This document shows, piece after piece, positions 1 through 64,000 of a stretch of 64,000 bases of DNA. The notes beneath the pieces are model-generated. The model was given only the letters and a program-made list of their open reading frames with translations, was not told the DNA's origin and did no database searches. Every line of letters starts with the position of its first letter. Within the stretch, counting starts at the first letter, position 1. The position numbers were made by a program, and so were the translations under genes. This stretch comes from Erythrobacter sp. GTDB taxonomy: Bacteria > Pseudomonadota > Alphaproteobacteria > Sphingomonadales > Sphingomonadaceae. The stretch covers positions 1,742,818-1,806,817 of the forward strand of contig CP073261.1 in the NCBI GenBank assembly GCA_019739335.1. The letters are read 5' to 3'.

Positions 1-85
1 CCCGGACTTGTTCCGGGCCAGTGCTTCTCATTTTTTCAACGCTAGAAGTTAGCACCACCCCCCGAACAAGTCCGGGGTGACAAGA
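1..85. repeat. Palindromic intergenic repeat, cut by window edge
   Basis: The outer arms are CCCGGACTTGTTCCGGG and its near-complement CCCCGAACAAGTCCGGGG. Inside them is a second pair (AGTGCTTCT and AGAAG-TT-AGCAC), so the whole stretch folds into one long hairpin. It lies just downstream of the ATP12 gene, where a transcript end would be expected. It looks like a repetitive extragenic palindrome; the left edge may continue outside the window. Confidence 0.6.
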
Positions 86-98
86 TCAGGTGTGATGA

Positions 99-794
99 TC
101 AGCCCCGCACCGCCGCAGCAAATTCCGCTGCCTTGCTGAACGCCTCCAGCCGCAGTTTCCGGTCATCTTCCGCCTGCCAGTCCCAGCCCCACAGCTCGGC
201 CTGCCAGTCCTCCTCGGCATTGCCCGCCGAAAACAGCGCGGGCACATCCGCGCCCTCTTCCAGCGTGGCCAGCGCCACCACCAGCGAAGCGGCGAGCGTG
301 GCGAGGGTGATGAGCGCGGCAAGGGTGAAGTCGCCCTCAAGCTCCAGCCGTTGCCGGAACGCGGCCAGCGTGGCTTGGGGCTGCGCATGGTGGATCACCC
401 CGCTGACCCGTTCCAGCCGCACACCGTGGCGTGCTTCGCAGGTGCTAACCAGCGGCTCCCACAAAGTCTGCTGGCGCTCGAACAGCGGCGTGTCGGGATC
501 GGCGCGGTAGCAGAGCGTGTCGGTTCCGGCGAAGGCGAGCAGTTTGGACAGTGCAGCCGCGCGGTCGGGGCGGATCACGTCGATGGCGAGATCGGCGAGA
601 TCGCGAAAAACGAAGCTGCGCGGATCGAGCTTTTCGCCCTGCGCCCGCCATTCGCCCGCCAGCAATTCCGCCGCCGCTTGTGTCGGCACCAGTTGCGCGC
701 TGCCAAGCTGGGTGCGGATCGGCTTTCCGTCGAGCAGCACGCGCCAGCCGCCATCCGAATGCTCGACAGTAACGTCCTTGTAGAACCGCTTCAT
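99..794 (-). CDS. ATP12-family F1-ATPase assembly chaperone
   Basis: The 231-residue product matches the ATP12 chaperone family. Members bind the alpha subunit of F1-ATPase during assembly in mitochondria and in alphaproteobacteria. The protein starts MKRFYKDVTVEH and carries the central region of conserved Trp, Glu and Arg (DPDTPLFERQQTLWEPL, near residues 102-118) followed by a hydrophobic Ala/Leu-rich helix and an acidic Trp-rich tail (EEDWQAELWGWD). There is no signal peptide, so it is cytoplasmic. It is the last gene of a five-gene minus-strand operon and its ATG overlaps the stop of the small membrane protein upstream (ATGA), which suggests translational coupling. Length is normal for the bacterial family. 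Confidence 0.85.
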   Translation of the reverse strand: MKRFYKDVTVEHSDGGWRVLLDGKPIRTQLGSAQLVPTQAAAELLAGEWRAQGEKLDPRSFVFRDLADLAIDVIRPDRAAALSKLLAFAGTDTLCYRADPDTPLFERQQTLWEPLVSTCEARHGVRLERVSGVIHHAQPQATLAAFRQRLELEGDFTLAALITLATLAASLVVALATLEEGADVPALFSAGNAEEDWQAELWGWDWQAEDDRKLRLEAFSKAAEFAAAVRG

Positions 795-1021
795 TCCTTT
801 GGCGGTCCCTTGGGGGTGCGCCAGCGGCGGTTGAGGATCAGCGGCAGGAAGAAGAATTCGAACAGGCCGAACACCAGCAGGCCATAGCCAAGCAGATGCG
901 GGCCTGCGACCTTGTCGGTCAGGATAAGGATTGCGCCGAGGATCAGCAACAGGCCGCCAAGCCGCATCAGTTGGAGCATGATGAAGCGCGATTTCGCGGG
1001 GTCGGCAGGTTCGTCAGCCAT
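791..1021 (-). CDS. Small two-helix membrane protein, unknown function
   Basis: This 76-residue protein has a short charged N-terminus, two hydrophobic segments at about residues 17-35 and 42-62, and a basic tail (NRRWRTPKGPPKE). It is probably an inner-membrane protein. I do not recognise a characterised family. Its start overlaps the end of the HAD hydrolase gene by 8 bp and its stop overlaps the ATP12 start by 4 bp. That tight packing is the best argument that it is a real gene. It may be linked to ATP synthase assembly by position, but this is only a guess from context. Confidence 0.7.
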   Translation of the reverse strand: MADEPADPAKSRFIMLQLMRLGGLLLILGAILILTDKVAGPHLLGYGLLVFGLFEFFFLPLILNRRWRTPKGPPKE

Positions 1022-1670
1022 CGAGCATGTCCTTCAATTGCGCCATGTCCTGCGCCACGCCCAGCGCCCCGGCGGCGATCAGTTCGGCAGGTTCGTGATA
1101 GCCCCAGGCGACGCCAACGGCGCGGGTGCCTGCGTCCCTGGCCATCTGCATGTCGTACACCGTATCGCCGATCATCACCGTGTCGGCGGGGTCGGCGCCA
1201 GCATCCGCCATGGCCGCCAGCAGCATCGCCGGATGCGGTTTGGAGGGGTGGCGGTCCGCCGTGTGAGTGGTAACGAACAGGTCGCCGAGTGTGTGGGTGG
1301 TGAGCGTGGCGGCGAGACCGCGATCGGACTTGCCGGTGGCGACGCCGAGCAGCCAGCCTTGGCCGTGAAGCTGGCGGAGCAGGTCCGCCATTCCTTCAAA
1401 GAGCGGTTCGCGCAAGGATCCGTTCTCGCGCGATTCGCGGAAGGCGCGCTTGTAGGCCTCGACCGCGACCATGTGCTGTTCGGGCGGGGCTTCCGGCGCA
1501 AGATCACGCACCGCCTGCGGCAGGCTCAGGCCGACGATGCGGCGGACGAGGTGGCGCTCCGGCGCGGGCAGTTCCGCAGCGGCGAAGGCCAGTTCCATAG
1601 CATTGCAAACGCCCGCCTGCCCGTCGGTCAGGGTGCCGTCGCAATCGAAGACGGCGAGCCTTACCGCCAT
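1014..1670 (-). CDS. HAD-superfamily hydrolase, Gph-like phosphatase
   Basis: The 218-residue protein has the HAD motifs in order: motif I DCDGTLTDG at residues 8-16 with the nucleophile Asp, motif II around GVATGKSDRG, the lysine of motif III in SKPHPAML, and motif IV GDTVYDMQMARDAG. A helical cap lies between motifs I and II, as in phosphoglycolate-phosphatase-like subfamily IA enzymes. The substrate cannot be read from sequence. The reading frame stays open upstream, but MAVRLAVFDCDG is the natural start because it places motif I at the usual distance from the N-terminus. It lies 37 bp after the pseudouridine synthase gene in the same operon. Confidence 0.85.
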   Translation of the reverse strand: MAVRLAVFDCDGTLTDGQAGVCNAMELAFAAAELPAPERHLVRRIVGLSLPQAVRDLAPEAPPEQHMVAVEAYKRAFRESRENGSLREPLFEGMADLLRQLHGQGWLLGVATGKSDRGLAATLTTHTLGDLFVTTHTADRHPSKPHPAMLLAAMADAGADPADTVMIGDTVYDMQMARDAGTRAVGVAWGYHEPAELIAAGALGVAQDMAQLKDMLDG

Positions 1671-1707
1671 GCGAGTGCTCGAGACTCCGCGTCTCCGCGT
1701 GACACAA

Positions 1708-2928
1708 TCATGGTTTCGGCTTCGGCCTTGGTTTGGCTGGGGGTTTCGCCGGAGCCTTGGGCTTGTGCACCGGCTTCCCCAAAGGCTTCCCGAAAGTCTT
1801 CCTGGCTGGCGGCTTTGCCTCTGCCTTCGCATCAAGTTTCGCCGCACCGCGTCCGCGCCGCGTGGGCTTGCTCCGGCGTTCTTGCTTGTTGTGGGCTTTC
1901 GACGCCTGCTTCTTTTCCGCCTTGGTGCGTTCCGGCTTCGGCTGGGCGAGCGGGCTTGCATCGCTCAGCCCTTCGTCGAACCCCAGCTGCGCCATGCTCG
2001 CGGCGAAATGATCGGGCAGGGGCGCGGTGACGTCGATGGTTTCGCCCTTGGGCGCCTCGATGATCAGGCGGCGGGCGTGGAGGTGCATCTTGCGGCTGAC
2101 GCTGCCCGTCAGGAAGGCATCCTGCCCGCCGTACTTGCCGTCGCCCACGATCGGGTGGCCGATGGCGGCCATGTGGACGCGCAACTGGTGGGTGCGCCCG
2201 GTGAAGGGCTGCATTTCGACCCAGGCGGCGGCATTGCCCGCGCGCTCGACCACGCGGTAGACCGTCCGCGCGGTCTGGCCGTTTTCGGTGTCGACGTGCA
2301 TCTTCTCGCCGCCGCTGCCCGGCTGCTTGGCGAGCGGTGCGTCGATGGTGCCTTCGTGGACATCGGGCACGCCGACCACCAGCGCCCAGTAGATCTTCTG
2401 CGCGCCACGGCTGGCAAAGCGCTTGGCAAAGAACGCCGCGCTGCTTGCGCTGCGGGCGACCAGCAGGACGCCGGAGGTATCCCGATCGAGCCGGTGGACA
2501 AGGCGCGGGCGCGCTTCGTCATCGTTGGCATAGGCGTCGAGCAGGCCGTCGACGTGCTTGTTCGTCTTGGTGCCGCCTTGTGTGGCAAGGCCCGGCGGCT
2601 TGTTGAGCACCAGCGCCGAATTGGTGCGCGTGATCAGCATCGCTTCGGCTTCGGCTTCCTGCTCCGGCGTCAGTTCTGCGCGCGGGCGGGGGGCGCGGTT
2701 CGGCTCTTCGCCGCCGGGAGGGACTCGAACGACCTGCCCCGTGGCGATCCGGTCCTCCGGCTTCACCCGCTTCCCGTCCACCCGCAATTGCCCGGTGCGC
2801 GCCCAGCGGCTGACCGTGCCGAAGCCGACCTGCGGCAGGTGCCGCTTGAACCAGCGGTCGAGCCGCAAGCCGTCGTCATCCGCATCGACGGTGAACTGGC
2901 GAACCTGGTCGGACGGGGCAGTACTCAT
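1708..2928 (-). CDS. RluA-family 23S rRNA pseudouridine synthase
   Basis: The protein (406 residues) begins with an S4 RNA-binding domain (about residues 13-75, LRLDRWFKRHLPQV onward). It continues with the RluA catalytic domain, whose signature HRLDRDTSG holds the catalytic Asp. RTHQLRVHMAAIGHPIVGD follows further on. Members isomerise uridines in 23S rRNA (RluC or RluD type). After the catalytic core there is a long Lys/Ala/Pro-rich tail of about 80 residues, which is longer than in the E. coli enzymes and probably disordered and RNA-binding. The start codon overlaps the crcB stop (ATGA). Which uridines are modified cannot be told from sequence. Confidence 0.88.
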   Translation of the reverse strand: MSTAPSDQVRQFTVDADDDGLRLDRWFKRHLPQVGFGTVSRWARTGQLRVDGKRVKPEDRIATGQVVRVPPGGEEPNRAPRPRAELTPEQEAEAEAMLITRTNSALVLNKPPGLATQGGTKTNKHVDGLLDAYANDDEARPRLVHRLDRDTSGVLLVARSASSAAFFAKRFASRGAQKIYWALVVGVPDVHEGTIDAPLAKQPGSGGEKMHVDTENGQTARTVYRVVERAGNAAAWVEMQPFTGRTHQLRVHMAAIGHPIVGDGKYGGQDAFLTGSVSRKMHLHARRLIIEAPKGETIDVTAPLPDHFAASMAQLGFDEGLSDASPLAQPKPERTKAEKKQASKAHNKQERRSKPTRRGRGAAKLDAKAEAKPPARKTFGKPLGKPVHKPKAPAKPPAKPRPKPKP

Positions 2929-3338
2929 GTAAAGAGCCTCGATACGGTAAGGCCGAAAATGAACCCCGACACCCCGAGCCCGATCGAAAGCATGATGTAG
3001 ATCGCCGCCAGACCCAGTTGCCCGCGCTGGATCAGGTAGGCCATTTCGAGGCTGAAAGCGCTGAAGGTGGTGAACCCGCCGAGCAGGCCGACACCCAGCA
3101 GCAGCCGCAGGTGCTCCGAATTTTCCGGGGCGGAGCGGACCAGCCAGCCCGCCAGCAGCCCCATCAGCAGGCTGCCGATCGTGTTGACCGCCAGCGTGGC
3201 AAAGGGAAAGGCGTTGATCGCCGGCGCACCGAGCCAGCCGGTCATCGCCCGGCCAAGCTGGTATCGCGCCAGCGCACCGATCCCGCCGCCAAAGGCGACG
3301 CTCAGCGATGCAAGAAACGGGGAAGCGGTTTGGGACAT
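2925..3338 (-). CDS. crcB: CrcB/Fluc fluoride ion channel
   Basis: This 137-residue protein has four hydrophobic helices and the Fluc signatures: the early FGGGIGALARY segment, the pore Asn in AVNTIGSLLMG, and GGFTTFSAFSLE with the aromatic and Thr/Ser residues that line the fluoride path. Proteins of this family export fluoride as dual-topology dimers in the inner membrane. I chose MSQTASPF as start; a longer in-frame version would add 16 residues that do not look like family sequence. It heads the five-gene operon. I looked for a fluoride riboswitch in the 213 bp upstream and saw none. Confidence 0.9.
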   Translation of the reverse strand: MSQTASPFLASLSVAFGGGIGALARYQLGRAMTGWLGAPAINAFPFATLAVNTIGSLLMGLLAGWLVRSAPENSEHLRLLLGVGLLGGFTTFSAFSLEMAYLIQRGQLGLAAIYIMLSIGLGVSGFIFGLTVSRLFT

Positions 3339-3551
3339 GGCGCGCCTGTTAGACCAAGGCGAGGGCGCGCGGAACCCTAAAGCCACCTTTGCGGCACGCC
3401 GCGCCTTGCCTTTTGCCCCCGATTCGCCTATTCGCGCCCAATCGAGCCGATCCCCACAGGATTCGGCGCATTTTTCTTTGATCGAATATCCGGTGCCCCC
3501 GCGCCAGATCGCCGCGGGTTCGTACAGGTTTTGAAAGGTGGCTTAGGTTTT

Positions 3552-3761
3552 ATGCAGATCATCGTCCGCGATAACAATGTCGAGCAGGCCCTGCGTGCGC
3601 TCAAGAAGAAGCTGCAGCGCGAAGGGGTGTATCGCGAAATGAAGCTGCGCCGCCACTACGAAAAGCCGAGCGAAAAGCGCGCCCGTGAAAAGGCCGCTGC
3701 CGTGCGCCGCGCCCGCAAGATGGATCGCAAGCGCATGGAACGGGACGGCATCAAGGTTTAA
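3552..3761 (+). CDS. rpsU: 30S ribosomal protein S21
   Basis: The 69-residue protein starts [20 protein letters not shown] and ends in a very basic helix rich in Arg and Lys. It is a clear S21, a small-subunit protein at the mRNA exit platform. An in-frame upstream codon would add seven residues, but MQIIVRDN is the conserved N-terminus. The gene is monocistronic: it follows the divergent crcB promoter region and is closed by an intrinsic terminator 40 bp downstream. Confidence 0.95.
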
Positions 3762-3801
3762 CCTGTTGCTGCGCTTGATTGCGCCGCATTGCTAAGCCAA
3801 A

Positions 3802-3833
3802 GGGGCGTGGAGAGAGAACCTCCGCGCCCTTTT
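3802..3833 (+). terminator. Intrinsic terminator after rpsU
   Basis: GGGCGTGGAG pairs with CTCCGCGCCC (one G-T wobble) around a short AGAGAAC-type loop and is followed directly by TTTT. The position, 40 bp after the rpsU stop and before the FKBP gene, fits a Rho-independent terminator. Confidence 0.8.
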
Positions 3834-3891
3834 CCATTGGGCTAATCAAGCCAGTGTTTACGCCCTACCATACCAGCAGGAATCCCAGCCA

Positions 3892-4494
3892 ATGACCGAA
3901 GTTACCCGTGTCCCCTTGCAGCCGATTGCCAAGGGTTCGCTGCTCAAGCTGTGGCTGGGCGTCCTGATCGCCGTGCTGGTTGCGGCAGGCATTGCCTGGG
4001 CCGCGATGCCCAAGGGCCTGACGGTGGATACGGTAACTGCGGGGGAAGGGCCGACGCCGGAAATGGGCGATATTGCCTTCATCCGCTATAGCGGCAGGCT
4101 GGAAGACGGCACGGTATTCGACCAGTCAGAAGGTGGCGGCTGGCCGATCCCCGACATCATGCCCGACGGTGCGCCGATGGGCTTGCAGGAAGGCGCGCTG
4201 ATCGACGGCTTCCTCCAGGCGATCCTGCAGATGCAGAAGGGCGGCACTTACGAAGTCTTCATCCCGGCCGAACTGGCCTATGGCGATGAGCAGCGCGAAG
4301 GATCGCCGATCCCGCCGGGTTCGGACCTCTATTTCAACGTCACTCTGGTCGATTTCCTGCCCGAGGAAGAAGCGCAGCAGCGCTATATGACGATGGTGCA
4401 GATGATGCAGCAGATGCAGCCTGAAGGTGGCGCGCCGGGTGCACCGGGTGCTCCTGCTCCTGAAGACCAGCCGGTTCCCATTCCAGCTGAGTAG
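3892..4494 (+). CDS. Membrane-anchored FKBP-type peptidyl-prolyl isomerase
   Basis: The 200-residue protein has an N-terminal cytoplasmic stretch, one transmembrane helix at about residues 17-38, and then an FKBP domain. Family residues are visible: GDIAFIRYSGRLEDGTVFDQS, the GFLQAILQMQKGG segment, IPAELAYGD and IPPGSDLYFNVTLVDF. The domain should face the periplasm and catalyse proline cis-trans isomerisation during protein folding. The C-terminus is Met/Gln-rich, then Gly-Ala-Pro repeats (GAPGAPGAPAPE), probably a flexible tail. It is a single gene between the rpsU terminator and the DUF4153 gene. Confidence 0.88.
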   Translation: MTEVTRVPLQPIAKGSLLKLWLGVLIAVLVAAGIAWAAMPKGLTVDTVTAGEGPTPEMGDIAFIRYSGRLEDGTVFDQSEGGGWPIPDIMPDGAPMGLQEGALIDGFLQAILQMQKGGTYEVFIPAELAYGDEQREGSPIPPGSDLYFNVTLVDFLPEEEAQQRYMTMVQMMQQMQPEGGAPGAPGAPAPEDQPVPIPAE

Positions 4495-4580
4495 GCGCTT
4501 TCTCCAATTGCTCATGAAAGCATCATGATTCGACGCCCTGTTTCCGCCACGCTAGGTGACCGGAAACAGGGAGTGCGGGA

Positions 4581-6317
4581 ATGAGCGAGAGCATGGGCGA
4601 AAGCGGAGTCGGAACCGCAAGCAGCGGTCACGATCAAGACGAATGGCCGCTGCGGCCGTGGCTGCTGGCGGCGCTGGGCGCGCTGGCGGGGCTGGCGATG
4701 TGGCTGCTGCTCGACGATGGCGATACCGAATCGCCTGCGCGCTTTGCCGGGGCGGCTTTCGTGTTCTTCGCCAGCGTTGCCGCAGCCTTCACTCTCAACG
4801 AAAAGCGCCCGCTTGAAGCGGTGATCTTTTCGCTGCTGCTCGGCGCGGTGATGGGCGGGGTAGCTTTCCTCGTCACCGATGCGGGCGAGCGGCTGGCGGG
4901 TGAGGAATTCGCTTTGGGGGCGGGCGTGTTCTTCTCGGTGCTGGCAGTGCCGCTGTTCCAGGCAGGCTTCCATCGCACCCGCTTTGCCACGCCCTATGCC
5001 GAAACTCACTTCCACGTCTGGTCCGATGCGGTCAGCGCGGGCGGAGCAGTGGCCTTCATGGGCCTGTCATGGCTGCTGCTGTGGCTGCTCGATGCGCTGT
5101 TCGGGCTGATCGGCATCAATGCCATCGAGGACCTGATCATGGAGGGCTGGTTCCCGCCCATGTTCATTGGCGCGACCTTCGGCGGCGCGCTCGGGGTGCT
5201 GCGCAACCAGCTTTCGATCATCGGCACGCTGCAACGGGTGGTGATGCTGGTCTTCGCGCTGCTAGCGGTGCCGTTTGCCGTGGCGCTGCTGATTTTCCTC
5301 GTGATCCTGCTCGCATCGGGCGGCAGCGCGCTGTGGGACGCGACCGATGCGGCGACTCCGGTGCTGCTCGCCTGCGCGGTGGGCGCCTTCGTGCTCACCA
5401 ATGCCGTGGTGCGCGACGATGACGAAGCGCGCAGCCGCAATGTGGTGATGCAGGCGGCGGCGATTGCGCTGGCCGCGTGCATCCTGCCTCTGAGCCTGTT
5501 CGCGGCGATCAGCATGGGTATCCGGATCGACCAGTACGGCCTCGCGCCCGAACGCATCTGGGCGCTGATCGCCATCGTGATCGCCTGTGCCTATGGCGTG
5601 GCCTACTGGGCCGGGCTGGCGCGCGGGCGGCTGGCGGCGTGGTCGCATTACCTGCGGCGCGCGAACCTGCATCTCGCGGCGGTGACCTGCGTGGTGGCGC
5701 TGCTGCTGGCGCTGCCCTTGGTGGATTTCGGGGCGGTTTCGGCGCGGGATCAGGTGGCGCGGCTGGAAAGCGGCAAGGTGACGCCGGAGGAGTTCGATTA
5801 TGCCGCGTTGCGCTGGGATTTCGGTGATGCCGGGCGCGAGGCTTTGGCGGAACTGGCTGAGGGCGAGGGCGAGGTGGCCGATCTGGCTACGGCGGCGCAG
5901 GCGCAGACCGAGCGGCCTTATGACTGGGAGCGGTATGTCTATGACGAAGTTGCAGAGCCGAGAGACGAAGCTGACCTAAACTTTCGTTTAGAGTCTCAGG
6001 ATGAGACGTTAAGGACTTTGGTCGTCGACATGCTTCGCAACGAGGCAAGGTGCTTGGAGTTCTGTGTGGTTCTCGATTGGGGAGAAAACGACACTGGGCA
6101 GCGTGAAGTGGCGGTTGTCGAAAAGGATCAATATTGGGTCGCAGCTCTAACCTCACCAAAGGCCGAATGCGTTGAGAACGGTTGCCCTGATAGCCCACCA
6201 CGGTCCCGACCAGAGCTGACAGAAGATTCGACGGTAGAAGTGAGGGATGTTCCCACCCGCTACATCTTCATTGATGGTCAGCCAGCATATGGCCCGTTCA
6301 GTTTTCTGGGAACCTAA
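4581..6317 (+). CDS. DUF4153-type multi-pass membrane protein
   Basis: The protein has 578 residues. After a short polar N-terminus there are about ten hydrophobic segments up to roughly residue 390, then a soluble C-terminal region of about 190 residues that is rich in acidic residues and contains several cysteines. The membrane part resembles DUF4153 proteins, whose function is unknown. The 3' third of the gene (from about position 5940) is clearly less GC-rich and uses codons such as CTA, TCT, CGT and CGA that are rare in the first part and in the neighbours. The end of the gene may therefore have a different origin. No operon partner is obvious. Confidence 0.7.
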
Positions 6318-6367
6318 GAGCATCATCGCAGCTTGAAGCCCGCCCGCCGTCTCGCTATCGGCAACCC

Positions 6368-6670
6368 ATGTCCGTTACCCGAGAACAAGTGGCGAAAATC
6401 GCCGCGCTGGCGCGCATCCGTATGGACGAGCACGATCTCGACCGCATGGTGCCCGAATTCAACAAGATCCTCGACTGGGTCGAACAGCTGGGCGAGGTCG
6501 ATACCAGCGGTGTCGAACCGATGACCGCGGTGATCCCGCAGGCGCTGCGGCTGCGCGCCGACGTGGTCGATGCCGATCCGCTCACCGGTGGCGGGCGGCA
6601 GGCCGATGTGCTTGCCAATGCTCCGGTGGCGGAGCACGGGTTTTACGGCGTGCCAAAGGTGATCGAGTGA
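6368..6670 (+). CDS. gatC: Asp-tRNA(Asn)/Glu-tRNA(Gln) amidotransferase subunit C
   Basis: This 100-residue protein is a standard Gat[20 protein letters not shown] at the start, the central [11 protein letters not shown] helix and the VEPMTAVIP belt. GatC wraps around GatA and holds the GatCAB complex, which converts Glu-tRNA(Gln) and/or Asp-tRNA(Asn) to the amidated forms. It is the first gene of gatC-gatA-orf-gatB. A palindromic repeat separates it from gatA. Confidence 0.93.
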
Positions 6671-6700
6671 TGCTGGTCTTGGATCGAGTATTGCACGCGG

Positions 6701-6774
6701 GCTTCGACAGGCTCAGCCTGAGCGGGTCTGGGAACATAGAACACAAATCCGCTCAGCCTGAGCTTGTCGAAGGC
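6701..6774. repeat. Palindromic repeat between gatC and gatA
   Basis: The arms GCTTCGACAGGCTCAGCCTG (continuing AGCGGG) and CCGCTCAGCCTGAGCTTGTC (continuing GAAGGC) are nearly perfect inverted complements around a 22-bp centre. The same core (CTTCGACAGGCTCAG) occurs again upstream of the UbiB-like gene, so it belongs to a dispersed family. It is inside a gene cluster that should be co-transcribed, so it may act as an mRNA hairpin between gatC and gatA. Confidence 0.75.
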
Positions 6775-6800
6775 CAGCCACCAACATTCCGGATATTCCC

Positions 6801-8282
6801 ATGACCAACCTGACCCAGCTTGGCGTCCGGGCCCTGCGCGATGGCGTGGCCGCAGGCGATTTCACCGCGCGCGAAGTCGCCGAGGCGCACAATGCCGCCG
6901 TCGCCGCCGCGAGCGAGCTCAACGCCTTCATCGTCACCACCCCCGATCACGCGCTCGCTGCAGCCGACGCGGTGGACGCGGCGCGGGCCAAGGGCGAACG
7001 GCTCGGCCCGCTCGCAGGCGTGCCCATCGGCATGAAGGACCTGTTCGCCACCAAAGGCGTGCAGACCACTGCCGCGAGCCATATCCTCGAAGGCTTCACT
7101 CCGCAGTACGAAAGCACCGTCAGCCAGAAGCTGTGGGATGCGGGCGCGGGGATGCTCGGCAAGCTGAACATGGACCAGTTCGCGATGGGCTCGTCGAACG
7201 AGACATCGTATTTCGGCGCGGTCAAGAGCCCGTGGAAGAAGGCGGGATCGAACGTCACGCTCACCCCCGGCGGTTCGTCGGGCGGCTCGTCTGCCGCGAT
7301 TGCCGCGCGGCTGTGCCCTGCGGCCACCGGCACCGACACCGGCGGCTCGATCCGCCAGCCCGCTGCGATCACCGGCACGGTGGGGATCAAGCCGACCTAT
7401 GGCCGCTGCTCGCGCTGGGGCATCGTCGCCTTTGCCAGCAGTCTCGACCAGGCGGGGCCGATGGCGCGCTCGGTGGAAGACTGTGCCATCATGCTTGGCG
7501 CGATGGCAGGCTATGACTCCAAGGATTCGACCAGTTTGGATGCCCCGACACCCCAGTGGTTCGACAATCTGAACGCCGATATGCGCGGCAAAAAGGTCGG
7601 CATTCCGCGTGAATACCGGGTGGAGGGGATGGATCAGTCCATCCTCGACAGCTGGGAGCAGGGCAAGGCGTGGCTGCGCGATGCCGGGGCGACAATCGTC
7701 GATGTCAGCCTACCGCACAGCAAGTATGGCCTCGCCGCCTATTACATCGTCGCCCCCGCGGAAGCGTCGAGCAATCTCGCCCGCTATGACGGGGTGCGCT
7801 ACGGCCTGCGCGACTTGCCCGAGGGTGCGGGCCTGCAGGACATGTACGCCGCCACCCGCGCAGCCGGTTTCGGGGACGAAGTGAAGCGCCGCATCCTGAT
7901 CGGTACCTATGTGCTCTCGGCGGGCTTCTACGACGCCTATTACACCCAGGCGATGAAGGTCCGCACGCTGGTGCAGCGCGACTTCGATGCGGCCTTCGCG
8001 CAATGTGACGTGATCCTCGCCCCGACCACGCCGACCCCCGCCTTCGCGCTGGCGGAGATGCAGGACGATCCGCTGGCGATGTACCTGAACGACGTGTTCG
8101 CGGTGCCCGCCTCGCTTGCGGGGCTCCCGGCGATGAGCGTTCCGGCGACCTTGACGGCGGATGGTTTGCCGCTGGGCTTGCAACTCATCGGCCGCGCGAT
8201 GGACGAACAGGGTGTGCTGAACGCCGGGCTGGCGATCGAACAGCGCGCGGGGTTTGTAGCGCAGCCGGAGAAGTGGTGGTAG
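6801..8282 (+). CDS. gatA: Asp-tRNA(Asn)/Glu-tRNA(Gln) amidotransferase subunit A
   Basis: The protein (493 residues) is the amidase subunit of GatCAB. It carries the amidase-signature catalytic elements: the Lys of [14 protein letters not shown] near residue 78, and the Gly/Ser-rich segment [11 protein letters not shown] with [13 protein letters not shown], which supply the Ser-cisSer-Lys triad. It releases ammonia from glutamine for GatB. Length is typical. The stop is followed after one base by the oxidoreductase gene, so the two are probably co-translated. Confidence 0.95.
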
Positions 8283-8283
8283 G

Positions 8284-8862
8284 ATGGGTCGCACACTGAT
8301 CCTGAAGTTCCATCCCGGCTATGTGCCATCAAAGGTCAATGCCGCGATGACTGCCGCAGTGTCGGGGATGGACGGGGTCGAGACCGTCGACATGTACGCG
8401 CTCTACCCTGAAGAAGAGCAGATGAAGGCGGCCGAAGATGCCGAGATCGAGCGGCTGTACAGCGCTGAAAGGCTCTGCGTGCAGTTCCCGATCCACTGGT
8501 TCGCGGCTACCCCGCGGGCCATGGCGTGGCAGGACCTGGTGCTGAACCGCATGTTCTTTACCAGTCCGGATGAAGGAAAGCGGCTCAAGGGGTTGCCGTT
8601 CATGGTCGCCGCCACGGCAGGGATGGCTCAGGACACCTATCGTCCGGGTGGAAGAAATCTCTATCCACTGGAAGACCTGCTCCGGCCGTGGGAAGTGACG
8701 GCAAACCAGTGCGATTTCGCCTATGAAGCGCCATTCCTCGCCTATGGAACAGACGATTACGACGGGGCCGACCGCACGCGGGTGGCGGATGAATTCGCCG
8801 CGCGCATCGCGGGATGGACTGCGAGCATCGACCGCGCCGACAACCGACAGGGCATCATATGA
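8284..8862 (+). CDS. NAD(P)H-dependent oxidoreductase, flavodoxin-like fold
   Basis: The 192-residue protein resembles NQO1/MdaB/KefF-type quinone reductases with a flavodoxin-2 fold. The recognisable parts are the N-terminal strand [11 protein letters not shown] followed by a helix, the central [22 protein letters not shown] segment with the conserved Trp and Pro, and the [13 protein letters not shown] loop near the flavin and nicotinamide site. It would reduce quinones or similar compounds in the cytoplasm with FMN or FAD. It sits between gatA and gatB, one base after the first and overlapping the second by 4 bp. That is an unusual position for an enzyme with no known role in tRNA amidation. 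Confidence 0.8.
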
Positions 8863-10358
8863 GTAACTACCGCATCCACGGCGCAACCGGCGAATGGGAG
8901 GTCGTGATCGGCCTTGAAGTCCACGCGCAGGTCACTTCGCAGGCCAAGCTGTTCTCCGGCGCGGCAACCGCCTTCGGGGCGGAGCCGAACACGCAGGTCT
9001 CCCTGATCGACGCGGCGATGCCCGGAATGCTGCCGGTGCCCAATCGCGAATGCATCCGCCAGGCGGTGCGCACCGGCATGGCGATCAAGGCCCAGATCAA
9101 TGCGTGGAGCCGGTTCGACCGGAAGAACTACTTCTACGCCGATCTGCCGCAGGGCTACCAGATCAGCCAGCTCTACCACCCGCTGGTGGGCGAGGGCGCG
9201 ATCACTATCGAGGCGGACGAGAAGGCGGGGATTCCCGAAGACAAGGTGATCCGCATCGAGCGAATCCATGTCGAGCAGGACGCGGGCAAGCTGATGCACG
9301 ACCAGCACCCCAGCATGTCCTACGTCGATCTCAACCGCGTAGGCGTCGCGCTGATGGAAATCGTCAGCCGCCCGGATATGACCTCGCCCGCTGAGGCGGG
9401 CGCCTATGTGCGCAAGCTGCGGGCGATCCTGCGCTATGTCGGTTCGTGCGATGGCAACATGGAAGAAGGATCGATGCGCGCGGACGTCAACGTCTCGGTG
9501 CGCAAGGTGGGCGATACCGAGCTCGGCACGCGGACGGAGACGAAGAACGTCAATTCGGTGCGCTTCGTGATGCAGACGATCGAATATGAGGCGCGCCGCC
9601 AGGTCGAGGTGCTGGAGGATGGCGGCGCCATCGTGCAGGAAACCCGGCTGTTCGATCCGGGCACCGGCACCACCCGCTCGATGCGCAGCAAGGAAGACGC
9701 GCACGATTACCGCTACTTCCCCGATCCCGACCTGCTGCCGCTGGAACTCGACGAGAGCTTCCTCGCCGAATGCCGCGCGAGCCTGCCCGAACTGCCCGAT
9801 GCCAAGCGGCAGCGCTACGAAGGCGAACTGGGGCTGACGCCGTACAACGCCCGCGAACTGACCGCCGATGTCGAGGTGTTCGCGCGCTTCGAAACGCTGC
9901 TGGGCGAGACAGCTCGCGCGCTCGGCAAGCCCGAAGCGGCGGTGGCGACGCAGGTGGCCAACTGGTCGCTCTCGGTCGCGCCCGGTGTGATCAAGTCGCT
10001 GGGGGACGAGGGCAATGTCGCCCACGCCAGCGCCGCGCGGCAGGCGGCGATCCTGAAGATGCAGGACGCGGGCGAAATCAGCGGCGGGCAGGCGAAGGAA
10101 GTGTTCGAGATCGTGCTGCGGACGGGCCGCGAACCCGACGAGGTGGCCGAGACCGAGGGCCTCAAGCAGGTCAGCGACACCGGCGCCATCGAAGCCGCGA
10201 TCGACGCGATCATGGCCGCCAACACGGACAAGGTGGAAGAATACCGCAGCGGCAAGGACAAGCTGTTCGGCTTCTTCGTCGGCCAGACGATGAAGGCGAT
10301 GGCGGGCAAAGCGAACCCGGCGGTGGTGAACGCGGTGCTGAAGGAGCGGCTGGGGTGA
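8859..10358 (+). CDS. gatB: Asp-tRNA(Asn)/Glu-tRNA(Gln) amidotransferase subunit B
   Basis: The 499-residue protein is the kinase/transamidase subunit that phosphorylates the misacylated aminoacyl-tRNA and amidates it with ammonia from GatA. Conserved stretches are [53 protein letters not shown] and the C-terminal helical YqeY-like tail ending [19 protein letters not shown] chose [14 protein letters not shown] as start; its ATG overlaps the preceding stop (ATGA). Confidence 0.95.
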
Positions 10359-10359
10359 T

Positions 10360-10839
10360 TTGGCGCGCGAGCAGCCATTGACCTCCATCGTCCTCGTCCA
10401 CCCCGAAATCGCCGGGAACACCGGTGCGATCGGGCGCACTTGTGTGGCGCTCGATATCGAGCTGGTGCTTATCCATCCGCTCGGGTTCACTATCACGGAT
10501 ACGCGGCTGAAGCGCGCGGGGCTGGATTACTGGCAGCACGTGCGGCTGGCAGAATTTGCCAGTTGGGAGGCATTTCTGACGGAGCGGCAGCCGCGGGCGG
10601 AGCAACTGTTCCTGTTCGAGGATGATGCACCCGCCAACTTCTACGAGCCGGACTATCCGGACGACGCCTATCTGGTGTTCGGGTGCGAGACCAAGGGTCT
10701 GCCCGATGCGATTCGCGAGCTTTATCGCGGGCGGGAGTTTCACTTGCCGATGCGGTCGGAGCATATCCGCTCGCTCAATCTGGCGAATACGGTGACGGCG
10801 GTGGCCTATCAGGCGCTGAGGCCCGCACTCTCCAGATAA
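10360..10839 (+). CDS. trmL: tRNA (cytidine/uridine 34-2'-O)-methyltransferase
   Basis: The 159-residue SPOUT-class enzyme has the three knot motifs: VHPEIAGNTGAIGRTC near the N-terminus, LVFGCETKGLPD in the middle and SLNLANTVTAVAYQAL at the end. TrmL methylates the ribose of the wobble base in tRNA-Leu. The most 5' start is a TTG one base after the gatB stop. A second TTG lies six codons later, just before TSIVLVHPE, and could be the true start. The 3' end overlaps the convergent UbiB-like gene by 31 bp. Confidence 0.88.
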   Translation: MAREQPLTSIVLVHPEIAGNTGAIGRTCVALDIELVLIHPLGFTITDTRLKRAGLDYWQHVRLAEFASWEAFLTERQPRAEQLFLFEDDAPANFYEPDYPDDAYLVFGCETKGLPDAIRELYRGREFHLPMRSEHIRSLNLANTVTAVAYQALRPALSR

Positions 10840-12152
10840 GGCCGTACCAGCCCGCGCACGTCCACCATTGCCTTCAATCGCGCACACAAAAGAGCCGTGC
10901 CGCTGATCTTGCGCTGGACGAACAGCGTTTCGACCGGGGGGATGTGCCAGGCGGCGCGGTCTGCGGCCATTTCCATGCCTTCGTCGCGCAGGACGGCAAT
11001 AAAGGCGCGGTCGCCAAAGTCGAACAGGCCGGGGCGGTTCATTTCGGTGACGATCACATCGATGATCGTGGCGAAGCGTTCGCCCTGCGCGGCGATCACG
11101 CCGGGGCTGACGAAGCCCGCTTCGAGCGCTGCCACCCGCACCGCATCGCGATCCTGCGCCAGCCCTGCCGCCAGCAGGTCGCGATAGCTCGCGGCCACCT
11201 GCGGATCGACCGCGCGGGTGGCGCCGAAATCGAGCAGCACCAGCTTGCCGCTTTCGGGCTGGTAGCGATAATTGGCGAAATTGGGATCGGTCTGCATCAC
11301 CCCGAAAGTGAACAGCTCGCGCAGCACCAGCGCGATGATCTGCGTGGCCACCCGGTCGCGTTCGTCCTGCGGGGCGCTTTCGAGTTCCTCCACCGGGCGG
11401 CCGGGGACGAAATCCATCGCCAGCACCCGCGCGGTCGAGAATTCGGACGCAATGGCAGGGACGACGAAGTGATCCTCACTCGCCAGCCGTTCGCGGTAGA
11501 GCATCATCTGCTCGCCCTCGCGCGCGTAGTCGGCTTCCTCGTGCAATTGCCGCTTGGCCTCGGCCAGCAACGGGGCGAAATCGAGTTCGGCGGGCAGGAG
11601 GCCGGACAGTTTGAGCAGGGTGGCGACATTGTCCACATCGGCATCGATGCTTTCGCGCACGCCGGGATACTGCACCTTGATCGCCAGCTCGCGCCCGTCC
11701 TTCGCCACGGCGCGGTGAACCTGGCCGATCGAGGCGGCGGCGATGGGGCGGGGATTGAACTTGTCGAACCGCGCCAGCCAGCCCTTGCCCCATTCGGCAT
11801 CGAGCACATCGCGCAACTGGTTCGGCGGCATCCGGTCCGCCTGCTCGCGCACACGGGCTAGGATCAAGGCCAGTTCGGGCGGCAGCATGTCGCCCGCATC
11901 CATGCTGATCATCTGCCCCAGCTTCATCGCCGCGCCGCGCAGGTGGGCGAGTTGGTCCGCCAACCGCATGGCATTGCCGGGGGTGAGGATCGCCTGCCGC
12001 AGGCTTGGCCGTTCGCCGCGAGCCAGCCGCCGCGCGCCTTCGGCCAGCACTCCTCCTGCGACCCCGCCCGCAAGCTTGCCGAAAGCGCCGATCCGCGCGG
12101 CGCGGCTGCTCGGCACCTTGCGGCTGCGGTAGTCGGGGGTCTCGTCGTCCAC
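10809..12152 (-). CDS. ABC1/UbiB-family atypical kinase
   Basis: The protein (447 residues) has the ABC1 hallmarks: the KLGQM motif in AAMKLGQMISMDAGDMLPPE, an Ala-rich nucleotide loop (AAASIGQVHRAV), VQYPGVRESIDADVDN, and a kinase-like DPNFANYRY and VLLDFGATRAV catalytic pair. Members act in ubiquinone biosynthesis or lipid handling; this one lacks obvious C-terminal membrane helices, so it may be a soluble AarF-like paralogue. I chose the GTG that begins VDDETPDYRSRK. The frame continues upstream, but those residues come from a palindromic repeat. It is convergent with trmL and overlaps it. Confidence 0.85.
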   Translation of the reverse strand: MDDETPDYRSRKVPSSRAARIGAFGKLAGGVAGGVLAEGARRLARGERPSLRQAILTPGNAMRLADQLAHLRGAAMKLGQMISMDAGDMLPPELALILARVREQADRMPPNQLRDVLDAEWGKGWLARFDKFNPRPIAAASIGQVHRAVAKDGRELAIKVQYPGVRESIDADVDNVATLLKLSGLLPAELDFAPLLAEAKRQLHEEADYAREGEQMMLYRERLASEDHFVVPAIASEFSTARVLAMDFVPGRPVEELESAPQDERDRVATQIIALVLRELFTFGVMQTDPNFANYRYQPESGKLVLLDFGATRAVDPQVAASYRDLLAAGLAQDRDAVRVAALEAGFVSPGVIAAQGERFATIIDVIVTEMNRPGLFDFGDRAFIAVLRDEGMEMAADRAAWHIPPVETLFVQRKISGTALLCARLKAMVDVRGLVRPYLESAGLSA

Positions 12153-12200
12153 TGGGGATGCTCCTGCTGGCGAGGGAAGGCGAGGAAGCCAACCCCACAC

Positions 12201-12294
12201 CCGCTCATGCTGAGCCTGTCGAAGCATAGCCACCATGCTCTCCCCCAATTGGGGCGAGGTAGTGGCTACCCTTCGACAGGCTCAGGGTGAGCGG
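12201..12294. repeat. Palindromic repeat upstream of the UbiB-like gene
   Basis: The outer arms are CCGCTCATGCTGAGCCTGTC (continuing GAAG) and CTTCGACAGGCTCAGGGTGA (continuing GCGG). Nested inside are TAGCCAC and GTGGCTA, and the centre is CCCCAATTGGGG. The whole 94 bp can fold into one long stem. It shares its core with the gatC-gatA repeat and lies between the small 102-residue gene and the kinase-like gene on the same strand. Confidence 0.78.
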
Positions 12295-12334
12295 GAGTAG
12301 TTAGGTAGGCCGGATGCCAACCGCCAGATGGACT

Positions 12335-12643
12335 TCAGCCCTGCCGCGTGCCTGTCAGCGCCATCTTGCCCATCATCCCGGCGTCGATGGTACCGGTCAC
12401 CGCGTCGCCATCCACCGTGGCTTCGCAATCGAGCGTCAGCGGCAGCGGCATACTCATTTTCATTTGCCAGGTGAGGGTCTGGCCCGAAATGGTGCCGCCC
12501 CTGATGTCCATCGCCCCCAGCGTGCCGGTGAGCGAGCCGTCGAAGCCGGTGCCCGCCGCGTCGGGCACCACGGTCATCGTGCCGGTCTGGCGGCCCATCG
12601 GGGTATCGACGGCAAAGTCATAGCTGCCGGCCACGTTGCTCAT
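12335..12643 (-). CDS. Conserved small beta-rich protein, unknown function
   Basis: This 102-residue protein has no signal peptide and reads as repeated beta strands separated by Gly/Asp/Thr turns (SYDFAVDTPMGRQTGTMTVVPD, GSLTGTLGAMDIRGGTISGQTLTWQMKM). A lipocalin-like or small barrel fold is plausible, but I cannot name a family. A good ribosome-binding site (AAGGGA) overlaps the stop of the M16 peptidase gene upstream, so the two genes are coupled. Codon use matches the neighbours. Confidence 0.65.
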   Translation of the reverse strand: MSNVAGSYDFAVDTPMGRQTGTMTVVPDAAGTGFDGSLTGTLGAMDIRGGTISGQTLTWQMKMSMPLPLTLDCEATVDGDAVTGTIDAGMMGKMALTGTRQG

Positions 12644-12654
12644 ATTTCTGTCCC

Positions 12655-15528
12655 TTAAAGTGCTGATGCGTCGAGATATTCGATTTCGGTTCCCAGTTCG
12701 TCCAGCTGGTTCTGGATCGCCGCGCGGTCTCCCACCACCACGATCACGAAATCGTCCGGCTGGAGATAGCGCGCCGCCGCCGCGTTGATCGCTGCGCCGT
12801 CGATGGAGCGATAGACCGCCGGGAGCGTCACGTCATAGCGCAGGTCGCGCCCGAGCAACTGGTTGCCGAGCAGCGCGCCGAGCACCTGCGCGTTGGTTTC
12901 GTAGCGGTTGGGCAGGTTGCGGACATTGCCGTCGGTCACGCGCTGCACTTCAGCAGCATCGACCGGGCGAGTGGCGGGGAAGGCGGCCATCTGGTCGAGG
13001 ATCACGCGGATCGAATCGGCCGTCCGGTCGGCCTGCACCTGCGTGCCGACCTGCAAGCGGCGCGGCCCGCGCGATCCGGGGATGCCAGAGCCGATGCCGT
13101 AGGTCCAGCCGCGGGTTTCGCGCAGATCGTTGTTGAGCCGCGAGAGGAAGCCGTTGCCGATCACCTCGTTCGCCAGCTCCACCGCTTCGAACCCTTGCGG
13201 GTGGCCGCTGAACGGAGTCAGGCGGCCGAGCATGAGGTAGCTCGACGGCGAGTTGGGCCGGTCGATCACGATCACGCGCGGGGCAGGATCGGGCGTGGGA
13301 AGGGCCAGGTTCTTGACCGGCGCGGGGGTGGCCGGAGCCTGCCAGTCACCAAGGCTGGCTTCGAGCGCAGCGACCAGCTCCGCCATGCTCACATCGCCCA
13401 CGGCGGTAATGGTGGCGAGATCGGGGCGGATCCACTCGGCGTGCTCGGCCACCATGTCGGCTGCGTCGAGCGCGGCGACAACATCGGCATCGCCGCTGGT
13501 CGAGGCATAGGCATAGGGGTGATCGGTGCCGTAGATCGCCGGGAGGAACGCGCGCTGCGCCAGCCCGCCGGGACTGGCGAGCTGCTGCGCGATCGAGGCC
13601 AGCCGCTGTTCGCGCACCCGCGCTACGGCGTCGGTCGCGAAGGCCGGATTGCGCACCACGTCGGCCATCAGGTCGAGCGAGGGGCGCAGGTTGGCGGTGA
13701 GGGCAGTGAGCGAGACGGTCGAGGTGTCGACTCCGGCCCCTGTCCCCAGCGACATGCCGAGCGCTTCCTGTTCTACCGCGATATCGAGCGCGCTGCGGGT
13801 CTCGGTGCCTTCGGTCAGCAGGTCGATCATGGTTTCATGCACGCCCGCCTGGCCGATCGGATCGGCGACCGAACCGGCATCGAAGACCAGCGCAATCGAC
13901 ACCTGCGGCACCGCTTGGCGGCGGGCCAGTATTACGGGAATGCCGTTCGACAGCGTGGCGCGCTCGACCTGCGGGAACGTGAGTTCGCCCACCGGCAGCG
14001 GCTCTGGCAGTGCGCGTTCGGGGCCGGTGCGGGTGACTTCCACCTGCACGCCGGTATCGGGGGCGGGCGGCGGATTGCTCGCCTCGTCGCCCCAGCCGCC
14101 CAGCAGCGCGCCGTCGAGCGTGCGTTCGCCGGGCACGACCACCAGCGTGTAGGAGGGCCGCGAAAGCCAGCGCTGCATCGCCGCGCGTACCGTTTCAGGG
14201 GTGAGCGCGGCCATCTGCTCGAGCTCGGTGCGGAAAAAGCCGGGGTTGCCGGTGTAGAGGAGCCCTTCGGCAAGGATCATGCCCTTGCCGTTGAAATTGC
14301 CGACGCTCTGCTGCGCGCCGATGGTGCCGGCGGCAACCTGCGTGACCGCGCGGTTGATCTCGTCCTGCGTCGGCCCTTCGGCGAGCATCCGGGCGATCTC
14401 GGCTTCCATCAGCGCCTGCGCGGCTTCGCGCGTCACGCCGGGTTTCACGTTGACCATCGCCTGCAACAGGCTCAGCTGTTCGTGCTGCTGGCTGTAGGCG
14501 ACGACGCCGGTGGCCAGTTCCTCCCCGCGCACCATTGCGTTGTCGAGCCGCGAGGAATTGAGCCCGCCGAGGATCTGCATCCCTACCTGCAAGGGCACCG
14601 CATCGGGGTGCTGCATCCCCGGGCCGGTCCAGGCCTGATAGATGCGGGTAAGCGGCACCTGATCGGTAATTTCGCGGGTGACCGGCGCATCGAGCGTGAC
14701 CGGCCCCGCTTCGCGCGTTACCACGTCGGGACCGCGCGGAATGTCGCCGAACCAGCGTTCGACCATCGGTCGGGCGGTGGCGGCATCGATATCTCCGGTC
14801 AGCGCGAGGACGACATTATTGGGGCCGTAGTTGTCGCGGAACCAGGTCTGCACGTCTGCCAGACTGGCGGCGGACAGATCGGCCATCGAGCCGATGGTGG
14901 AGTGGCGATAGGGATGGCCGACCGGCAGCAGGTCTTCCCACATCACGTAGTCGACGAGGCCGTAAGGATCGTTGTCTCCCTGCCGCTTTTCGTTCTGCAC
15001 CACCATCCGCTGGTTATCGAGCTTCTCCTGGCTGATCGCGCCGAGCAGGTAGCCCATCCGGTCGCTTTCCATCATCAGCGCCAGATCGAGCGCGCCGGTG
15101 GGGACGACTTCGACGTAATTGGTGCGATCGTACCAGGTTGAACCATTTGTGCCGGTCGATCCGGCGCTTTCGAGAGGAATATCGAAGTTCTCGACGTTCT
15201 CGCTGCCGCCGAACATCAGGTGTTCGAACAGGTGGGCAAAGCCGGTGCGGCCGCGCGGTTCGTGTTTCGATCCGACCCGGTAGTAAGTGGTGACGCCGAC
15301 CAGCGGGCTCTTGCGGTCAGTGTGGACCACCACCTGCAGGCCGTTCTCCAGCGTAAAGGTCTCGTAGGGAATGGCGACCGCGGCGATGATTTGGTCGAGA
15401 CTGGCAGGTGCCGGAGCGGGCTGAGCACTCGCCACGGCGGCGGGCTGCGTCTCGGCAGTGGTACAGCCGAGCAGCGCAAGTGCAGCGGTGGCGGGGAGGA
15501 GCGAGCGGAGCGCGGTCGAAAGTTTCAT
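12655..15528 (-). CDS. M16-family zinc metallopeptidase, lipoprotein
   Basis: The 957-residue protein has a lipoprotein signal peptide (lipobox LALLGC, acylated Cys at 22), so it is tethered to a membrane and faces the periplasm. The first M16 domain has the inverted zinc motif HLFEH (His99, Glu102, His103) with the third ligand Glu about 77 residues later in VVQNEKRQ (Glu180). A second full M16 repeat starts near residue 510 and lacks this motif (TEGTETRSALD replaces it), as usual for the inactive half. Such fused enzymes resemble pitrilysin-like or PqqL-like proteases that degrade peptides. MKLSTALRS is the start that gives the signal peptide. It is divergent from clpB. Confidence 0.9.
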   Translation of the reverse strand: MKLSTALRSLLPATAALALLGCTTAETQPAAVASAQPAPAPASLDQIIAAVAIPYETFTLENGLQVVVHTDRKSPLVGVTTYYRVGSKHEPRGRTGFAHLFEHLMFGGSENVENFDIPLESAGSTGTNGSTWYDRTNYVEVVPTGALDLALMMESDRMGYLLGAISQEKLDNQRMVVQNEKRQGDNDPYGLVDYVMWEDLLPVGHPYRHSTIGSMADLSAASLADVQTWFRDNYGPNNVVLALTGDIDAATARPMVERWFGDIPRGPDVVTREAGPVTLDAPVTREITDQVPLTRIYQAWTGPGMQHPDAVPLQVGMQILGGLNSSRLDNAMVRGEELATGVVAYSQQHEQLSLLQAMVNVKPGVTREAAQALMEAEIARMLAEGPTQDEINRAVTQVAAGTIGAQQSVGNFNGKGMILAEGLLYTGNPGFFRTELEQMAALTPETVRAAMQRWLSRPSYTLVVVPGERTLDGALLGGWGDEASNPPPAPDTGVQVEVTRTGPERALPEPLPVGELTFPQVERATLSNGIPVILARRQAVPQVSIALVFDAGSVADPIGQAGVHETMIDLLTEGTETRSALDIAVEQEALGMSLGTGAGVDTSTVSLTALTANLRPSLDLMADVVRNPAFATDAVARVREQRLASIAQQLASPGGLAQRAFLPAIYGTDHPYAYASTSGDADVVAALDAADMVAEHAEWIRPDLATITAVGDVSMAELVAALEASLGDWQAPATPAPVKNLALPTPDPAPRVIVIDRPNSPSSYLMLGRLTPFSGHPQGFEAVELANEVIGNGFLSRLNNDLRETRGWTYGIGSGIPGSRGPRRLQVGTQVQADRTADSIRVILDQMAAFPATRPVDAAEVQRVTDGNVRNLPNRYETNAQVLGALLGNQLLGRDLRYDVTLPAVYRSIDGAAINAAAARYLQPDDFVIVVVGDRAAIQNQLDELGTEIEYLDASAL

Positions 15529-15635
15529 CGGCAAGCTGTTAGCACGCCGTGTCGCTGGTGGAAGCCGTTTCGTCGCGCTATCCCAAGGTGGCGAAAGATT
15601 TTCGACCAAGCGCCGAAATTCGCGGGCTGGCGGCT

Positions 15636-15663
15636 CTTGTGTTGCGCAATTGCAACACTATCT
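15636..15663 (+). promoter_or_regulatory. RpoH (sigma-32) type promoter of clpB
   Basis: CTTG is followed after 17-18 bases by CTATCT, which matches the alphaproteobacterial heat-shock promoter (CTTG, N17, CYTATNT). It lies 34 bp before the clpB start. The spacer holds the inverted repeat TGTTGC-GCAATT-GCAACA, which could be a second control site. Confidence 0.7.
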
Positions 15664-15696
15664 GTCTGGGGTAATCCGATTGAGGGACAACAGGGC

Positions 15697-18276
<2,580 letters not shown>

Positions 18277-18282
18277 GTATTG

Positions 18283-18310
18283 GCGGGGACGCGGAATTCT
18301 GCGTCCCCGC
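18283..18310. terminator. Hairpin terminator between clpB and TonB receptor
   Basis: GCGGGGACGC and GCGTCCCCGC form a perfect 10-bp stem around an 8-base loop. It lies between two convergent genes, 7 bp after clpB. There is no strong T-run on either side, so it may work in both directions or simply block read-through. Confidence 0.6.
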
Positions 18311-18321
18311 TGCAATAACGC

Positions 18322-21300
18322 TCACATTCCCGGAATATCGCCCCGCAAGGTCACCCCGAGGAAGAAGTAGGTGCCGTAGGGATTGACCGGGTAGGAGAAG
18401 TTGGTCGGGTACGGCTGTTCGTCGGTGAGGTTGTTTACCCCGCCGTAGACCGAGAATTCGTCCGCATCGTAGGTCAGCGAGACATCGTGGATGAAGTATT
18501 CGTCCGCAAAGCCCGCCGCGCCCACCTGAGCTTCGGCTGTCTCGATCTCGATCCCGGCGAAGGCGGTGCTGTCCACATATTGCAGGCCATAACGCAGCGT
18601 GATCGGGCCGTAGCCGACGCTGAGGGAGCCCACGCCTGCCCATTCGGGGCGCTGCTCCTCGCGCAGGCCGGGGTTGTTGGCGGTGGGATCGGTGGGATCG
18701 AAGAAGCGATCGATATAGTCCACCCAGTTCACCGCCGCCCGTGCGCCGATATCGAATTCACCGATATCGAAGCTGTAGGCGACTGCCCCGTCGATGCCCG
18801 CGGTCTCGATGCGCCCGAAGTTCAGCTGGGTCTGTTCGAGGAAGGTGAAGCCGAGGAAAGTCGGGCTCCCTTCGGTGCCGTTGCGGGTGAACAGGTCGCA
18901 GAACTGGTTCGGGAAGCCGGCCGCATCGTAACAGCTGTTGACGATATCCTGCGAACTGACGGCGGCAATCGCGTCCTCGATCTCGATATTGTAGTAGTCC
19001 ACCGAGACCACCAGACCCGGAATGAAGCGGGGCGTGATGACGGTGCCGAAGGTGTAGGTTTTGGCGGTTTCTTCGCTCAGATTGGGGTTGCCGCCGGAGG
19101 TGCCGGAAAAGCGCGCGGTGAGCGGGTCTTCGTAATCGTAGACGCCTCCGGTCGAGTAATCCTCCGCGCTCGCTCCCAAAGCCTGGAATGCAGCGATGCA
19201 ATTGGCCTGCCGCAGTTGCGCTGCCGCCGCGTCCAGAACGTCGATTTGCGAAGCATCGCAGGGATCGGAAGGGCGGAAAGTGGTGCCTTGCTGCGGATCG
19301 AACAGTTCGGAAATGTTCGGGGCGCGCACGGCCTGCGAATAGGTGCCGCGGAAGCGGATATCCTCGATCGGCGCCCAGATACCGCTGAGGCTCCAGGTGA
19401 AAGTATCACCCACGGTCGAGTATTCCGAATAGCGCGCTGCACCGCTGACTTCGAGTACCTCGAAGAACGGCACATCGGCCAGGATCGGAATGTTGATTTC
19501 GGCAAAAGCTTCGGCAACGTCGAAACTGCCGCCGGTGTTGAACGTCCGCGTCTGGGCATCGAATATCAACTGCTGATTGTCGGATACGTCGCCAATGAAT
19601 TGTCCGGCATCGATATCCGGCGTGTCGATCGGCGCAATGCCCAGTGTTAGCGGATCAAAGGCGAAGGAACTGCTTTCTTCGCGATATTCGGCACCCACCG
19701 CAAAGCCGATCGGGCCGCCCGGCATTTCGAAGAAGCTGCTGGTATCGCCCACCAGCGTGGCGTTGACGACGAATTGCTCGAGCGCCGCGCGGTTGGTGGT
19801 GGTGGCAGTGATGAAGTCCACAGCCTCCTGAGAAACCGACTGCTCGCCATTGAACAGCGAAGCGGGACGGCAGCTGCCGTCGCCCGGATTGAAGGTAAAG
19901 AAGCCACGCTCGATCACCGGGAAGAACTGGCTGCCCGGATGCCGCGCCTCGGGGTCGAGATCGGAACGGCAGACCACATTGCCGTTGGGCGTGCCGGTAA
20001 GAAACTCGCCCTCGTCCACCGCATCGATCGATGCGAACAGGCGGTCGTAAAGCACGGTGTTTTCGTTCTCGATAGTGGATTCGAAGCGCCCCCAGTTGGC
20101 GCTGACTTCCCACGAGAATTCGTTGCCCGCCCCGAAATCGCCGCGCAGCCCGCCGACCAGCCGGTAGGTCTCTCGCTCGGCGATCTGTCGCGCCAAGCCG
20201 AGATCGGTGAAATCGCGCGAAACCCGCAGCCCGCCCGCTTCATCGGCATCGGCCTGGATGGCCGCGGGGATGTAGGGATTGTCGGCGAAGATCAGCAGCG
20301 AATCGTAGAAGGTGTTGTAGGGGTTCTGCGAGCCGGTGACCGAGTTCACATACTTGGCATCAAGAAACAGCTCCACCCCGTCGCTGACGGCGAAATTGGC
20401 GAGTATGTTAGCGTAGATGCGTTCGTTGCTCGGGATCAGGCTTGCGCCGCTCAGCCGTTCGGGTGCACCATCGCCGCCGAACTGGTTGCTGGAACTGGCG
20501 ATGATGCCGTCCTCGAAAATCTTCACTCCGCCATCGGGCGTCGAGACATAGCAGCCGCCGCCGCCGAAACCGGTGAGGCCGATGAAGCTTTCCTGGCAGT
20601 CGTTGATACCGTTATTGTTGATGTCGGCTTCGAAAAACCCGAAATCGCGGCGAAAGATCAGGCCTGCGCCGGACGAGATCGCGAAGCGCGGATCGGACTG
20701 GTAGGCGAGCGCCGGGGCATTGGCTGCCCGGTCGATCAATGCCAGCTCGGTCTGCGTCAACGTGGGAGTGGTGCCGAAAGTCGCCTCGTAATCGGCGATG
20801 AAATCGGCGGCGTCGGGAATGCTGAAGCCGAACGGCAGCAGCCCGTTGTCGATGCTGTAATAATTGGAGAAGTTGGGCGTCCCCGTCCCGAGGTCGCCCT
20901 TCTGGAACCGGCGCAGCGGGCTGGGATAGGTGGTGCCGGTGTTGAACTGGCCGTTGTTGGCGTAGAAGGCGCGGTCACCCTGCAACAGCTCCTCGGTGTG
21001 TGAGTAGCCCATGGCCAGCGTGATATTGCCCCGGTTGTTCGGCAGGTCGAACCCGATCGCCCCGTCGATCGAACCGGTGAAGCCGTCGCCATCGGCGGAC
21101 AGGCCGCCCACCGCGTCGATCTCGAAGCCGGTAAAATCGTCCATCAGCACGTAGTTGACGACCCCGGTCACGGCGTCGGCGCCATAGACGGCGGAAGCAC
21201 CGCCGGTGAGCACTTCGACGCGCTCGATCAGCGCAGTGGGGATGCTCGACACGTCGACAATCTGGCTTCCCGATACGCCCGATACGTGGCGCCGCCCGTC

Positions 21301-21666
21301 CACCAGTACCAGCGTCCGCACCGCACCAAGCCCGCGCAGGTTGAGCGTGGCCTGGCCGACCCCGCCCTCGCCGTTCTGGAGCGAGTCACCGACTGTACCG
21401 GAATTGGCGAGCGCAGGGATCTCGCGCAGGGCATCGGTGGCGTCGATCACCCCGGTATTGCGGATATCGTCGGACGATACCGTCGCGATCGGGGAAGGGG
21501 CGGCTTCGTTGGCGTCGCGCTGGATACGGGAGCCAGTGACGACAATTGTGGATTCGTCTGAAGCTTCCTGTCCGCCGCTTTCCTGGGCGAGCGCGTTGGT
21601 GGACGCGAGCACCATCGAAACTGCAATGGGCGCGCAAGCGAGTTTGAGTCTAGCCTGAAAGTTCAT
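18322..21666 (-). CDS. TonB-dependent outer-membrane receptor
   Basis: The 1114-residue protein starts with a signal peptide cut near ALAQESGG and then has the plug domain, beginning with STIVVTGSRIQRD and including LNLRGLGAVRTLVLVDGRRHVSG and the GGASAVYGADAVTGVVNY segment. The rest is a long beta barrel with many aromatic and Asn/Gly-rich strands. Length and motifs place it with the large Sphingomonad receptors that import oligosaccharides, peptides or other organic nutrients rather than with small siderophore receptors. No substrate can be read. It is divergent from a receptor of the same subfamily. No SusD, FecR or sigma gene lies beside it. Confidence 0.9.
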   Translation of the reverse strand: MNFQARLKLACAPIAVSMVLASTNALAQESGGQEASDESTIVVTGSRIQRDANEAAPSPIATVSSDDIRNTGVIDATDALREIPALANSGTVGDSLQNGEGGVGQATLNLRGLGAVRTLVLVDGRRHVSGVSGSQIVDVSSIPTALIERVEVLTGGASAVYGADAVTGVVNYVLMDDFTGFEIDAVGGLSADGDGFTGSIDGAIGFDLPNNRGNITLAMGYSHTEELLQGDRAFYANNGQFNTGTTYPSPLRRFQKGDLGTGTPNFSNYYSIDNGLLPFGFSIPDAADFIADYEATFGTTPTLTQTELALIDRAANAPALAYQSDPRFAISSGAGLIFRRDFGFFEADINNNGINDCQESFIGLTGFGGGGCYVSTPDGGVKIFEDGIIASSSNQFGGDGAPERLSGASLIPSNERIYANILANFAVSDGVELFLDAKYVNSVTGSQNPYNTFYDSLLIFADNPYIPAAIQADADEAGGLRVSRDFTDLGLARQIAERETYRLVGGLRGDFGAGNEFSWEVSANWGRFESTIENENTVLYDRLFASIDAVDEGEFLTGTPNGNVVCRSDLDPEARHPGSQFFPVIERGFFTFNPGDGSCRPASLFNGEQSVSQEAVDFITATTTNRAALEQFVVNATLVGDTSSFFEMPGGPIGFAVGAEYREESSSFAFDPLTLGIAPIDTPDIDAGQFIGDVSDNQQLIFDAQTRTFNTGGSFDVAEAFAEINIPILADVPFFEVLEVSGAARYSEYSTVGDTFTWSLSGIWAPIEDIRFRGTYSQAVRAPNISELFDPQQGTTFRPSDPCDASQIDVLDAAAAQLRQANCIAAFQALGASAEDYSTGGVYDYEDPLTARFSGTSGGNPNLSEETAKTYTFGTVITPRFIPGLVVSVDYYNIEIEDAIAAVSSQDIVNSCYDAAGFPNQFCDLFTRNGTEGSPTFLGFTFLEQTQLNFGRIETAGIDGAVAYSFDIGEFDIGARAAVNWVDYIDRFFDPTDPTANNPGLREEQRPEWAGVGSLSVGYGPITLRYGLQYVDSTAFAGIEIETAEAQVGAAGFADEYFIHDVSLTYDADEFSVYGGVNNLTDEQPYPTNFSYPVNPYGTYFFLGVTLRGDIPGM

Positions 21667-21727
21667 GGTCCGGTCCCCGTGTTCGAAGTGACTGCCGAGT
21701 TTGATGCGACAAGGGGAAAGTGCTTCA

Positions 21728-21740
21728 CAGTTCGCAACTG
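21728..21740. promoter_or_regulatory. Inverted repeat near minus-strand receptor start
   Basis: CAGTT-CGC-AACTG is a perfect 5-3-5 palindrome 62 bp upstream of the minus-strand receptor gene. It could be an operator for a local regulator. No matching site was seen upstream of the plus-strand receptor. Confidence 0.35.
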
Positions 21741-21884
21741 CACAATCAGACAATTACGTGAGACCCAATTTTGGAGAAACTATGTTGCACCGCAACAACA
21801 AAAATCTGTCTATTTCGAATAAATACAGAAATAACAGTAATTTGCCGAACACAGACCAAAGGCTAGGGTCACCCACCGGAGGTG

Positions 21885-21900
21885 TGTGAATTTAGTCACA
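21885..21900. promoter_or_regulatory. CRP-type palindrome TGTGA-N6-TCACA
   Basis: TGTGAATTTAGTCACA matches the canonical CRP/FNR-superfamily core in all ten fixed positions. It lies roughly in the middle of the divergent region, about 220-230 bp from each receptor start, next to the AT-rich block. A CRP-family regulator could use it to control both receptors by carbon status. Confidence 0.55.
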
Positions 21901-22127
21901 GCTAAAACCAAAAGGGGATATATGCGGCAACCCGAGGCCCTGCCGTTTTGACAAGGGGCACCCGCTATTGCACTCAACACGGTAGCGCATGGACCAACGC
22001 AGCTTACCCCTGCAGGTCCGACGCGTGGCGATGGTTGGCACCTCTCCTTGCCCAACCCGCGCTGAACGATAAATGAATTCGGGTCTCGTGGTTGCGATAC
22101 CCTCTCCTCAAGGTGGACGGGACAAAT

Positions 22128-25100
22128 ATGAAAAAGTTTCAGAAGAAGGCCCTGACGGGATTCGCCGTTTCCGTATCGGCAGTGGCTCTGCTGGCGGGTG
22201 CGCCGGTTTATGCGCAGGATGCCGACGACGAATGCGAAGTCGATGCCGCTGGCGTTCAGGATGAAGACTGCGAAATCGTAAGTGCTGATGGTTCTCAGGC
22301 AGAATCAGGCCAGATCGTCGTCACCGGCTCGCGTATCGGCCGTGCGGACACCTATTCCAGCATTTCGCCGCTGCAGATCCTCACCACCGAGGCTGCGCGC
22401 GACGTTGGTGAATTCGACGCTGCACAGATCCTTCAGCGTTCCGAAGCCGCTTCGGGCACCCAGATCGACGCCACCTTCCAGGGCTTCGTGCTGAACAACG
22501 GTCCGGGTTCGCAAACGCTCGACCTGCGCGGCCTTGGTGCCGACCGCACGCTGCTGCTGGTCAACGGCCGCCGCCTCGCACCTGCCGGTGTCGAAGGCGC
22601 GCCGACCAACCCTTCGATCAACCTGATCCCCGCCTCGCTTGTCCAGCGTTACGACCTGCTGCTTGACGGCGCGTCTTCGGTTTACGGTTCGGACGCCGTG
22701 GCCGGTGTGGGCAACATCATCCTGCGCAACGATATCGACGGCTTCGAACTGTTCGCCAGCGGCAACTACAACGAGCAGGGCGGTGGCGACGACTACACCC
22801 TTTCGGGCGCATGGGGCACCACCTTCGATCGCGGGTTCTTCGGCATCGGCTTGGAATACTCCCGTCGCGACGAAGTCCGCATTGCCGATCGTGATTTCCT
22901 GGCAGGCTGTAACACGCACTACGAAATCGACCAGAACGGCGACATCCAGACGGTCGGTCGCTTCGACAATGCCAACACCCGCGTTCTGAGTGACGGGGCC
23001 GTCGGCGAAGTCGAGCAACCTTGCAAGATCGAAGCGGCGGTGCGCCGCTTCCTGCCGCAGGGTGGCCTGTTCTACGGCAACCTCTATTACGATGAAACCG
23101 TCTATGCCAGCACCGGCCAGGCGGGTAACTCGTTCGTTCCCTTTTTCAGCGACGCTGTCGATGCTTTCGGCGTTCCGGCTGACCGGAACGGCGATGGCCT
23201 GATGGATGTGGATTTCTCGCAGGTCAGCCGCAACGGTACCGATCTGGAGCCTTCCTTTATCGCCCCGCAGGATCTCTACAACGTCATGGCCTATGGCGAG
23301 TACGAGCTCGGGACCGATCTGAACCTGACTCCGTTCTTCGAAGCCAATTACAGCCGCGCCGAGGTGTCTGCACGCAGCACCGCGCCGCAGTTGTTCCCGT
23401 TCGTACCGGCGCAGAACCCGTTCAACCCCTGTAACATTGCCAACAACGACTGTGGTGATGCGCAGAACCGCTTCGATGACCTGTATAATTTCGCCGGCGG
23501 TGCGTTCGCTCGTCCCCTCGGTGTATCGCGTATTGTCCGCCCGGTCGTTTCGGTAATCGGGGATCGCTCATTCGTTGAAACGGTCCAGGAACAGTATCGC
23601 GGCGTCCTCGGTCTGCGCGGTGACCTTCCGTTCATCGGTGACAGCTGGTCGTTCGAGATTTCAGGTGTCTACTCGCGTTCGGAAGGCCAGTCCTCCCGCA
23701 TCGGGATCCGTGGCGACCGTCTGGCGCTCGCGCTCGGTATCGATCCGACCTCGGCAGCCGGGGTCAACGCGGCTTCGCCAGTCGTTCTCGCAGGCGGACC
23801 CTGCGCGACGTCCGGGTTCCAGAACCCGGACAACCTGCAGCCCGACGTGGTCGCCGGTTGCGTTCCGGTGAACCTGTTCGCCACCTCGTTGTATGACCAG
23901 GCCGTCGGCGATTTCGCGACCCAGGCCGAACGCGACTATCTGTTCGATTCACGCGATTTCGATACCGTGTACGAGCAGACGGTCATCTCCGCCTACGTGA
24001 CTGGCGACGTTGTCGAACTTCCGGCTGGCCCGCTGGCGATCGTGCTCGGCGCTGAATACCGCAGCGATGCCATCGACTCGCAGCCGGATGCCGTTGCGGC
24101 GGAAGGCCTGTTCTTCGGCTTCTTCGCCGATCAGGGCGGCCAAGGCAGCAAGTACATCATGGAGGCCTTCGGCGAAATCGACATCCCGGTGTTCGACGAT
24201 GATTTCTTTGGTGAATTCGATTTCAGCGCCTCGGGCCGTATCAGCGACGAGGAATTCTACGGGACCAACACCACCTACTCGCTCAAGGCGGGCTGGCGTC
24301 CGATCCCGCAGGTTCTGCTGAAGGCGAGCTTCGGTACATCGTTCCGTGCCCCGAACCTGCGCGAAAACTTCCTCGCCGGTCAGTCGGGCTTCGGCGGACT
24401 CATCGATCCTTGTGCGGTCCCTGCAGCAGCGTTCCAGCCGCTCAACGGCGGCTACCAACCGCAACTCGATACCCGCGACCCTGAAGTTCTGGCCAACTGC
24501 CAGCGCGAAGGCCGCGACCCGACCCGCGTCGGTATCGATGCCAGTGGCGCAAACACCACCACGCAGCCGAGCGTGGAGATCACCTCGGGCGGCAGCCTCG
24601 AACTCGATCCGGAAACTTCGGAATCGTTCACCGCTGGTGTTGCGATCACCGAGAACTTCGGCGGCCTCGATATAGCGTTCAACTTCAACTACTTCGACAT
24701 TCAGGTCGAGGGCGCTATTGCGGAGCCGAGCGGTCAGTTCATCGTCAACGAGTGCTTCCTGCGGGATGATGGGGTTCGTAGCAACTTCTGCGACTTCATT
24801 GACTTCGACTCCGATCCTGCAAGCCGCCAGCTGATCACCGATGTGTTCGCGGGCTTCGTGAACATCAACTCGGAAGCAGTCCGTGGTATCGATCTGAATG
24901 CTACCTTCGACTATTCGGTGCCTATGGGTGGTGAAACGCTCGACCTGTCGTTGGGCGTTCGTGCCAACCACCTGATCGAACGTAGCAGCGTGTTCCTTGA
25001 CGATCAGGGCAATGCGATCTTCGACGATGACGCTGGTGAATTCGGTTTCCCGTCCTGGACCGGCCGTGCGACCTTCTCGGTCGGCTATTCGGACTTCCTG

Positions 25101-25553
25101 GTGACCTGGCAGACCCGCTGGATCGGCGAGGTCCAGCAGCAGGCCGATGGTATCGACCTTGCAGCGGACGTGTTCGGTCGCGGCCCCGACGGGTTCCTGG
25201 TCGATCCCGATGGCAATGGTGCTGCGAACTTCTTCAGCGATACCTGCACTGGCAACGGTTCGGGCAGCAATACTGGCCCGGGCGGCGCATTCGTTCCGGA
25301 CGGCATTGTGGCTGGCGACGGGCTGTTCTGCCGCGACGTCGGGTTCGCCGAAGACTATTTCGTCCACACGATTTCGCTGCGGTATGACTTCAACGAAGAC
25401 ATTACGCTGCGCGCCGGTGTGACGAATATCTTCGACACCAATCCGCCGCTGATCGACACCAACGAAGTGTTCGGCATCTCGAACACCCCGATCGGCAACG
25501 GTTACGATCTCGACGGTCGCGAATTCTTCGCTTCAGCGTCGATCCGCTTCTGA
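22128..25553 (+). CDS. TonB-dependent outer-membrane receptor
   Basis: The protein (1141 residues) has a signal peptide cut near VYAQDADD, then an acidic Cys-containing linker before the plug, which starts GQIVVTGSRIGRAD. The plug shows LDLRGLGADRTLLLVNGRRLAPAG and LDGASSVYGSDAVAGVGN. A very long barrel ends in an aromatic residue (FASASIRF), the signal for outer-membrane assembly. It is of the same large subfamily as the divergent receptor. Codon use is unusually rich in GGT, CGT and GTT endings for this window, as in highly expressed genes, so it may be an abundant porin-like receptor. A strong terminator follows. The substrate is unknown. Confidence 0.92.
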   Translation: MKKFQKKALTGFAVSVSAVALLAGAPVYAQDADDECEVDAAGVQDEDCEIVSADGSQAESGQIVVTGSRIGRADTYSSISPLQILTTEAARDVGEFDAAQILQRSEAASGTQIDATFQGFVLNNGPGSQTLDLRGLGADRTLLLVNGRRLAPAGVEGAPTNPSINLIPASLVQRYDLLLDGASSVYGSDAVAGVGNIILRNDIDGFELFASGNYNEQGGGDDYTLSGAWGTTFDRGFFGIGLEYSRRDEVRIADRDFLAGCNTHYEIDQNGDIQTVGRFDNANTRVLSDGAVGEVEQPCKIEAAVRRFLPQGGLFYGNLYYDETVYASTGQAGNSFVPFFSDAVDAFGVPADRNGDGLMDVDFSQVSRNGTDLEPSFIAPQDLYNVMAYGEYELGTDLNLTPFFEANYSRAEVSARSTAPQLFPFVPAQNPFNPCNIANNDCGDAQNRFDDLYNFAGGAFARPLGVSRIVRPVVSVIGDRSFVETVQEQYRGVLGLRGDLPFIGDSWSFEISGVYSRSEGQSSRIGIRGDRLALALGIDPTSAAGVNAASPVVLAGGPCATSGFQNPDNLQPDVVAGCVPVNLFATSLYDQAVGDFATQAERDYLFDSRDFDTVYEQTVISAYVTGDVVELPAGPLAIVLGAEYRSDAIDSQPDAVAAEGLFFGFFADQGGQGSKYIMEAFGEIDIPVFDDDFFGEFDFSASGRISDEEFYGTNTTYSLKAGWRPIPQVLLKASFGTSFRAPNLRENFLAGQSGFGGLIDPCAVPAAAFQPLNGGYQPQLDTRDPEVLANCQREGRDPTRVGIDASGANTTTQPSVEITSGGSLELDPETSESFTAGVAITENFGGLDIAFNFNYFDIQVEGAIAEPSGQFIVNECFLRDDGVRSNFCDFIDFDSDPASRQLITDVFAGFVNINSEAVRGIDLNATFDYSVPMGGETLDLSLGVRANHLIERSSVFLDDQGNAIFDDDAGEFGFPSWTGRATFSVGYSDFLVTWQTRWIGEVQQQADGIDLAADVFGRGPDGFLVDPDGNGAANFFSDTCTGNGSGSNTGPGGAFVPDGIVAGDGLFCRDVGFAEDYFVHTISLRYDFNEDITLRAGVTNIFDTNPPLIDTNEVFGISNTPIGNGYDLDGREFFASASIRF

Positions 25554-25582
25554 TCCGCACGCTTCCGTAAGGAACGACAATG

Positions 25583-25618
25583 GGAAAGGCCTCGCAACTC
25601 CGGTTGCGGGGCCTTTCC
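25583..25618 (+). terminator. Strong hairpin terminator after TonB receptor
   Basis: GGAAAGGCCTCGCAAC pairs with GTTGCGGGGCCTTTCC over 16 positions with a single T-G wobble and a four-base loop, followed by TTT. It lies 30 bp after the receptor stop. Confidence 0.85.
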
Positions 25619-25663
25619 TTTGGCCCTGCGCAATCGGGGCGGCGATTTCCCGTGGTGAACCGC

Positions 25664-25691
25664 TTGACCCGCGGCTGGCGGCGCTTAGGAC
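25664..25691 (+). promoter_or_regulatory. Possible sigma-70 promoter of the SDR-mtnP operon
   Basis: TTGACC and TAGGAC are 16 bases apart, starting 46 bp after the terminator hairpin and 49 bp before the SDR start. The -35 box is good and the -10 box is weak. Only these elements support it. Confidence 0.3.
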
Positions 25692-25739
25692 CGCTGGCAG
25701 GACATCGCCGTTTCATCGGCGCCAAAGTGAGGGACAGGC

Positions 25740-26537
25740 ATGATTATCGACGCAAGCATTGCCGCCGTGGTCACCGGCGGCGCATCCGGCCTTGGGGAAG
25801 CGACCGCGCGGGCGCTGGCGGGCAAGGGCGCCAAGGTCGCCATTTTCGACATGAACGCCGAGCGCGGGGAAGTTGTCGCGGGTGAGATTGGCGGGGTGTT
25901 CTGTCAGGTTGACGTATCCGACGAAGCCTCGCTCGATGCGGGCTTCGCCAAGGCCCGCGCCGCCCACGGGCAGGAACGGGTGCTGGTCAATTGCGCCGGG
26001 ATCGCCACCATCGGCAAGCTCACCAAGCGTGACCGCGAGACGGGTGAGATTTCGCACCTGCCGTTCGAGACCTTCGCAAAGACCATTAAGGTCAACCTGA
26101 TCGGCACCTTCCAGACGATGGCCAAGGCCGCCACCGGGATGATGGCAATCGATCCCGTAGGCGAGCCCGATGGGAATTCGGGCGAGCGCGGGGTCATCAT
26201 CAACACTGCCTCGGTCGCCGCCGAGGACGGGCAGATCGGGCAGGTTGCCTATGCCGCATCCAAGGCGGGCGTTAAGGGTATGACCCTGCCGGTTGCGCGC
26301 GACCTGATGGGGGAGGGTATCCGCGTCAACGCGATACTGCCCGGCATTTTCCACACCCCGATGATGGATAGCCTGCCCGAAAAGGCACAAGCAGCGCTGG
26401 CCGCATCGATCCCGTTCCCCAAGCGGCTCGGCAAGCCCGAAGAATATGCCGCGCTCGCCTGCTTCATGATCGAGGCAGAATACATGAATGCCGAAACCGT
26501 CCGGCTTGACGGTGCCATCCGTATGCCCCCCAAATAG
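25740..26537 (+). CDS. SDR, type II 3-hydroxyacyl-CoA dehydrogenase-like
   Basis: This 265-residue short-chain dehydrogenase has the NAD-binding TGGASGLGEATARAL at residues 12-26, the Asp that selects NAD at the end of strand 2 (AIFDMNAE), NCAGI, and the catalytic Ser and YAASK Tyr-Lys pair. The long insertion before the active site (KLTKRDRETGEISHLPFETFAKTI) is typical of HSD10-like 3-hydroxyacyl-CoA dehydrogenases, which work in fatty-acid and branched-chain amino-acid breakdown. A 20-bp gap separates it from mtnP, so they form an operon. Confidence 0.85.
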   Translation: MIIDASIAAVVTGGASGLGEATARALAGKGAKVAIFDMNAERGEVVAGEIGGVFCQVDVSDEASLDAGFAKARAAHGQERVLVNCAGIATIGKLTKRDRETGEISHLPFETFAKTIKVNLIGTFQTMAKAATGMMAIDPVGEPDGNSGERGVIINTASVAAEDGQIGQVAYAASKAGVKGMTLPVARDLMGEGIRVNAILPGIFHTPMMDSLPEKAQAALAASIPFPKRLGKPEEYAALACFMIEAEYMNAETVRLDGAIRMPPK

Positions 26538-26557
26538 GGGGCTAGACAGGGGAGTTC

Positions 26558-27442
26558 ATGAACTTGGGCGAATGGCATATCGGGGTAATCGGCGGTTCGG
26601 GTTTGTATGAGCCCGGCGCACTGGAAGATGCGCAGGAAATTGAAGTCGCCAGCGCTTTTGGCGAGCCATCCGGTCCGGTGGTGACCGGGCGCATCGGCGG
26701 GGTGCGGTTCACCTTTATCGCCCGGCATGGTGCCGGGCACCGCCTTTCGCCAAGCCATGTCAACTATCGTGCCAATGTGGACGCGCTGAAGCGATGCGGA
26801 GTGACGGATCTTCTGGCGATATCGGCTATCGGGAGCCTGCGCGAAGACATCGCTCCCGGCCACTTCGTGATTGTCGACCAGCTGATCGATCGCACCTCGA
26901 GCAGCTCAGGGGGGCGCGAGCGGAGCTTCTTCGGCGAGGGGGTGGTCGCGCATGTGCCCCTGGCTGATCCTGTCTGCCCGCGCTTGGCGGCAATGGCGGC
27001 CGATGCAGCAGAGCGTGCCGGCCCGACAGTGCACCGCACGGGTACCTATGTCGCCATCGAGGGGCCGCAATTCTCCACCCGTGCCGAAAGCCAGCTCTAT
27101 CGCCAATGGGGCGCGGATGTGATCGGCATGACGGCGATGCCAGAAGCCCGCCTCGCGCGCGAGGCGGAATTGCCCTATGCGCTGGTCGCCATGGTTACCG
27201 ATTACGACTGCTGGCGCGCTGCCGGGGAAGATGTCGACGTGGCCGACATTCTGCGGGTGATGCACGGCAATGCCGAAAACGCCCGTGCCATGCTGGCCGA
27301 ATTCGGTGCAGCCCTGCCCGATCAGCGCAGCGCGAGCCCGATTGACTCGGTGCTCGACACTGCGATCATTACTCCGCGCGAGAAATGGGATCCCACGGTC
27401 ACCGCACGACTGGACGCGATCGCGCGGAGATTGCTGGGCTGA
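26558..27442 (+). CDS. mtnP: S-methyl-5'-thioadenosine phosphorylase
   Basis: The 294-residue enzyme belongs to the MTAP branch of purine nucleoside phosphorylases: phosphate-binding GVIGGSGLYEPGAL, FIARHGAGHRLSPSHVNYRAN, EGPQFSTRAESQLYRQWGADVIGMT and the adenine-binding VTDYDCW. It cleaves methylthioadenosine, a by-product of polyamine and quorum-signal synthesis, to adenine and methylthioribose-1-phosphate. The Asp in TDYDCW is the residue that favours 6-aminopurines. The remainder of the methionine salvage pathway is not in this window. Confidence 0.92.
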   Translation: MNLGEWHIGVIGGSGLYEPGALEDAQEIEVASAFGEPSGPVVTGRIGGVRFTFIARHGAGHRLSPSHVNYRANVDALKRCGVTDLLAISAIGSLREDIAPGHFVIVDQLIDRTSSSSGGRERSFFGEGVVAHVPLADPVCPRLAAMAADAAERAGPTVHRTGTYVAIEGPQFSTRAESQLYRQWGADVIGMTAMPEARLAREAELPYALVAMVTDYDCWRAAGEDVDVADILRVMHGNAENARAMLAEFGAALPDQRSASPIDSVLDTAIITPREKWDPTVTARLDAIARRLLG

Positions 27443-27524
27443 GTGCCTCTCCGCATCGTTTCATACGCCGGAAGGGCCGGTTGATAGCGGAAACTTGCAA
27501 AGCGGGCAAAACTTGCACAAGGTA

Positions 27525-27538
27525 GTTGCCTATGCAAC
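27525..27538. promoter_or_regulatory. Inverted repeat over the marR start codon
   Basis: GTTGC-CTAT-GCAAC is a perfect 5-4-5 inverted repeat that contains the marR start ATG. Just upstream AACTTGCA occurs twice 18 bp apart (from 27492 and 27510). Together they look like a cluster for an autoregulating MarR protein, but this is inference. Confidence 0.35.
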
Positions 27539-28008
27539 CGACTAGCCGACTTTCCCGCTTCCTGCCCTACCAGCTTTCGCTCGCTTCCAATGCAGTGAGC
27601 GGACGTATCGCGATGGAATATCGCCAACGTTGGGGGCTGAGCATTCCCGAGTGGCGCGTGATGGCGGTGCTGGGGGATAGCGGTGCGGTTACCCAGCGTG
27701 AGCTGACGCGACGGACGTTGATGGACAAGGTAGCGGTGAACCGTGCCTGCAAGGTGCTCGAAGAGCGCGATCTGGCCAAGCGGACCCCGAACGAGCAGGA
27801 CGGGCGTTCGCATCTGCTCGACCTGACCGCTGCAGGGCGCACCATGCATGGCGAGATCATGCCGCTGGCGCAGGAGATGGAGCGGCAATTGTTCGCCGGC
27901 TTTGCTGAGGAAGAACTGGCGCTGTTCCGCAACCTGCTGGAACGTGCGCGCAGCCAGGCCGAAGGTCTTGAAGGCGGCGAACTTTCCGGCGGGTACGGCA
28001 TCCGCTAG
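27532..28008 (+). CDS. MarR-family transcriptional regulator
   Basis: This 158-residue protein is a MarR winged helix: LPYQLSLASNAVSGRIAMEYRQRWGLSIPEWRVMAVLG forms the dimer helix and first DNA-binding helix, TQRELTRRTLMDKVAVNRACKVLEERDLAKR is the helix-turn-helix, and EQDGRSHLLDLTAAG is the wing. ATG at MQPTSRL is preferred over a TTG two codons earlier. The gene is alone, ends at a bidirectional terminator and has palindromic sequence at its own start. Its ligand and targets are unknown. Confidence 0.88.
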   Translation: MQPTSRLSRFLPYQLSLASNAVSGRIAMEYRQRWGLSIPEWRVMAVLGDSGAVTQRELTRRTLMDKVAVNRACKVLEERDLAKRTPNEQDGRSHLLDLTAAGRTMHGEIMPLAQEMERQLFAGFAEEELALFRNLLERARSQAEGLEGGELSGGYGIR

Positions 28009-28028
28009 TATCTTCGCTTCGGACAAGA

Positions 28029-28063
28029 AAAACCCCGCGAGGCGATGGACCGCGCGGGGTTTT
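28029..28063. terminator. Bidirectional terminator between marR and tadC
   Basis: AAAACCCCGCG and CGCGGGGTTTT form an 11-bp perfect stem. It has T-runs in both directions and lies between two convergent genes. Confidence 0.85.
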
Positions 28064-28093
28064 CTGTGTGCAGGCGGCCGATCGTCCTCCGCC

Positions 28094-29119
28094 TTAGCTA
28101 TTGCTTCCCGGACCATCGCCGGAGAAGGCGTCGGCAATCGAACAAGCCGCCGGGCCGAGGATGACGATGAACAGCACCGGCAGGATAAACAGGATCAGCG
28201 GCACCGTCATGATCGCAGGCAGGCGGGCGGCCTTTTCTTCGGCGCGCATCATCCGTTCGTTGCGGAATTCGGCCGAGAGCACGCGCAGGGCAGAAGCCAG
28301 CGGAGTGCCGTATCGCTCGGTCTGGATCATCGTCGTCACCACTCCGCGCACGGCATCGAGATCGACGCGGTAAGCGAAGTTTTCGAATGCCTGGCGGCGC
28401 TCGGTGAGGAAGGCCAGTTCGATTGCCGTTAGGGCGAATTCGTCGCCCAGTTCGGGGTAGGCGCGACCCAGTTCACGGGCGACACGGTTGAAGGCAGCAT
28501 CCACGGTCAGGCCGGCTTCGGCGCAGATCACCAGCAGGTCGAGCGCATCGGGAAGACCCTTCTGGATGGCTTTGACCCGCTTGTTGGAACGGTTCTTCAG
28601 GAAGACTTCGGGCCCCTTGTATCCGGCGATTACCAGTCCGGCGAAGCCCATGAAGCGCTTGGCGCTGCCCCATTCCGGGAAGGTGTCGGTCCAATAGAAG
28701 ACCACCACGCCGACAAGACCGAGCACAACCGGCAGCACCATTCGGGCGAAGATGACGAAGACGGCCCATTCCTTGTTGCGGAGGCCAGCCTGCGCAAGCT
28801 TCTGCTGCACGTCCTTGACCTGATCCTCCTGGAGGACGCGCATGCCCTTCAGCGTGTCCTTGACCTTTTCGGTCCGGTCGGTCTTGCGGACCAGGCTCTG
28901 CCGCTTGCGCGTGGACTGGGTGAGCATCCCGGTCTTCAACTCGTTACGGCGCTGGTTCAGCGCCTTCACGCGCTTGGCCATGGGGTCGCGCACGGTAACA
29001 GCGGCATAGATGGCCAGCAGCACGGCGGCGGCAGCCATGCCGGCGAGGATCGAGCCGACGAGGATGACGTCCACACCGAGGAGGGTAGGGCTGGCGGGTT
29101 GACCGATCGAAAGCAACAT
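28094..29119 (-). CDS. tadC: Tad pilus inner-membrane platform protein TadC
   Basis: The 341-residue protein has one N-terminal transmembrane helix, a charged linker, further membrane segments, and a type II secretion F domain (LPDALDLLVICAEAGLTVDAAFNRVARELG onward) ending in two helices (LPAIMTVPLILFILPVLFIVILGP). TadC and TadB together form the inner-membrane platform of Tad (Flp) pili. The start MLLSIGQPASP is 14 bp after the tadB stop. It is the last gene of this operon; no TadD or TadG genes follow. Confidence 0.9.
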   Translation of the reverse strand: MLLSIGQPASPTLLGVDVILVGSILAGMAAAAVLLAIYAAVTVRDPMAKRVKALNQRRNELKTGMLTQSTRKRQSLVRKTDRTEKVKDTLKGMRVLQEDQVKDVQQKLAQAGLRNKEWAVFVIFARMVLPVVLGLVGVVVFYWTDTFPEWGSAKRFMGFAGLVIAGYKGPEVFLKNRSNKRVKAIQKGLPDALDLLVICAEAGLTVDAAFNRVARELGRAYPELGDEFALTAIELAFLTERRQAFENFAYRVDLDAVRGVVTTMIQTERYGTPLASALRVLSAEFRNERMMRAEEKAARLPAIMTVPLILFILPVLFIVILGPAACSIADAFSGDGPGSNS

Positions 29120-29133
29120 GGTGGTTTCCCCGC

Positions 29134-30105
29134 TCAGATTTCGAAGTTGACCATCTTGGCCATGATGAAGGCGCCGATGCTCATCCACACCAGGCCGAAC
29201 AGGCCGGTGATGATCAGTCGTTCGTCTTCGAAAAAGCCGCCGATGTAGTTGGGGTTGATCCAGAAGATCAGGCCGAAGACGATGAAGGGCAGGGCCCCCA
29301 CGATATAGGCGGAAGCCTTCGATTCCGAGCTCATCGCCTTGATCTTGAGCTTCATCTGCGCGCGCTTGCGCAGCACATCGGCAAGGTTGGACAGCGTTTC
29401 GGCAAGGTTGCCGCCGGTTTCGCGCTGGATGGCGAGCGTGATGACGAAGAACTGGAATTCTGCCGTCCCCAGCTTGTCCGCCGCTTCCTGCAGTGATTCT
29501 TCCATGGTCTTGCCGATGCGGATGCGTTCGACGACCTGGCGAAATTCAATCCCGACCGGGCCGGGAACTTCCTGTCCGACAACGCCGAGTGTTTCGGCCA
29601 CCGGCAGGCCGGAGCGCAGGCCGCGCACCAGCAGCTCGATGGCGTCGGGGAATTTGGAGGTGAAGGCATTGGTACGCTTCTTGATCGCGCTGCCGACCAC
29701 GAAATGTGGAATCCCCGCGCCCACCATCACGCCCAGACCAAGCGCCAGCATGGCCGATCCCGACTGAAGGTAAAGCAGCGCTGCAACGACCACTCCCAAG
29801 CCGAGCGAGGCATAAAGGTATTGCGAAATCGTCCAGCTCTTGCCGGTGCGGTTGAGCCGCACCGCCAGCGCTTCGGCGCGCGATCCCGAGCCGGCTGCCC
29901 GGAACTGCTTGGGCTTGCGCGCGGCGATGGCCTTCTTGAGCTGGCTCTCGACACGGTCGCTCGTGCTCTCGGAATGGCGATAGCGAACCGCCTCCATTCG
30001 TCGTTGGGCTTCCTTGGTCGGCGACTTGCCGTTCATCAGGGCATAGCCCAGGATCATCAATCCCATCAGGCCGCCGGCCACTAGCAGGAGCTGGATGATA
30101 TTCAT
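29134..30105 (-). CDS. tadB: Tad pilus inner-membrane platform protein TadB
   Basis: This 323-residue protein has an N-terminal membrane helix, a basic linker with KKAIAARKPKQFRA, two central helices, then the F domain (FPDAIELLVRGLRSGLPVAETLGVVGQEVPGP, LQEAADKLGTAEFQFFVITLAIQRETGGNLAETLSNLADVLRKR) and two C-terminal helices. It is the partner of TadC. The gap to cpaE upstream is 74 bp; in most Tad loci this is where tadA/cpaF lies, and here it is absent. Confidence 0.92.
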   Translation of the reverse strand: MNIIQLLLVAGGLMGLMILGYALMNGKSPTKEAQRRMEAVRYRHSESTSDRVESQLKKAIAARKPKQFRAAGSGSRAEALAVRLNRTGKSWTISQYLYASLGLGVVVAALLYLQSGSAMLALGLGVMVGAGIPHFVVGSAIKKRTNAFTSKFPDAIELLVRGLRSGLPVAETLGVVGQEVPGPVGIEFRQVVERIRIGKTMEESLQEAADKLGTAEFQFFVITLAIQRETGGNLAETLSNLADVLRKRAQMKLKIKAMSSESKASAYIVGALPFIVFGLIFWINPNYIGGFFEDERLIITGLFGLVWMSIGAFIMAKMVNFEI

Positions 30106-30179
30106 GATCCGCCTTCTCTAAAATCTTGAGTCATGTGATCGAGAGGTGAGAGGGCGAGCATGGCCCGCCCCGCGCACTC

Positions 30180-31484
30180 CTATTCGGCAGGCTCGGCAGC
30201 GATCAGGCCCTTGGTCTTCTTCTTGCCTGCGCCACCCAGAAACGATTTCAGATCGAACTTGCCCTTGGCGGCAGCCTTTCGGCCGCCTTCGGCAAGGCTC
30301 GCCCCGTCATCGCCACCGACACCGACAATCGTCTTGCCGATCTCGCGGAGGGGAGCGACGGTGCGCGAGCCCTTGTTCGCTTCGATGAAAGTCTGCCCCA
30401 GCTTTGCCGCATTGGCAGCGGCCTTCTGGTCGAACGCGATCTGGAAATTGATCTTGCGTTCGATCGAGGCTTCGAAATCGGCCTTGCTGATTTCCGCCGC
30501 GCCCGATTGCACCTTGTTGCACACGATCATCGGATGCGCGCCGGGAGCGTTCTGCTTCAGCCACGAAAGGATGCGGATGGTATCGCGCGCCGATGCCAGC
30601 GTGAGTTCGGTAACAAGCGTCACCACGTTCACTTCGGTCAGCAGGTGCGGGAAGTTGATCAGCATGTTGCGCGGCAGGTCGATCACCGTCATGTCGAACG
30701 CCTGGCGGAACTCTTCCTCCAGCTGAACGAAGGCGGTGCCGTCGGTCATAAGCGGGGAATTGATCGGCGCTTCGGCCGACATGATCGCCAGATTGTCGTT
30801 CGCCCGGATCATCGCGCGTTCGATGAACAGCCCGTCGATGCGGCTGGGATTCTCGATCGCATCGGTCAGGCCGCGGCCCGGTTCCAGATCGAGCGCCAGC
30901 GCGCCGGTGCCAAAATGGACGTCGAGATCGAGAAGCGCGGTCGAGCGTTCGTGTTCGATCGAGAACAGCCATGCCAGAGAGGTAGCGATGGTGGAAGCGC
31001 CCACGCCGCCGCGGGTGCCGACCACGGCGGTGGCGATGTGTTCGCGCTCGCCATCGGCATCGTTGTTGCGCGGGGCGGAGAACACCGCCTGCGCCTGGGT
31101 CAGAGCATCGCGTACCGCATTGGCCGATAGCGGCTTCAGCAGGTAATCGTGGATGCCGCTCGAAAGCAGATCGCGATAGAGCCGTACGTCGTTCACCTGG
31201 CCAACCGCGATCACCACCGTGCCAGGTTCGCAAACCTCGGCCAGGGCGTTGATATCGTTCAGCGGATCGCCGCTTTCCGACAGGTCGACCATCAGGATCG
31301 CCGGGCTGGCCGAGATCGACAGGGACTGCACCGCATTGCGCAGGCCGCCCTTGTTGCACTTCTCGGGCTGCCAGCCCATTTCGATGACCACCGGACGCAG
31401 GGCATCAAGCGCACCATCGTCGCAGATATAGGCCGAGAACGGCTCGCGATTGCCGAGCGGTCCGGGTTTCCATTGAGCGCTCAT
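30180..31484 (-). CDS. cpaE: Pilus assembly protein CpaE (TadZ), ParA/MinD-like ATPase
   Basis: The 434-residue protein has an N-terminal receiver-like domain (AYICDDGALDALRPVVIEMGW, ILMVDLSESGDP, SGIHDYLLKPLS) followed by a ParA/MinD ATPase. The deviant Walker A is GTRGGVGAST, then LLDLDVHFGTGALALDLEPG and the Walker-B-like VIDLPRNM. TadZ/CpaE places the Tad machine at a cell pole. A Lys/Gly-rich tail of about 40 residues (FLGGAGKKKTKGLIAAEPAE) follows. MSAQWKPG is the start that fits the spacing from cpaD; longer starts would run into that gene. Confidence 0.92.
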   Translation of the reverse strand: MSAQWKPGPLGNREPFSAYICDDGALDALRPVVIEMGWQPEKCNKGGLRNAVQSLSISASPAILMVDLSESGDPLNDINALAEVCEPGTVVIAVGQVNDVRLYRDLLSSGIHDYLLKPLSANAVRDALTQAQAVFSAPRNNDADGEREHIATAVVGTRGGVGASTIATSLAWLFSIEHERSTALLDLDVHFGTGALALDLEPGRGLTDAIENPSRIDGLFIERAMIRANDNLAIMSAEAPINSPLMTDGTAFVQLEEEFRQAFDMTVIDLPRNMLINFPHLLTEVNVVTLVTELTLASARDTIRILSWLKQNAPGAHPMIVCNKVQSGAAEISKADFEASIERKINFQIAFDQKAAANAAKLGQTFIEANKGSRTVAPLREIGKTIVGVGGDDGASLAEGGRKAAAKGKFDLKSFLGGAGKKKTKGLIAAEPAE

Positions 31485-31488
31485 AGGA

Positions 31489-32157
31489 TCAGTTCCCGTC
31501 AGAGGCGACAGCAGCGACGGCGGTGCCGCCATTGCCGGTCGGAGTTGCTTCACGATACGAATCGATGGCGCGGTTGGAAGTCAGGACCACCGTTTCTCCG
31601 GTGCCGCTGGCGCCGTTGAGCAGATGTTCGGGATCGGCCACCATCGCCGCGATGTTGCTGTTCACCGCGCAGCCGAACCCGGTCGAGGTGTGATTGCCGC
31701 GCTCGAAACCGTATTCGTCGTCCCAGATCGGGCAGCCGGGTACGGATGCTGTCGAACGGCTGACCACCACGCGGACATTGCCGGGATTGACATAGCCCTC
31801 GGTGATCGGTGCCGTCTGGCTGAGAAGGATGCCGAAGCGGCTGGCAACGGCGGCGACGTCTTCGCGCACTGCCGGGCTGCTGGTGGGATCGTCCACCGCG
31901 ATACGATCGCCATAGCCGAGGTCGAGCGTTTCGAACCAGTCGGCCAGCCGCGCCATTTCCGGCACTGTCAACCCGGAGCCGCCGCTGGCGAGATCGAGCG
32001 CGTAGTTGTGGCGCTCGACAACGGGCTGCTGGATCGAATCCAGACCCATGTTGCGCGGGCCTTCGTTCATGGTGCCGCAGGCGGAGAGGCCGAAGCCGAG
32101 CGACAGCACCAGTGCCGTCGCCGCAAGGCGTTTGTTACGATTGGTCATGGCGATCAC
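31489..32157 (-). CDS. cpaD: Pilus assembly lipoprotein CpaD
   Basis: This protein of up to 222 residues has a lipoprotein signal peptide (LSLGFGLSACGTM) and the CpaD region with RHNYALDLASGGSGLTVPEMARLADWFETLDLGYGDRI and a C-terminal FGCAVNSNIAAMVADPEHLL. CpaD helps the CpaC secretin insert in the outer membrane. Two starts are possible: GTG overlapping the cpaC stop (used here), or ATG three codons later at MTNRNKRL, which gives a cleaner signal peptide. The DNA around this start is repeated at the cpaB-cpaC junction. Confidence 0.9.
   Translation of the reverse strand: MIAMTNRNKRLAATALVLSLGFGLSACGTMNEGPRNMGLDSIQQPVVERHNYALDLASGGSGLTVPEMARLADWFETLDLGYGDRIAVDDPTSSPAVREDVAAVASRFGILLSQTAPITEGYVNPGNVRVVVSRSTASVPGCPIWDDEYGFERGNHTSTGFGCAVNSNIAAMVADPEHLLNGASGTGETVVLTSNRAIDSYREATPTGNGGTAVAAVASDGN
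32141..32157. repeat. 17-bp junction repeat, cpaC-cpaD copy
   Basis: On the coding strand GTGATCGCCATGACCAA spans the cpaC stop, a GTG and an ATG start of cpaD. An identical copy lies at the cpaB-cpaC junction. Confidence 0.75.
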
Positions 32158-33734
32158 TCTCCGTCTTCGTTGAAGCTGAAACCGGGCAGCGCGGCTGAGG
32201 CGGTCTGCGGGGCGGTGCCGGCAGGGGCGTCACCGCCTGCCAGCGCGGTGCCGTTCTGGTCGATCAGGCTGAGGTCCGGACCGGTGGGTGCTTCGCCCGC
32301 GGCGCGGGGCATAGGTCTCCTGCCGCCGCTCTCGCCCGCCGTTTCGCGGCCCAGCAGGAACTGCTCGGCAGCATTGGGGACGTTGAAGCCGTCGGTCGGC
32401 AAGCGAATGTCGCGGTCGTTGACCGGCTGCACCAGATAAGGCGTCACCACGATCACCAGCTCGGTTTCACCGCGCTGGAAGCTGGTGGAACGGAACAGGT
32501 TGCCCAGGATCGGGATGTCACCCGCGCCCGGCATCTGCTCGATCGTTTGCTGGGCATTGTTCTGCAACAGCCCGGCAATCATGAAGCTTTCGCCCGAGCC
32601 CAGTTCCACCGTGGTTTCCGCGCGGCGAATGGTCAGCGCCGGGATCTGGAAGCCGTTCAGCGTCACCGCACCCTGGCTCGACAGTTCGGACACTTCGGGC
32701 CGCACGCGGATCGATATGCGCCCGTTGCTGAGCACGATCGGGGTGTAGGAAAGGCTCACGCCGAAGTTCTTGTACTGCACCGTGGTGGTGCCAAGCCCCT
32801 GGCTGAGCGGGATCGGGAATTCGCCGCCGGCTAGGAATTCGGCGGTTTCGCCCGAAAGCGCGGTAAGGTTCGGCTGCGCCAGCGTGGTGACAAGACCGCG
32901 ACGTTCGCCCAGATCGAGCGCTGCGGCGATGTCGAGACCGAGGAACTGCCCCACACCCGCAAGCGTGGTTCCCGGCGAAATGCCGCCGAAAGAACTGCCT
33001 TCCGTGGTGATGATCTGGCCGGTGTTCGGATCGACAGCCGGAACCGTCAGATCACCGAAGCCGACACCCCGGCCCGGCGCGAACACCGTCGGGGCGCGGC
33101 CCTGGTTGAGGCCGAACTGGAACCCGCTGGTGGTATCGATCGTGGTCAGGTTGGTGCCCAGATTGCGCGCCAGCGAGCGGCTGACTTCGGCAAAGCGAAC
33201 GCGCAGGTTGACCTGCAACGGCGTCGCCATGCGCAGGCGGGAAATGACATTGGCACCATCGCCGACGAAGGCCTGCACCAGCCGTTCGGCTTCGGAGGCG
33301 TCTTCCGGGGCGGCCACGGTGCCGGTCAACAGCACGGTGTTGCTGCCCATCGTCGCCACCGAAATATTGGCTTCGGGCATGGCGAGGCCGAGCATCTGGT
33401 CGATGCTGTCGATGTTCGAACCGACACGGACATTGGCGGACCAGATGATATCGCCCGCAGCATTGCTGGCGTAGATCGTGGTTTCGCCGCCCGAAAGGCC
33501 GAAGATATATAGCTGCCGCTGGCTCTTCACTTCGACATCGGCAACCGCTTCGTTGGCGATGAAGATGTCGGCCATGTTGCCGGGCACGTTGACCAGTTCA
33601 CCGCGACCGATGGACAGGACGAGATCCTGCGCGGGGCTGATGGACTGGGCCTGGGCCTGCGTCGCTGGCAGCAGTGCCAGCGGCGCGAGTGCGCAGGCGG
33701 CACTCAATACGCTTTTGAGAAGACGGCTGGTCAT
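32154..33734 (-). CDS. cpaC: Tad pilus outer-membrane secretin CpaC (RcpA)
   Basis: The protein (526 residues from the chosen start) has a signal peptide (LAPLALLPATQAQAQS), the N-terminal domain with LVLSIGRGELVNVPGNMADIFIAN, a BON-like stretch, and the secretin core (VSLSYTPIVLSNGRISIRVRPEVSELS, IPILGNLFRSTSFQRGETELVIVVTPYLV). It forms the outer-membrane channel of the pilus. MTSRLLKSVLS has AAAGG a few bases upstream and gives a normal signal peptide. The frame is open to a GTG at 33806 that overlaps the cpaB stop, which is an alternative start. A Gly/Ala/Pro-rich tail of about 70 residues is family-variable. Confidence 0.92.
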   Translation of the reverse strand: MTSRLLKSVLSAACALAPLALLPATQAQAQSISPAQDLVLSIGRGELVNVPGNMADIFIANEAVADVEVKSQRQLYIFGLSGGETTIYASNAAGDIIWSANVRVGSNIDSIDQMLGLAMPEANISVATMGSNTVLLTGTVAAPEDASEAERLVQAFVGDGANVISRLRMATPLQVNLRVRFAEVSRSLARNLGTNLTTIDTTSGFQFGLNQGRAPTVFAPGRGVGFGDLTVPAVDPNTGQIITTEGSSFGGISPGTTLAGVGQFLGLDIAAALDLGERRGLVTTLAQPNLTALSGETAEFLAGGEFPIPLSQGLGTTTVQYKNFGVSLSYTPIVLSNGRISIRVRPEVSELSSQGAVTLNGFQIPALTIRRAETTVELGSGESFMIAGLLQNNAQQTIEQMPGAGDIPILGNLFRSTSFQRGETELVIVVTPYLVQPVNDRDIRLPTDGFNVPNAAEQFLLGRETAGESGGRRPMPRAAGEAPTGPDLSLIDQNGTALAGGDAPAGTAPQTASAALPGFSFNEDGE

Positions 33735-33789
33735 TGTCTTGCCTTTCGGAACAAATCCGGTGGAAGTGCGAATGTTTGGCTCTGTGCGC

Positions 33790-33806
33790 TTGGTCATGGC
33801 GATCAC
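33790..33806. repeat. 17-bp junction repeat, cpaB-cpaC copy
   Basis: The coding strand reads GTGATCGCCATGACCAA across the cpaB stop, identical to the cpaC-cpaD junction 1.6 kb away. It offers a GTG overlapping the stop and an ATG six bases on. Confidence 0.75.
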
Positions 33807-34909
33807 CGAAGTGTCGACATGCCGACGGGTGCGGTGCGGGCACCGGTTCCCATCGCATTGGCCTGGCGATCGAGCAGTGCACCCGCGCCGCGTTCGACCG
33901 GCACCACGGAGACATTGTTGCCGCGGCTCACGCGGACCGTCGGGCCCGAAGGAACGACCGGGCCGGCAGCGCGCGGTGCTCCGGCTTCCTGTGGGGCAGG
34001 GGCCGGTCCGTTGTTGGCAGGGGCCCGCGAGGGGACGGTGCTGCGCTGGAAGCGCGAGACGTCGCCGCCGGTCTGGAAGGTGGTGCCACCTTCACCGGGA
34101 CGCGAGGCTACGGTTCGCAGCAGCCGCTCTTCTTCCTCGGGGGTGGTATTGGCCGGCAGGTCGATATCGCCCGAAGCAATTGCCCGGTCGAGTTCGGCCT
34201 GGTTGTCCGCGATCGAGCGCAGCGTCAGGCTGATCGTGCCGAGCGTCTGTGCCACAGCGATCCGTTCGGCGATGCGCGGGGTCACTTCCATGGTCACTGT
34301 GCGGAAGGCGCGCACTACGGTGCGGCCATCTTCGGTGGTGGTGGATTCGGTGGACTGGTCGGTTGCCAGAACGCGCAGGTTGGTGAGGATCGTTTCCGAC
34401 GCCTGGAGCGGCAATTCACCCTGTCCACCGCCGCCAACGGTCTGGGTCAGCACCATGTCCACCCGATCACCCGGGAACACGAAGCCACCCACACCCGTAC
34501 GGGCCGAAACAGGGACGGTCACGGCGCGCATACCCGGCCCGAGTGCCGCTGCAAGAAAGCCGCGATCTCCCGGCGCGACGAGCGAACCTTGGGTAACGGG
34601 TTCACCAGCGGTCATCTGGTAGCGTACCACGGTGCCCAGAAGCTGCTCCATATTGGCTTCGCCGTCGATGAAGTATGCGTCCTGGACCAGTTCTTGCGGC
34701 CACAGCTGGTAAGCCACCGCATCGGCAGTGATGATGGTTCCCACCGGCAGGCTGCGCTTGGCAACCAGCACCTTGGGCCCTTCGGGCTCCGGTGCTGCGG
34801 CTTCGACTTCGGGAGCTGCCGCGCCTGCGAACATGCTCCGGGCAGCAAGGGCGGTGCCGATCGCGATGATCAGCGCCCCTACCAGCAGGATGAGCTTCTT
34901 CTTGTCCAT
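33803..34909 (-). CDS. cpaB: Tad pilus assembly protein CpaB (RcpC)
   Basis: The 368-residue protein has one N-terminal membrane helix (KKLILLVGALIIAIGTALAARSMF) and then a SAF-like domain (VLVAKRSLPVGTIITADAVAYQLWP, RAVTVPVSARTGVGGFVFPGDRVDMVLTQ). The C-terminal 120 residues are rich in Pro, Ala and Gln and are probably disordered. CpaB is a periplasmic component of the Tad secretion channel. The start has a clean ATG, 75 bp after cpaA. Confidence 0.92.
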   Translation of the reverse strand: MDKKKLILLVGALIIAIGTALAARSMFAGAAAPEVEAAAPEPEGPKVLVAKRSLPVGTIITADAVAYQLWPQELVQDAYFIDGEANMEQLLGTVVRYQMTAGEPVTQGSLVAPGDRGFLAAALGPGMRAVTVPVSARTGVGGFVFPGDRVDMVLTQTVGGGGQGELPLQASETILTNLRVLATDQSTESTTTEDGRTVVRAFRTVTMEVTPRIAERIAVAQTLGTISLTLRSIADNQAELDRAIASGDIDLPANTTPEEEERLLRTVASRPGEGGTTFQTGGDVSRFQRSTVPSRAPANNGPAPAPQEAGAPRAAGPVVPSGPTVRVSRGNNVSVVPVERGAGALLDRQANAMGTGARTAPVGMSTLR

Positions 34910-34984
34910 GGTGCGTCAAGCCCCCTCAGTTGGATCTTGCAATAACGATTGCGCCGGATAGCGCGGAAGTGGTTAAAATCAGGT

Positions 34985-35473
34985 TCACCCCGCCGCTACG
35001 GCGGTGGAAGCGGGAAGGTAAAAGGTGCCGATGGTCCACAGTCCGGCCAGAGCGATGGCCACGCCGTAGGGAATGGCGATCTTGTCGCGCTGGCGGCGCA
35101 TGATGTGCCAGGCCCCGAAACCGATCGTCAGCACGCCGCCCAGCAGCGCCATCATGATCAGCAGTTTGACGAACAGCAGCGGCTGGATCCACAGCGCCAG
35201 CGCGGTGAGCAGCTTCACGTCTCCCCCGCCCATCGCGCGCATGGCAAACAGCACCGACAGCACGGCAAAGGTGGCCAGCGCGGTGCCCAGTTGCATGGCC
35301 ACATCGGGCCACAGCGCCATGTCGGTAGCAAACCAGAACAGCGGCGCGCCCAGCGCAATCGCGGCATTCAGCCAATTGGCGATGCGGCGGCTCTTGAGAT
35401 CGGTGAAGGCGGCAGTCAGCAGCGCGATTGCCAGTGCGGCAAGCAATGCGTACTTGATCGGATCGTCCAGCAT
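34985..35473 (-). CDS. cpaA: Prepilin peptidase CpaA/TadV
   Basis: The 162-residue membrane enzyme has about five helices and the two aspartates of the A24 aspartic peptidase family: TAAFTDLKSRRIANWL and MRAMGGGDVKLLTAL. It processes the Flp pilin leader. It is the first gene of the operon here. The Flp pilin gene that commonly precedes it is not present; the next gene upstream is a divergent hydrolase. MLDDPIKYALL is the start because the longer frame has no membrane or family features. Confidence 0.9.
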   Translation of the reverse strand: MLDDPIKYALLAALAIALLTAAFTDLKSRRIANWLNAAIALGAPLFWFATDMALWPDVAMQLGTALATFAVLSVLFAMRAMGGGDVKLLTALALWIQPLLFVKLLIMMALLGGVLTIGFGAWHIMRRQRDKIAIPYGVAIALAGLWTIGTFYLPASTAVAAG

Positions 35474-35563
35474 GAAAGCCCCCAAAGGTCCCCGAATGGC
35501 CCTGTGAGCTCTTGTGCTAGCGGGTATCACTTACCAAAAAGTAACCACGGACAGGAGGCTGGA

Positions 35564-36538
35564 ATTAGCCAAGACCAAATCGCTGCTGCGCCATTCGACC
35601 GCCGGGCCATCCCTGCCGGATCGGTGGAAGGCGTCTGGCAAGCTGCAGACGGGCACAAGATCAGGCACATAGATTGGCCCGCGCCGCCGTCAGGCGTGCC
35701 GCTACGCGGGGCGATGCTGTTCATGCCGGGGCGCGGCGATGCCTATGAGAAATATCTCGAAAGCCTCGAACATTGGCGCCAGCAGGGCTGGCAGGTCAGC
35801 GCCGCGGACTGGCGCGGACAGGGTGGTTCGGGGCGGCTGGGGCTGGACGCGGGCACCGGCCATATCGACGATTTCGCATTGTGGATTGCCGATCTGGCCG
35901 ATTTCTGGAAGCAGTGGGCGGCAACGAAAGAGGGTCCGCTGGTGCTGGTCGGCCATTCGATGGGTGGGCATCTGGTGCTACGTGCGGTGATCGAGAAGGT
36001 GTTGATGCCCGCGCCCGATGCACTGGTGCTCACCGCGCCGATGCTCGACGTGTTTCCCGAACTGGTGCCCCTGCCGGTCAAGCGCGGCTTTGCCCGGATG
36101 ATGGCGAGGATGGGCGATCCGCGCCGTCCTGCGTGGAAGATCAGCGAGAAGCCCGGCGCGAAAGCGGCTCTGCGCAACACGTTGCTGACGCATGACGAGG
36201 ATCGCTATGAAGACGAAATGTGGTGGCGGCACGAGCGGCCCGAACTGGAGCTCGGCCCCGGCAGCTGGGGCTGGGTGAAGGGCGCGACCGAAAGTTCCAC
36301 CGCGCTGTTCCGCCGCGGCGCGCTGGAAAGTGTGCAGGTGCCGGTGTTTATCGTCGCTACCGACGCCGACCGGCTGGTGAGTCCTTCCGCCATCCGCAGC
36401 GCCATCGCCCGGCTGCCTCGTGTAGATGCGCTGGTGTTCGGCAAGGAAGCGCGCCACGAAATACTGCGCGAAGTGGACGAGGTGCGCGATCGCGCGCTGG
36501 CGGCTATCGACGAATTCCTGGCAGGTGTGGCGGCTTGA
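35564..36538 (+). CDS. Alpha/beta hydrolase, lysophospholipase-like
   Basis: The 324-residue enzyme has an N-terminal GVWQAADGHKIRHIDWPAP, the oxyanion loop FMPGRGDAYEKYLESLEHW, the nucleophile elbow VGHSMGGH (Ser), the acid near VPVFIVATDADRLVSP and a C-terminal EARHEILRE with the catalytic His. It resembles monoacylglycerol-lipase or lysophospholipase-type serine hydrolases. The start is odd: AGGAGG is followed after five bases by ATT, then SQDQIAAAPFDRR, which reads as real protein. If ATT is not used, the next in-frame start is GTG at 35624. It overlaps the next gene (TTGA). Confidence 0.8.
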   Translation: MSQDQIAAAPFDRRAIPAGSVEGVWQAADGHKIRHIDWPAPPSGVPLRGAMLFMPGRGDAYEKYLESLEHWRQQGWQVSAADWRGQGGSGRLGLDAGTGHIDDFALWIADLADFWKQWAATKEGPLVLVGHSMGGHLVLRAVIEKVLMPAPDALVLTAPMLDVFPELVPLPVKRGFARMMARMGDPRRPAWKISEKPGAKAALRNTLLTHDEDRYEDEMWWRHERPELELGPGSWGWVKGATESSTALFRRGALESVQVPVFIVATDADRLVSPSAIRSAIARLPRVDALVFGKEARHEILREVDEVRDRALAAIDEFLAGVAA

Positions 36539-37656
36539 GCGAGCATTTCGACATTGCGATTGTCGGCGCGGGGATGGCGGGGGCAAGCCTCGCTGCCGAA
36601 CTGGGCGCCGGATTGAGCGTAGGGGCGCGGGTGGTGTTGCTGGAAGCGGAGGATCGCCCCGGCTACCATGCGACCGGGCGTTCGGCAGCCTTCTGGGAAG
36701 AATGTTACGGTGGGCCGGATATCGTCCCGCTGACGTTGGCATCGGGCGATTGGCTGCGCGAACGAGGCTTCCTGGGCGAGCGCGGGGCGCTCTACCTGGC
36801 GCGGGAGAAGGACGAACCGGCGATCGAGAGTTTCTTCCGCCGCTTTGCCGGATCGGGCGCCAATCCGGTGCGTATCGGGCGCGAGAGCCTGACCGAATTG
36901 GTGCCTGGCCTGCGCCCCGAATGGGACCGCGCGATCCACCAACCGCGCTGCGCCGATATCGATGTGGCTGGGCTGCACCAGCATTACCTTGGCGAGGCGC
37001 GCAAGGCGGGTGTGGAGCTCTTATGCCGGGCACGCATCGTCGCGGCTGAGCGGACCAGTGAAGGCTGGGTGCTGGGCTTGACTGACGGGCGGGAAATTCG
37101 CGCCGGGGTGCTCGCCAACGCGGCAGGGGCGTGGGCCGACGAACTGGCGCTGCTGGCGGGCGTAGAGCCGCTGGGCATCCAGCCCTACCGCCGCACGGTG
37201 GTGCAATTGCGCACCGATCCCGCGCCACCCGCCACCTTGCCATTGTGCCTCGATATCGCGGGGGAGTTCTATTTCCGCCCCGAAAGCGGCAAGCTCTGGC
37301 TCAGCCCGCACGACGAAAGCCCCTGCGCCCCTTGCGATGCCGCTCCCGAAGAACTGGACGTGGCCCTGGCGATCGACCGGTTCGAGCAAGTGGTGGACTG
37401 GCGGGTGGCGGCGGTCGAACACAAATGGGCCGGGCTGCGCAGCTTCGCGCCCGACCGTTTGCCGGTCTATGGCTTCGACGCAAACAAGCCGGGTTTCTTC
37501 TGGTTCGTCGGCCAAGGCGGCTACGGCATACAGACGGCTCCGGCCGCCGCAAGGCTGGGTGCGCAACTGCTGTTGCGCTTGCCGCGCGATGCGATGACAC
37601 AGGCACTGGATGTAAAATCGTATGCGCCGGACCGCTTCGCCACGGCTCCGGCCTAG
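36535..37656 (+). CDS. FAD-dependent oxidoreductase, DAO family
   Basis: This protein (373 residues) starts with a TTG that overlaps the hydrolase stop. It has the FAD-binding fingerprint DIAIVGAGMAGASLAAEL, followed by VVLLEAEDRPGYHATGRSAA (a conserved FAD-contact segment of glycine-oxidase and D-amino-acid-dehydrogenase types), ANAAGAWADELA and the C-terminal PGFFWFVGQGGYGIQTAPAAARL. It most resembles D-arginine or D-amino-acid dehydrogenases. The specific substrate is not known. It may use the hydrolase product, but this is only implied by operon position. Confidence 0.85.
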   Translation: MSEHFDIAIVGAGMAGASLAAELGAGLSVGARVVLLEAEDRPGYHATGRSAAFWEECYGGPDIVPLTLASGDWLRERGFLGERGALYLAREKDEPAIESFFRRFAGSGANPVRIGRESLTELVPGLRPEWDRAIHQPRCADIDVAGLHQHYLGEARKAGVELLCRARIVAAERTSEGWVLGLTDGREIRAGVLANAAGAWADELALLAGVEPLGIQPYRRTVVQLRTDPAPPATLPLCLDIAGEFYFRPESGKLWLSPHDESPCAPCDAAPEELDVALAIDRFEQVVDWRVAAVEHKWAGLRSFAPDRLPVYGFDANKPGFFWFVGQGGYGIQTAPAAARLGAQLLLRLPRDAMTQALDVKSYAPDRFATAPA

Positions 37657-37710
37657 CCATTCGCCGTGCTTTTGTTATGTCACCTGCGGACGATAACAGG
37701 AGGGATTTCG

Positions 37711-37893
37711 ATGGCGCATCATTTCAAGATCAAGAAGAACAAGGCGGGCGAATTCGTCGCCTATTTCATGTACAATTCCGAAGCGATCTTCTGGACCGAA
37801 GGCTATTCGTCGAAGGCCAGTGCGAAGAACGCCATCGAATCGATCAAGAAGAACGGTCCCGGTGCCGAAACAGTGGATGAAAGCGCCGCCTGA
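37711..37893 (+). CDS. YegP-like DUF1508 protein, single repeat
   Basis: The 60-residue protein, MAHHFKIKKNKAGEFVAYFMYNSEAIFWTEGYSSKASAKNAIESIKKNGPGA, is one DUF1508/YegP module. E. coli YegP has two such repeats; here there is one. A strong AGGAGG lies 7 bp before the ATG. The function of the family is unclear. Confidence 0.85.
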   Translation: MAHHFKIKKNKAGEFVAYFMYNSEAIFWTEGYSSKASAKNAIESIKKNGPGAETVDESAA

Positions 37894-37950
37894 GCGATTG
37901 AACTTCCGAGAGGCCGATCCTGCAAGGGGTCAGCCTTTTCCTCTGCCCAA

Positions 37951-38385
37951 TTATCTCGCTGCGTCCGCTGCATCGCTGGCGAGCTTGTCCACCCGTTCGT
38001 TCTCCGGGTGGCCATTGTGCCCCTTCACCCATTCCCAGGTGATATCGTGCTTCGCCGCCAGCGCGATCAGTTCATGCCACAGGTCTTCGTTGCGCACCGG
38101 TTTCTTGCTGGCGCTGATCCAGCCCTTGCGCTGCCAGCCGTCGATCCACTTGGTCATGCCGTCGATCAGGTAGCGGCTGTCGGTGTGCAGCGTGACCTTG
38201 CACGGCTCGATCAGCGCGCTGAGCGCCTTGATCGCGGCGGTCATTTCCATGCGGTTGTTGGTGGTGTCCGGTTCGGAGCCGGACATTTCCTTCTCGTGCC
38301 GCCCCATACGCAGCAAGGCGCCCCAGCCGCCGGGACCGGGATTGCCCTTGCAGGCCCCGTCGGTGAAAATCTCCACCTTTTTCAT
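37951..38385 (-). CDS. rnhA: Ribonuclease HI
   Basis: This 144-residue protein has the DEDD catalytic set: Asp in [14 protein letters not shown], Glu in [10 protein letters not shown], Asp in [10 protein letters not shown] and Asp in [12 protein letters not shown], plus the basic handle ([24 protein letters not shown]). It degrades the RNA strand of RNA-DNA hybrids. The start overlaps the thrB stop by 4 bp (ATGA). [10 protein letters not shown] is the conserved N-terminus. Confidence 0.95.
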
Positions 38386-39377
38386 GCGAAGACCTTGTCC
38401 CCCTCGCGCAGATAGAAGTGCAGCCGCCGATGAAAATCCATCGGGTCCTTGCGCGTTACCATCGCATCGGCGGGGGTATCGATCCAATCCTGCGCACGAC
38501 TGGAAATGAACCGCAGCGCCGCGCCCTGCGCCAGCAGCGGCATTGCGCGGCGTTCGATATCAAGCAGTTCGCGTACCGATTGATAGCCCGCGATCAGTGC
38601 CCGTCCCACTTCGGCGCGGTATGTGCGCCCGCCGTCGGCGAAGCTCCAGGCGGCGTGGGTGACTGCCAGATCGTAAGCCATCATATCGTGGCACGCGAAG
38701 TAGAAATCGATCAGCCCGCTCACCCGCTCGCCGAGCATCAGGACATTGTCGGGGAACAGGTCGGAATGGATTATCGAGCGCGGCAGGTCTTGCGGCCAGT
38801 CGCGCGCCACCCGCTGCGCTTCGGCAATGGCGGCGGGGAGCGCCGGGTCGATAGCGGCAAGTGCTTCCGTCCCGCAATCGGCCAGCACCCGGGCGGAGGT
38901 CTCCGGTCCGAGTTCGTTCCGGCGTTGCACCGGGAAACTCTCGGCCGCCGCGTGCATCTGCGCGAGCACCATACCAACATTGCGCGCCTGCGCCGGAGTG
39001 GGCTCGCCCACCGAGACGCCGGGGATGAATTCGATCAGCGCCACCGCCTTGCCTGCCCCGGCCCCCGAGCCGGGGTCGCCCAGCCAGCGATGCGAATTGC
39101 CCTCCCGATCGTGCACGGTGCCCGGCACCGGGCAGTCGCGCGCGGCAAGGTGATCGAGCAGGTCGAGGAAGAACGGCAGGTCGGCCAGATCGATGCGCCG
39201 TTCGTACATCGTCAGGATAAAGCGCGCACCTTTGCCATCCGCGCCGGTGGTTTCGATCAGCCAGTTGGAATTGGAAACGCCCTCGGCAATGCCCTTGGCT
39301 GATACCAGTTCACCGACATCGTAATGCGCGATAAGACTGGCAAGCACTTCTGCCGTGAGATGTGTGTAGACCGCCAC
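38382..39377 (-). CDS. thrB: Homoserine kinase (ThrB type II, APH fold)
   Basis: The 331-residue enzyme is of the aminoglycoside-phosphotransferase-like class: [39 protein letters not shown] at the N-terminus, the catalytic [13 protein letters not shown] and the metal-binding [11 protein letters not shown]. It phosphorylates homoserine in threonine synthesis. The start is GTG; residues before it in the longer frame are not family-like. It lies between ispH (10 bp upstream) and rnhA, in one operon. Confidence 0.93.
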
Positions 39378-39387
39378 GCTCGCGTGC

Positions 39388-40362
39388 CTATTCGGTAAGC
39401 TCGCGCGGCAGCTTGAACACCATCTTTTCCTCGACCGTGCGCACGTTGCGCTCTTCCACGGTGCGCCATTCACCCAGCCGGGCGATAACCTCGCGCACCA
39501 GCACTTCCGGAGCGGAGGCTCCAGCCGTCAACCCCAGCGTCCCCACACCTTCAAGCCACTCGGAGTCGATTTCGCTCGCACGCTGGATCAGCCGCGCCTG
39601 GGTACCCATCCGTTCTGCCACTTCCACCAGCCGCAACGAATTGGACGAATTGGGCGCGCCGATCACCAGCAGCAGATCGCAGCTTTCCGTAATCGCCTTC
39701 ACCGCTGCCTGACGATTCGATGTGGCGTAACAGATGTCTTCCGCCTTGGGCGCGACGATCTGCGGATAGCGCGCCTTGAGCGCTTCGATCAGTTCCGCCG
39801 TATCGTCCACCGAAAGCGTGGTCTGGGTGAGGAAGGCGAGAGAATCCTCCTGCGTGAACGGCAGGCGAGCAACGTCCTCCAGCGTTTCCACCAGAGTCAT
39901 TCGCCCTTCGGGCACCTGCCCCATCGTGCCGATCACTTCGGGATGGCCCTCGTGGCCGATGAAAATGATGTGCTGGCCTTTCTCGATCTGCCGTTCGGCC
40001 TGCCGGTGGACCTTGCTCACCAGCGGGCAGGTAGCATCGAGATAGATCATCTTGCGCCGCTCGGCCTCGGCGGGCACCGACTTGGGAACGCCGTGGGCGC
40101 TGAATACCACTGGCGCATCGTCGGGCACTTCGTCCAGTTCCTCGACGAAGATCGCCCCCTTTTCGCGCAATCCCTCCACCACGTAGCGGTTGTGGACGAT
40201 CTCGTGCCGGACATAGACCGGGGCACCGAAGCGTTCGATCGATTTCTCGACGATTTCGATGGCGCGGTCCACACCGGCGCAAAAGCCGCGCGGCGAAGCG
40301 ATCAGCACGGTGAGCGGGCGTTTCGCCGCATCGGCGCTGTTTTCGTGAAAGGGGGCGTTCAT
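39388..40362 (-). CDS. ispH: 4-hydroxy-3-methylbut-2-enyl diphosphate reductase
   Basis: The 324-residue protein has the three [4Fe-4S] ligands in family context: Cys28 in [13 protein letters not shown], Cys112 in [11 protein letters not shown] and Cys210 in [10 protein letters not shown]. Substrate-binding residues in EIVHNRYVV and [14 protein letters not shown] are also present. It makes IPP and DMAPP in the last step of the MEP isoprenoid route. It leads the ispH-thrB-rnhA operon. Confidence 0.96.
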
Positions 40363-40466
40363 AGTGCTGCCTCTAGCGGTTGTCGCGCCCCTGCGAAAGG
40401 GCTAGGGGGCTGTTCCCCGGATCAGGTTTCTAAGTCGCCCCGATCCCGCCAGTATCAAGGACGCAT

Positions 40467-41117
40467 ATGCAGTTTCGACCCGCGCTGATTGCTCTCGCCA
40501 CTTCGGTTGCCCTGCTGGCAGGGTGCAAATCCGATGGCGAGATTGTGGTGGACCAGAGCGTGGGAATCACGGCGCTGCGATCGGTGTGCCCGGCGGTGGG
40601 CGTGCCCAACTATACCGGCGATATGACGCTGTTCTCCCCCGCCAGCGCACGCACGGCCGATGCGCTCGATGTCAGCGCGGCGATTACCAATGTCCGCAGC
40701 ACCTGCAACGATACCGGGGCGCAGGTTTACACCACCGCAACTTTCGATGTGCTCGCCACCCGCCGCAACACCAGCGGCGCGCGGACGGTGGAACTGCCCT
40801 ATTTCTCCACCGTGATGCGCGGCGGCAATTCGGTTGTCGCCAAGCGGGTAGGTACGGTGACGCTCACCTTTGCGGACGGGCAGGAACGTGCACAGGCCAC
40901 CGGCACGGCAGGCGCCTATGTCGATCGCGCCGAAGCGACCCTGCCTGAAGATATCCGCGAACGCATCACGCGTCGCCGCCGCGCGGGCGACCAGTCCGCC
41001 GCGATCGATCCGCTGACCGAACCCGATGTCCGCGCCGCGATTGCCCGGGCGACGTTCGAACTGCTGATCGGCTTCCAGTTGAGCGAAGAGCAGTTGGCCT
41101 ACAACGCAACCCGGTAG
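40467..41117 (+). CDS. Putative lipoprotein, unknown function
   Basis: The 216-residue protein has a lipoprotein signal peptide (ATSVALLAGCKSDG) followed by a mostly beta domain with VCPAVGVPNYTGDMTLFSPAS, a Cys in RSTCNDTGAQ and a C-terminal helix (RAAIARATFELLIGFQLSEEQLAYN). I do not recognise a named family. The gene is divergent from ispH and is followed by argS. It is probably attached to a membrane facing the periplasm. Confidence 0.75.
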   Translation: MQFRPALIALATSVALLAGCKSDGEIVVDQSVGITALRSVCPAVGVPNYTGDMTLFSPASARTADALDVSAAITNVRSTCNDTGAQVYTTATFDVLATRRNTSGARTVELPYFSTVMRGGNSVVAKRVGTVTLTFADGQERAQATGTAGAYVDRAEATLPEDIRERITRRRRAGDQSAAIDPLTEPDVRAAIARATFELLIGFQLSEEQLAYNATR

Positions 41118-41172
41118 AGCGGGGCGGTAAGGCGCTTTCCTGCCTGTGCCAAACAGGGTAACGGCGCTGCCC

Positions 41173-42921
41173 ATGTCTGATATCCACACTCTCTACGCCG
41201 CCTTTGGCGCGCGGATCGATGCCGTCCTCTCCGCGCTGGAAATGGAAGGCGCGCTGCCGCCCGGCGCCAGCCGCACGAATGTCAGCGTGGAACCGCCGCG
41301 CGATCCCTCGCATGGCGACCTGTCCACCAATGCCGCGATGGTGCTGGCCAAGGCGGCGAGCACCAATCCGCGCGCGCTGGCGGAAAAGATCGTCGCCCAT
41401 CTGGACCGCGATCCGCTGATCGAAAGCGCGGAAATTGCCGGGCCGGGGTTCATCAATCTGCGCCTCGCGCCGCAAGTGTGGACCGACGAGATCGCCGCCA
41501 TCGCCGCGCTGGCCGACGATTATGGCACGTCCACCATGGGCGCGGGCAGCCGAGTGAATGTGGAATACGTTTCCGCCAATCCGACCGGCCCGATGCACAT
41601 GGGCCATTGCCGCGGCGCAGTGGTGGGCGATGCACTCGCAAGCCTGCTCGAATTCGCCGGACATGCAGTGACGCGCGAATACTACGTCAACGACGCGGGC
41701 GGCCAGGTCGATACGCTCGCCCGCTCGGCGCACCTGCGTTACCGCGAGGCGCTGGGGGAAGATATCGGTGACATTCCCGAGGGTTACTATCCGGGCGATT
41801 ACCTGAAACCGATCGGCGCGCAGCTGGCGGAGCGGTTCGGTGCTTCCTATCGCACCGCCCCGGAAAGCGAGTGGCTGGCGGTGTTCCGCAAGGCGGCGGT
41901 GGCAGGCATGATGGCGATGATCCGCTCGGATCTCGCGCTGCTCGGCATCCAGCACGATGTGTTCTCCTCCGAGGCCGAATTGCAGGAAGCGAAGAAGCCC
42001 GAAGCCGCCGAGGCGTGGCTGCGCCAGCACGATCTGGTTTACGACGGCGTACTCGAAGCACCCAAGGGCAAGGCTCCGCCGGAGGACTGGGAGCCGGTCG
42101 AACTGCCGCTGTTCCGCAGCACGAAGTTCGGCGACGACCAGGACCGCCCGATCCGCAAGTCGGACGGCAAGTGGACCTATTTCGGTGCCGATCTCGCCTA
42201 TCACATGCAGAAGGCCGAGAATGCCGACGCGCTCATCGACATCTGGGGCGCGGACCATGCGGGCACGGTGAAGCGGATCAAGGCGGCGGTCGCGGCGCTT
42301 TCCGAGGGCCAAGGAAAGCCGATCCCGTTCGACGTGAAGCTGGTACAAATGGTGCAATTGCTGCGCGGCGGCGAGCCGGTGAAGATGTCCAAACGCAGCG
42401 GCAATTTCGTCACCATTGCCGACATGGTGGAGGAAGTGGGCAAGGACGTGGTGCGCTTCACCATGCTCACCCGCAAGCCCGAAGCGCAGATGGATTTCGA
42501 TTTCGCCAAGGTGGTCGAAGCGTCGAAGGACAATCCGGTGTTCTATGTGCAGTATGCCCATGCGCGGATCCGCTCGATCTTGCGCAAGGCAGCGGACGAG
42601 GGGATCGTGCCTTCGGGAGACGCGCTGGACCAACTGACGCCGGACGATCTCGCGCTGGTCAAGCAGGCGGCGCAGTTCCCGCGCGAAGTGGAAGCGGCGG
42701 CGCGGGCGCGCGAACCGCACCGGATCGCCTTCTACCTCTACGAACTCGCGGCGTCATTCCACGGCCTGTGGAACATGGGTAACGACGATCCGCGCAAACG
42801 CTTCATTGTGGCACAGGACCCGGCGCTTTCGGCGGCGCGACTTTTCCTCGCGTCGCAGATCGGGCAGGTAATTCGTAACGGTCTGGCGCTATTGGGCGTG
42901 GAGGCGGTCGAGGAGTTGTAA
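41173..42921 (+). CDS. argS: Arginyl-tRNA synthetase
   Basis: The 582-residue class I enzyme has an N-terminal Add1 domain, HIGH-like HMGH in SANPTGPMHMGHCRG, a KMSKR-like KMSKRSGNF and the C-terminal alpha-helical anticodon-binding domain ending RNGLALLGVEAVEEL. The start MSDIHTLYAAFG matches the family. The SPOR-domain gene follows 2 bp after the stop. Confidence 0.96.
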   Translation: MSDIHTLYAAFGARIDAVLSALEMEGALPPGASRTNVSVEPPRDPSHGDLSTNAAMVLAKAASTNPRALAEKIVAHLDRDPLIESAEIAGPGFINLRLAPQVWTDEIAAIAALADDYGTSTMGAGSRVNVEYVSANPTGPMHMGHCRGAVVGDALASLLEFAGHAVTREYYVNDAGGQVDTLARSAHLRYREALGEDIGDIPEGYYPGDYLKPIGAQLAERFGASYRTAPESEWLAVFRKAAVAGMMAMIRSDLALLGIQHDVFSSEAELQEAKKPEAAEAWLRQHDLVYDGVLEAPKGKAPPEDWEPVELPLFRSTKFGDDQDRPIRKSDGKWTYFGADLAYHMQKAENADALIDIWGADHAGTVKRIKAAVAALSEGQGKPIPFDVKLVQMVQLLRGGEPVKMSKRSGNFVTIADMVEEVGKDVVRFTMLTRKPEAQMDFDFAKVVEASKDNPVFYVQYAHARIRSILRKAADEGIVPSGDALDQLTPDDLALVKQAAQFPREVEAAARAREPHRIAFYLYELAASFHGLWNMGNDDPRKRFIVAQDPALSAARLFLASQIGQVIRNGLALLGVEAVEEL

Positions 42922-42923
42922 TC

Positions 42924-43658
42924 ATGACGGGGTTTGGGGCCTATCCGGGGGACAGGGACGAGGACCTGGGAAACGTGGCGGAAAATGAAAACTGGGCGGA
43001 TGAGGAGCAGTTGACTCTCGCGCAGGACGATGACGATCTGCCGTGGCTCGAAGCCGACGATTACGAGGAAGAGCAGGGGTTCGATTTTCGCCTGATCGGC
43101 TACGCCGTGCTCGGCCTCGCCGTGGTCGGAGCGCTGCTGGCAGCGATCTGGTGGTTTACCCGCGATCGCGCCGATCCCGAACTGGTGGCCGATGGCAGCA
43201 CCATCGAAGCGCCCGAAGGCGCCTACAAGCAGCGCCCGGATGATGCGGGCGGAGCCGAGGTGAGGGGGACGGGCGACCAGGCCTTTGCGGTAGCCGAGGG
43301 TCAAGGCACGCGCGGGCGGATCGCCAGCGAGGACGGCGGCGACAGCGATCCGCAACCGTCCATTGATGTGGCGCAGGCCGATGCCAATGCCGACGACGAT
43401 GCGACGGACGCAGCGCCCATCAGCGGCGCGGTCTATGTCCAGATCGGCGCCTATGGCAGCCGCGCCGATGCCGATGCTGCGTGGAGCCGCGAAGCCGGGC
43501 GCTATTCGGTGCTCTCCGGGATGCGCCACCGGGTGGTGGAAGGCGATGTCAACGGCGCCAAGGTCTATCGCCTGCAGGCCATTGCCGGGGATCGCGCGAG
43601 CGCCGATGCGACCTGCCGTTCGATCCGTAGTGCAGGCGGGGATTGCTACATTCGTTGA
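42924..43658 (+). CDS. SPOR-domain membrane protein
   Basis: This 244-residue protein has an acidic cytoplasmic N-terminus, one transmembrane helix at about residues 56-78 (RLIGYAVLGLAVVGALLAAIWWF), a long acidic, low-complexity periplasmic linker, and a C-terminal SPOR domain of about 75 residues (VYVQIGAYGSRADADAAWSR to GGDCYIR). SPOR domains bind denuded peptidoglycan at division sites. nagZ, a peptidoglycan recycling gene, follows, so a cell-envelope role fits. Confidence 0.85.
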   Translation: MTGFGAYPGDRDEDLGNVAENENWADEEQLTLAQDDDDLPWLEADDYEEEQGFDFRLIGYAVLGLAVVGALLAAIWWFTRDRADPELVADGSTIEAPEGAYKQRPDDAGGAEVRGTGDQAFAVAEGQGTRGRIASEDGGDSDPQPSIDVAQADANADDDATDAAPISGAVYVQIGAYGSRADADAAWSREAGRYSVLSGMRHRVVEGDVNGAKVYRLQAIAGDRASADATCRSIRSAGGDCYIR

Positions 43659-43742
43659 GAAACGCCCCAGCCGGGGGCTTTTCCCCGGCAGGCTGGCGCG
43701 AATTGCTTGCGTGATGGCAGGGTTTCAGGCGTAAATGAGCCG

Positions 43743-44762
43743 ATGACGCCCGCGATTTTCAGTACGTCCGGCCTGCGACTGACCGCAGACGAACGCGCCT
43801 TCTTCAAGGAAGCCGATCCGGCGGGCTACATCCTGTTCGGGCGTAATGTGCAGGACCGCGAGCAGTTGCGCGCGCTGACCGGCGATCTGCGCAGCATCCA
43901 CGGGCGCGACAAGCTCCTGATCAGTATCGACCAGGAAGGCGGGCGGGTGGCGCGGATGAAGCCGCCCGAATGGCCCGCCTATCCGCCGCAAGGCCGGTTT
44001 GCCGAACTCTACGACATCGCGCCTGCAAGCGCGATTCAGGCGGCGCGAGCGAACGCGCAACTACTGGCGCTGGACCTCAATGAAGTCGGCATTACCGTGG
44101 ATTACCTTCCGCTGCTCGACGTGCGGGTAGAAGGCGCGCACGATGTGATCGGGGACCGGGCGCTGGGTGCGGAGCCGATGCAGGTGGCGGCGCTGGGCCG
44201 CGCGGTACTCGACGGGCTGGCGCGCGGCGGGGTGGCGGGCTGCATCAAGCATATGCCGGGCCATGGGCGGGCAGCGGTGGACAGCCACAAGGACTTGCCG
44301 GTTGTGACCGCGAGCGACGCCGAACTGGAAACCGACATCGCGCCTTTCGCCAGGCTGGCGCACGCACCGATGGCGATGACCGCGCATATCCGCTTCACCG
44401 CTTGGGATGCGGAGCATCCGGCGACACAGTCAGAGTTCGTGATCGAGCAGATCATCCGCAAGCGGATCGGTTTCTCCGGCCTGCTGCTGACCGACGACAT
44501 CGACATGCAGGCGCTCGGCGGGACGATTCCTGAACGCTCTGCGCTTGCGCACAAGGCCGGGTGCGATGTGGTGCTCAACTGCTGGGCCAAACTCGACGAG
44601 ATGCAGGGCACGGTAAATGCGCTGCCCGCGATGTCCGAAGTCACTGCTGCACGGCTGGAGCAGGCGCTGGCGGGAGTGGGTGAGCCGACCGACAGCACTC
44701 CGCGCGCCGAACTGCTGGAAGCGCGCGATAGCTTGCTCGCCATTGTGAAGGCGGCGGCGTGA
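43743..44762 (+). CDS. nagZ: Beta-N-acetylhexosaminidase NagZ (GH3)
   Basis: The 339-residue GH3 enzyme has the NagZ signature KHMPGHGRAAVDSHKDLP with the catalytic His and the nucleophile Asp in LLTDDIDMQALGG. Other conserved parts are ISIDQEGGRVARMKPP and YLPLLDVR. It removes GlcNAc from muropeptides in the cytoplasm for recycling. The ATG at MTPAIFSTSG fits the family; an earlier ATG is out of frame. The stop overlaps the GTG of scpA (GTGA). Confidence 0.93.
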   Translation: MTPAIFSTSGLRLTADERAFFKEADPAGYILFGRNVQDREQLRALTGDLRSIHGRDKLLISIDQEGGRVARMKPPEWPAYPPQGRFAELYDIAPASAIQAARANAQLLALDLNEVGITVDYLPLLDVRVEGAHDVIGDRALGAEPMQVAALGRAVLDGLARGGVAGCIKHMPGHGRAAVDSHKDLPVVTASDAELETDIAPFARLAHAPMAMTAHIRFTAWDAEHPATQSEFVIEQIIRKRIGFSGLLLTDDIDMQALGGTIPERSALAHKAGCDVVLNCWAKLDEMQGTVNALPAMSEVTAARLEQALAGVGEPTDSTPRAELLEARDSLLAIVKAAA

Positions 44763-45649
44763 GTGACGAGGCCATCAATCTCCCCTCCCGCTCGCGGGAG
44801 GGGCCGGGGGAGGGCCTGTCAGGGGACACTGTTCATGATGTAGGCCCTCCCCTAACCCCTCCCGCGAGCGGGAGGGGAATTCTGGACAACGACTGGACCG
44901 GCATCGCCGCCCCCGGCACATCCGACCCCGACGCGCTGTATCTCGATCTCGACGGCTGGGAAGGCCCGCTCGATCTGCTGCTCGATCTGGCGCGGCGGCA
45001 GAAAGTCGATCTGAAGGCGATTTCGATTCTCGCGCTGGTCGACCAGTACATCGCCTATATCGAACGCGCCGAGGCACTGCGGCTGGAGATTGCCGCCGAT
45101 TACCTGGTGATGGCGGCTTGGCTCGCCTACCTCAAATCGGCGCTGCTGCTGCCGAAGGACGAACAGGAAGACCCGAGCCCGGAAGAGCTGGCCATGCGGC
45201 TGCAACTGCGGATCGCGCGGCTCGGTGCGATGCGCGAAGCCGGAGCGCGACTGATGGCGCGCGACCGACTGGGGCGTGACGTGTTCGCACGCGGTGCGCC
45301 CGAGGGGCTGAAAGTGCTGCGCAAGAATGCCTGGCAGTGCGACTGGTTCGCGCTGGTCCACGCCTATGGCCAGGTGCGGCTGCGCACCGAACCGGTGGTG
45401 CACATGGTGGCCGATCGCCCGGTCATGACGCTCGATTCGGCGCTCCAACGGGTTTCCGCCATGCTTGGCGTCACGCTGGACTGGCTGGAACTGCGCAGCT
45501 TCCTTCCCGCCCACGCCGAACCGCGCCTGCGCCGCTCGGCGCTAGCGTCCAGCTTCGTTGCGGCGCTCGAACTGGCGCGGATGGGCCGCGCGGAAATGCG
45601 GCAGGAATCGGCGTTCGGGCCGCTGCATTTGCGGCGGGTGAGCCCGTGA
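44759..45649 (+). CDS. scpA: Chromosome segregation protein ScpA (kleisin)
   Basis: The 296-residue protein has the kleisin N-terminal domain DGWEGPLDLLLDLARRQKVDLKAISILALVDQYI, the helical centre and the C-terminal winged helix (MTLDSALQRVSAMLG ... LRRSALASSFVAALELARMGRAEMRQ). It bridges the SMC heads in the condensin complex with ScpB. The GTG start overlaps nagZ. Residues about 9-40 (PSRSREGPGEGLSGD and so on) are encoded by a palindromic repeat, and no kleisin has such sequence there. Without the repeat the protein would be about 264 residues, a normal length. Confidence 0.9.
   Translation: MSDEAINLPSRSREGPGEGLSGDTVHDVGPPLTPPASGRGILDNDWTGIAAPGTSDPDALYLDLDGWEGPLDLLLDLARRQKVDLKAISILALVDQYIAYIERAEALRLEIAADYLVMAAWLAYLKSALLLPKDEQEDPSPEELAMRLQLRIARLGAMREAGARLMARDRLGRDVFARGAPEGLKVLRKNAWQCDWFALVHAYGQVRLRTEPVVHMVADRPVMTLDSALQRVSAMLGVTLDWLELRSFLPAHAEPRLRRSALASSFVAALELARMGRAEMRQESAFGPLHLRRVSP
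44782..44877. repeat. 96-bp palindromic element inside scpA
   Basis: Two 36-bp arms, CCCCTCCCGCTCGCGGGAGG and onward, and their near-perfect inverted copy ending GAGCGGGAGGGG, flank a 24-bp centre. Each arm has its own inner palindrome (CTCCCGCTCGCGGGAG). The total of 96 bp is exactly 32 codons, so the scpA frame is kept. It looks like a dispersed intergenic repeat that lies within a gene. Confidence 0.8.
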
Positions 45650-45656
45650 TGATCCT

Positions 45657-45757
45657 CGTCATTGCGAGGAGCGAAGCGACGCGGCAATCCAGTCCTGCTG
45701 CTGCCCGCTCTCGCAACGGCGGGACTGGATTGCTTCGCTGCGCTCGCAATGACGAAG
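45657..45757. repeat. Palindromic repeat between scpA and scpB
   Basis: CGTCATTGCGAGGAGCGAAG and GGATTGCTTCGCTGCGCTCG (ending CAATGACG) are long inverted arms with a short centre. This CGTCATTGCGAGGAGCGAAGC family is found in many bacterial intergenic regions. Here it sits in the mRNA between two co-transcribed genes, 7 bp after scpA and 13 bp before scpB. Confidence 0.8.
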
Positions 45758-45770
45758 GGGAGGCGAAGGA

Positions 45771-46457
45771 ATGACTCCCCCCTCTGAACTCGCCCGCGCC
45801 CTCGAAGCCTGCCTTTTCGCCGCCGAGGAGCCGCTGACGCGCGAACAGCTTTCCGCGCAGCTTGGCGATGCCGATGTGTCGGAGGCGCTGGCCGAACTCC
45901 AGCAAGCCTATGCGGCGCGTGGCGTTCATCTGGTCGAACGCGGCAAGCGCTGGCAGTTCCAGACCGCTCCCGATCTGGCGCACTTGTTGCGGCGGGAGAA
46001 GGAGCAACCGCGCCGTTTAAGCCGCGCGGCCACCGAAGTGCTGGCCATCGTCGCCTATCACGAACCCGTCAGCCGCGCCGAGATCGAAGCGATCCGCGGG
46101 GTGCAGACCAGCGCGGGCACGCTCGACGTACTGATGGAAGCGGGCTGGGTTCGGGTTTCGGGGCGACGCGAAGTGCCCGGACGGCCGGTGATCTATGCCA
46201 CCACCCCCGATTTTCTCAGCCATTTCGGGCTGGAATCGCGCAAGGACCTGCCGGGGCTGGACGAGCTCAAGGCCGCAGGGCTGCTCGATCCGGTGGACGA
46301 TGCCTACGACGAGATGATGGCGAAAAAGGAAGAAGCCCTTGCCGCGAAGGCCGCAGCGGAGGATAAAGCGGGCGAATCCGGTCCCGTAGGCCCCGATGGC
46401 GGCGACCGCGAAGGCGAATTTGCCGCCATGCTGGAAAACCGGGACGAAAGCGCCTAG
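45771..46457 (+). CDS. scpB: Segregation and condensation protein ScpB
   Basis: The 228-residue protein has the tandem winged helices of ScpB (LARALEACLFAAEEPLTREQLSAQLGDADVSEALAELQ; SRAATEVLAIVAYHEPVSRAEIEAIRGVQTSAGTLDVLMEAGWV) and a family-typical GRPVIYATTPDFLSHFGLESRKDLPGL. It binds ScpA. The C-terminal 50 residues are acidic and Lys-rich, probably disordered. The tat genes follow 34 bp downstream. Confidence 0.92.
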   Translation: MTPPSELARALEACLFAAEEPLTREQLSAQLGDADVSEALAELQQAYAARGVHLVERGKRWQFQTAPDLAHLLRREKEQPRRLSRAATEVLAIVAYHEPVSRAEIEAIRGVQTSAGTLDVLMEAGWVRVSGRREVPGRPVIYATTPDFLSHFGLESRKDLPGLDELKAAGLLDPVDDAYDEMMAKKEEALAAKAAAEDKAGESGPVGPDGGDREGEFAAMLENRDESA

Positions 46458-46491
46458 ATTGGGCATATAGTCCTACCACGAGGAAATACGC

Positions 46492-46731
46492 ATGCAGCCA
46501 GGTATTTGGCAGATTCTGATTATCGCCATCGTCGTGCTCGTCCTGTTCGGGCGCGGGCGGATTTCGGATATGATGGGCGATTTCGGCAAGGGAATCAGCA
46601 GCTTCAAGAAGGGCATGAGTGAGGAGACGCGCGCGTCTTCCGAACCCAACCCGCGTATTGAAGCGCCGGCCTCCGCGCCCGCCACGTCCGAAACGTCCAC
46701 TGAAACCGCGCGCGACAGCAACGCCTCCTAA
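46492..46731 (+). CDS. tatA: Twin-arginine translocase TatA
   Basis: This 79-residue protein has one membrane helix (QILIIAIVVLVLFGRGRI), the FGRG hinge and an amphipathic helix (SDMMGDFGKGISSFKKGM), then a polar tail rich in Ser, Thr and Pro. TatA forms the pore for folded proteins. It is the first gene of tatABC and has a good GAGGAA site. Tat substrates are present in this window (the gluconate dehydrogenase-like subunit). Confidence 0.94.
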   Translation: MQPGIWQILIIAIVVLVLFGRGRISDMMGDFGKGISSFKKGMSEETRASSEPNPRIEAPASAPATSETSTETARDSNAS

Positions 46732-46755
46732 CGAACGAGCGAGAGCGCCGCAGCC

Positions 46756-47250
46756 ATGTTCGATATCGGCGCAACCGAATTGCTGCTCATCGTGATTGTG
46801 GCGATCCTGGTGATCGGCCCAAAGGACATGCCGGCGGCCCTGCGTATGGTGGGGCGCTGGGTTGGCAAGATGCGCAAGCTCTCCGCCCAGTTCCGCAGCG
46901 GCTTCGACTCGATGGTGCGCGAGGCCGAGCTCGAGGACATGGAGAAGAAGTGGAAGGCGCAGAACGAAAAGATCATGCGCGAACACCCGGAAGGCGCTCC
47001 GGCGGAAATGGAACCGACCGGGGCCTATCCCGCCACTATGACGCCGCACAAGGCCGATGAACTGAAAATCATCGCTGCCAAGCAGGAAGCAGCTGCGGAG
47101 CAGGCGAAGGATCTGGCAGCAGCGGCAGACCGGGCGACGACACCGACACCCGGCGACCCCGCTTCGGCCACTGGCGATGCCGATCCTGCAAGTGACAGCA
47201 GAGCGGCGGCGGAAACCTCCCCCGTTTCCAATATCGCGAAGAAGGCCTGA
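46756..47250 (+). CDS. tatB: Twin-arginine translocase TatB
   Basis: The 164-residue protein begins MFDIGATELLLIVIVAILVIGPKDMPAALR with the TatB helix, Glu8 and Gly-Pro hinge, then an amphipathic helix (GRWVGKMRKLSAQFRSGFDSMVREAELE). The tail is Ala, Asp and Thr-rich. TatB forms the receptor with TatC. Confidence 0.94.
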   Translation: MFDIGATELLLIVIVAILVIGPKDMPAALRMVGRWVGKMRKLSAQFRSGFDSMVREAELEDMEKKWKAQNEKIMREHPEGAPAEMEPTGAYPATMTPHKADELKIIAAKQEAAAEQAKDLAAAADRATTPTPGDPASATGDADPASDSRAAAETSPVSNIAKKA

Positions 47251-47253
47251 CCC

Positions 47254-48075
47254 ATGGCCTTCAAGATCAAGGATCTGGACGATGCTCAGGCACCGCTGCT
47301 CGATCACCTGATAGAACTGCGCGGACGGCTGGTGAAGGCGGTGGCGGCGCTGGCCGTGGCGTTCGGCATTTGCTTCTATTTTGCCGACCAGATTTTCGGC
47401 TTCCTTGTCCGTCCGTTGACCCAGGCCTTTCCCGAAGGCGAAGGTCAGCTGATCTATACGCGGCTCTACGAAGCCTTTTTCGTCGAGATCAAGGTCGCGC
47501 TGTTTGCGGCCTTTTTCCTCGCCTTCCCGATCATTGCCAACCAGCTCTGGGCCTTTGTCGCTCCCGGTCTCTACGCCCGCGAGAAGCGCGCTTTCCTGCC
47601 GTTCATCATCGCCACGCCGGTGCTGTTCATAGCGGGCGGATCGCTGGCCTATTTCGCGGTGATGCCGCTGGCTTTCACCTGGTTCCTGGGGTTCCAGGGT
47701 GAATCGGGCGGGCTGGAGGCGCAGGCGCTGCCCGCAATGGGCGATTACCTCGATCTGGTGATGCAGTTCATCCTCGCCTTCGGGGTCAGCTTCCTGCTGC
47801 CGGTGCTATTGCTGTTGCTAAATCGCGCGGGGCTGGTGTCACGAGCGCAACTTGCGGGGGCGCGGCGCTATGTGATCGTGGCGGTCTTCGTGGTGGCGGC
47901 GCTGATTACCCCGCCCGACGTCGTTTCGCAGATCATGCTTGCCACGCCGCTGATCCTGCTGTTCGAAGGATCGCTGGTGCTAATGCGGTTCGGCGAGAAG
48001 AAAGCGGCAGAGGAGCGCGCGCTGCGCGAAGCGGAAAAGGCCGGGGGCACGCCTGCGGGAGACGCGGCGGAGTAG
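47254..48075 (+). CDS. tatC: Twin-arginine translocase TatC
   Basis: The protein (273 residues) has six membrane helices with conserved TatC signature LLDHLIELRGRLVKA near the start, the FAFFLAFPIIANQLWAFVAPGLY and FAVMPLAFTWFLGF segments, and YVIVAVFVVAALITPPDVVSQI. It binds the twin-arginine signal. It follows tatB by 3 bp and a hairpin terminator lies 11 bp after the stop. Confidence 0.95.
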   Translation: MAFKIKDLDDAQAPLLDHLIELRGRLVKAVAALAVAFGICFYFADQIFGFLVRPLTQAFPEGEGQLIYTRLYEAFFVEIKVALFAAFFLAFPIIANQLWAFVAPGLYAREKRAFLPFIIATPVLFIAGGSLAYFAVMPLAFTWFLGFQGESGGLEAQALPAMGDYLDLVMQFILAFGVSFLLPVLLLLLNRAGLVSRAQLAGARRYVIVAVFVVAALITPPDVVSQIMLATPLILLFEGSLVLMRFGEKKAAEERALREAEKAGGTPAGDAAE

Positions 48076-48086
48076 GCGGATACGAA

Positions 48087-48109
48087 AACGGGGCCGGATC
48101 GGCCCCGTT
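48087..48109. terminator. Hairpin terminator after tatC
   Basis: AACGGGGCC and GGCCCCGTT form a 9-bp stem with a five-base loop, followed by GCTTTG. It lies between convergent genes and probably works from the tatC side and also for the small minus-strand gene. Confidence 0.65.
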
Positions 48110-48152
48110 GCTTTGCGGTAATTTTCCTGCCTGGTGTAATTTTCCACCTGGC

Positions 48153-48383
48153 TCAGGGGCTGGTCGGCAGATCGTCCTCGTCGCCGCCTTCCAGCGCGAT
48201 GACCACAGCACCGGCGATCAGCGCCAGAGCGATCAGGCCAATCAGGATACCGCTGGTGCCAGCCCCCTCGGCCTGTCCCTCAACCGGAGCAGAAGTCCGT
48301 GCGATCGGCGCGGACTGTGCCAGTACAGGGGTGGCGGAAAGCGCAATGGCGGCGGCGGCGGTCGTGAAGATCCTGGCGATCAT
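48153..48383 (-). CDS. Small secreted or membrane protein, unknown function
   Basis: This 76-residue protein has a signal peptide (MIARIFTTAAAAIALSATPVLAQ) and a second hydrophobic segment near the C-terminus (GILIGLIALALIAGAVVIALEGGDEDDLP), with an acidic end. It is probably exported and membrane-anchored. Similar small proteins are common and uncharacterised in this group of bacteria. Confidence 0.7.
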   Translation of the reverse strand: MIARIFTTAAAAIALSATPVLAQSAPIARTSAPVEGQAEGAGTSGILIGLIALALIAGAVVIALEGGDEDDLPTSP

Positions 48384-48687
48384 CGGACAAATCCTTGTTC
48401 GTAGTGCGTCGTTGCCCGGAGTTTAACGAGCCATTGTGGCATTGGCGAGACAGAATAGGCCTGCATCCGCGGGTTGGCGAGAGATGCTTATGCAATGGCA
48501 GCCGGCCAAACGGTTGCAGAGAGCATTCGCGATTCACCCACAGCGCCCGCGCTCTCGAGGTGTTGCATTTGATAATCATTCGTAACAAATCAATTGCGAA
48601 TGGTTCGCAGTCTTGCAAAGAGCCGCGTCGCGTTCTATTCGACAAACCAGAAAAGCGCCGGATTGTCACGGTTGAAGGAGAAGCAGG
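48384..48687. other. Intergenic region upstream of iron ABC importer
   Basis: The 304 bp contain no convincing gene. The last 130 bp are AT-rich and hold the Fur-like boxes listed separately. The rest carries nothing that I can name. Confidence 0.6.
48567..48609. promoter_or_regulatory. Fur-like boxes before the ferric-iron importer
   Basis: Two palindromes occur: ATTTGATAA-TCATTC-GTAACAAAT (GATAATCATT core, 48567-48590) and TGCGAA-TGG-TTCGCA (48595-48609, perfect 6-3-6). They lie 79-121 bp before the iron-binding protein gene. Both have the form expected for Fur-family operators, so the transport operon is probably repressed by iron. No promoter hexamers were assigned. Confidence 0.5.
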
Positions 48688-49725
48688 TTGCGCAGCAAGC
48701 GGATTGTCATGGTGCTGGCGGGGTTCATCGGGCTCGGCGCCTGCTCGGCGCAGGAGGATGCCAGCAATGGTGGCGAGGTCGTCAACCTCTATTCCGCGCG
48801 CCATTATGACAGCGACCAGGCGCTCTATGATCGTTTCACCGAGGAAACCGGCATCACCATCAACGTGATGGAAGGCAGCGCCGATGAGCTGGTGGCCCGC
48901 ATGACCAGCGAAGGCGACAACAGCCCGGCAGACCTGTTCATCGCCGCCGATGCCGGTGCCCTGTGGCGCGCCCAGCAAGCGAGCCTGTTCCAGCCTGTGA
49001 CCTCCGCAACCCTCGACGACCGGATTCCCGCCAACCTGCGCGAGCCTGATGGCCATTGGTACGGCTTCATGCGCCGGGCCCGGGTGGTCGCCTATGATCC
49101 TGCCAAGGTCTCTCCCGAAGAGATCGACGACTATGCCAAGCTTGCCACTCCCCGTTTCCGCGGGCGGATCTGCGTCCGTTCGTCCGACAGCGTTTACAAC
49201 CTTTCGCTGGTCGGTGCGCTGATCGAAGCCTGGGGCGAGGAGCGCGCGGGCGATTGGGTAGAAGGAATTGTCGCCAACATGGCCCGCCCGCCGGAAGGCG
49301 GCGACCGCGATCAGATCCGCGCCGTGGGTGCCGGTGTCTGCGAAGTCGCGCTGACGAACAGCTATTATTACATCCGCATGGCCAACAGCGATGATCCCGC
49401 CGACCGGGCAGTGACCGAACGGGTGGCCCTTGCCTACCCCAGCCTGGACGGGCAGGGCGCGCATGTGAACATCTCGGGCGGCGGCGTCGCACGCAATGCT
49501 CCCAATCGTGACAACGCGGTGCGGTTGCTCGAATTTCTCGCCTCGGCAGAAACCCAGACCTATATCTCGGCCAACAACAACGAATATCCCGCCTCGCCCG
49601 ATGTTGCTGCACCGGCTCCGGTAGATGCCTATGCCGACTTCAGCGCGCATCCGATGGCAGTGGCGGCATTCGCGGCGCGGCAGCCGCAAGCGCAATCGTT
49701 GATGAGCGCGGCGGGCTGGCGCTGA
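48688..49725 (+). CDS. Ferric iron-binding lipoprotein, FbpA/FutA type
   Basis: The 345-residue substrate-binding protein has a lipobox (GFIGLGACSAQ) and the type 2 periplasmic-binding fold: VVNLYSARHYDSDQALYDRFTEETGI, ADLFIAADAGALW, and the iron-binding Tyr pair in EVALTNSYYYIRM near residues 221-232. ISGGGVARNAPNRDNAVRLLEFLAS is the family C-terminal motif. It binds Fe(III) in the periplasm for the permease and ATPase encoded next. The start is TTG with GAAGGAG six to eight bases upstream. Confidence 0.9.
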   Translation: MRSKRIVMVLAGFIGLGACSAQEDASNGGEVVNLYSARHYDSDQALYDRFTEETGITINVMEGSADELVARMTSEGDNSPADLFIAADAGALWRAQQASLFQPVTSATLDDRIPANLREPDGHWYGFMRRARVVAYDPAKVSPEEIDDYAKLATPRFRGRICVRSSDSVYNLSLVGALIEAWGEERAGDWVEGIVANMARPPEGGDRDQIRAVGAGVCEVALTNSYYYIRMANSDDPADRAVTERVALAYPSLDGQGAHVNISGGGVARNAPNRDNAVRLLEFLASAETQTYISANNNEYPASPDVAAPAPVDAYADFSAHPMAVAAFAARQPQAQSLMSAAGWR

Positions 49726-49781
49726 CCGCCGCCAGCTTCCCGCGATCCGCTGCATCCCGCCTGCCAACGCCGCTGGCGGCA

Positions 49782-51311
49782 ATGGCGGCGATAGCAGGCT
49801 TTATCGTCCTGCTCCCGCTGGCGGGCGTTGTGCTGGCGGCATTCGGTAGCGGGACTGCCGATATCGCCGGGCGCGATATTGCGCGCTACGCCGCAACCTC
49901 GGCGTGGCTGGCGCTGCTGGTGGGCCTGACCACTGCCACAACCGGGACATTGGCAGCATGGTTGGTTGCCATGCACAGATTCCCCGGCCGGGGCCTGTTT
50001 GCCTGGGCACTTGCCCTGCCGTTGGCGGTTCCTGCTTTCGCGCTGGCCTATAGCTACGCCGATCTGTTCGACGTGGCTGGGCCGCTGCGCACGGCGATGC
50101 GCGACGGGCTGGGCATGGACCTGCCGTTTTCGATGCGCAGCATCGGCGGCGCGGCTTTCGTGCTTTCGGCGGCTTTCTACCCTTATGTGTATCTCGCCAT
50201 GCGCAGCGCCTTCATCAACCAGTCGGTCAACGTGCTCGAAGCGTCGGCAATGCTCGGTTGCAGCGGCTGGCGAGCGCTATGGCGGGTGGCGCTGCCGATG
50301 GCCCGACCGGCATTGGCGGCGGGCGTGGCGCTGGCGATGATGGAAGTTCTGGCCGATTTTGGCGCAGTCCGGTTCCTCAGCGTCCAGACCTTGACCACCG
50401 GCATCGTGCGCGCATGGACCGTCTATGGATCGACCGTCAGCGCGGCCCGCTTCGCCCTGCCGCTGCTTGCGGCGGCAGCGGTGCTTCTGTGGCTCGAGCG
50501 GGCCATGCGCAAGGGCCGCGCGCATGAAAGCGGGCGGGGCCGCTGGCGCCAGTGGGAACCGCAGCCTCTGCCCCGTTGGCGGGGGTGGCTGGCAACGGGA
50601 TTCTGCCTGTTCCTCCTGACTGCCGGCCTGCTGCTCCCGGTCGGCTGGCTGGCGTGGAATTTCGGCGCAGTCTCGCCCGATTGGGCGCGACTTGGCGAAG
50701 CCATGCAGAACAGTCTCTTCCTCGCGGTGGCCGGAGCGCTGCTTACCGTGCTGCTGGCCACGATGCTGGCCCTGGGTACCCGCAGCCTGCCGCTGGCGGC
50801 GCGGATCGCCAGTCTTGGCTATGCCACCCCGGGAGCGGTGATGGCGATCGGCCTGCTTGCACCGGCCGGAGTGATCTGGTCGTTCCATCAAGGTTCGGGG
50901 ATGGCGATTGCCATCGGCCTGCTGCTGCTGGCCTATGCAGCACGACTGATGGCGGCAGCAGTCGAACCTATCGATGCAGGGCTGGCGCGGGTGACACCAT
51001 CGATGGTGCAAGCCGCGCGAACACTCGGTCGCACCGAAACTGCTGCGTCGATCGCCGTCGAACTGCCCATCGCCCGCGGTGCAATGCTGACTGCCGGACT
51101 GATCGTGTTTGTCGATATTCTCAAGGAACTCCCGGCCACGCTGATCCTGCGTCCTTTCAACTTCGATACCCTGGCGGTGGCAGCCCATCACTATGCCATC
51201 GACGAGCGACTGGGACAGGCGGGGCCGCCATCATTGTTGATACTTGCGCTATCGCTCCCCACGGTGATCTGGCTGTCGCGACGAATTGCGCAGGCGCGTC
51301 CGGGATACTAG
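49782..51311 (+). CDS. Ferric iron ABC permease, FbpB/FutB type
   Basis: This 509-residue protein has about 12 membrane helices in two homologous halves, each with an EAA loop (first ...NVLEASAMLGCSGWRALWRVALPMARPALAAG, second ...SMVQAARTLGRTETAASIAVELPIARGAML). It is a fused permease, as in FbpB. The ATG chosen falls just before the first helix; the gene could begin a little earlier in the frame. It overlaps no neighbour and is 56 bp after the binding protein. Confidence 0.9.
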   Translation: MAAIAGFIVLLPLAGVVLAAFGSGTADIAGRDIARYAATSAWLALLVGLTTATTGTLAAWLVAMHRFPGRGLFAWALALPLAVPAFALAYSYADLFDVAGPLRTAMRDGLGMDLPFSMRSIGGAAFVLSAAFYPYVYLAMRSAFINQSVNVLEASAMLGCSGWRALWRVALPMARPALAAGVALAMMEVLADFGAVRFLSVQTLTTGIVRAWTVYGSTVSAARFALPLLAAAAVLLWLERAMRKGRAHESGRGRWRQWEPQPLPRWRGWLATGFCLFLLTAGLLLPVGWLAWNFGAVSPDWARLGEAMQNSLFLAVAGALLTVLLATMLALGTRSLPLAARIASLGYATPGAVMAIGLLAPAGVIWSFHQGSGMAIAIGLLLLAYAARLMAAAVEPIDAGLARVTPSMVQAARTLGRTETAASIAVELPIARGAMLTAGLIVFVDILKELPATLILRPFNFDTLAVAAHHYAIDERLGQAGPPSLLILALSLPTVIWLSRRIAQARPGY

Positions 51312-51320
51312 ACGCGGGGC

Positions 51321-52334
51321 GTGACAGATTCCCCGATCCTGACCCTACGCGGCGTAACGCGTCGTTACGGCGCGCACGAAGTCGTCAGTGCAGCCAGCTT
51401 TGCGCTCCAGCCGGGACGGATTGCCTGCCTGCTCGGTCCGTCCGGTTGCGGCAAGAGTACGATCCTGCGTATGGTAGCCGGGCTCGAGCCCGTGGATGCG
51501 GGTGAAATCGAAATATCCGGCCATGTGGTTTCCGGTCCGGGCAGCACGCTTTCTCCCGAACGGCGCGGAGTGGGGCTGGTGTTCCAGGACAATGCCCTTT
51601 TCCCCCATCTGAACGTGCGCGAAAATGTCGGGTTCGGAATCCGGTCACTTGGCAAGCAGGCGCGTGACGCGCTGGTACAGGAATTGCTAACGCGGCTTCA
51701 TGTCGAGCATCTGGCCGAACAATGGCCGCATACCCTTTCCGGCGGAGAGCAGCAGCGGGTCGCGATCGCGCGGGCCCTGGCGAGAGAGCCGGTGCTGCTG
51801 CTGCTGGATGAACCGTTTTCGGGCCTTGATGGCCATTTGCGCGCGCAAATCCGGCGCTCGCTGATGGCTGATCTGCAAGCTGTGGGAACGACCGTGCTGA
51901 TCGTCACCCACGATCCCGAAGAAGCGATGCTACTTGCCGACGATCTGATCCTGATGGCAGACGGCAAGATCCTGCAAACCGGGTCACCCGCCGAGTGTTA
52001 CGACAGGCCGGCATCGCTGGTGGCCGCGCGGCTGCTGGGCGATGCGTTCGAGATATCGGCGGACGCTGGCGCTGCACTCCTGCCCGGCGCCGATTCCCGG
52101 TTCGGCGCAGTTGCAGCCGATGTGCCGCTGATCCTGCGTTCGAAGGATTTGGTGATCGCCGCGGAAGGGCTGCCTGCCACAGTCATGGCCGTCCGCAGAA
52201 TCGGGCGTGAAACGCTGGCCAGTGTCGAAAGCGCCGTGGGTGAAATCGCGTTAAGGTCGGAAACAGCCGGGCTGTCGGCGGGGCAGGTCATCCACCTGCA
52301 ATTGCGCAATGACGTTGCGTCCTATTCTGCGTAG
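51321..52334 (+). CDS. Ferric iron ABC transporter ATPase, FbpC/FutC type
   Basis: The 337-residue ATPase has Walker A GPSGCGKST, Q-loop FQDNALFPH, signature LSGGEQQRVAIARAL, Walker B LLLLDEPFSGLD and a switch His in VTHDPEEAM. A TOBE-like C-terminal domain follows (from about residue 250), as in FbpC. GTG start, 9 bp after the permease. The 3' end overlaps the convergent TetR gene by 13 bp. Confidence 0.9.
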   Translation: MTDSPILTLRGVTRRYGAHEVVSAASFALQPGRIACLLGPSGCGKSTILRMVAGLEPVDAGEIEISGHVVSGPGSTLSPERRGVGLVFQDNALFPHLNVRENVGFGIRSLGKQARDALVQELLTRLHVEHLAEQWPHTLSGGEQQRVAIARALAREPVLLLLDEPFSGLDGHLRAQIRRSLMADLQAVGTTVLIVTHDPEEAMLLADDLILMADGKILQTGSPAECYDRPASLVAARLLGDAFEISADAGAALLPGADSRFGAVAADVPLILRSKDLVIAAEGLPATVMAVRRIGRETLASVESAVGEIALRSETAGLSAGQVIHLQLRNDVASYSA

Positions 52335-52993
52335 CGCAGGTAAGCGTAGGCCATCTTCGCCAATTCCTTCTGCATCACTTCCCACACATCCTCGTCACCC
52401 GATTCGGGAGTCGAGCCGAGGCCGAACTGGCGGGCAATGGTGGCGAAGACGATTTGCATCACAGCATGGGCCTTCTCGCGCGGATCGCTGCCGGCGATTT
52501 CGTCCTTGAATTGCAGGATCGCGTCCACCGCCATTGTCATGGATCGGCGTGCGGTTTCCTTGCCCGGCCCGGAGACTGCCGGATCGACACTGGCGCGCTG
52601 CATGATCGCGCGCAGGATACGGGCATGCTCCTCGAGGTTGCGGCTGTAGCGATCGATGAATCGGGTGAGGAACGTGCGCAAATCCTGCTGGTCCTGCAAA
52701 ACTTCCGCAACCATCGCTTCTTCCGTTGCGATCACGTCTTCCAGTTCGCGGGCGATCACGGCGTGCAGCAGCCGGTCCTTGCTCTGGAAGCGCAGGTAGA
52801 TCGAGCCGATCGAGACCGCGCCCAGGTCGCTGACATCCTGAAGGGTGAAATCCTCGCTCCCGCGTTCGAGCATCAGCGCCTTGGTGGCATCGAGCATCCT
52901 TTCATAGGAGGCGAGGCTGCGACCCTGCAGCGGCTTCGTGCTGATCGCATTGGTGGCGAGCGCTTCGGTTTCAGGCCCGAGGGTGGTTGACAT
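52322..52993 (-). CDS. TetR-family repressor, likely of glycoside regulon
   Basis: The 223-residue protein has an N-terminal extension, then the TetR DNA-binding domain (YERMLDATKALMLERGSEDFTLQDVSDLGAVSIGSIYLRFQSKDRLLHAV, about residues 30-80) and a helical ligand domain. It is divergent from the flavin monooxygenase gene, and between them lies the operator TAGAA-N6-TTCTA, which recurs at two more promoters in the next 6 kb. I infer that it represses all of them and itself, released by an aromatic or glycoside ligand. The ATG overlaps a possible -35 box of the opposite promoter. Confidence 0.9.
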   Translation of the reverse strand: MSTTLGPETEALATNAISTKPLQGRSLASYERMLDATKALMLERGSEDFTLQDVSDLGAVSIGSIYLRFQSKDRLLHAVIARELEDVIATEEAMVAEVLQDQQDLRTFLTRFIDRYSRNLEEHARILRAIMQRASVDPAVSGPGKETARRSMTMAVDAILQFKDEIAGSDPREKAHAVMQIVFATIARQFGLGSTPESGDEDVWEVMQKELAKMAYAYLRYAE

Positions 52994-53017
52994 GTGGGTT
53001 GTTGAGTCTAATAAAAC

Positions 53018-53033
53018 TAGAACGTCAATTCTA
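53018..53033. promoter_or_regulatory. TetR operator, site 1 (tetR-monooxygenase)
   Basis: TAGAACGTCAATTCTA is a perfect TAGAA-N6-TTCTA palindrome between the divergent tetR and flavin monooxygenase genes. TTGACA (52987-52992) and a weak -10-like TAAAAC just before the site may drive the plus-strand gene. Confidence 0.7.
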
Positions 53034-53107
53034 ATTGATGCTGGACATCCGGTTTTAGTCCGCGCGGCGCGCTGCGGAAGGGGCCGGAGCGGGAGAGGGA
53101 AGTTTCC

Positions 53108-54205
53108 ATGCGTTTTTCAGTGTTTCTCAATGCGCGTTCGATGCGGCCGGAGGAAGACCGGCAGCTGATGCACGACCTTGAGTCGCATGCGCTGCTGGCG
53201 GGGAGCAAGGGCTTCTCGGCGATCTTCATGCCTGATCACCACTTCAACGGCTATATGCCGCTGGCGAGCGACAGCTTCATCTTCGCCGCCTTCCTGGCCG
53301 CGAAAATGCCGCACATTCATTTCGGCTTCTCGGTCGTCTCGGTCCCGCTGCACCATCCGGTGCGCTTCGTGGAGCGGATCAACTTGCTTGATCAGCTGAC
53401 TGACGGCAAGCTGCTGGTCGGCGTGGGCAGCGGCACCACGCCGGAGGAGATGATCGGCTTTGGCGTGACCTATGCCGAATCGAAGGACATTTCGGATCGC
53501 AATCTGGATCTGGCCGAGCAGCTCTGGGCCAAGGGAATGGAAGATCCGGCGGTGGAAATCGACAACGGCCCGCACAAGGGCCGCGTGCTCCAGCGGATCG
53601 CTCCGGCCAGCTATACCCCGCGCCACGCCCCGCTGATGCCAGTGGCGATGAAGGAAGCGAGCACCCGCCGTGCGGCGGAGAACGGCTGGCCCGCTTTCAT
53701 CCCCGCCTTCACTCCGCCGCAGATCGGCGGGACCGAACCGTTCAAGCACGTGAGCAAGTATTTCGATGCCTACCGCACCGCGCTCGATGCCGCCGGGCAT
53801 GACGAGGCAACGCGGGCCAAGGCGCTCGACTGGACCACCCACACCTACCAGTGCGTCCACGTGGCCGAGAGCGACGACCAGGCGCGCGAGGAACTGGAAG
53901 TGATCCTGCGCGCCTATCAGGATGCAGTGGAACGCGAGGCCGAATTCAACGCCCGCGCCGAAAGCGACAGCGCCAACACCAAGACCGACCGTACGCCCGA
54001 TGCGCTGAGCGAGGATTGGATCGGCACCTGGTGTCTTTACGGTTCGCCTGAAACGGTGATTGAGCATCTGCAACCCTACAAGGAGCTGGGCATCGGCAAC
54101 GTGCTGTGCGGCACCACCACCGGACCGCTGACCCCCGAACGGCTGCGGCTGGGCAACCAGACGCTCGACCTGCTGGCGCAGCACGTGCTCCCGGCGCTGG
54201 CCTGA
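53108..54205 (+). CDS. LLM-class flavin-dependent monooxygenase
   Basis: The 365-residue protein is a luciferase-like TIM barrel: MRFSVFLNARSMRPEEDRQ, FMPDHHFNGYMPLASDS, FGFSVVSVPLHHPVRFVERINLLDQLTDGKLLVGVGSGTTPEEMIGFG and the C-terminal GSPETVIEHLQPYKELGIGNVL. It uses reduced flavin to oxidise a substrate, often an aromatic or ketone. The flavin reductase follows with a TGATG overlap, so the two make a two-component monooxygenase. The TetR operator lies 74 bp upstream. Confidence 0.88.
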   Translation: MRFSVFLNARSMRPEEDRQLMHDLESHALLAGSKGFSAIFMPDHHFNGYMPLASDSFIFAAFLAAKMPHIHFGFSVVSVPLHHPVRFVERINLLDQLTDGKLLVGVGSGTTPEEMIGFGVTYAESKDISDRNLDLAEQLWAKGMEDPAVEIDNGPHKGRVLQRIAPASYTPRHAPLMPVAMKEASTRRAAENGWPAFIPAFTPPQIGGTEPFKHVSKYFDAYRTALDAAGHDEATRAKALDWTTHTYQCVHVAESDDQAREELEVILRAYQDAVEREAEFNARAESDSANTKTDRTPDALSEDWIGTWCLYGSPETVIEHLQPYKELGIGNVLCGTTTGPLTPERLRLGNQTLDLLAQHVLPALA

Positions 54206-54795
54206 TGGCTGGCACGGCCAAGCCGATGCCGCGCATCGTCGGGATCGGCGGCACCCAGCGGCCCGGATCGAGCAGCGAACTGCTGGTGAAGACGGTGCTC
54301 GACATCTGCGCCACCCACGGTGCGCAGACGCGCCTGTTCGGCGGGCAGGAACTGGCCGCACTACCCCATTACGATCCGTACCGGCGCGACCGCACGGCGG
54401 GCGAAAGCGAACTGATCGAAGCGGTGCGCGCAGCCGACGGCATCATTATCGCATCCCCCAGCTATCACGGCGGCGTATCCGGCGTGATCAAGAACGCGAT
54501 CGACCTGCTGGAAGAGCTGCGGCAGGATCCGCGCCCCTATTTCGACGGGCGGCCCGTTGGCCTGCTGGTCTCTGCCTCCGGTTGGCAGGCGGGCGGAGTC
54601 ACCCTCGCTGCACTACGCGGGATCGTCCATGCCATGCGCGGCTGGCCCACACCGATGGGGATCGCCATCAACACGCTGGAGCAAAAGCCTTTCGATGCCG
54701 ACGGACGTTTGGTGGACGACAAGCTTGGCGTCCAGCTTGATGCAATGGCGCAACAGTTGGCGATCGGCTGTTTGGGCCTGAGCCAGCGGCATTGA
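54205..54795 (+). CDS. NADPH-dependent FMN reductase
   Basis: The 196-residue protein is a flavodoxin-fold reductase: RIVGIGGTQRPGSSSELLVKTVLDICATHGAQ with the phosphate-binding loop, GIIIASPSYHGGVSGVIKNAIDLLEELRQDPRPYFDGRPVGLL and SASGWQAGGVTLAALRGIVHAMRGWPTPMG. It most likely supplies reduced FMN to the monooxygenase. I chose the ATG that overlaps the preceding stop (TGATG). Confidence 0.88.
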   Translation: MAGTAKPMPRIVGIGGTQRPGSSSELLVKTVLDICATHGAQTRLFGGQELAALPHYDPYRRDRTAGESELIEAVRAADGIIIASPSYHGGVSGVIKNAIDLLEELRQDPRPYFDGRPVGLLVSASGWQAGGVTLAALRGIVHAMRGWPTPMGIAINTLEQKPFDADGRLVDDKLGVQLDAMAQQLAIGCLGLSQRH

Positions 54796-54830
54796 CTCAG
54801 ATCAAAAGCAAAATTATAACTCGCATTCTA
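54792..54830 (+). promoter_or_regulatory. Promoter and TetR operator, site 2 (TonB receptor)
   Basis: TTGACT is 17 bp before TATAAC, an almost ideal sigma-70 promoter. The operator variant TATAA-CTCGCA-TTCTA (54815-54830) overlaps the -10 box, so a bound repressor would block polymerase. The flanks (TTCTAAT) match the other sites. It lies 47 bp before the TonB receptor start. Confidence 0.65.
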
Positions 54831-54876
54831 ATATGGTTTCACGCACGACAGAGGTCGGCGTTTTCGGGAGGGAAAT

Positions 54877-57234
54877 ATGAAAAGGCTCAAGAGCAAAACC
54901 GTGTGGTTCCTGGGTTGCGCGGCGCTGGCCGTAGCGGCCCCCGCTGCGGCGCAGGACGCAGAAGGCCAGGCGGAAGAAAACGTCATCCTGGTTACCGCGC
55001 AGAACCGCGCGCAAAACGTGCAGGATGTGCCGATCGCGATGGATGTGGTCGGTGCCGACGAGCTCGCGGCTGCCGGATTCAACAGCGCCAACGATTTGTC
55101 CGCCATCTCGCCTGCCGTGCAGGTGAACCAGGATCAGGGCACGGTGAAGATCACCTTGCGTGGGATCGGCACCAACTCCAACGATGAATCGCAGGATACC
55201 TCGGTGGTCGCCAATATCGACGGCGAATACATCAACCGACCCAACGTTCTGGGCGTTGCCCTGTTCGATCTGGACCGGGTGGAAGTGCTGCGCGGGCCGC
55301 AGGGCACCCTCTATGGCCGTAACTCGACCGCCGGTGCAATCAACTTCATCACCCGTCGCCCGAGCGGCGAATTCGGCTTCAACGCCTCGGTCTCCTACGG
55401 AAATTACAACCACCTGCGCTTCGATGCCGGGATCGACATTCCGGTGGCCGATATGGGCGGCCTGCGCTTCTCCGGCTTTTATGAAGACCGCGATGGCTAT
55501 GTCGACCACCCGGCGGGCTACGGCTTCGGCCCGTTCCCGGCCTTTGCCGGCGGCAGTTCGGATACGAACACGACCGGCGGTGGACGGGCGACCCTGTTCC
55601 TCGAATCCGATGACGGCCTGACATTCCAGATCGCCGCAGAATATGCCGAGCGGGATTTCGTTCCGCAGGCCTTCGCCTTCGCCGATCTGAATGGCGCGGG
55701 CAACGGACCGACCGGCCCCGGCTGCAACGCGAACGGATACGAGCAGGTCGCTCCCGGCTATGCACCGCAGGTGCTGTGCATTCCTTCGCAGACCAACTTC
55801 CTCGATAGTCTCGATCGTGGCGAATACCCCTCGCCGGGTTACGGTCTCGGCGATATGGGCGATCAGACCTGGGCCGTGCGCGGCAGGCTCGCCTATGAAT
55901 TCAGCGAGGCGGCGACGCTCAGCTACATTGCCGGTATCCGCGGGTACGGCGTCGATCCTGACAGCTTCGTGACGCTTCCGGTGACGTACCGCAGCTACAA
56001 TTACGTCGACGACGTCGAAACCCAGAGCCACGAATTGCGCCTGAACGGCGAAATCGGCGGAATCGTCTACCAGGTCGGCGGTTTCTATTTCGACGAGCAA
56101 CAGTACAACGAAAGCGGCTTCGTGATCCCGCCGGGTGGCGGCGCGTTCCTCAGCTACTTCGGTCGCGATGTCGGCAGCGACAGCCTCTCGGGCTTCGGCC
56201 AGGTGGAAATTCCCCTGGGCGACACGCTCACCGCCATTGCCGGTGCACGTTACACCAGCAATTCGCGCGAGGCAGTCTATCAGAATGCTTCGGCCTTCGG
56301 CGCCGGACCGCCCGACCCGCACCTGTTCGGCAACGGCACGGACCGCAAGGACTTCGGCCAGATGCGCTACCTCAGCACGCTCAATCTCGCGAGCGAGGAT
56401 GAAAGGTTCACCTGGCAACTGGGCCTCAACTACGAGCCCACTCCCGATGTGCTGATCTTCGGCAAGGTTTCGACCGGCTTCAAGGGCGGTGGTTTCGACT
56501 CTATCGGGACCTACGATCCGGAAACCAACACCGCTTACGAAGTGGGCGGCAAGTTCACTTTCGGCGATCAGGGCCAATTCCAGCTCAACACCGGTGCATT
56601 CTATTATGACTATTCGGGGCTGCAGGTCTCGGTGCTGCTCGATACCGCTGTAGGCGGACAGACCTTCAACGCCGGTGCGGCAACGATTTGGGGGCTGGAA
56701 GCCGAGTTCGCTGCCGAGCTGGGCGAGAACACGCTGTTCGACCTTTCAGTGAACTACCTCAGTGCGGAATATGACGAGCTGTTCGCGCAGTTCAACGTGT
56801 TCTGCGTCGGCTGCGACTTGAACGGCATCGGTGATCTCGATCCCAACACGGCGGGCGTGCAATCGCCCAACTTCGCCGGCAACACCGCTCCGTTCTCGCC
56901 CGAATGGGTGATCCGTGCGGGGCTCCAGCACACCTTCGATCTGGGCAATGCCGGATCGCTGACGGCTGGTGTATCGACCACCTTCAAGAGCTCCTACTTC
57001 ACCGACTTCTATAACTACGCCGACGGCCAGCAGGACAGCTTCACCCAGACCGACGTGCGGCTGGACTGGCGTTCGGCAAGCGATGTCTTCGGTGTACAGC
57101 TCTACGCCCGCAACATCGAGAACGAACGCCCGCTGACCTACGGCAGCTTCGTTTCGGCGGGGCCGGACGATATCTACAACTGGCAGTTCGGCACCCCGAT
57201 GACCTACGGCGTGCGCCTGATGGTCGATTACTGA
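54877..57234 (+). CDS. TonB-dependent receptor of the glycoside regulon
   Basis: This 785-residue protein has a signal peptide (cut near AAAQDAEG), the plug (NVILVTAQNRAQNVQDVPIAMDVVGADELAAAGF, RGIGTNSNDES, LRGPQGTLYGRNSTAGAINFIT) and a 22-strand-type barrel ending with Tyr. It is a typical Sphingomonad receptor of the size used for small organic molecules. It has its own operator and promoter and a strong terminator, so it is expressed with, but apart from, the catabolic operon. It probably imports the glycoside. Confidence 0.93.
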   Translation: MKRLKSKTVWFLGCAALAVAAPAAAQDAEGQAEENVILVTAQNRAQNVQDVPIAMDVVGADELAAAGFNSANDLSAISPAVQVNQDQGTVKITLRGIGTNSNDESQDTSVVANIDGEYINRPNVLGVALFDLDRVEVLRGPQGTLYGRNSTAGAINFITRRPSGEFGFNASVSYGNYNHLRFDAGIDIPVADMGGLRFSGFYEDRDGYVDHPAGYGFGPFPAFAGGSSDTNTTGGGRATLFLESDDGLTFQIAAEYAERDFVPQAFAFADLNGAGNGPTGPGCNANGYEQVAPGYAPQVLCIPSQTNFLDSLDRGEYPSPGYGLGDMGDQTWAVRGRLAYEFSEAATLSYIAGIRGYGVDPDSFVTLPVTYRSYNYVDDVETQSHELRLNGEIGGIVYQVGGFYFDEQQYNESGFVIPPGGGAFLSYFGRDVGSDSLSGFGQVEIPLGDTLTAIAGARYTSNSREAVYQNASAFGAGPPDPHLFGNGTDRKDFGQMRYLSTLNLASEDERFTWQLGLNYEPTPDVLIFGKVSTGFKGGGFDSIGTYDPETNTAYEVGGKFTFGDQGQFQLNTGAFYYDYSGLQVSVLLDTAVGGQTFNAGAATIWGLEAEFAAELGENTLFDLSVNYLSAEYDELFAQFNVFCVGCDLNGIGDLDPNTAGVQSPNFAGNTAPFSPEWVIRAGLQHTFDLGNAGSLTAGVSTTFKSSYFTDFYNYADGQQDSFTQTDVRLDWRSASDVFGVQLYARNIENERPLTYGSFVSAGPDDIYNWQFGTPMTYGVRLMVDY

Positions 57235-57256
57235 GGCCCGATGGACCGATTGCGAG

Positions 57257-57288
57257 AAGGGCGGCCCGCTGTGGCCGCCCTTTTTTTT
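57257..57288 (+). terminator. Strong intrinsic terminator after the receptor
   Basis: AAGGGCGGCC and GGCCGCCCTT form a perfect 10-bp stem with a six-base loop, followed by a run of eight T. It is 22 bp after the receptor stop. Confidence 0.9.
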
Positions 57289-57309
57289 CGCACTACGAGG
57301 AATATGACA

Positions 57310-58275
57310 ATGCACTTCAACCGACGCATGATCCTGCGTGATGCCGCCTTGGGAGGTTTGCTGCTTGCCTGCCGGCAAGCGCTGCTCGCGAACCAGCGCA
57401 TTCCGCAGCGACCCTCCGCGCGCGTCATCGTCGACAATGATTTCGCCGGAGACCCTGATGGACTGGTGGGGCTGGCGCACCAGTTGCTTTCACCCAAGAC
57501 AGTCGTGCCGCTGATTACGGTGTCGGGGCTGGACCGGAATCTTGGCGGGGAAACCGGGAGCACGGTTGTTCCGGGCGCGGAGGCGGCAGCGGAAACGGTC
57601 CAGCGGCTTTCGCTGGACCATACCCCTCCCATCGCCAGCGGGCACGAACTGGGTGTGCGCGGGCAAGAGCCATCGGACGCCGCGCGCGCCATCGTGGCCG
57701 AAGCGATGCGCGAGGATGCCTTGCCGCTATACTTTTCCTGCGGCGGCCCGCTGACCAACCTTGCCGAAGCACTGGCGCTGGAACCCGCGATAACGGCGCG
57801 GATGACGCTGATCTGGATCGGCGGTGGCGGTTATCCCGATGGCGGATGGGAATACAATCTCTCCGCCGATGCCGACGCGGCGCGGCACGTTATCGAAAGC
57901 AGCGCCATGCCGGTGTGGCAAATCCCGCTACCCGCCTATCGGTTGATGCAGGTCTCGGTCGCGGAAATGGAAGCCGACATGATGCCGATTTCGGACTTTA
58001 CTCGCTGGCTTTATGCGCGCTTCACCAATCCCCCGGCGTTCTTCGATCTGGGCGGATCATGGCCAATGGGGGACAGCCCGGCGATCCTGCTGACGGCGAT
58101 CTCTGCCGAAAGCAGCCGCTACAGCGATCTCCCCGCGCGGCGGATCAATCCCGATCTCAGCTACGGTGAGGAAATACCCGGTCGCACGGTACGGGTGTTC
58201 GACGATCTCGACTTGCGGCTGACCTGGGCCGATTTCCTTGCCAAGCTACGCCTGCACGCGGCGCGGACGGGCTAG
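57310..58275 (+). CDS. Exported nucleoside-hydrolase-like protein
   Basis: The 321-residue protein has a twin-arginine-like signal (NRRMILRDAALGGLLLACRQ) and then the inosine-uridine nucleoside hydrolase fold. The N-terminal metal motif is altered: DNDFAGDPD (residues 42-50) in place of the usual DxDxGxDD. The middle LYFSCGGPLTNLAEALAL and WIGGGG are family-like. It should be periplasmic and hydrolyse an N- or possibly O-ribosyl or glycosyl bond; its real substrate is unknown. The ATG chosen has GAGGA eight bases upstream; an ATG two codons earlier is also possible. It follows the receptor terminator. Confidence 0.75.
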   Translation: MHFNRRMILRDAALGGLLLACRQALLANQRIPQRPSARVIVDNDFAGDPDGLVGLAHQLLSPKTVVPLITVSGLDRNLGGETGSTVVPGAEAAAETVQRLSLDHTPPIASGHELGVRGQEPSDAARAIVAEAMREDALPLYFSCGGPLTNLAEALALEPAITARMTLIWIGGGGYPDGGWEYNLSADADAARHVIESSAMPVWQIPLPAYRLMQVSVAEMEADMMPISDFTRWLYARFTNPPAFFDLGGSWPMGDSPAILLTAISAESSRYSDLPARRINPDLSYGEEIPGRTVRVFDDLDLRLTWADFLAKLRLHAARTG

Positions 58276-58281
58276 CGGGCG

Positions 58282-58689
58282 CTAGGTGGCCCGCCGCCGG
58301 TAAAGCCAGACGATTAAGCCGCACAGCGCCAGATACACCGCATTGGCAGGAAGCGCGTGGGCCTCGTCATGGGTGGCGTGGATCAAGGCGGCGGCAACGT
58401 GGTTCAGGGTGATCCAGATCGCCGCAAAATAGCCAATCCGGGCCAGCGGACGAAGGGCGAGGCCGAGCAGCATCACGCTCGCCGCCAGCACTTCCAGTAC
58501 GCCTACCATGCGCCCCAGCCAGACAGGCAGGTGCACCGTCCAGGCGCTGTTCTGGGCGAGAATTTCGATGGGCGAGAAGGCCTTGTGATAGCCCACGAAC
58601 AGCGAAAACCCGCCGACTGCGAGGACCAGCAGCGCCAGCAGCACGAAGCCGGGCCAGGGCAGTTGCCCGGTAAATCTTTCGCTTCGCAT
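58282..58689 (-). CDS. DoxX-like membrane protein
   Basis: This 135-residue protein has four membrane helices and DoxX/DoxD-like features: FSLFVGYHKAFSP, AWTVHLPVWLGRMVGVLEVLAASVMLLGLALRPLARIG and CGLIVWLYRRR. DoxX proteins are often linked to quinone or redox stress, though function is mostly unproven. It is divergent from the deglycosidase operon and shares the palindromic control region. Confidence 0.75.
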   Translation of the reverse strand: MRSERFTGQLPWPGFVLLALLVLAVGGFSLFVGYHKAFSPIEILAQNSAWTVHLPVWLGRMVGVLEVLAASVMLLGLALRPLARIGYFAAIWITLNHVAAALIHATHDEAHALPANAVYLALCGLIVWLYRRRAT

Positions 58690-58703
58690 CGCTTTCTCTC
58701 CCC

Positions 58704-58747
58704 TTGGCTCTTGACCTTGAGCCGCTTATAATAGAATGTCCGTTCTA
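58704..58747 (+). promoter_or_regulatory. Promoter and TetR operator, site 3 (deglycosidase operon)
   Basis: TTGGCT is 17 bp before a perfect TATAAT. The operator TAGAATGTCCGTTCTA (58732-58747) begins at the last base of the -10 box, so it covers the expected start of transcription. A perfect TTCTAATTAGAA (58743-58754) runs on from it, as a second overlapping palindrome. It lies between the divergent DoxX gene and the operon. Confidence 0.75.
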
Positions 58748-58840
58748 ATTAGAAAGCGGGATTCGCGCAAGCCATGCGAAATCCCTTGGGCAAGAGCGGG
58801 TGGCGTTTTGGCAGCCGCCGCATGATGGTGGGACAGGACA

Positions 58841-59848
58841 ATGGCAATCAAGCGGGGCGTCAGCCTCTATTCGTTCCAGAACGATACCTTTCAGCAGAAG
58901 ATGGATCTGGAGGACTGCATCCGCACCTGCGCCGAAATGGGCGCGCGGGGCATCGAGGTAATCGGGGAACAGACCTTCTGGGGCTGGCCTGAATGCGGCG
59001 TCGAGGATGCGGCGATCGACAACTGGCACCACCTGATCGCCAAGTACGACTGCGTCCCCGTCAGCCACGATTACATGCTCGATTACAAGCGCTACAAGGG
59101 CCGCATCATGCCGTTCGACGAGCAGGTGGCGAGCGTGCGCAACGATATCGATTTCGGCGCTCGGCTGGGCGTTCCCTACATCCGTTCGCTGGTCTCGATC
59201 GATCCCGACGTGCTGGTGGCCGCCGCGCCCTATGCCGAGGAAAAGGGCATCAAGCTGCTGACCGAAGTCCACGCGCCGCTGCACTTCGATCACCCGTGGA
59301 TCCTGCGCATGGCCGAGGCTTTCGAAAAGAGCGGTTCGCCCGCGCTCGGCTTCCTGCCCGACATGGGCATGTTCCTGCACGCTTTCCCGCCCGTCTGGCG
59401 CGCCAAGTTCGAGCGGATGGGCGTGCGCAAGGATGTGGCCGACTATATCGTGAAGGCCTACGAAGACCGCGTGCTGAGCGAATATGTGATCCTCGGCGTG
59501 CGTGAAATGGGCGGCGAGGGGCCGGCGCTGGCGATGGCCGAAACACTGCGTCACAATGCCGCCTTCGAACCCAAGCGGATGCTCGACCACATGGATCGCA
59601 TCCACAATATCCACGGCAAGTTCTATGAAATGACCGCCGACTATGTCGAGCCGTCGATCCCCTATGACCAGATCGTCGCAGTCCTCAATCAGGGAGGATA
59701 CGACGGCTACATCTGCTCCGAATACGAAGGCAACCGCTGGATCGAGGACTTCGAGGAGCCCGACAGCGTCGAGCAGGTGCGCCGCCAGCAGGTGATGCTC
59801 GCGCGGCTGCTGGGTGAGCCCGAACCCGCCATGCTGCAAGCCGCTTGA
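58841..59848 (+). CDS. C-glycoside deglycosidase alpha-like TIM-barrel subunit
   Basis: The 335-residue protein is a xylose-isomerase-like TIM barrel of the sugar-phosphate isomerase/epimerase superfamily. Likely metal and catalytic residues are Glu142 and His144 in TEVHAPLHFDHPW, Asp174 in FLPDMGMF, His255/His258 in RIHNIHGKF and Glu294/Glu296 in CSEYEG. The next gene is the matching small subunit, which is why I call it a C-glycoside deglycosidase alpha subunit rather than an isomerase. Known relatives cleave the C-C bond of 3-oxo-glycosides by beta-elimination. No signal peptide, so cytoplasmic. Action on O-glycosides is also possible. Confidence 0.8.
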   Translation: MAIKRGVSLYSFQNDTFQQKMDLEDCIRTCAEMGARGIEVIGEQTFWGWPECGVEDAAIDNWHHLIAKYDCVPVSHDYMLDYKRYKGRIMPFDEQVASVRNDIDFGARLGVPYIRSLVSIDPDVLVAAAPYAEEKGIKLLTEVHAPLHFDHPWILRMAEAFEKSGSPALGFLPDMGMFLHAFPPVWRAKFERMGVRKDVADYIVKAYEDRVLSEYVILGVREMGGEGPALAMAETLRHNAAFEPKRMLDHMDRIHNIHGKFYEMTADYVEPSIPYDQIVAVLNQGGYDGYICSEYEGNRWIEDFEEPDSVEQVRRQQVMLARLLGEPEPAMLQAA

Positions 59849-59861
59849 GAGGATACGGACC

Positions 59862-60239
59862 ATGATGGACAACAAGATGATCGTCGAGAACAGCCTCGAA
59901 AGCAGCGACAAAGGCTTCGCCTTCTACGGCCGCCTGCCCTATTATCGCGGGCTGGGCCTGTCGATGATCGAGGACATTGCGATCACCGCCGATGGCGAGC
60001 CGGTGCCGCGCGAGAATGTGCGGCTGCACCTGCACGGCAAGACCTACACCCTCGAGCAGATGGAAACGGTCTACGATGATCGCTGGAACTTCGGCGAGCA
60101 GGCCAAGATCATCGCCATGATGCCCGGCGGGCTGGCCCCCGGCGAGCACACGATCGAATATGCCGTGCGGATGCGGGTCTCGTACCTGCCCTTCGTGCCG
60201 ACCACGAAAGACGTGAAGCAGCTTTCCCTCGCGGCCTGA
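59862..60239 (+). CDS. C-glycoside deglycosidase beta-like subunit (DUF6379)
   Basis: This 125-residue protein matches the small subunit of C-glycoside deglycosidase (DUF6379): MIVENSLESSDKGFAFYGRLPYYRGLGLSMIEDIAITADG, GKTYTLEQMETVYDDRWNFGEQAKIIAM and GGLAPGEHTIEYAVRMRVSYLPF. It is all-beta and in known complexes pairs with the TIM barrel. The spacing of 13 bp to the alpha gene and one base to the GH3 gene shows tight co-expression. MMDNKMI is the start with GAGAGGA upstream. Confidence 0.85.
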   Translation: MMDNKMIVENSLESSDKGFAFYGRLPYYRGLGLSMIEDIAITADGEPVPRENVRLHLHGKTYTLEQMETVYDDRWNFGEQAKIIAMMPGGLAPGEHTIEYAVRMRVSYLPFVPTTKDVKQLSLAA

Positions 60240-60240
60240 C

Positions 60241-62628
60241 ATGGCGGACCTTTCCCTCGACCAGGCGGCCATGGTCACCGCCGGTGCCGCCATGTGGGCG
60301 AGCCACGCCGTGCCCCTCGCGGACATTCCCGCCTTCACCATGAGCGATGGCCCGATGGGCATTGCCAGCGGCAAGGTGGACGAGCGCGACATTGCCCGGC
60401 TCAGCCCCTGCGCTACATCGCTGGGGGCAAGCTGGAACGTCGATCTCGCCCGCCGTGTCGGCGCATTGGTGGGGCAGGAGGCGGCCCTGCGCGGGGTGGA
60501 TGCGGTGCTGGCGCCCAATCTCAACCTCGCGCGCAGTCCGTTGGCGGGAAGGGCGTTCGAGTATTTCTCGGAAGACCCGCTGCTGGCGGGCGTGCTGGGC
60601 GCGGCATGGATCACCGGCCTGCAGGCCAGCGGCACTGCCGCGATCACCAAGCACATGGTCTGCAACGACAGCGAGACCGCTCGCGACCACGTGGACGTGC
60701 AGGTCGATGAACGCACCTTGCGCGAAGTCTATCTGCTGCCGTTCGAATTCGCGGTTGAGGCGGGCAGTGCCGGGTTGATGGCGGCCTATAACCGGGTGAA
60801 CGGCGACTGGTGCTCGCAGCAGCACCATGTGCTGACCACCATCGTAAAGTCCGAATGGGGCTTCACTGGCGCGATCATGTCCGACTGGTTCGGCACCCAC
60901 GCTACGGCGCCGACTTTGGCAGCGGGGCTCGACCTCGAAATGCCGGGACCGGCGCGGTTCCTTGGCGGGAAGGCTGCTGGGGCAGTTGAGGCGGGCGAAC
61001 TGTCCGCCGAACGGGTGCGGGATGCGGCGGCGCGGGTTGCACGGCTGGCGCGTGCGGCGACAGGGGCGAAGGCTTCGCCTGCTCCTGATGCCGAAGTTGA
61101 GGCGCTATTGGTGGAAGCGGCGGCGGCGGGCATGGTGCTGCTGAAGAACGAGGGCGCATTGCTGCCGCTCGATCCGGCACGGATCGGCAAGCTGGCGGTG
61201 ATCGGCCCCAATGCTGCTGCGCCGTGCTTCCAGGGCGGGACTTTCGCCAAGATCTCCGTGCGGCCCGACCTGCCGACCCCAATCGACGCGATCCGGGCGC
61301 GCTTTGGCGGGCACTGCGAAGTCTTGTTCGCCCCCGGTGTCGATCCCGCACCGCGCCTGCCGTTTATGGACGTCGCCCCGGCGCATGCCATCGGCGATGG
61401 CTGCACGCGCGGGATGAGCGTGGACTATTTCGCCACGGCGGATTGCACCGGTGAACCGCTGACCCGCGAAACGCGCGACACCAATTCGCTCGTCTGGTTC
61501 ACCGGAATGCACGATCAGGCCGACTTTGCCTCGGGTGGCGGGATCCGGGCGTCGGGCATTTTCACCGCGCGGAAGGCGGGGTTGCACCATTTCCACCTCG
61601 GCGCGACCGGTGTCGCGCGGATGGCGGTGGACGGGCGCGAAATCGTCGCCACCACAGAATGCCCGCCGGGAGACACGATGGGCGTTCTCAAGGCCGGGGA
61701 CAGCCTCAGCGCCGGGCTGGAGCTGGCAGCAGGCCAGCAGGTGCTGGTCGAAGTGACCTTCGCCTTCCCGCCCGCGCGCGTCCACGGGCTGTGGTACGGC
61801 ATCCGCGAACCGGGCAGCCCCGCCGAACTGCTCGCGCAGGCCGAGCGAGTGGCGTCAGAGGCCGATGTGGTGGTGCTGGTCGTGGGCGAAACGTCGGACA
61901 GCTCGGTCGAAAGCAAGGACCGGCCCGATACGCTGCTCCCCGCCGGTCAGCTTGAACTGATCGCGCGGATCACTGCCGCCAATCCGCGCACCGCGATCGT
62001 CACCAATGTCGGCCATGCCTACGATTGCGCATGGGAAAACAGTGCCGCCGCGCACCTCGCCTGCTGGTACCCGGGGGAGGGTTTTGCCCTTGCGCTGGCC
62101 GATGTGCTGGCGGGAGAGCGCGAGCCTTCGGGGCGGCTGCCGGTGACGATTGCGCGCGACGAAGCCGACTATCCGGCGCTGGCGCTCGCGCCCGATGCCG
62201 ATGGCAAGCTGCCTTACATCGAGGGCACAAGGCTGGGTTATCGTGGGATTATCGCGGCGGGCAAGACCGCGCGCCATCCTCTCGGTTCGGGGCTGGGCTA
62301 TGCGCGGTTCGAGTGGTCCGATGCACAGGCTGAAGGCGATGGGGTGGCGGTCACGATAACGAACGTTTCCGACCGCGCAGGCACCGAGACGGTGCAGGTC
62401 TATCGCGACTTGCCCGAAACCACGCTGGTCGGCTTCGCAACAGCAACGCTTGCCCCCGGTGAGAGTGCGCGGGTAAGAATAGCCCTGCCGCGCCGCCGGT
62501 TCATGGTATGGAACGATGGCTGGGAACCGATCGCCGCAAGCATTCCGGTCCGCATCGCCCGGCATGGCGAAGATGCAGGCACCCCGCTTCACCTCGATGT
62601 AAACCAATTGCAGGAGTCCGGACTGTGA
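60241..62628 (+). CDS. GH3 beta-glycosidase with PA14 domain, cytoplasmic
   Basis: The 795-residue protein has a GH3 N-terminal barrel (TMSDGPMG, GRAFEYFSEDPLLAG, KHMVCND with the catalytic-site His/Cys/Asp) and the nucleophile Asp215 in IMSDWFG. Next comes the second GH3 domain with AGMVLLKNEGALLPLD, a PA14-like insert (about residues 400-535), VVGETSDSSVESKDRPD and a C-terminal fibronectin-like domain. It has no signal peptide, unlike most large GH3 enzymes, so it acts in the cytoplasm. It probably cleaves O-beta-glucosides. GTG of the next gene overlaps its stop (GTGA). Confidence 0.92.
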   Translation: MADLSLDQAAMVTAGAAMWASHAVPLADIPAFTMSDGPMGIASGKVDERDIARLSPCATSLGASWNVDLARRVGALVGQEAALRGVDAVLAPNLNLARSPLAGRAFEYFSEDPLLAGVLGAAWITGLQASGTAAITKHMVCNDSETARDHVDVQVDERTLREVYLLPFEFAVEAGSAGLMAAYNRVNGDWCSQQHHVLTTIVKSEWGFTGAIMSDWFGTHATAPTLAAGLDLEMPGPARFLGGKAAGAVEAGELSAERVRDAAARVARLARAATGAKASPAPDAEVEALLVEAAAAGMVLLKNEGALLPLDPARIGKLAVIGPNAAAPCFQGGTFAKISVRPDLPTPIDAIRARFGGHCEVLFAPGVDPAPRLPFMDVAPAHAIGDGCTRGMSVDYFATADCTGEPLTRETRDTNSLVWFTGMHDQADFASGGGIRASGIFTARKAGLHHFHLGATGVARMAVDGREIVATTECPPGDTMGVLKAGDSLSAGLELAAGQQVLVEVTFAFPPARVHGLWYGIREPGSPAELLAQAERVASEADVVVLVVGETSDSSVESKDRPDTLLPAGQLELIARITAANPRTAIVTNVGHAYDCAWENSAAAHLACWYPGEGFALALADVLAGEREPSGRLPVTIARDEADYPALALAPDADGKLPYIEGTRLGYRGIIAAGKTARHPLGSGLGYARFEWSDAQAEGDGVAVTITNVSDRAGTETVQVYRDLPETTLVGFATATLAPGESARVRIALPRRRFMVWNDGWEPIAASIPVRIARHGEDAGTPLHLDVNQLQESGL

Positions 62629-63215
62629 CCGCAACCGGCTGGAACCGCCGCGAATTCGTCCGCGCTGCGGCGCTGCTGGGGCTGGCGCTCGCCACGCCCG
62701 GCTGCGTCACCGCAGCCGCGCTCGATCCGGCGCAGGCCCCAAGCGAGGACGACCTGGCCTTCATCACCCGCATTTCCGACATGGTGATTCCCGCCACCGA
62801 CACTCCCGGCGCGGCAGAGGCTGACGTTGGCGCTTTCGTCCTGCTGGCGCTGGCGCATGGGCTGGACGGCGCGCGCGCACCGCTTGCTCCCAATGCGGTA
62901 TCGACCACCATACGCACCCACCTGCTCACCGATGGCAGCCTCGATCACCTGCGCTGGCTCCGCGCAATTCTGGGTGAAGACGCGACCGAAGAAAGCCTCG
63001 CCGCCCTCGATGCCGCCGCCTTTTCCGGCGATGCCGAGGCGCAACCGTGGAAGCTCCTCAAGGGCCTGATCCTCACCGGCTATTACACCTCGCGGATCGG
63101 CGGATCGCAGGAACTGGCCTACGCCCCGATCCCCGGCCGCTTCGATCCCATGGTCCCGGTCGGCCCCGAAACGCGCGCCTATTCGAATGAGTGGACCGGG
63201 GTGGAGTTCGGCTGA
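62625..63215 (+). CDS. Tat-exported gluconate 2-dehydrogenase subunit 3-like protein
   Basis: The 196-residue protein has a twin-arginine signal (NRREFVRAAALLGLALATPGC, with a Cys that could be lipidated) and a gluconate 2-dehydrogenase subunit 3-type domain (LAFITRISDMVIPATDTPGAAEADVGAFV ... TGYYTSRIGG). Such small subunits help export and mature the FAD-dependent GMC large subunit, encoded next. The GTG start overlaps the GH3 stop and the gene's own stop overlaps the next ATG (TGATG). Confidence 0.85.
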   Translation: MTATGWNRREFVRAAALLGLALATPGCVTAAALDPAQAPSEDDLAFITRISDMVIPATDTPGAAEADVGAFVLLALAHGLDGARAPLAPNAVSTTIRTHLLTDGSLDHLRWLRAILGEDATEESLAALDAAAFSGDAEAQPWKLLKGLILTGYYTSRIGGSQELAYAPIPGRFDPMVPVGPETRAYSNEWTGVEFG

Positions 63216-64000
63216 TGGAAGAGACCTACGATTTCGACGCCATCGTGGTCGGCTCCGGCATCACCGGCGGCTGGTCGGCCAAGCAATTGACCGAGGCGGG
63301 GCTGAAGGTCCTGCTGCTCGAACGCGGGCCGGATATTCCCCACGGCAGCGGCTACACCACCGAAAGCAAGGCCCCGTGGGACATGCCTTTTCGCGGCAAG
63401 GGCGATGCCGAATTGTACGCCGAACAATATCCGGTGCAGCGGCTCAACCGCCACTTCACCGAATTCACCCAGAACCATTTCGTCAACGATGCGCAAAATC
63501 CGTATCAGGTGGGCGAAGGCGCGTTCAACTGGTTCCGCAGCTACAATCTCGGCGGGCGCTCGCTTACCTGGGGGCGGCAGACCTATCGCTGGTCCGATTG
63601 GGATTTCGATGCCAACCGCCGCGATGGCCACGGCACCGACTGGCCGATCCGCTACGCCGATCTCGCGCCGTGGTACGATCTGGTAGAGGATTTCATCGGC
63701 GTATCGGGGTCCGCCGAGGGCCTGCCGCAATTGCCCGATGGCCGGTTCCAGCCACCGATGGCGCTGAACGCGGTCGAGGCCGACCTGCGCGAACGGATCT
63801 CGGCGCGCTGGCCCGAACGGCGGCTGATGGTGGGCCGCACCGCCAATCTCACCCAGGCCAAGCCGGGCCGCGCGCCGTGCCAGTATCGCGCGACCTGCCA
63901 GCGCGGCTGCTCGTTCGGCGCCTATTTCTCCACCCAGTCGAGCACGCTCCCCGCCGCGCGCGCGACGGGGAACCTGACGCTGGTGACCGATGCGGTGGTC
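63215..64000 (+). CDS. GMC oxidoreductase, glucoside 3-dehydrogenase-like (partial)
   Basis: The first 262 codons are in the window and the gene runs off the end. It has the FAD-binding FDAIVVGSGITGGWSAKQL, VLLLERGPD and the GMC segments FRSYNLGGRSLTWGRQTYRWSDWDF and DWPIRYADLAPWYDLVEDFIGVSG, then CQYRATCQRGCSFGAYFS. The pairing with a subunit 3-type partner is typical of glucoside 3-dehydrogenases, which oxidise the C3 hydroxyl of a glycosyl unit. That is the step needed before C-glycoside deglycosidase can act. C3 regiochemistry is inferred from context only. Confidence 0.88.
   Translation, partial: MEETYDFDAIVVGSGITGGWSAKQLTEAGLKVLLLERGPDIPHGSGYTTESKAPWDMPFRGKGDAELYAEQYPVQRLNRHFTEFTQNHFVNDAQNPYQVGEGAFNWFRSYNLGGRSLTWGRQTYRWSDWDFDANRRDGHGTDWPIRYADLAPWYDLVEDFIGVSGSAEGLPQLPDGRFQPPMALNAVEADLRERISARWPERRLMVGRTANLTQAKPGRAPCQYRATCQRGCSFGAYFSTQSSTLPAARATGNLTLVTDAVV

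Follow-up and report, generated by a model that had tools for sequence, protein, structure and literature searches.

A palindrome with the consensus TAGAA-N6-TTCTA was found at three positions in the 64,000-nucleotide stretch of DNA analysed here (the window), and these sites are very probably the operators of the TetR-family protein encoded beside the first of them (52322..52993, minus strand, 223 aa), which would block the promoters until a ligand relieves the repression. The three operators proposed in the sequence-only reading were all located as described, with the same sequences. Site 1 was TAGAACGTCAATTCTA (53018-53033), site 2 was TATAACTCGCATTCTA (54815-54830), which carries one mismatch to the consensus, and site 3 was TAGAATGTCCGTTCTA (58732-58747). 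No other match with zero or one mismatch was found in the window. The shared downstream AAT described in the same reading counted the last A of TTCTA twice, and the bases after the three sites were ATT, ATA, and ATT. A pattern search of the 3.22 Mb genome revealed only three exact copies of TAGAA-N6-TTCTA, two of which were inside this 5.7 kb stretch. When the extended 22-bp consensus was searched with up to three mismatches, six sites were found, four of them in the glycoside cluster, and sites 1-3 scored best. The motif was thus not a common genomic sequence unrelated to these genes, and the three sites are far beyond chance.

Each operator was positioned close to the start of one or two genes, with no strand assigned to the palindrome. 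Operator 1 (AACTAGAACGTCAATTCTAATT, 53015..53036) was located between tetR and the gene of an LLM-class flavin-dependent monooxygenase (53108..54205, plus strand; Pfam Bac_luciferase, 128 bits), 24 bp from the tetR ATG and 74 bp from the monooxygenase ATG. The monooxygenase was followed by an NAD(P)H-dependent FMN reductase (54205..54795, plus strand; Pfam FMN_red), its presumed flavin partner. Operator 2 (AATTATAACTCGCATTCTAATA, 54812..54833) was 46 bp before the ATG of a TonB-dependent receptor (54877..57234, plus strand; Pfam Plug and beta-barrel). A terminator had been claimed to separate the gene sets, and a real intrinsic terminator (57256..57288, plus strand), consisting of a GC stem and then T8 with a fold of -22.3 kcal/mol (z -3.6), was identified between the receptor gene and the next gene. 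The latter encodes a nucleoside-hydrolase-like protein (57241..58275, plus strand; Pfam IU_nuc_hydro); translation probably begins at an ATG further on, past the terminator, and a search for an operator of its own found none. Operator 3 (TAATAGAATGTCCGTTCTAATT, 58729..58750) was 93 bp before the ATG of the C-glycoside deglycosidase alpha subunit and 42 bp from the start of a divergent gene for a DoxX-like membrane protein (58282..58689, minus strand; Pfam DoxX_2). The alpha subunit, a TIM barrel (58841..59848, plus strand), had 8qvc_A as its closest solved chain (362 bits) and also matched the 7bvr alpha chain; its residues His144 and Glu296 aligned with the catalytic His143 and Glu301 of PuCGD, both conserved. 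The adjacent beta subunit gene (59862..60239, plus strand; Pfam CGDB, 120.8 bits) began 13 bp downstream, and its product matched 8qvc_B and DgpB. Since PuCGE cleaves 3-keto O-glycosides as well (PMC10628242), the natural substrate here may be C- or O-glycosides. Further downstream on the plus strand were a GH3 beta-glucosidase-like hydrolase (60241..62628; Pfam GH3 N and C domains), a gluconate 2-dehydrogenase subunit 3-like protein (62625..63215; Pfam Gluconate_2-dh3, start revised by inspection) whose ORF overlaps the GH3 stop, and an FAD-dependent GMC-like oxidoreductase (63215..64000, continuing to 64903 past the window; Pfam FAD-binding, partial protein). Orthologues of the oxidoreductase gene were present in the same clusters of relatives. 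A VanA-type Rieske oxygenase gene was located 3' of it outside the window, and a DUF1080 3-keto-disaccharide hydrolase was also present in the cluster.

The proposed regulator contained the helix-turn-helix of PF00440 (Pfam TetR_N; 35.1 bits, cutoff 24), and its AlphaFold model showed an all-helical two-domain TetR fold (pLDDT 93.1), for which the top Foldseek PDB matches among those listed were TetR-family regulators. Its majority-residue fraction was 0.87 in the helix-turn-helix and 0.56 in the ligand domain, so that the DNA-binding part is the better conserved, and 80 orthologues were found in Sphingomonadales. The 80 loci contained 136 sites, and for 107 of these a gene of a family present in this cluster started no more than 300 bp away; the families downstream included the C-glycoside deglycosidase alpha subunit, the TonB receptor, tetR itself, an MFS transporter, and the flavin monooxygenase, and 11 of the sites preceded DoxX. 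No site with at most one mismatch was found in the scanned locus DNA of 11 of the 80 loci. Judged from these sequences, the TetR protein, operator, and gene set recur in dozens of sphingomonad species. Within the genus, 26 sites were found in 6 genomes with this TetR compared with 7 sites in 34 genomes without it, and the deglycosidase was present in 5 of the 6 and in 0 of the 34. The earlier link between the repressor and the glycoside genes was strengthened by this co-occurrence of motif, TetR orthologue, and targets across Sphingomonadales. Other, divergent TetR lineages adjoin the same palindrome in other species, so that the motif alone cannot name the regulator, and related TetR proteins often have half-sites in common. 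The sites could accordingly be real operators whose main binding partner is a different TetR-family protein encoded in this genome, with the linked TetR as a bystander or minor partner. This is very unlikely, however, because the number of sites in the genus tracked this TetR clade, the site precedes tetR itself in many species, and the DNA between the sites in the window showed no further regulator gene.

Binding by the linked TetR would fit the positions of the operators within the promoters. Operator 2 overlapped a -10 box, TATAAC (54815), with the -35 box TTGACT (54792) at a spacer of 17 bp. In the region of site 3, TATAAT (58727) was likewise separated by 17 bp from TTGGCT (58704). Both spacings in the earlier promoter assignment were correct, but the -35 box of site 3 is more probably TTGACC (58711..58716, plus strand), which is conserved in relatives and located 15 nt before TAGAAT, than TTGGCT. 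TTGAC was found 14-15 nt upstream of TAGAA in 28 of 29 orthologous deglycosidase promoters, and a site was also present in the orthologous TonB promoters, with TTGAC 16-21 nt ahead of it in many of them. At operator 1, tetR may use as its -35 box the TTGACG that is inside the palindrome on its own strand. Many relatives carry the operator 40-47 bp upstream of tetR itself, and in several of them the orthologous operator-1 site is TTAGAATTGACGTTCT, at 40-43 bp. A palindromic operator that appears to overlap promoter elements of both its own gene and the target genes is what is expected of a TetR-family regulator. Without ligand, a TetR dimer or a pair of dimers would probably occupy the 22-bp palindrome (A)ATTAGAAY-N4-RTTCTAAT(T), covering the -10 region at the TonB-receptor and deglycosidase promoters and the possible -35 box at its own promoter. 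RNA polymerase would thus be blocked. Some TetR-family proteins are activators, and this one might activate or regulate in both directions instead of being a plain repressor. Such a role seems highly improbable, because in the deglycosidase and TonB promoters the operators cover the -10 region and closely follow a good -35 box (TTGAC), which is the geometry of a block.

The spacing and flanks of the palindrome were also conserved. In the 80 loci, exact TAGAA-N6-TTCTA occurred 60 times, compared with 0-2 times at any other spacer length, and the AA/TT flanks were conserved although they were outside the selection. In a set of 20 neighbourhoods, which partly overlaps the 80-locus set, 14 exact sites and 49 with at most one mismatch were found, versus 0.07 and 0.9 when 20 comparable loci of 20 kb each (about 400 kb in total) were shuffled. 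Although sites 2 and 3 overlap TATAA and promoters are AT-rich in this GC-rich genome, an origin as AT-rich promoter sequence (-10 boxes) that is palindromic by chance has a negligible probability and was ruled out by the exact enrichment of N6 only, the conservation of both half-sites with symmetric flanks, and the nearly siteless shuffles. The half-site itself recurs in Mycobacterium at a different spacing. The operator of KstR, the TetR repressor of cholesterol catabolism, is TAGAAC-N2-GTTCTA, 14 bp long and partly overlapping a -10 region (PMC1995591). KstR resembles the protein studied here in its TetR fold and in having an autoregulated catabolic regulon, as is predicted here, and was among the PDB sequence matches (E 5e-5). 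However, N4 separates TAGAAY and RTTCTA here (16-bp core), two bases more than in KstR, and the targets are glycoside genes instead of steroid genes. The KstR spacing, TAGAA-N4-TTCTA, was not enriched in the 80 loci (0 exact, 4 with at most one mismatch), and the NCBIfam KstR score was 28.6 bits against a cutoff of 280; identity with KstR was ruled out by this score and the operator spacing. A slight excess of sites with at most one mismatch was also noted in the 80 loci for spacers of 1, 7, and 12.

The regulon proposed earlier had three sites, all of which stood, but it appears to be larger. A further site, at genome position 1811888, was found at two divergent MFS genes that are about 5 kb beyond the right end of the window. 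A second TonB receptor gene, which adjoins an alpha-L-rhamnosidase gene at a distance of 1.57 Mb (site at 226174), is probably an additional unlinked target. Another genomic site, at 1011057 and with 2 mismatches, is near ORFs without a confident name and was excluded. The inducer that would release TetR is probably a plant glycoside or a compound derived from it, either the aglycone or a 3-keto intermediate. Induction would then provide uptake across the outer membrane, transport across the inner membrane, oxidation at C3, cleavage of the glycosidic bond by beta-elimination or hydrolysis, and oxidation of the aglycone. We consider it reasonably probable that this TetR serves Sphingomonadales as a dedicated repressor of the oxidative catabolism of C- and O-glycosides (3-keto, beta-elimination), that its regulon spans linked and unlinked loci, and that it responds to a plant polyphenol in the form of a glycoside, aglycone, or 3-keto product. 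The operator, the repressor clade, and the conserved targets in dozens of species lead to directly testable predictions. The regulon points to genes that may act together; the deglycosidase, for instance, may work with the flavin monooxygenase and the Rieske oxygenase. It could also help to identify the inducing substrate or serve as the basis of a sensor for the inducer.

The dehydrogenase parts of the cluster are presumably akin to those of a Caulobacter pathway. This pathway, with a Lac-type 3-dehydrogenase and DUF1080 (3-ketoglycoside), concerns lactose and some other glycosides (PMC9007349). It resembles the present cluster in the DUF1080 hydrolase, the GMC-like enzyme, and the gluconate-dehydrogenase subunit 3, but the pair of C-glycoside deglycosidase subunits sets the present cluster apart. 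The dgp/dfg and car clusters of gut and soil bacteria share the homologous alpha/beta deglycosidase with the catalytic His and Glu and the FAD oxidoreductase, and the accessible part of their description mentions no regulator (PMC8563793); the sphingomonad cluster adds the TonB receptor, flavin monooxygenase, GH3, gluconate-dehydrogenase subunit 3, and Rieske oxygenase. Plant polyphenol C-glycosides are hard to degrade, and the enzymes are known, but the literature searched, which included few subscription papers, contained no regulator of C-glycoside deglycosidase clusters and no account of this TetR in sphingomonads. The accessible part of a 33-regulon survey of Proteobacteria gives FabR, FadP, LiuQ, PsrA, and RutR as TetR members, none with glycoside targets (PMC5343134), and the TetR clusters of the Novosphingobium MBES04 transcriptome concern efflux instead of this gene set. 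In Sphingobium, the single repressor PheR likewise acts on catabolic genes and TonB receptors, but it belongs to the IclR family, with a GCAACG core in its operator and another substrate (PMC13273656).

The three palindromes proposed in the sequence-only reading as operators for the TetR-family protein (TetR, encoded at 52322-52993 on the minus strand) were all found at the positions claimed: TAGAA-CGTCAA-TTCTA at tetR/monooxygenase (site 1, 53018-53033), TATAA-CTCGCA-TTCTA, with one mismatch, at the TonB receptor (site 2, 54815-54830) and TAGAA-TGTCCG-TTCTA at the deglycosidase operon (site 3, 58732-58747). They were the sole matches with 0-1 mismatch across the 64 kb window, and the genome-wide scan proposed in the same reading showed that exact TAGAA-N6-TTCTA was rare, with three occurrences in the complete 3,220,578-bp genome, two of them in the window. 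Six-base half-sites were suggested because the three sites shared TAGAAT-N4-GTTCTA (or GTTATA) in a single orientation. Of 399 genomes covered by a family search, 22 encoded a TetR orthologue. The palindrome occurred 14 times exactly and 49 times with up to one mismatch in 20 orthologue neighbourhoods of 16-20 kb each; the corresponding counts for dinucleotide shuffles were 0.07 and 0.9. Exact sites occurred with the N6 spacer only. A second set of 80 orthologue loci (L102-L181), which came from a search of named genomes and overlapped the first in species, belonged, judging by title, entirely to Sphingomonadales or Alphaproteobacteria MAGs (Novosphingobium, Sphingomonas, Erythrobacter, Altererythrobacter, Croceicoccus, Blastomonas and Sphingobium). 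When spacers of 0 to 12 were counted in these loci, 60 exact palindromes were found at spacer 6 and 0-2 at each other length, and 69 of the 80 loci contained a site with up to one mismatch. The up-to-one-mismatch counts, but not the exact counts, were raised at spacers 1, 7 and 12 (24, 37 and 52), perhaps because the same coding positions were counted in many homologues. Conservation extended just beyond the searched bases, both outwards (A at -2 and -3) and into the spacer (Y at 5), with the mirror-image positions likewise conserved. These columns had not been used for site selection, and they gave a candidate 22-bp operator consensus, WATTAGAAY-N4-RTTCTAATW.

The 80 loci contained 136 sites, of which 107 were located 300 bp or less from the start of a family present in the window's cluster; the families near sites were deglycosidase alpha (29), TonB receptor (28), tetR (24), MFS (22), LLM monooxygenase (14) and DoxX (11). 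Close relatives carried sites before the same genes, one by one; their operon of gluconate-dehydrogenase subunit and GMC genes was preceded by a site of its own, and a degenerate one lay between the MFS pair. The window's subunit-3 and GMC genes followed GH3 with overlapping ends and needed no operator of their own. No operator was visible at the nucleoside-hydrolase-like gene (57241-58275), whose listed start precedes the terminator at 57256-57288; a start at a later ATG beyond the terminator is likelier. Second clusters in close relatives (L214 near 4180, L216 near 4750, L219 near 6310) contained an operator and a deglycosidase-alpha paralogue with about 30% identity to that of the window.

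In the deglycosidase promoters of relatives, TTGAC was exactly 14-15 nt ahead of TAGAA at 28 of 29 sites, and its counterpart in the window was TTGACC (58711-58716). The spacing from TTGGCT to TATAAT at site 3 was as the sequence-only reading had it, but the conserved element was TTGACC instead of TTGGCT. At site 2, the -35 box read as TTGACT (54792) agreed with the TTGAC often found 16-21 nt upstream of the site in TonB promoters of relatives. On the tetR strand of several relatives the inner operator bases were TTGACG, possibly the -35 of tetR. Repression is the likely mode of action, since a dimer on the operator would hinder polymerase at the deglycosidase, TonB and tetR promoters.

The window's deglycosidase alpha (58841-59848) and beta (59862-60239) subunits matched solved C-glycoside deglycosidases, with the catalytic His and Glu kept. 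Related enzymes use beta-elimination to cleave 3-keto forms of both C- and O-glycosides (PMC10628242), so either kind may be the natural substrate. The GMC-like oxidoreductase, subunit 3, GH3, DUF1080, VanA-type Rieske and LLM/FMN reductase proteins are consistent with a route that starts from a glycoside and ends in its oxidised aglycone, for which we infer the order of steps.

Searching the whole genome (contig G000:C1) for the 22-bp form with up to three mismatches gave six sites, namely sites 1-3 and three others. The site at 1811888-1811909 (L016 near 5074), degenerate but conserved, lay some 5 kb beyond the right end of the window, flanked by two divergent MFS genes, with alpha/beta hydrolase and DUF1080 (3-keto-disaccharide hydrolase) genes following on the minus strand. 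The site at 226174-226195 (L097 near 9178), 1.57 Mb from the window, immediately preceded the gene of a second TonB receptor, which had a GH106 alpha-L-rhamnosidase before it and a sulfatase after it. This candidate operator is supported as a regulon member because the orthologous receptor of genome G380, about 26 kb from its tetR, had a one-mismatch site in the same place, while all genomes with the receptor but without TetR lacked one; a TetR-containing genome, G411, likewise had no site there. The sixth site was at 1011057-1011078 (L098 near 9061).

Within the genus (40 genomes), TetR was present in six and the deglycosidase in five, all five of which had TetR (Fisher p 9e-6), and 22-bp sites with up to two mismatches numbered 26 in the six TetR-containing genomes versus 7 in the 34 others. 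In the family sample, exact TAGAAY-N4-RTTCTA was present in 11 of 22 genomes with TetR versus 27 of 377 without (p 5e-7); genome kinship is ignored in the p values of both tests. The operator of KstR, TAGAAC-N2-GTTCTA (PMC1995591), has an identical half-site and a spacer two shorter. TetR was below the NCBIfam cutoff for KstR and is by that measure not KstR, and no description of a regulator of such clusters, or of this repressor, was found in the open-access literature. Divergent TetR genes adjoined exact TAGAAY-N4-RTTCTA in other species (L068, L070, L077, L062, L063, L076), and several TetR lineages therefore share this operator type. Because other genomes have related palindromes that serve different TetR lineages, a site has to be interpreted together with its context. 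A contig of a genome without this TetR (G243:C5, L099-L101) had about ten sites with up to one mismatch over 55 kb, in a region with a different TetR-like gene (L099:3268-3993) and acyl-CoA dehydrogenase-like, Rieske and TonB genes, and these sites seemingly belong to another regulon with a similar palindrome.
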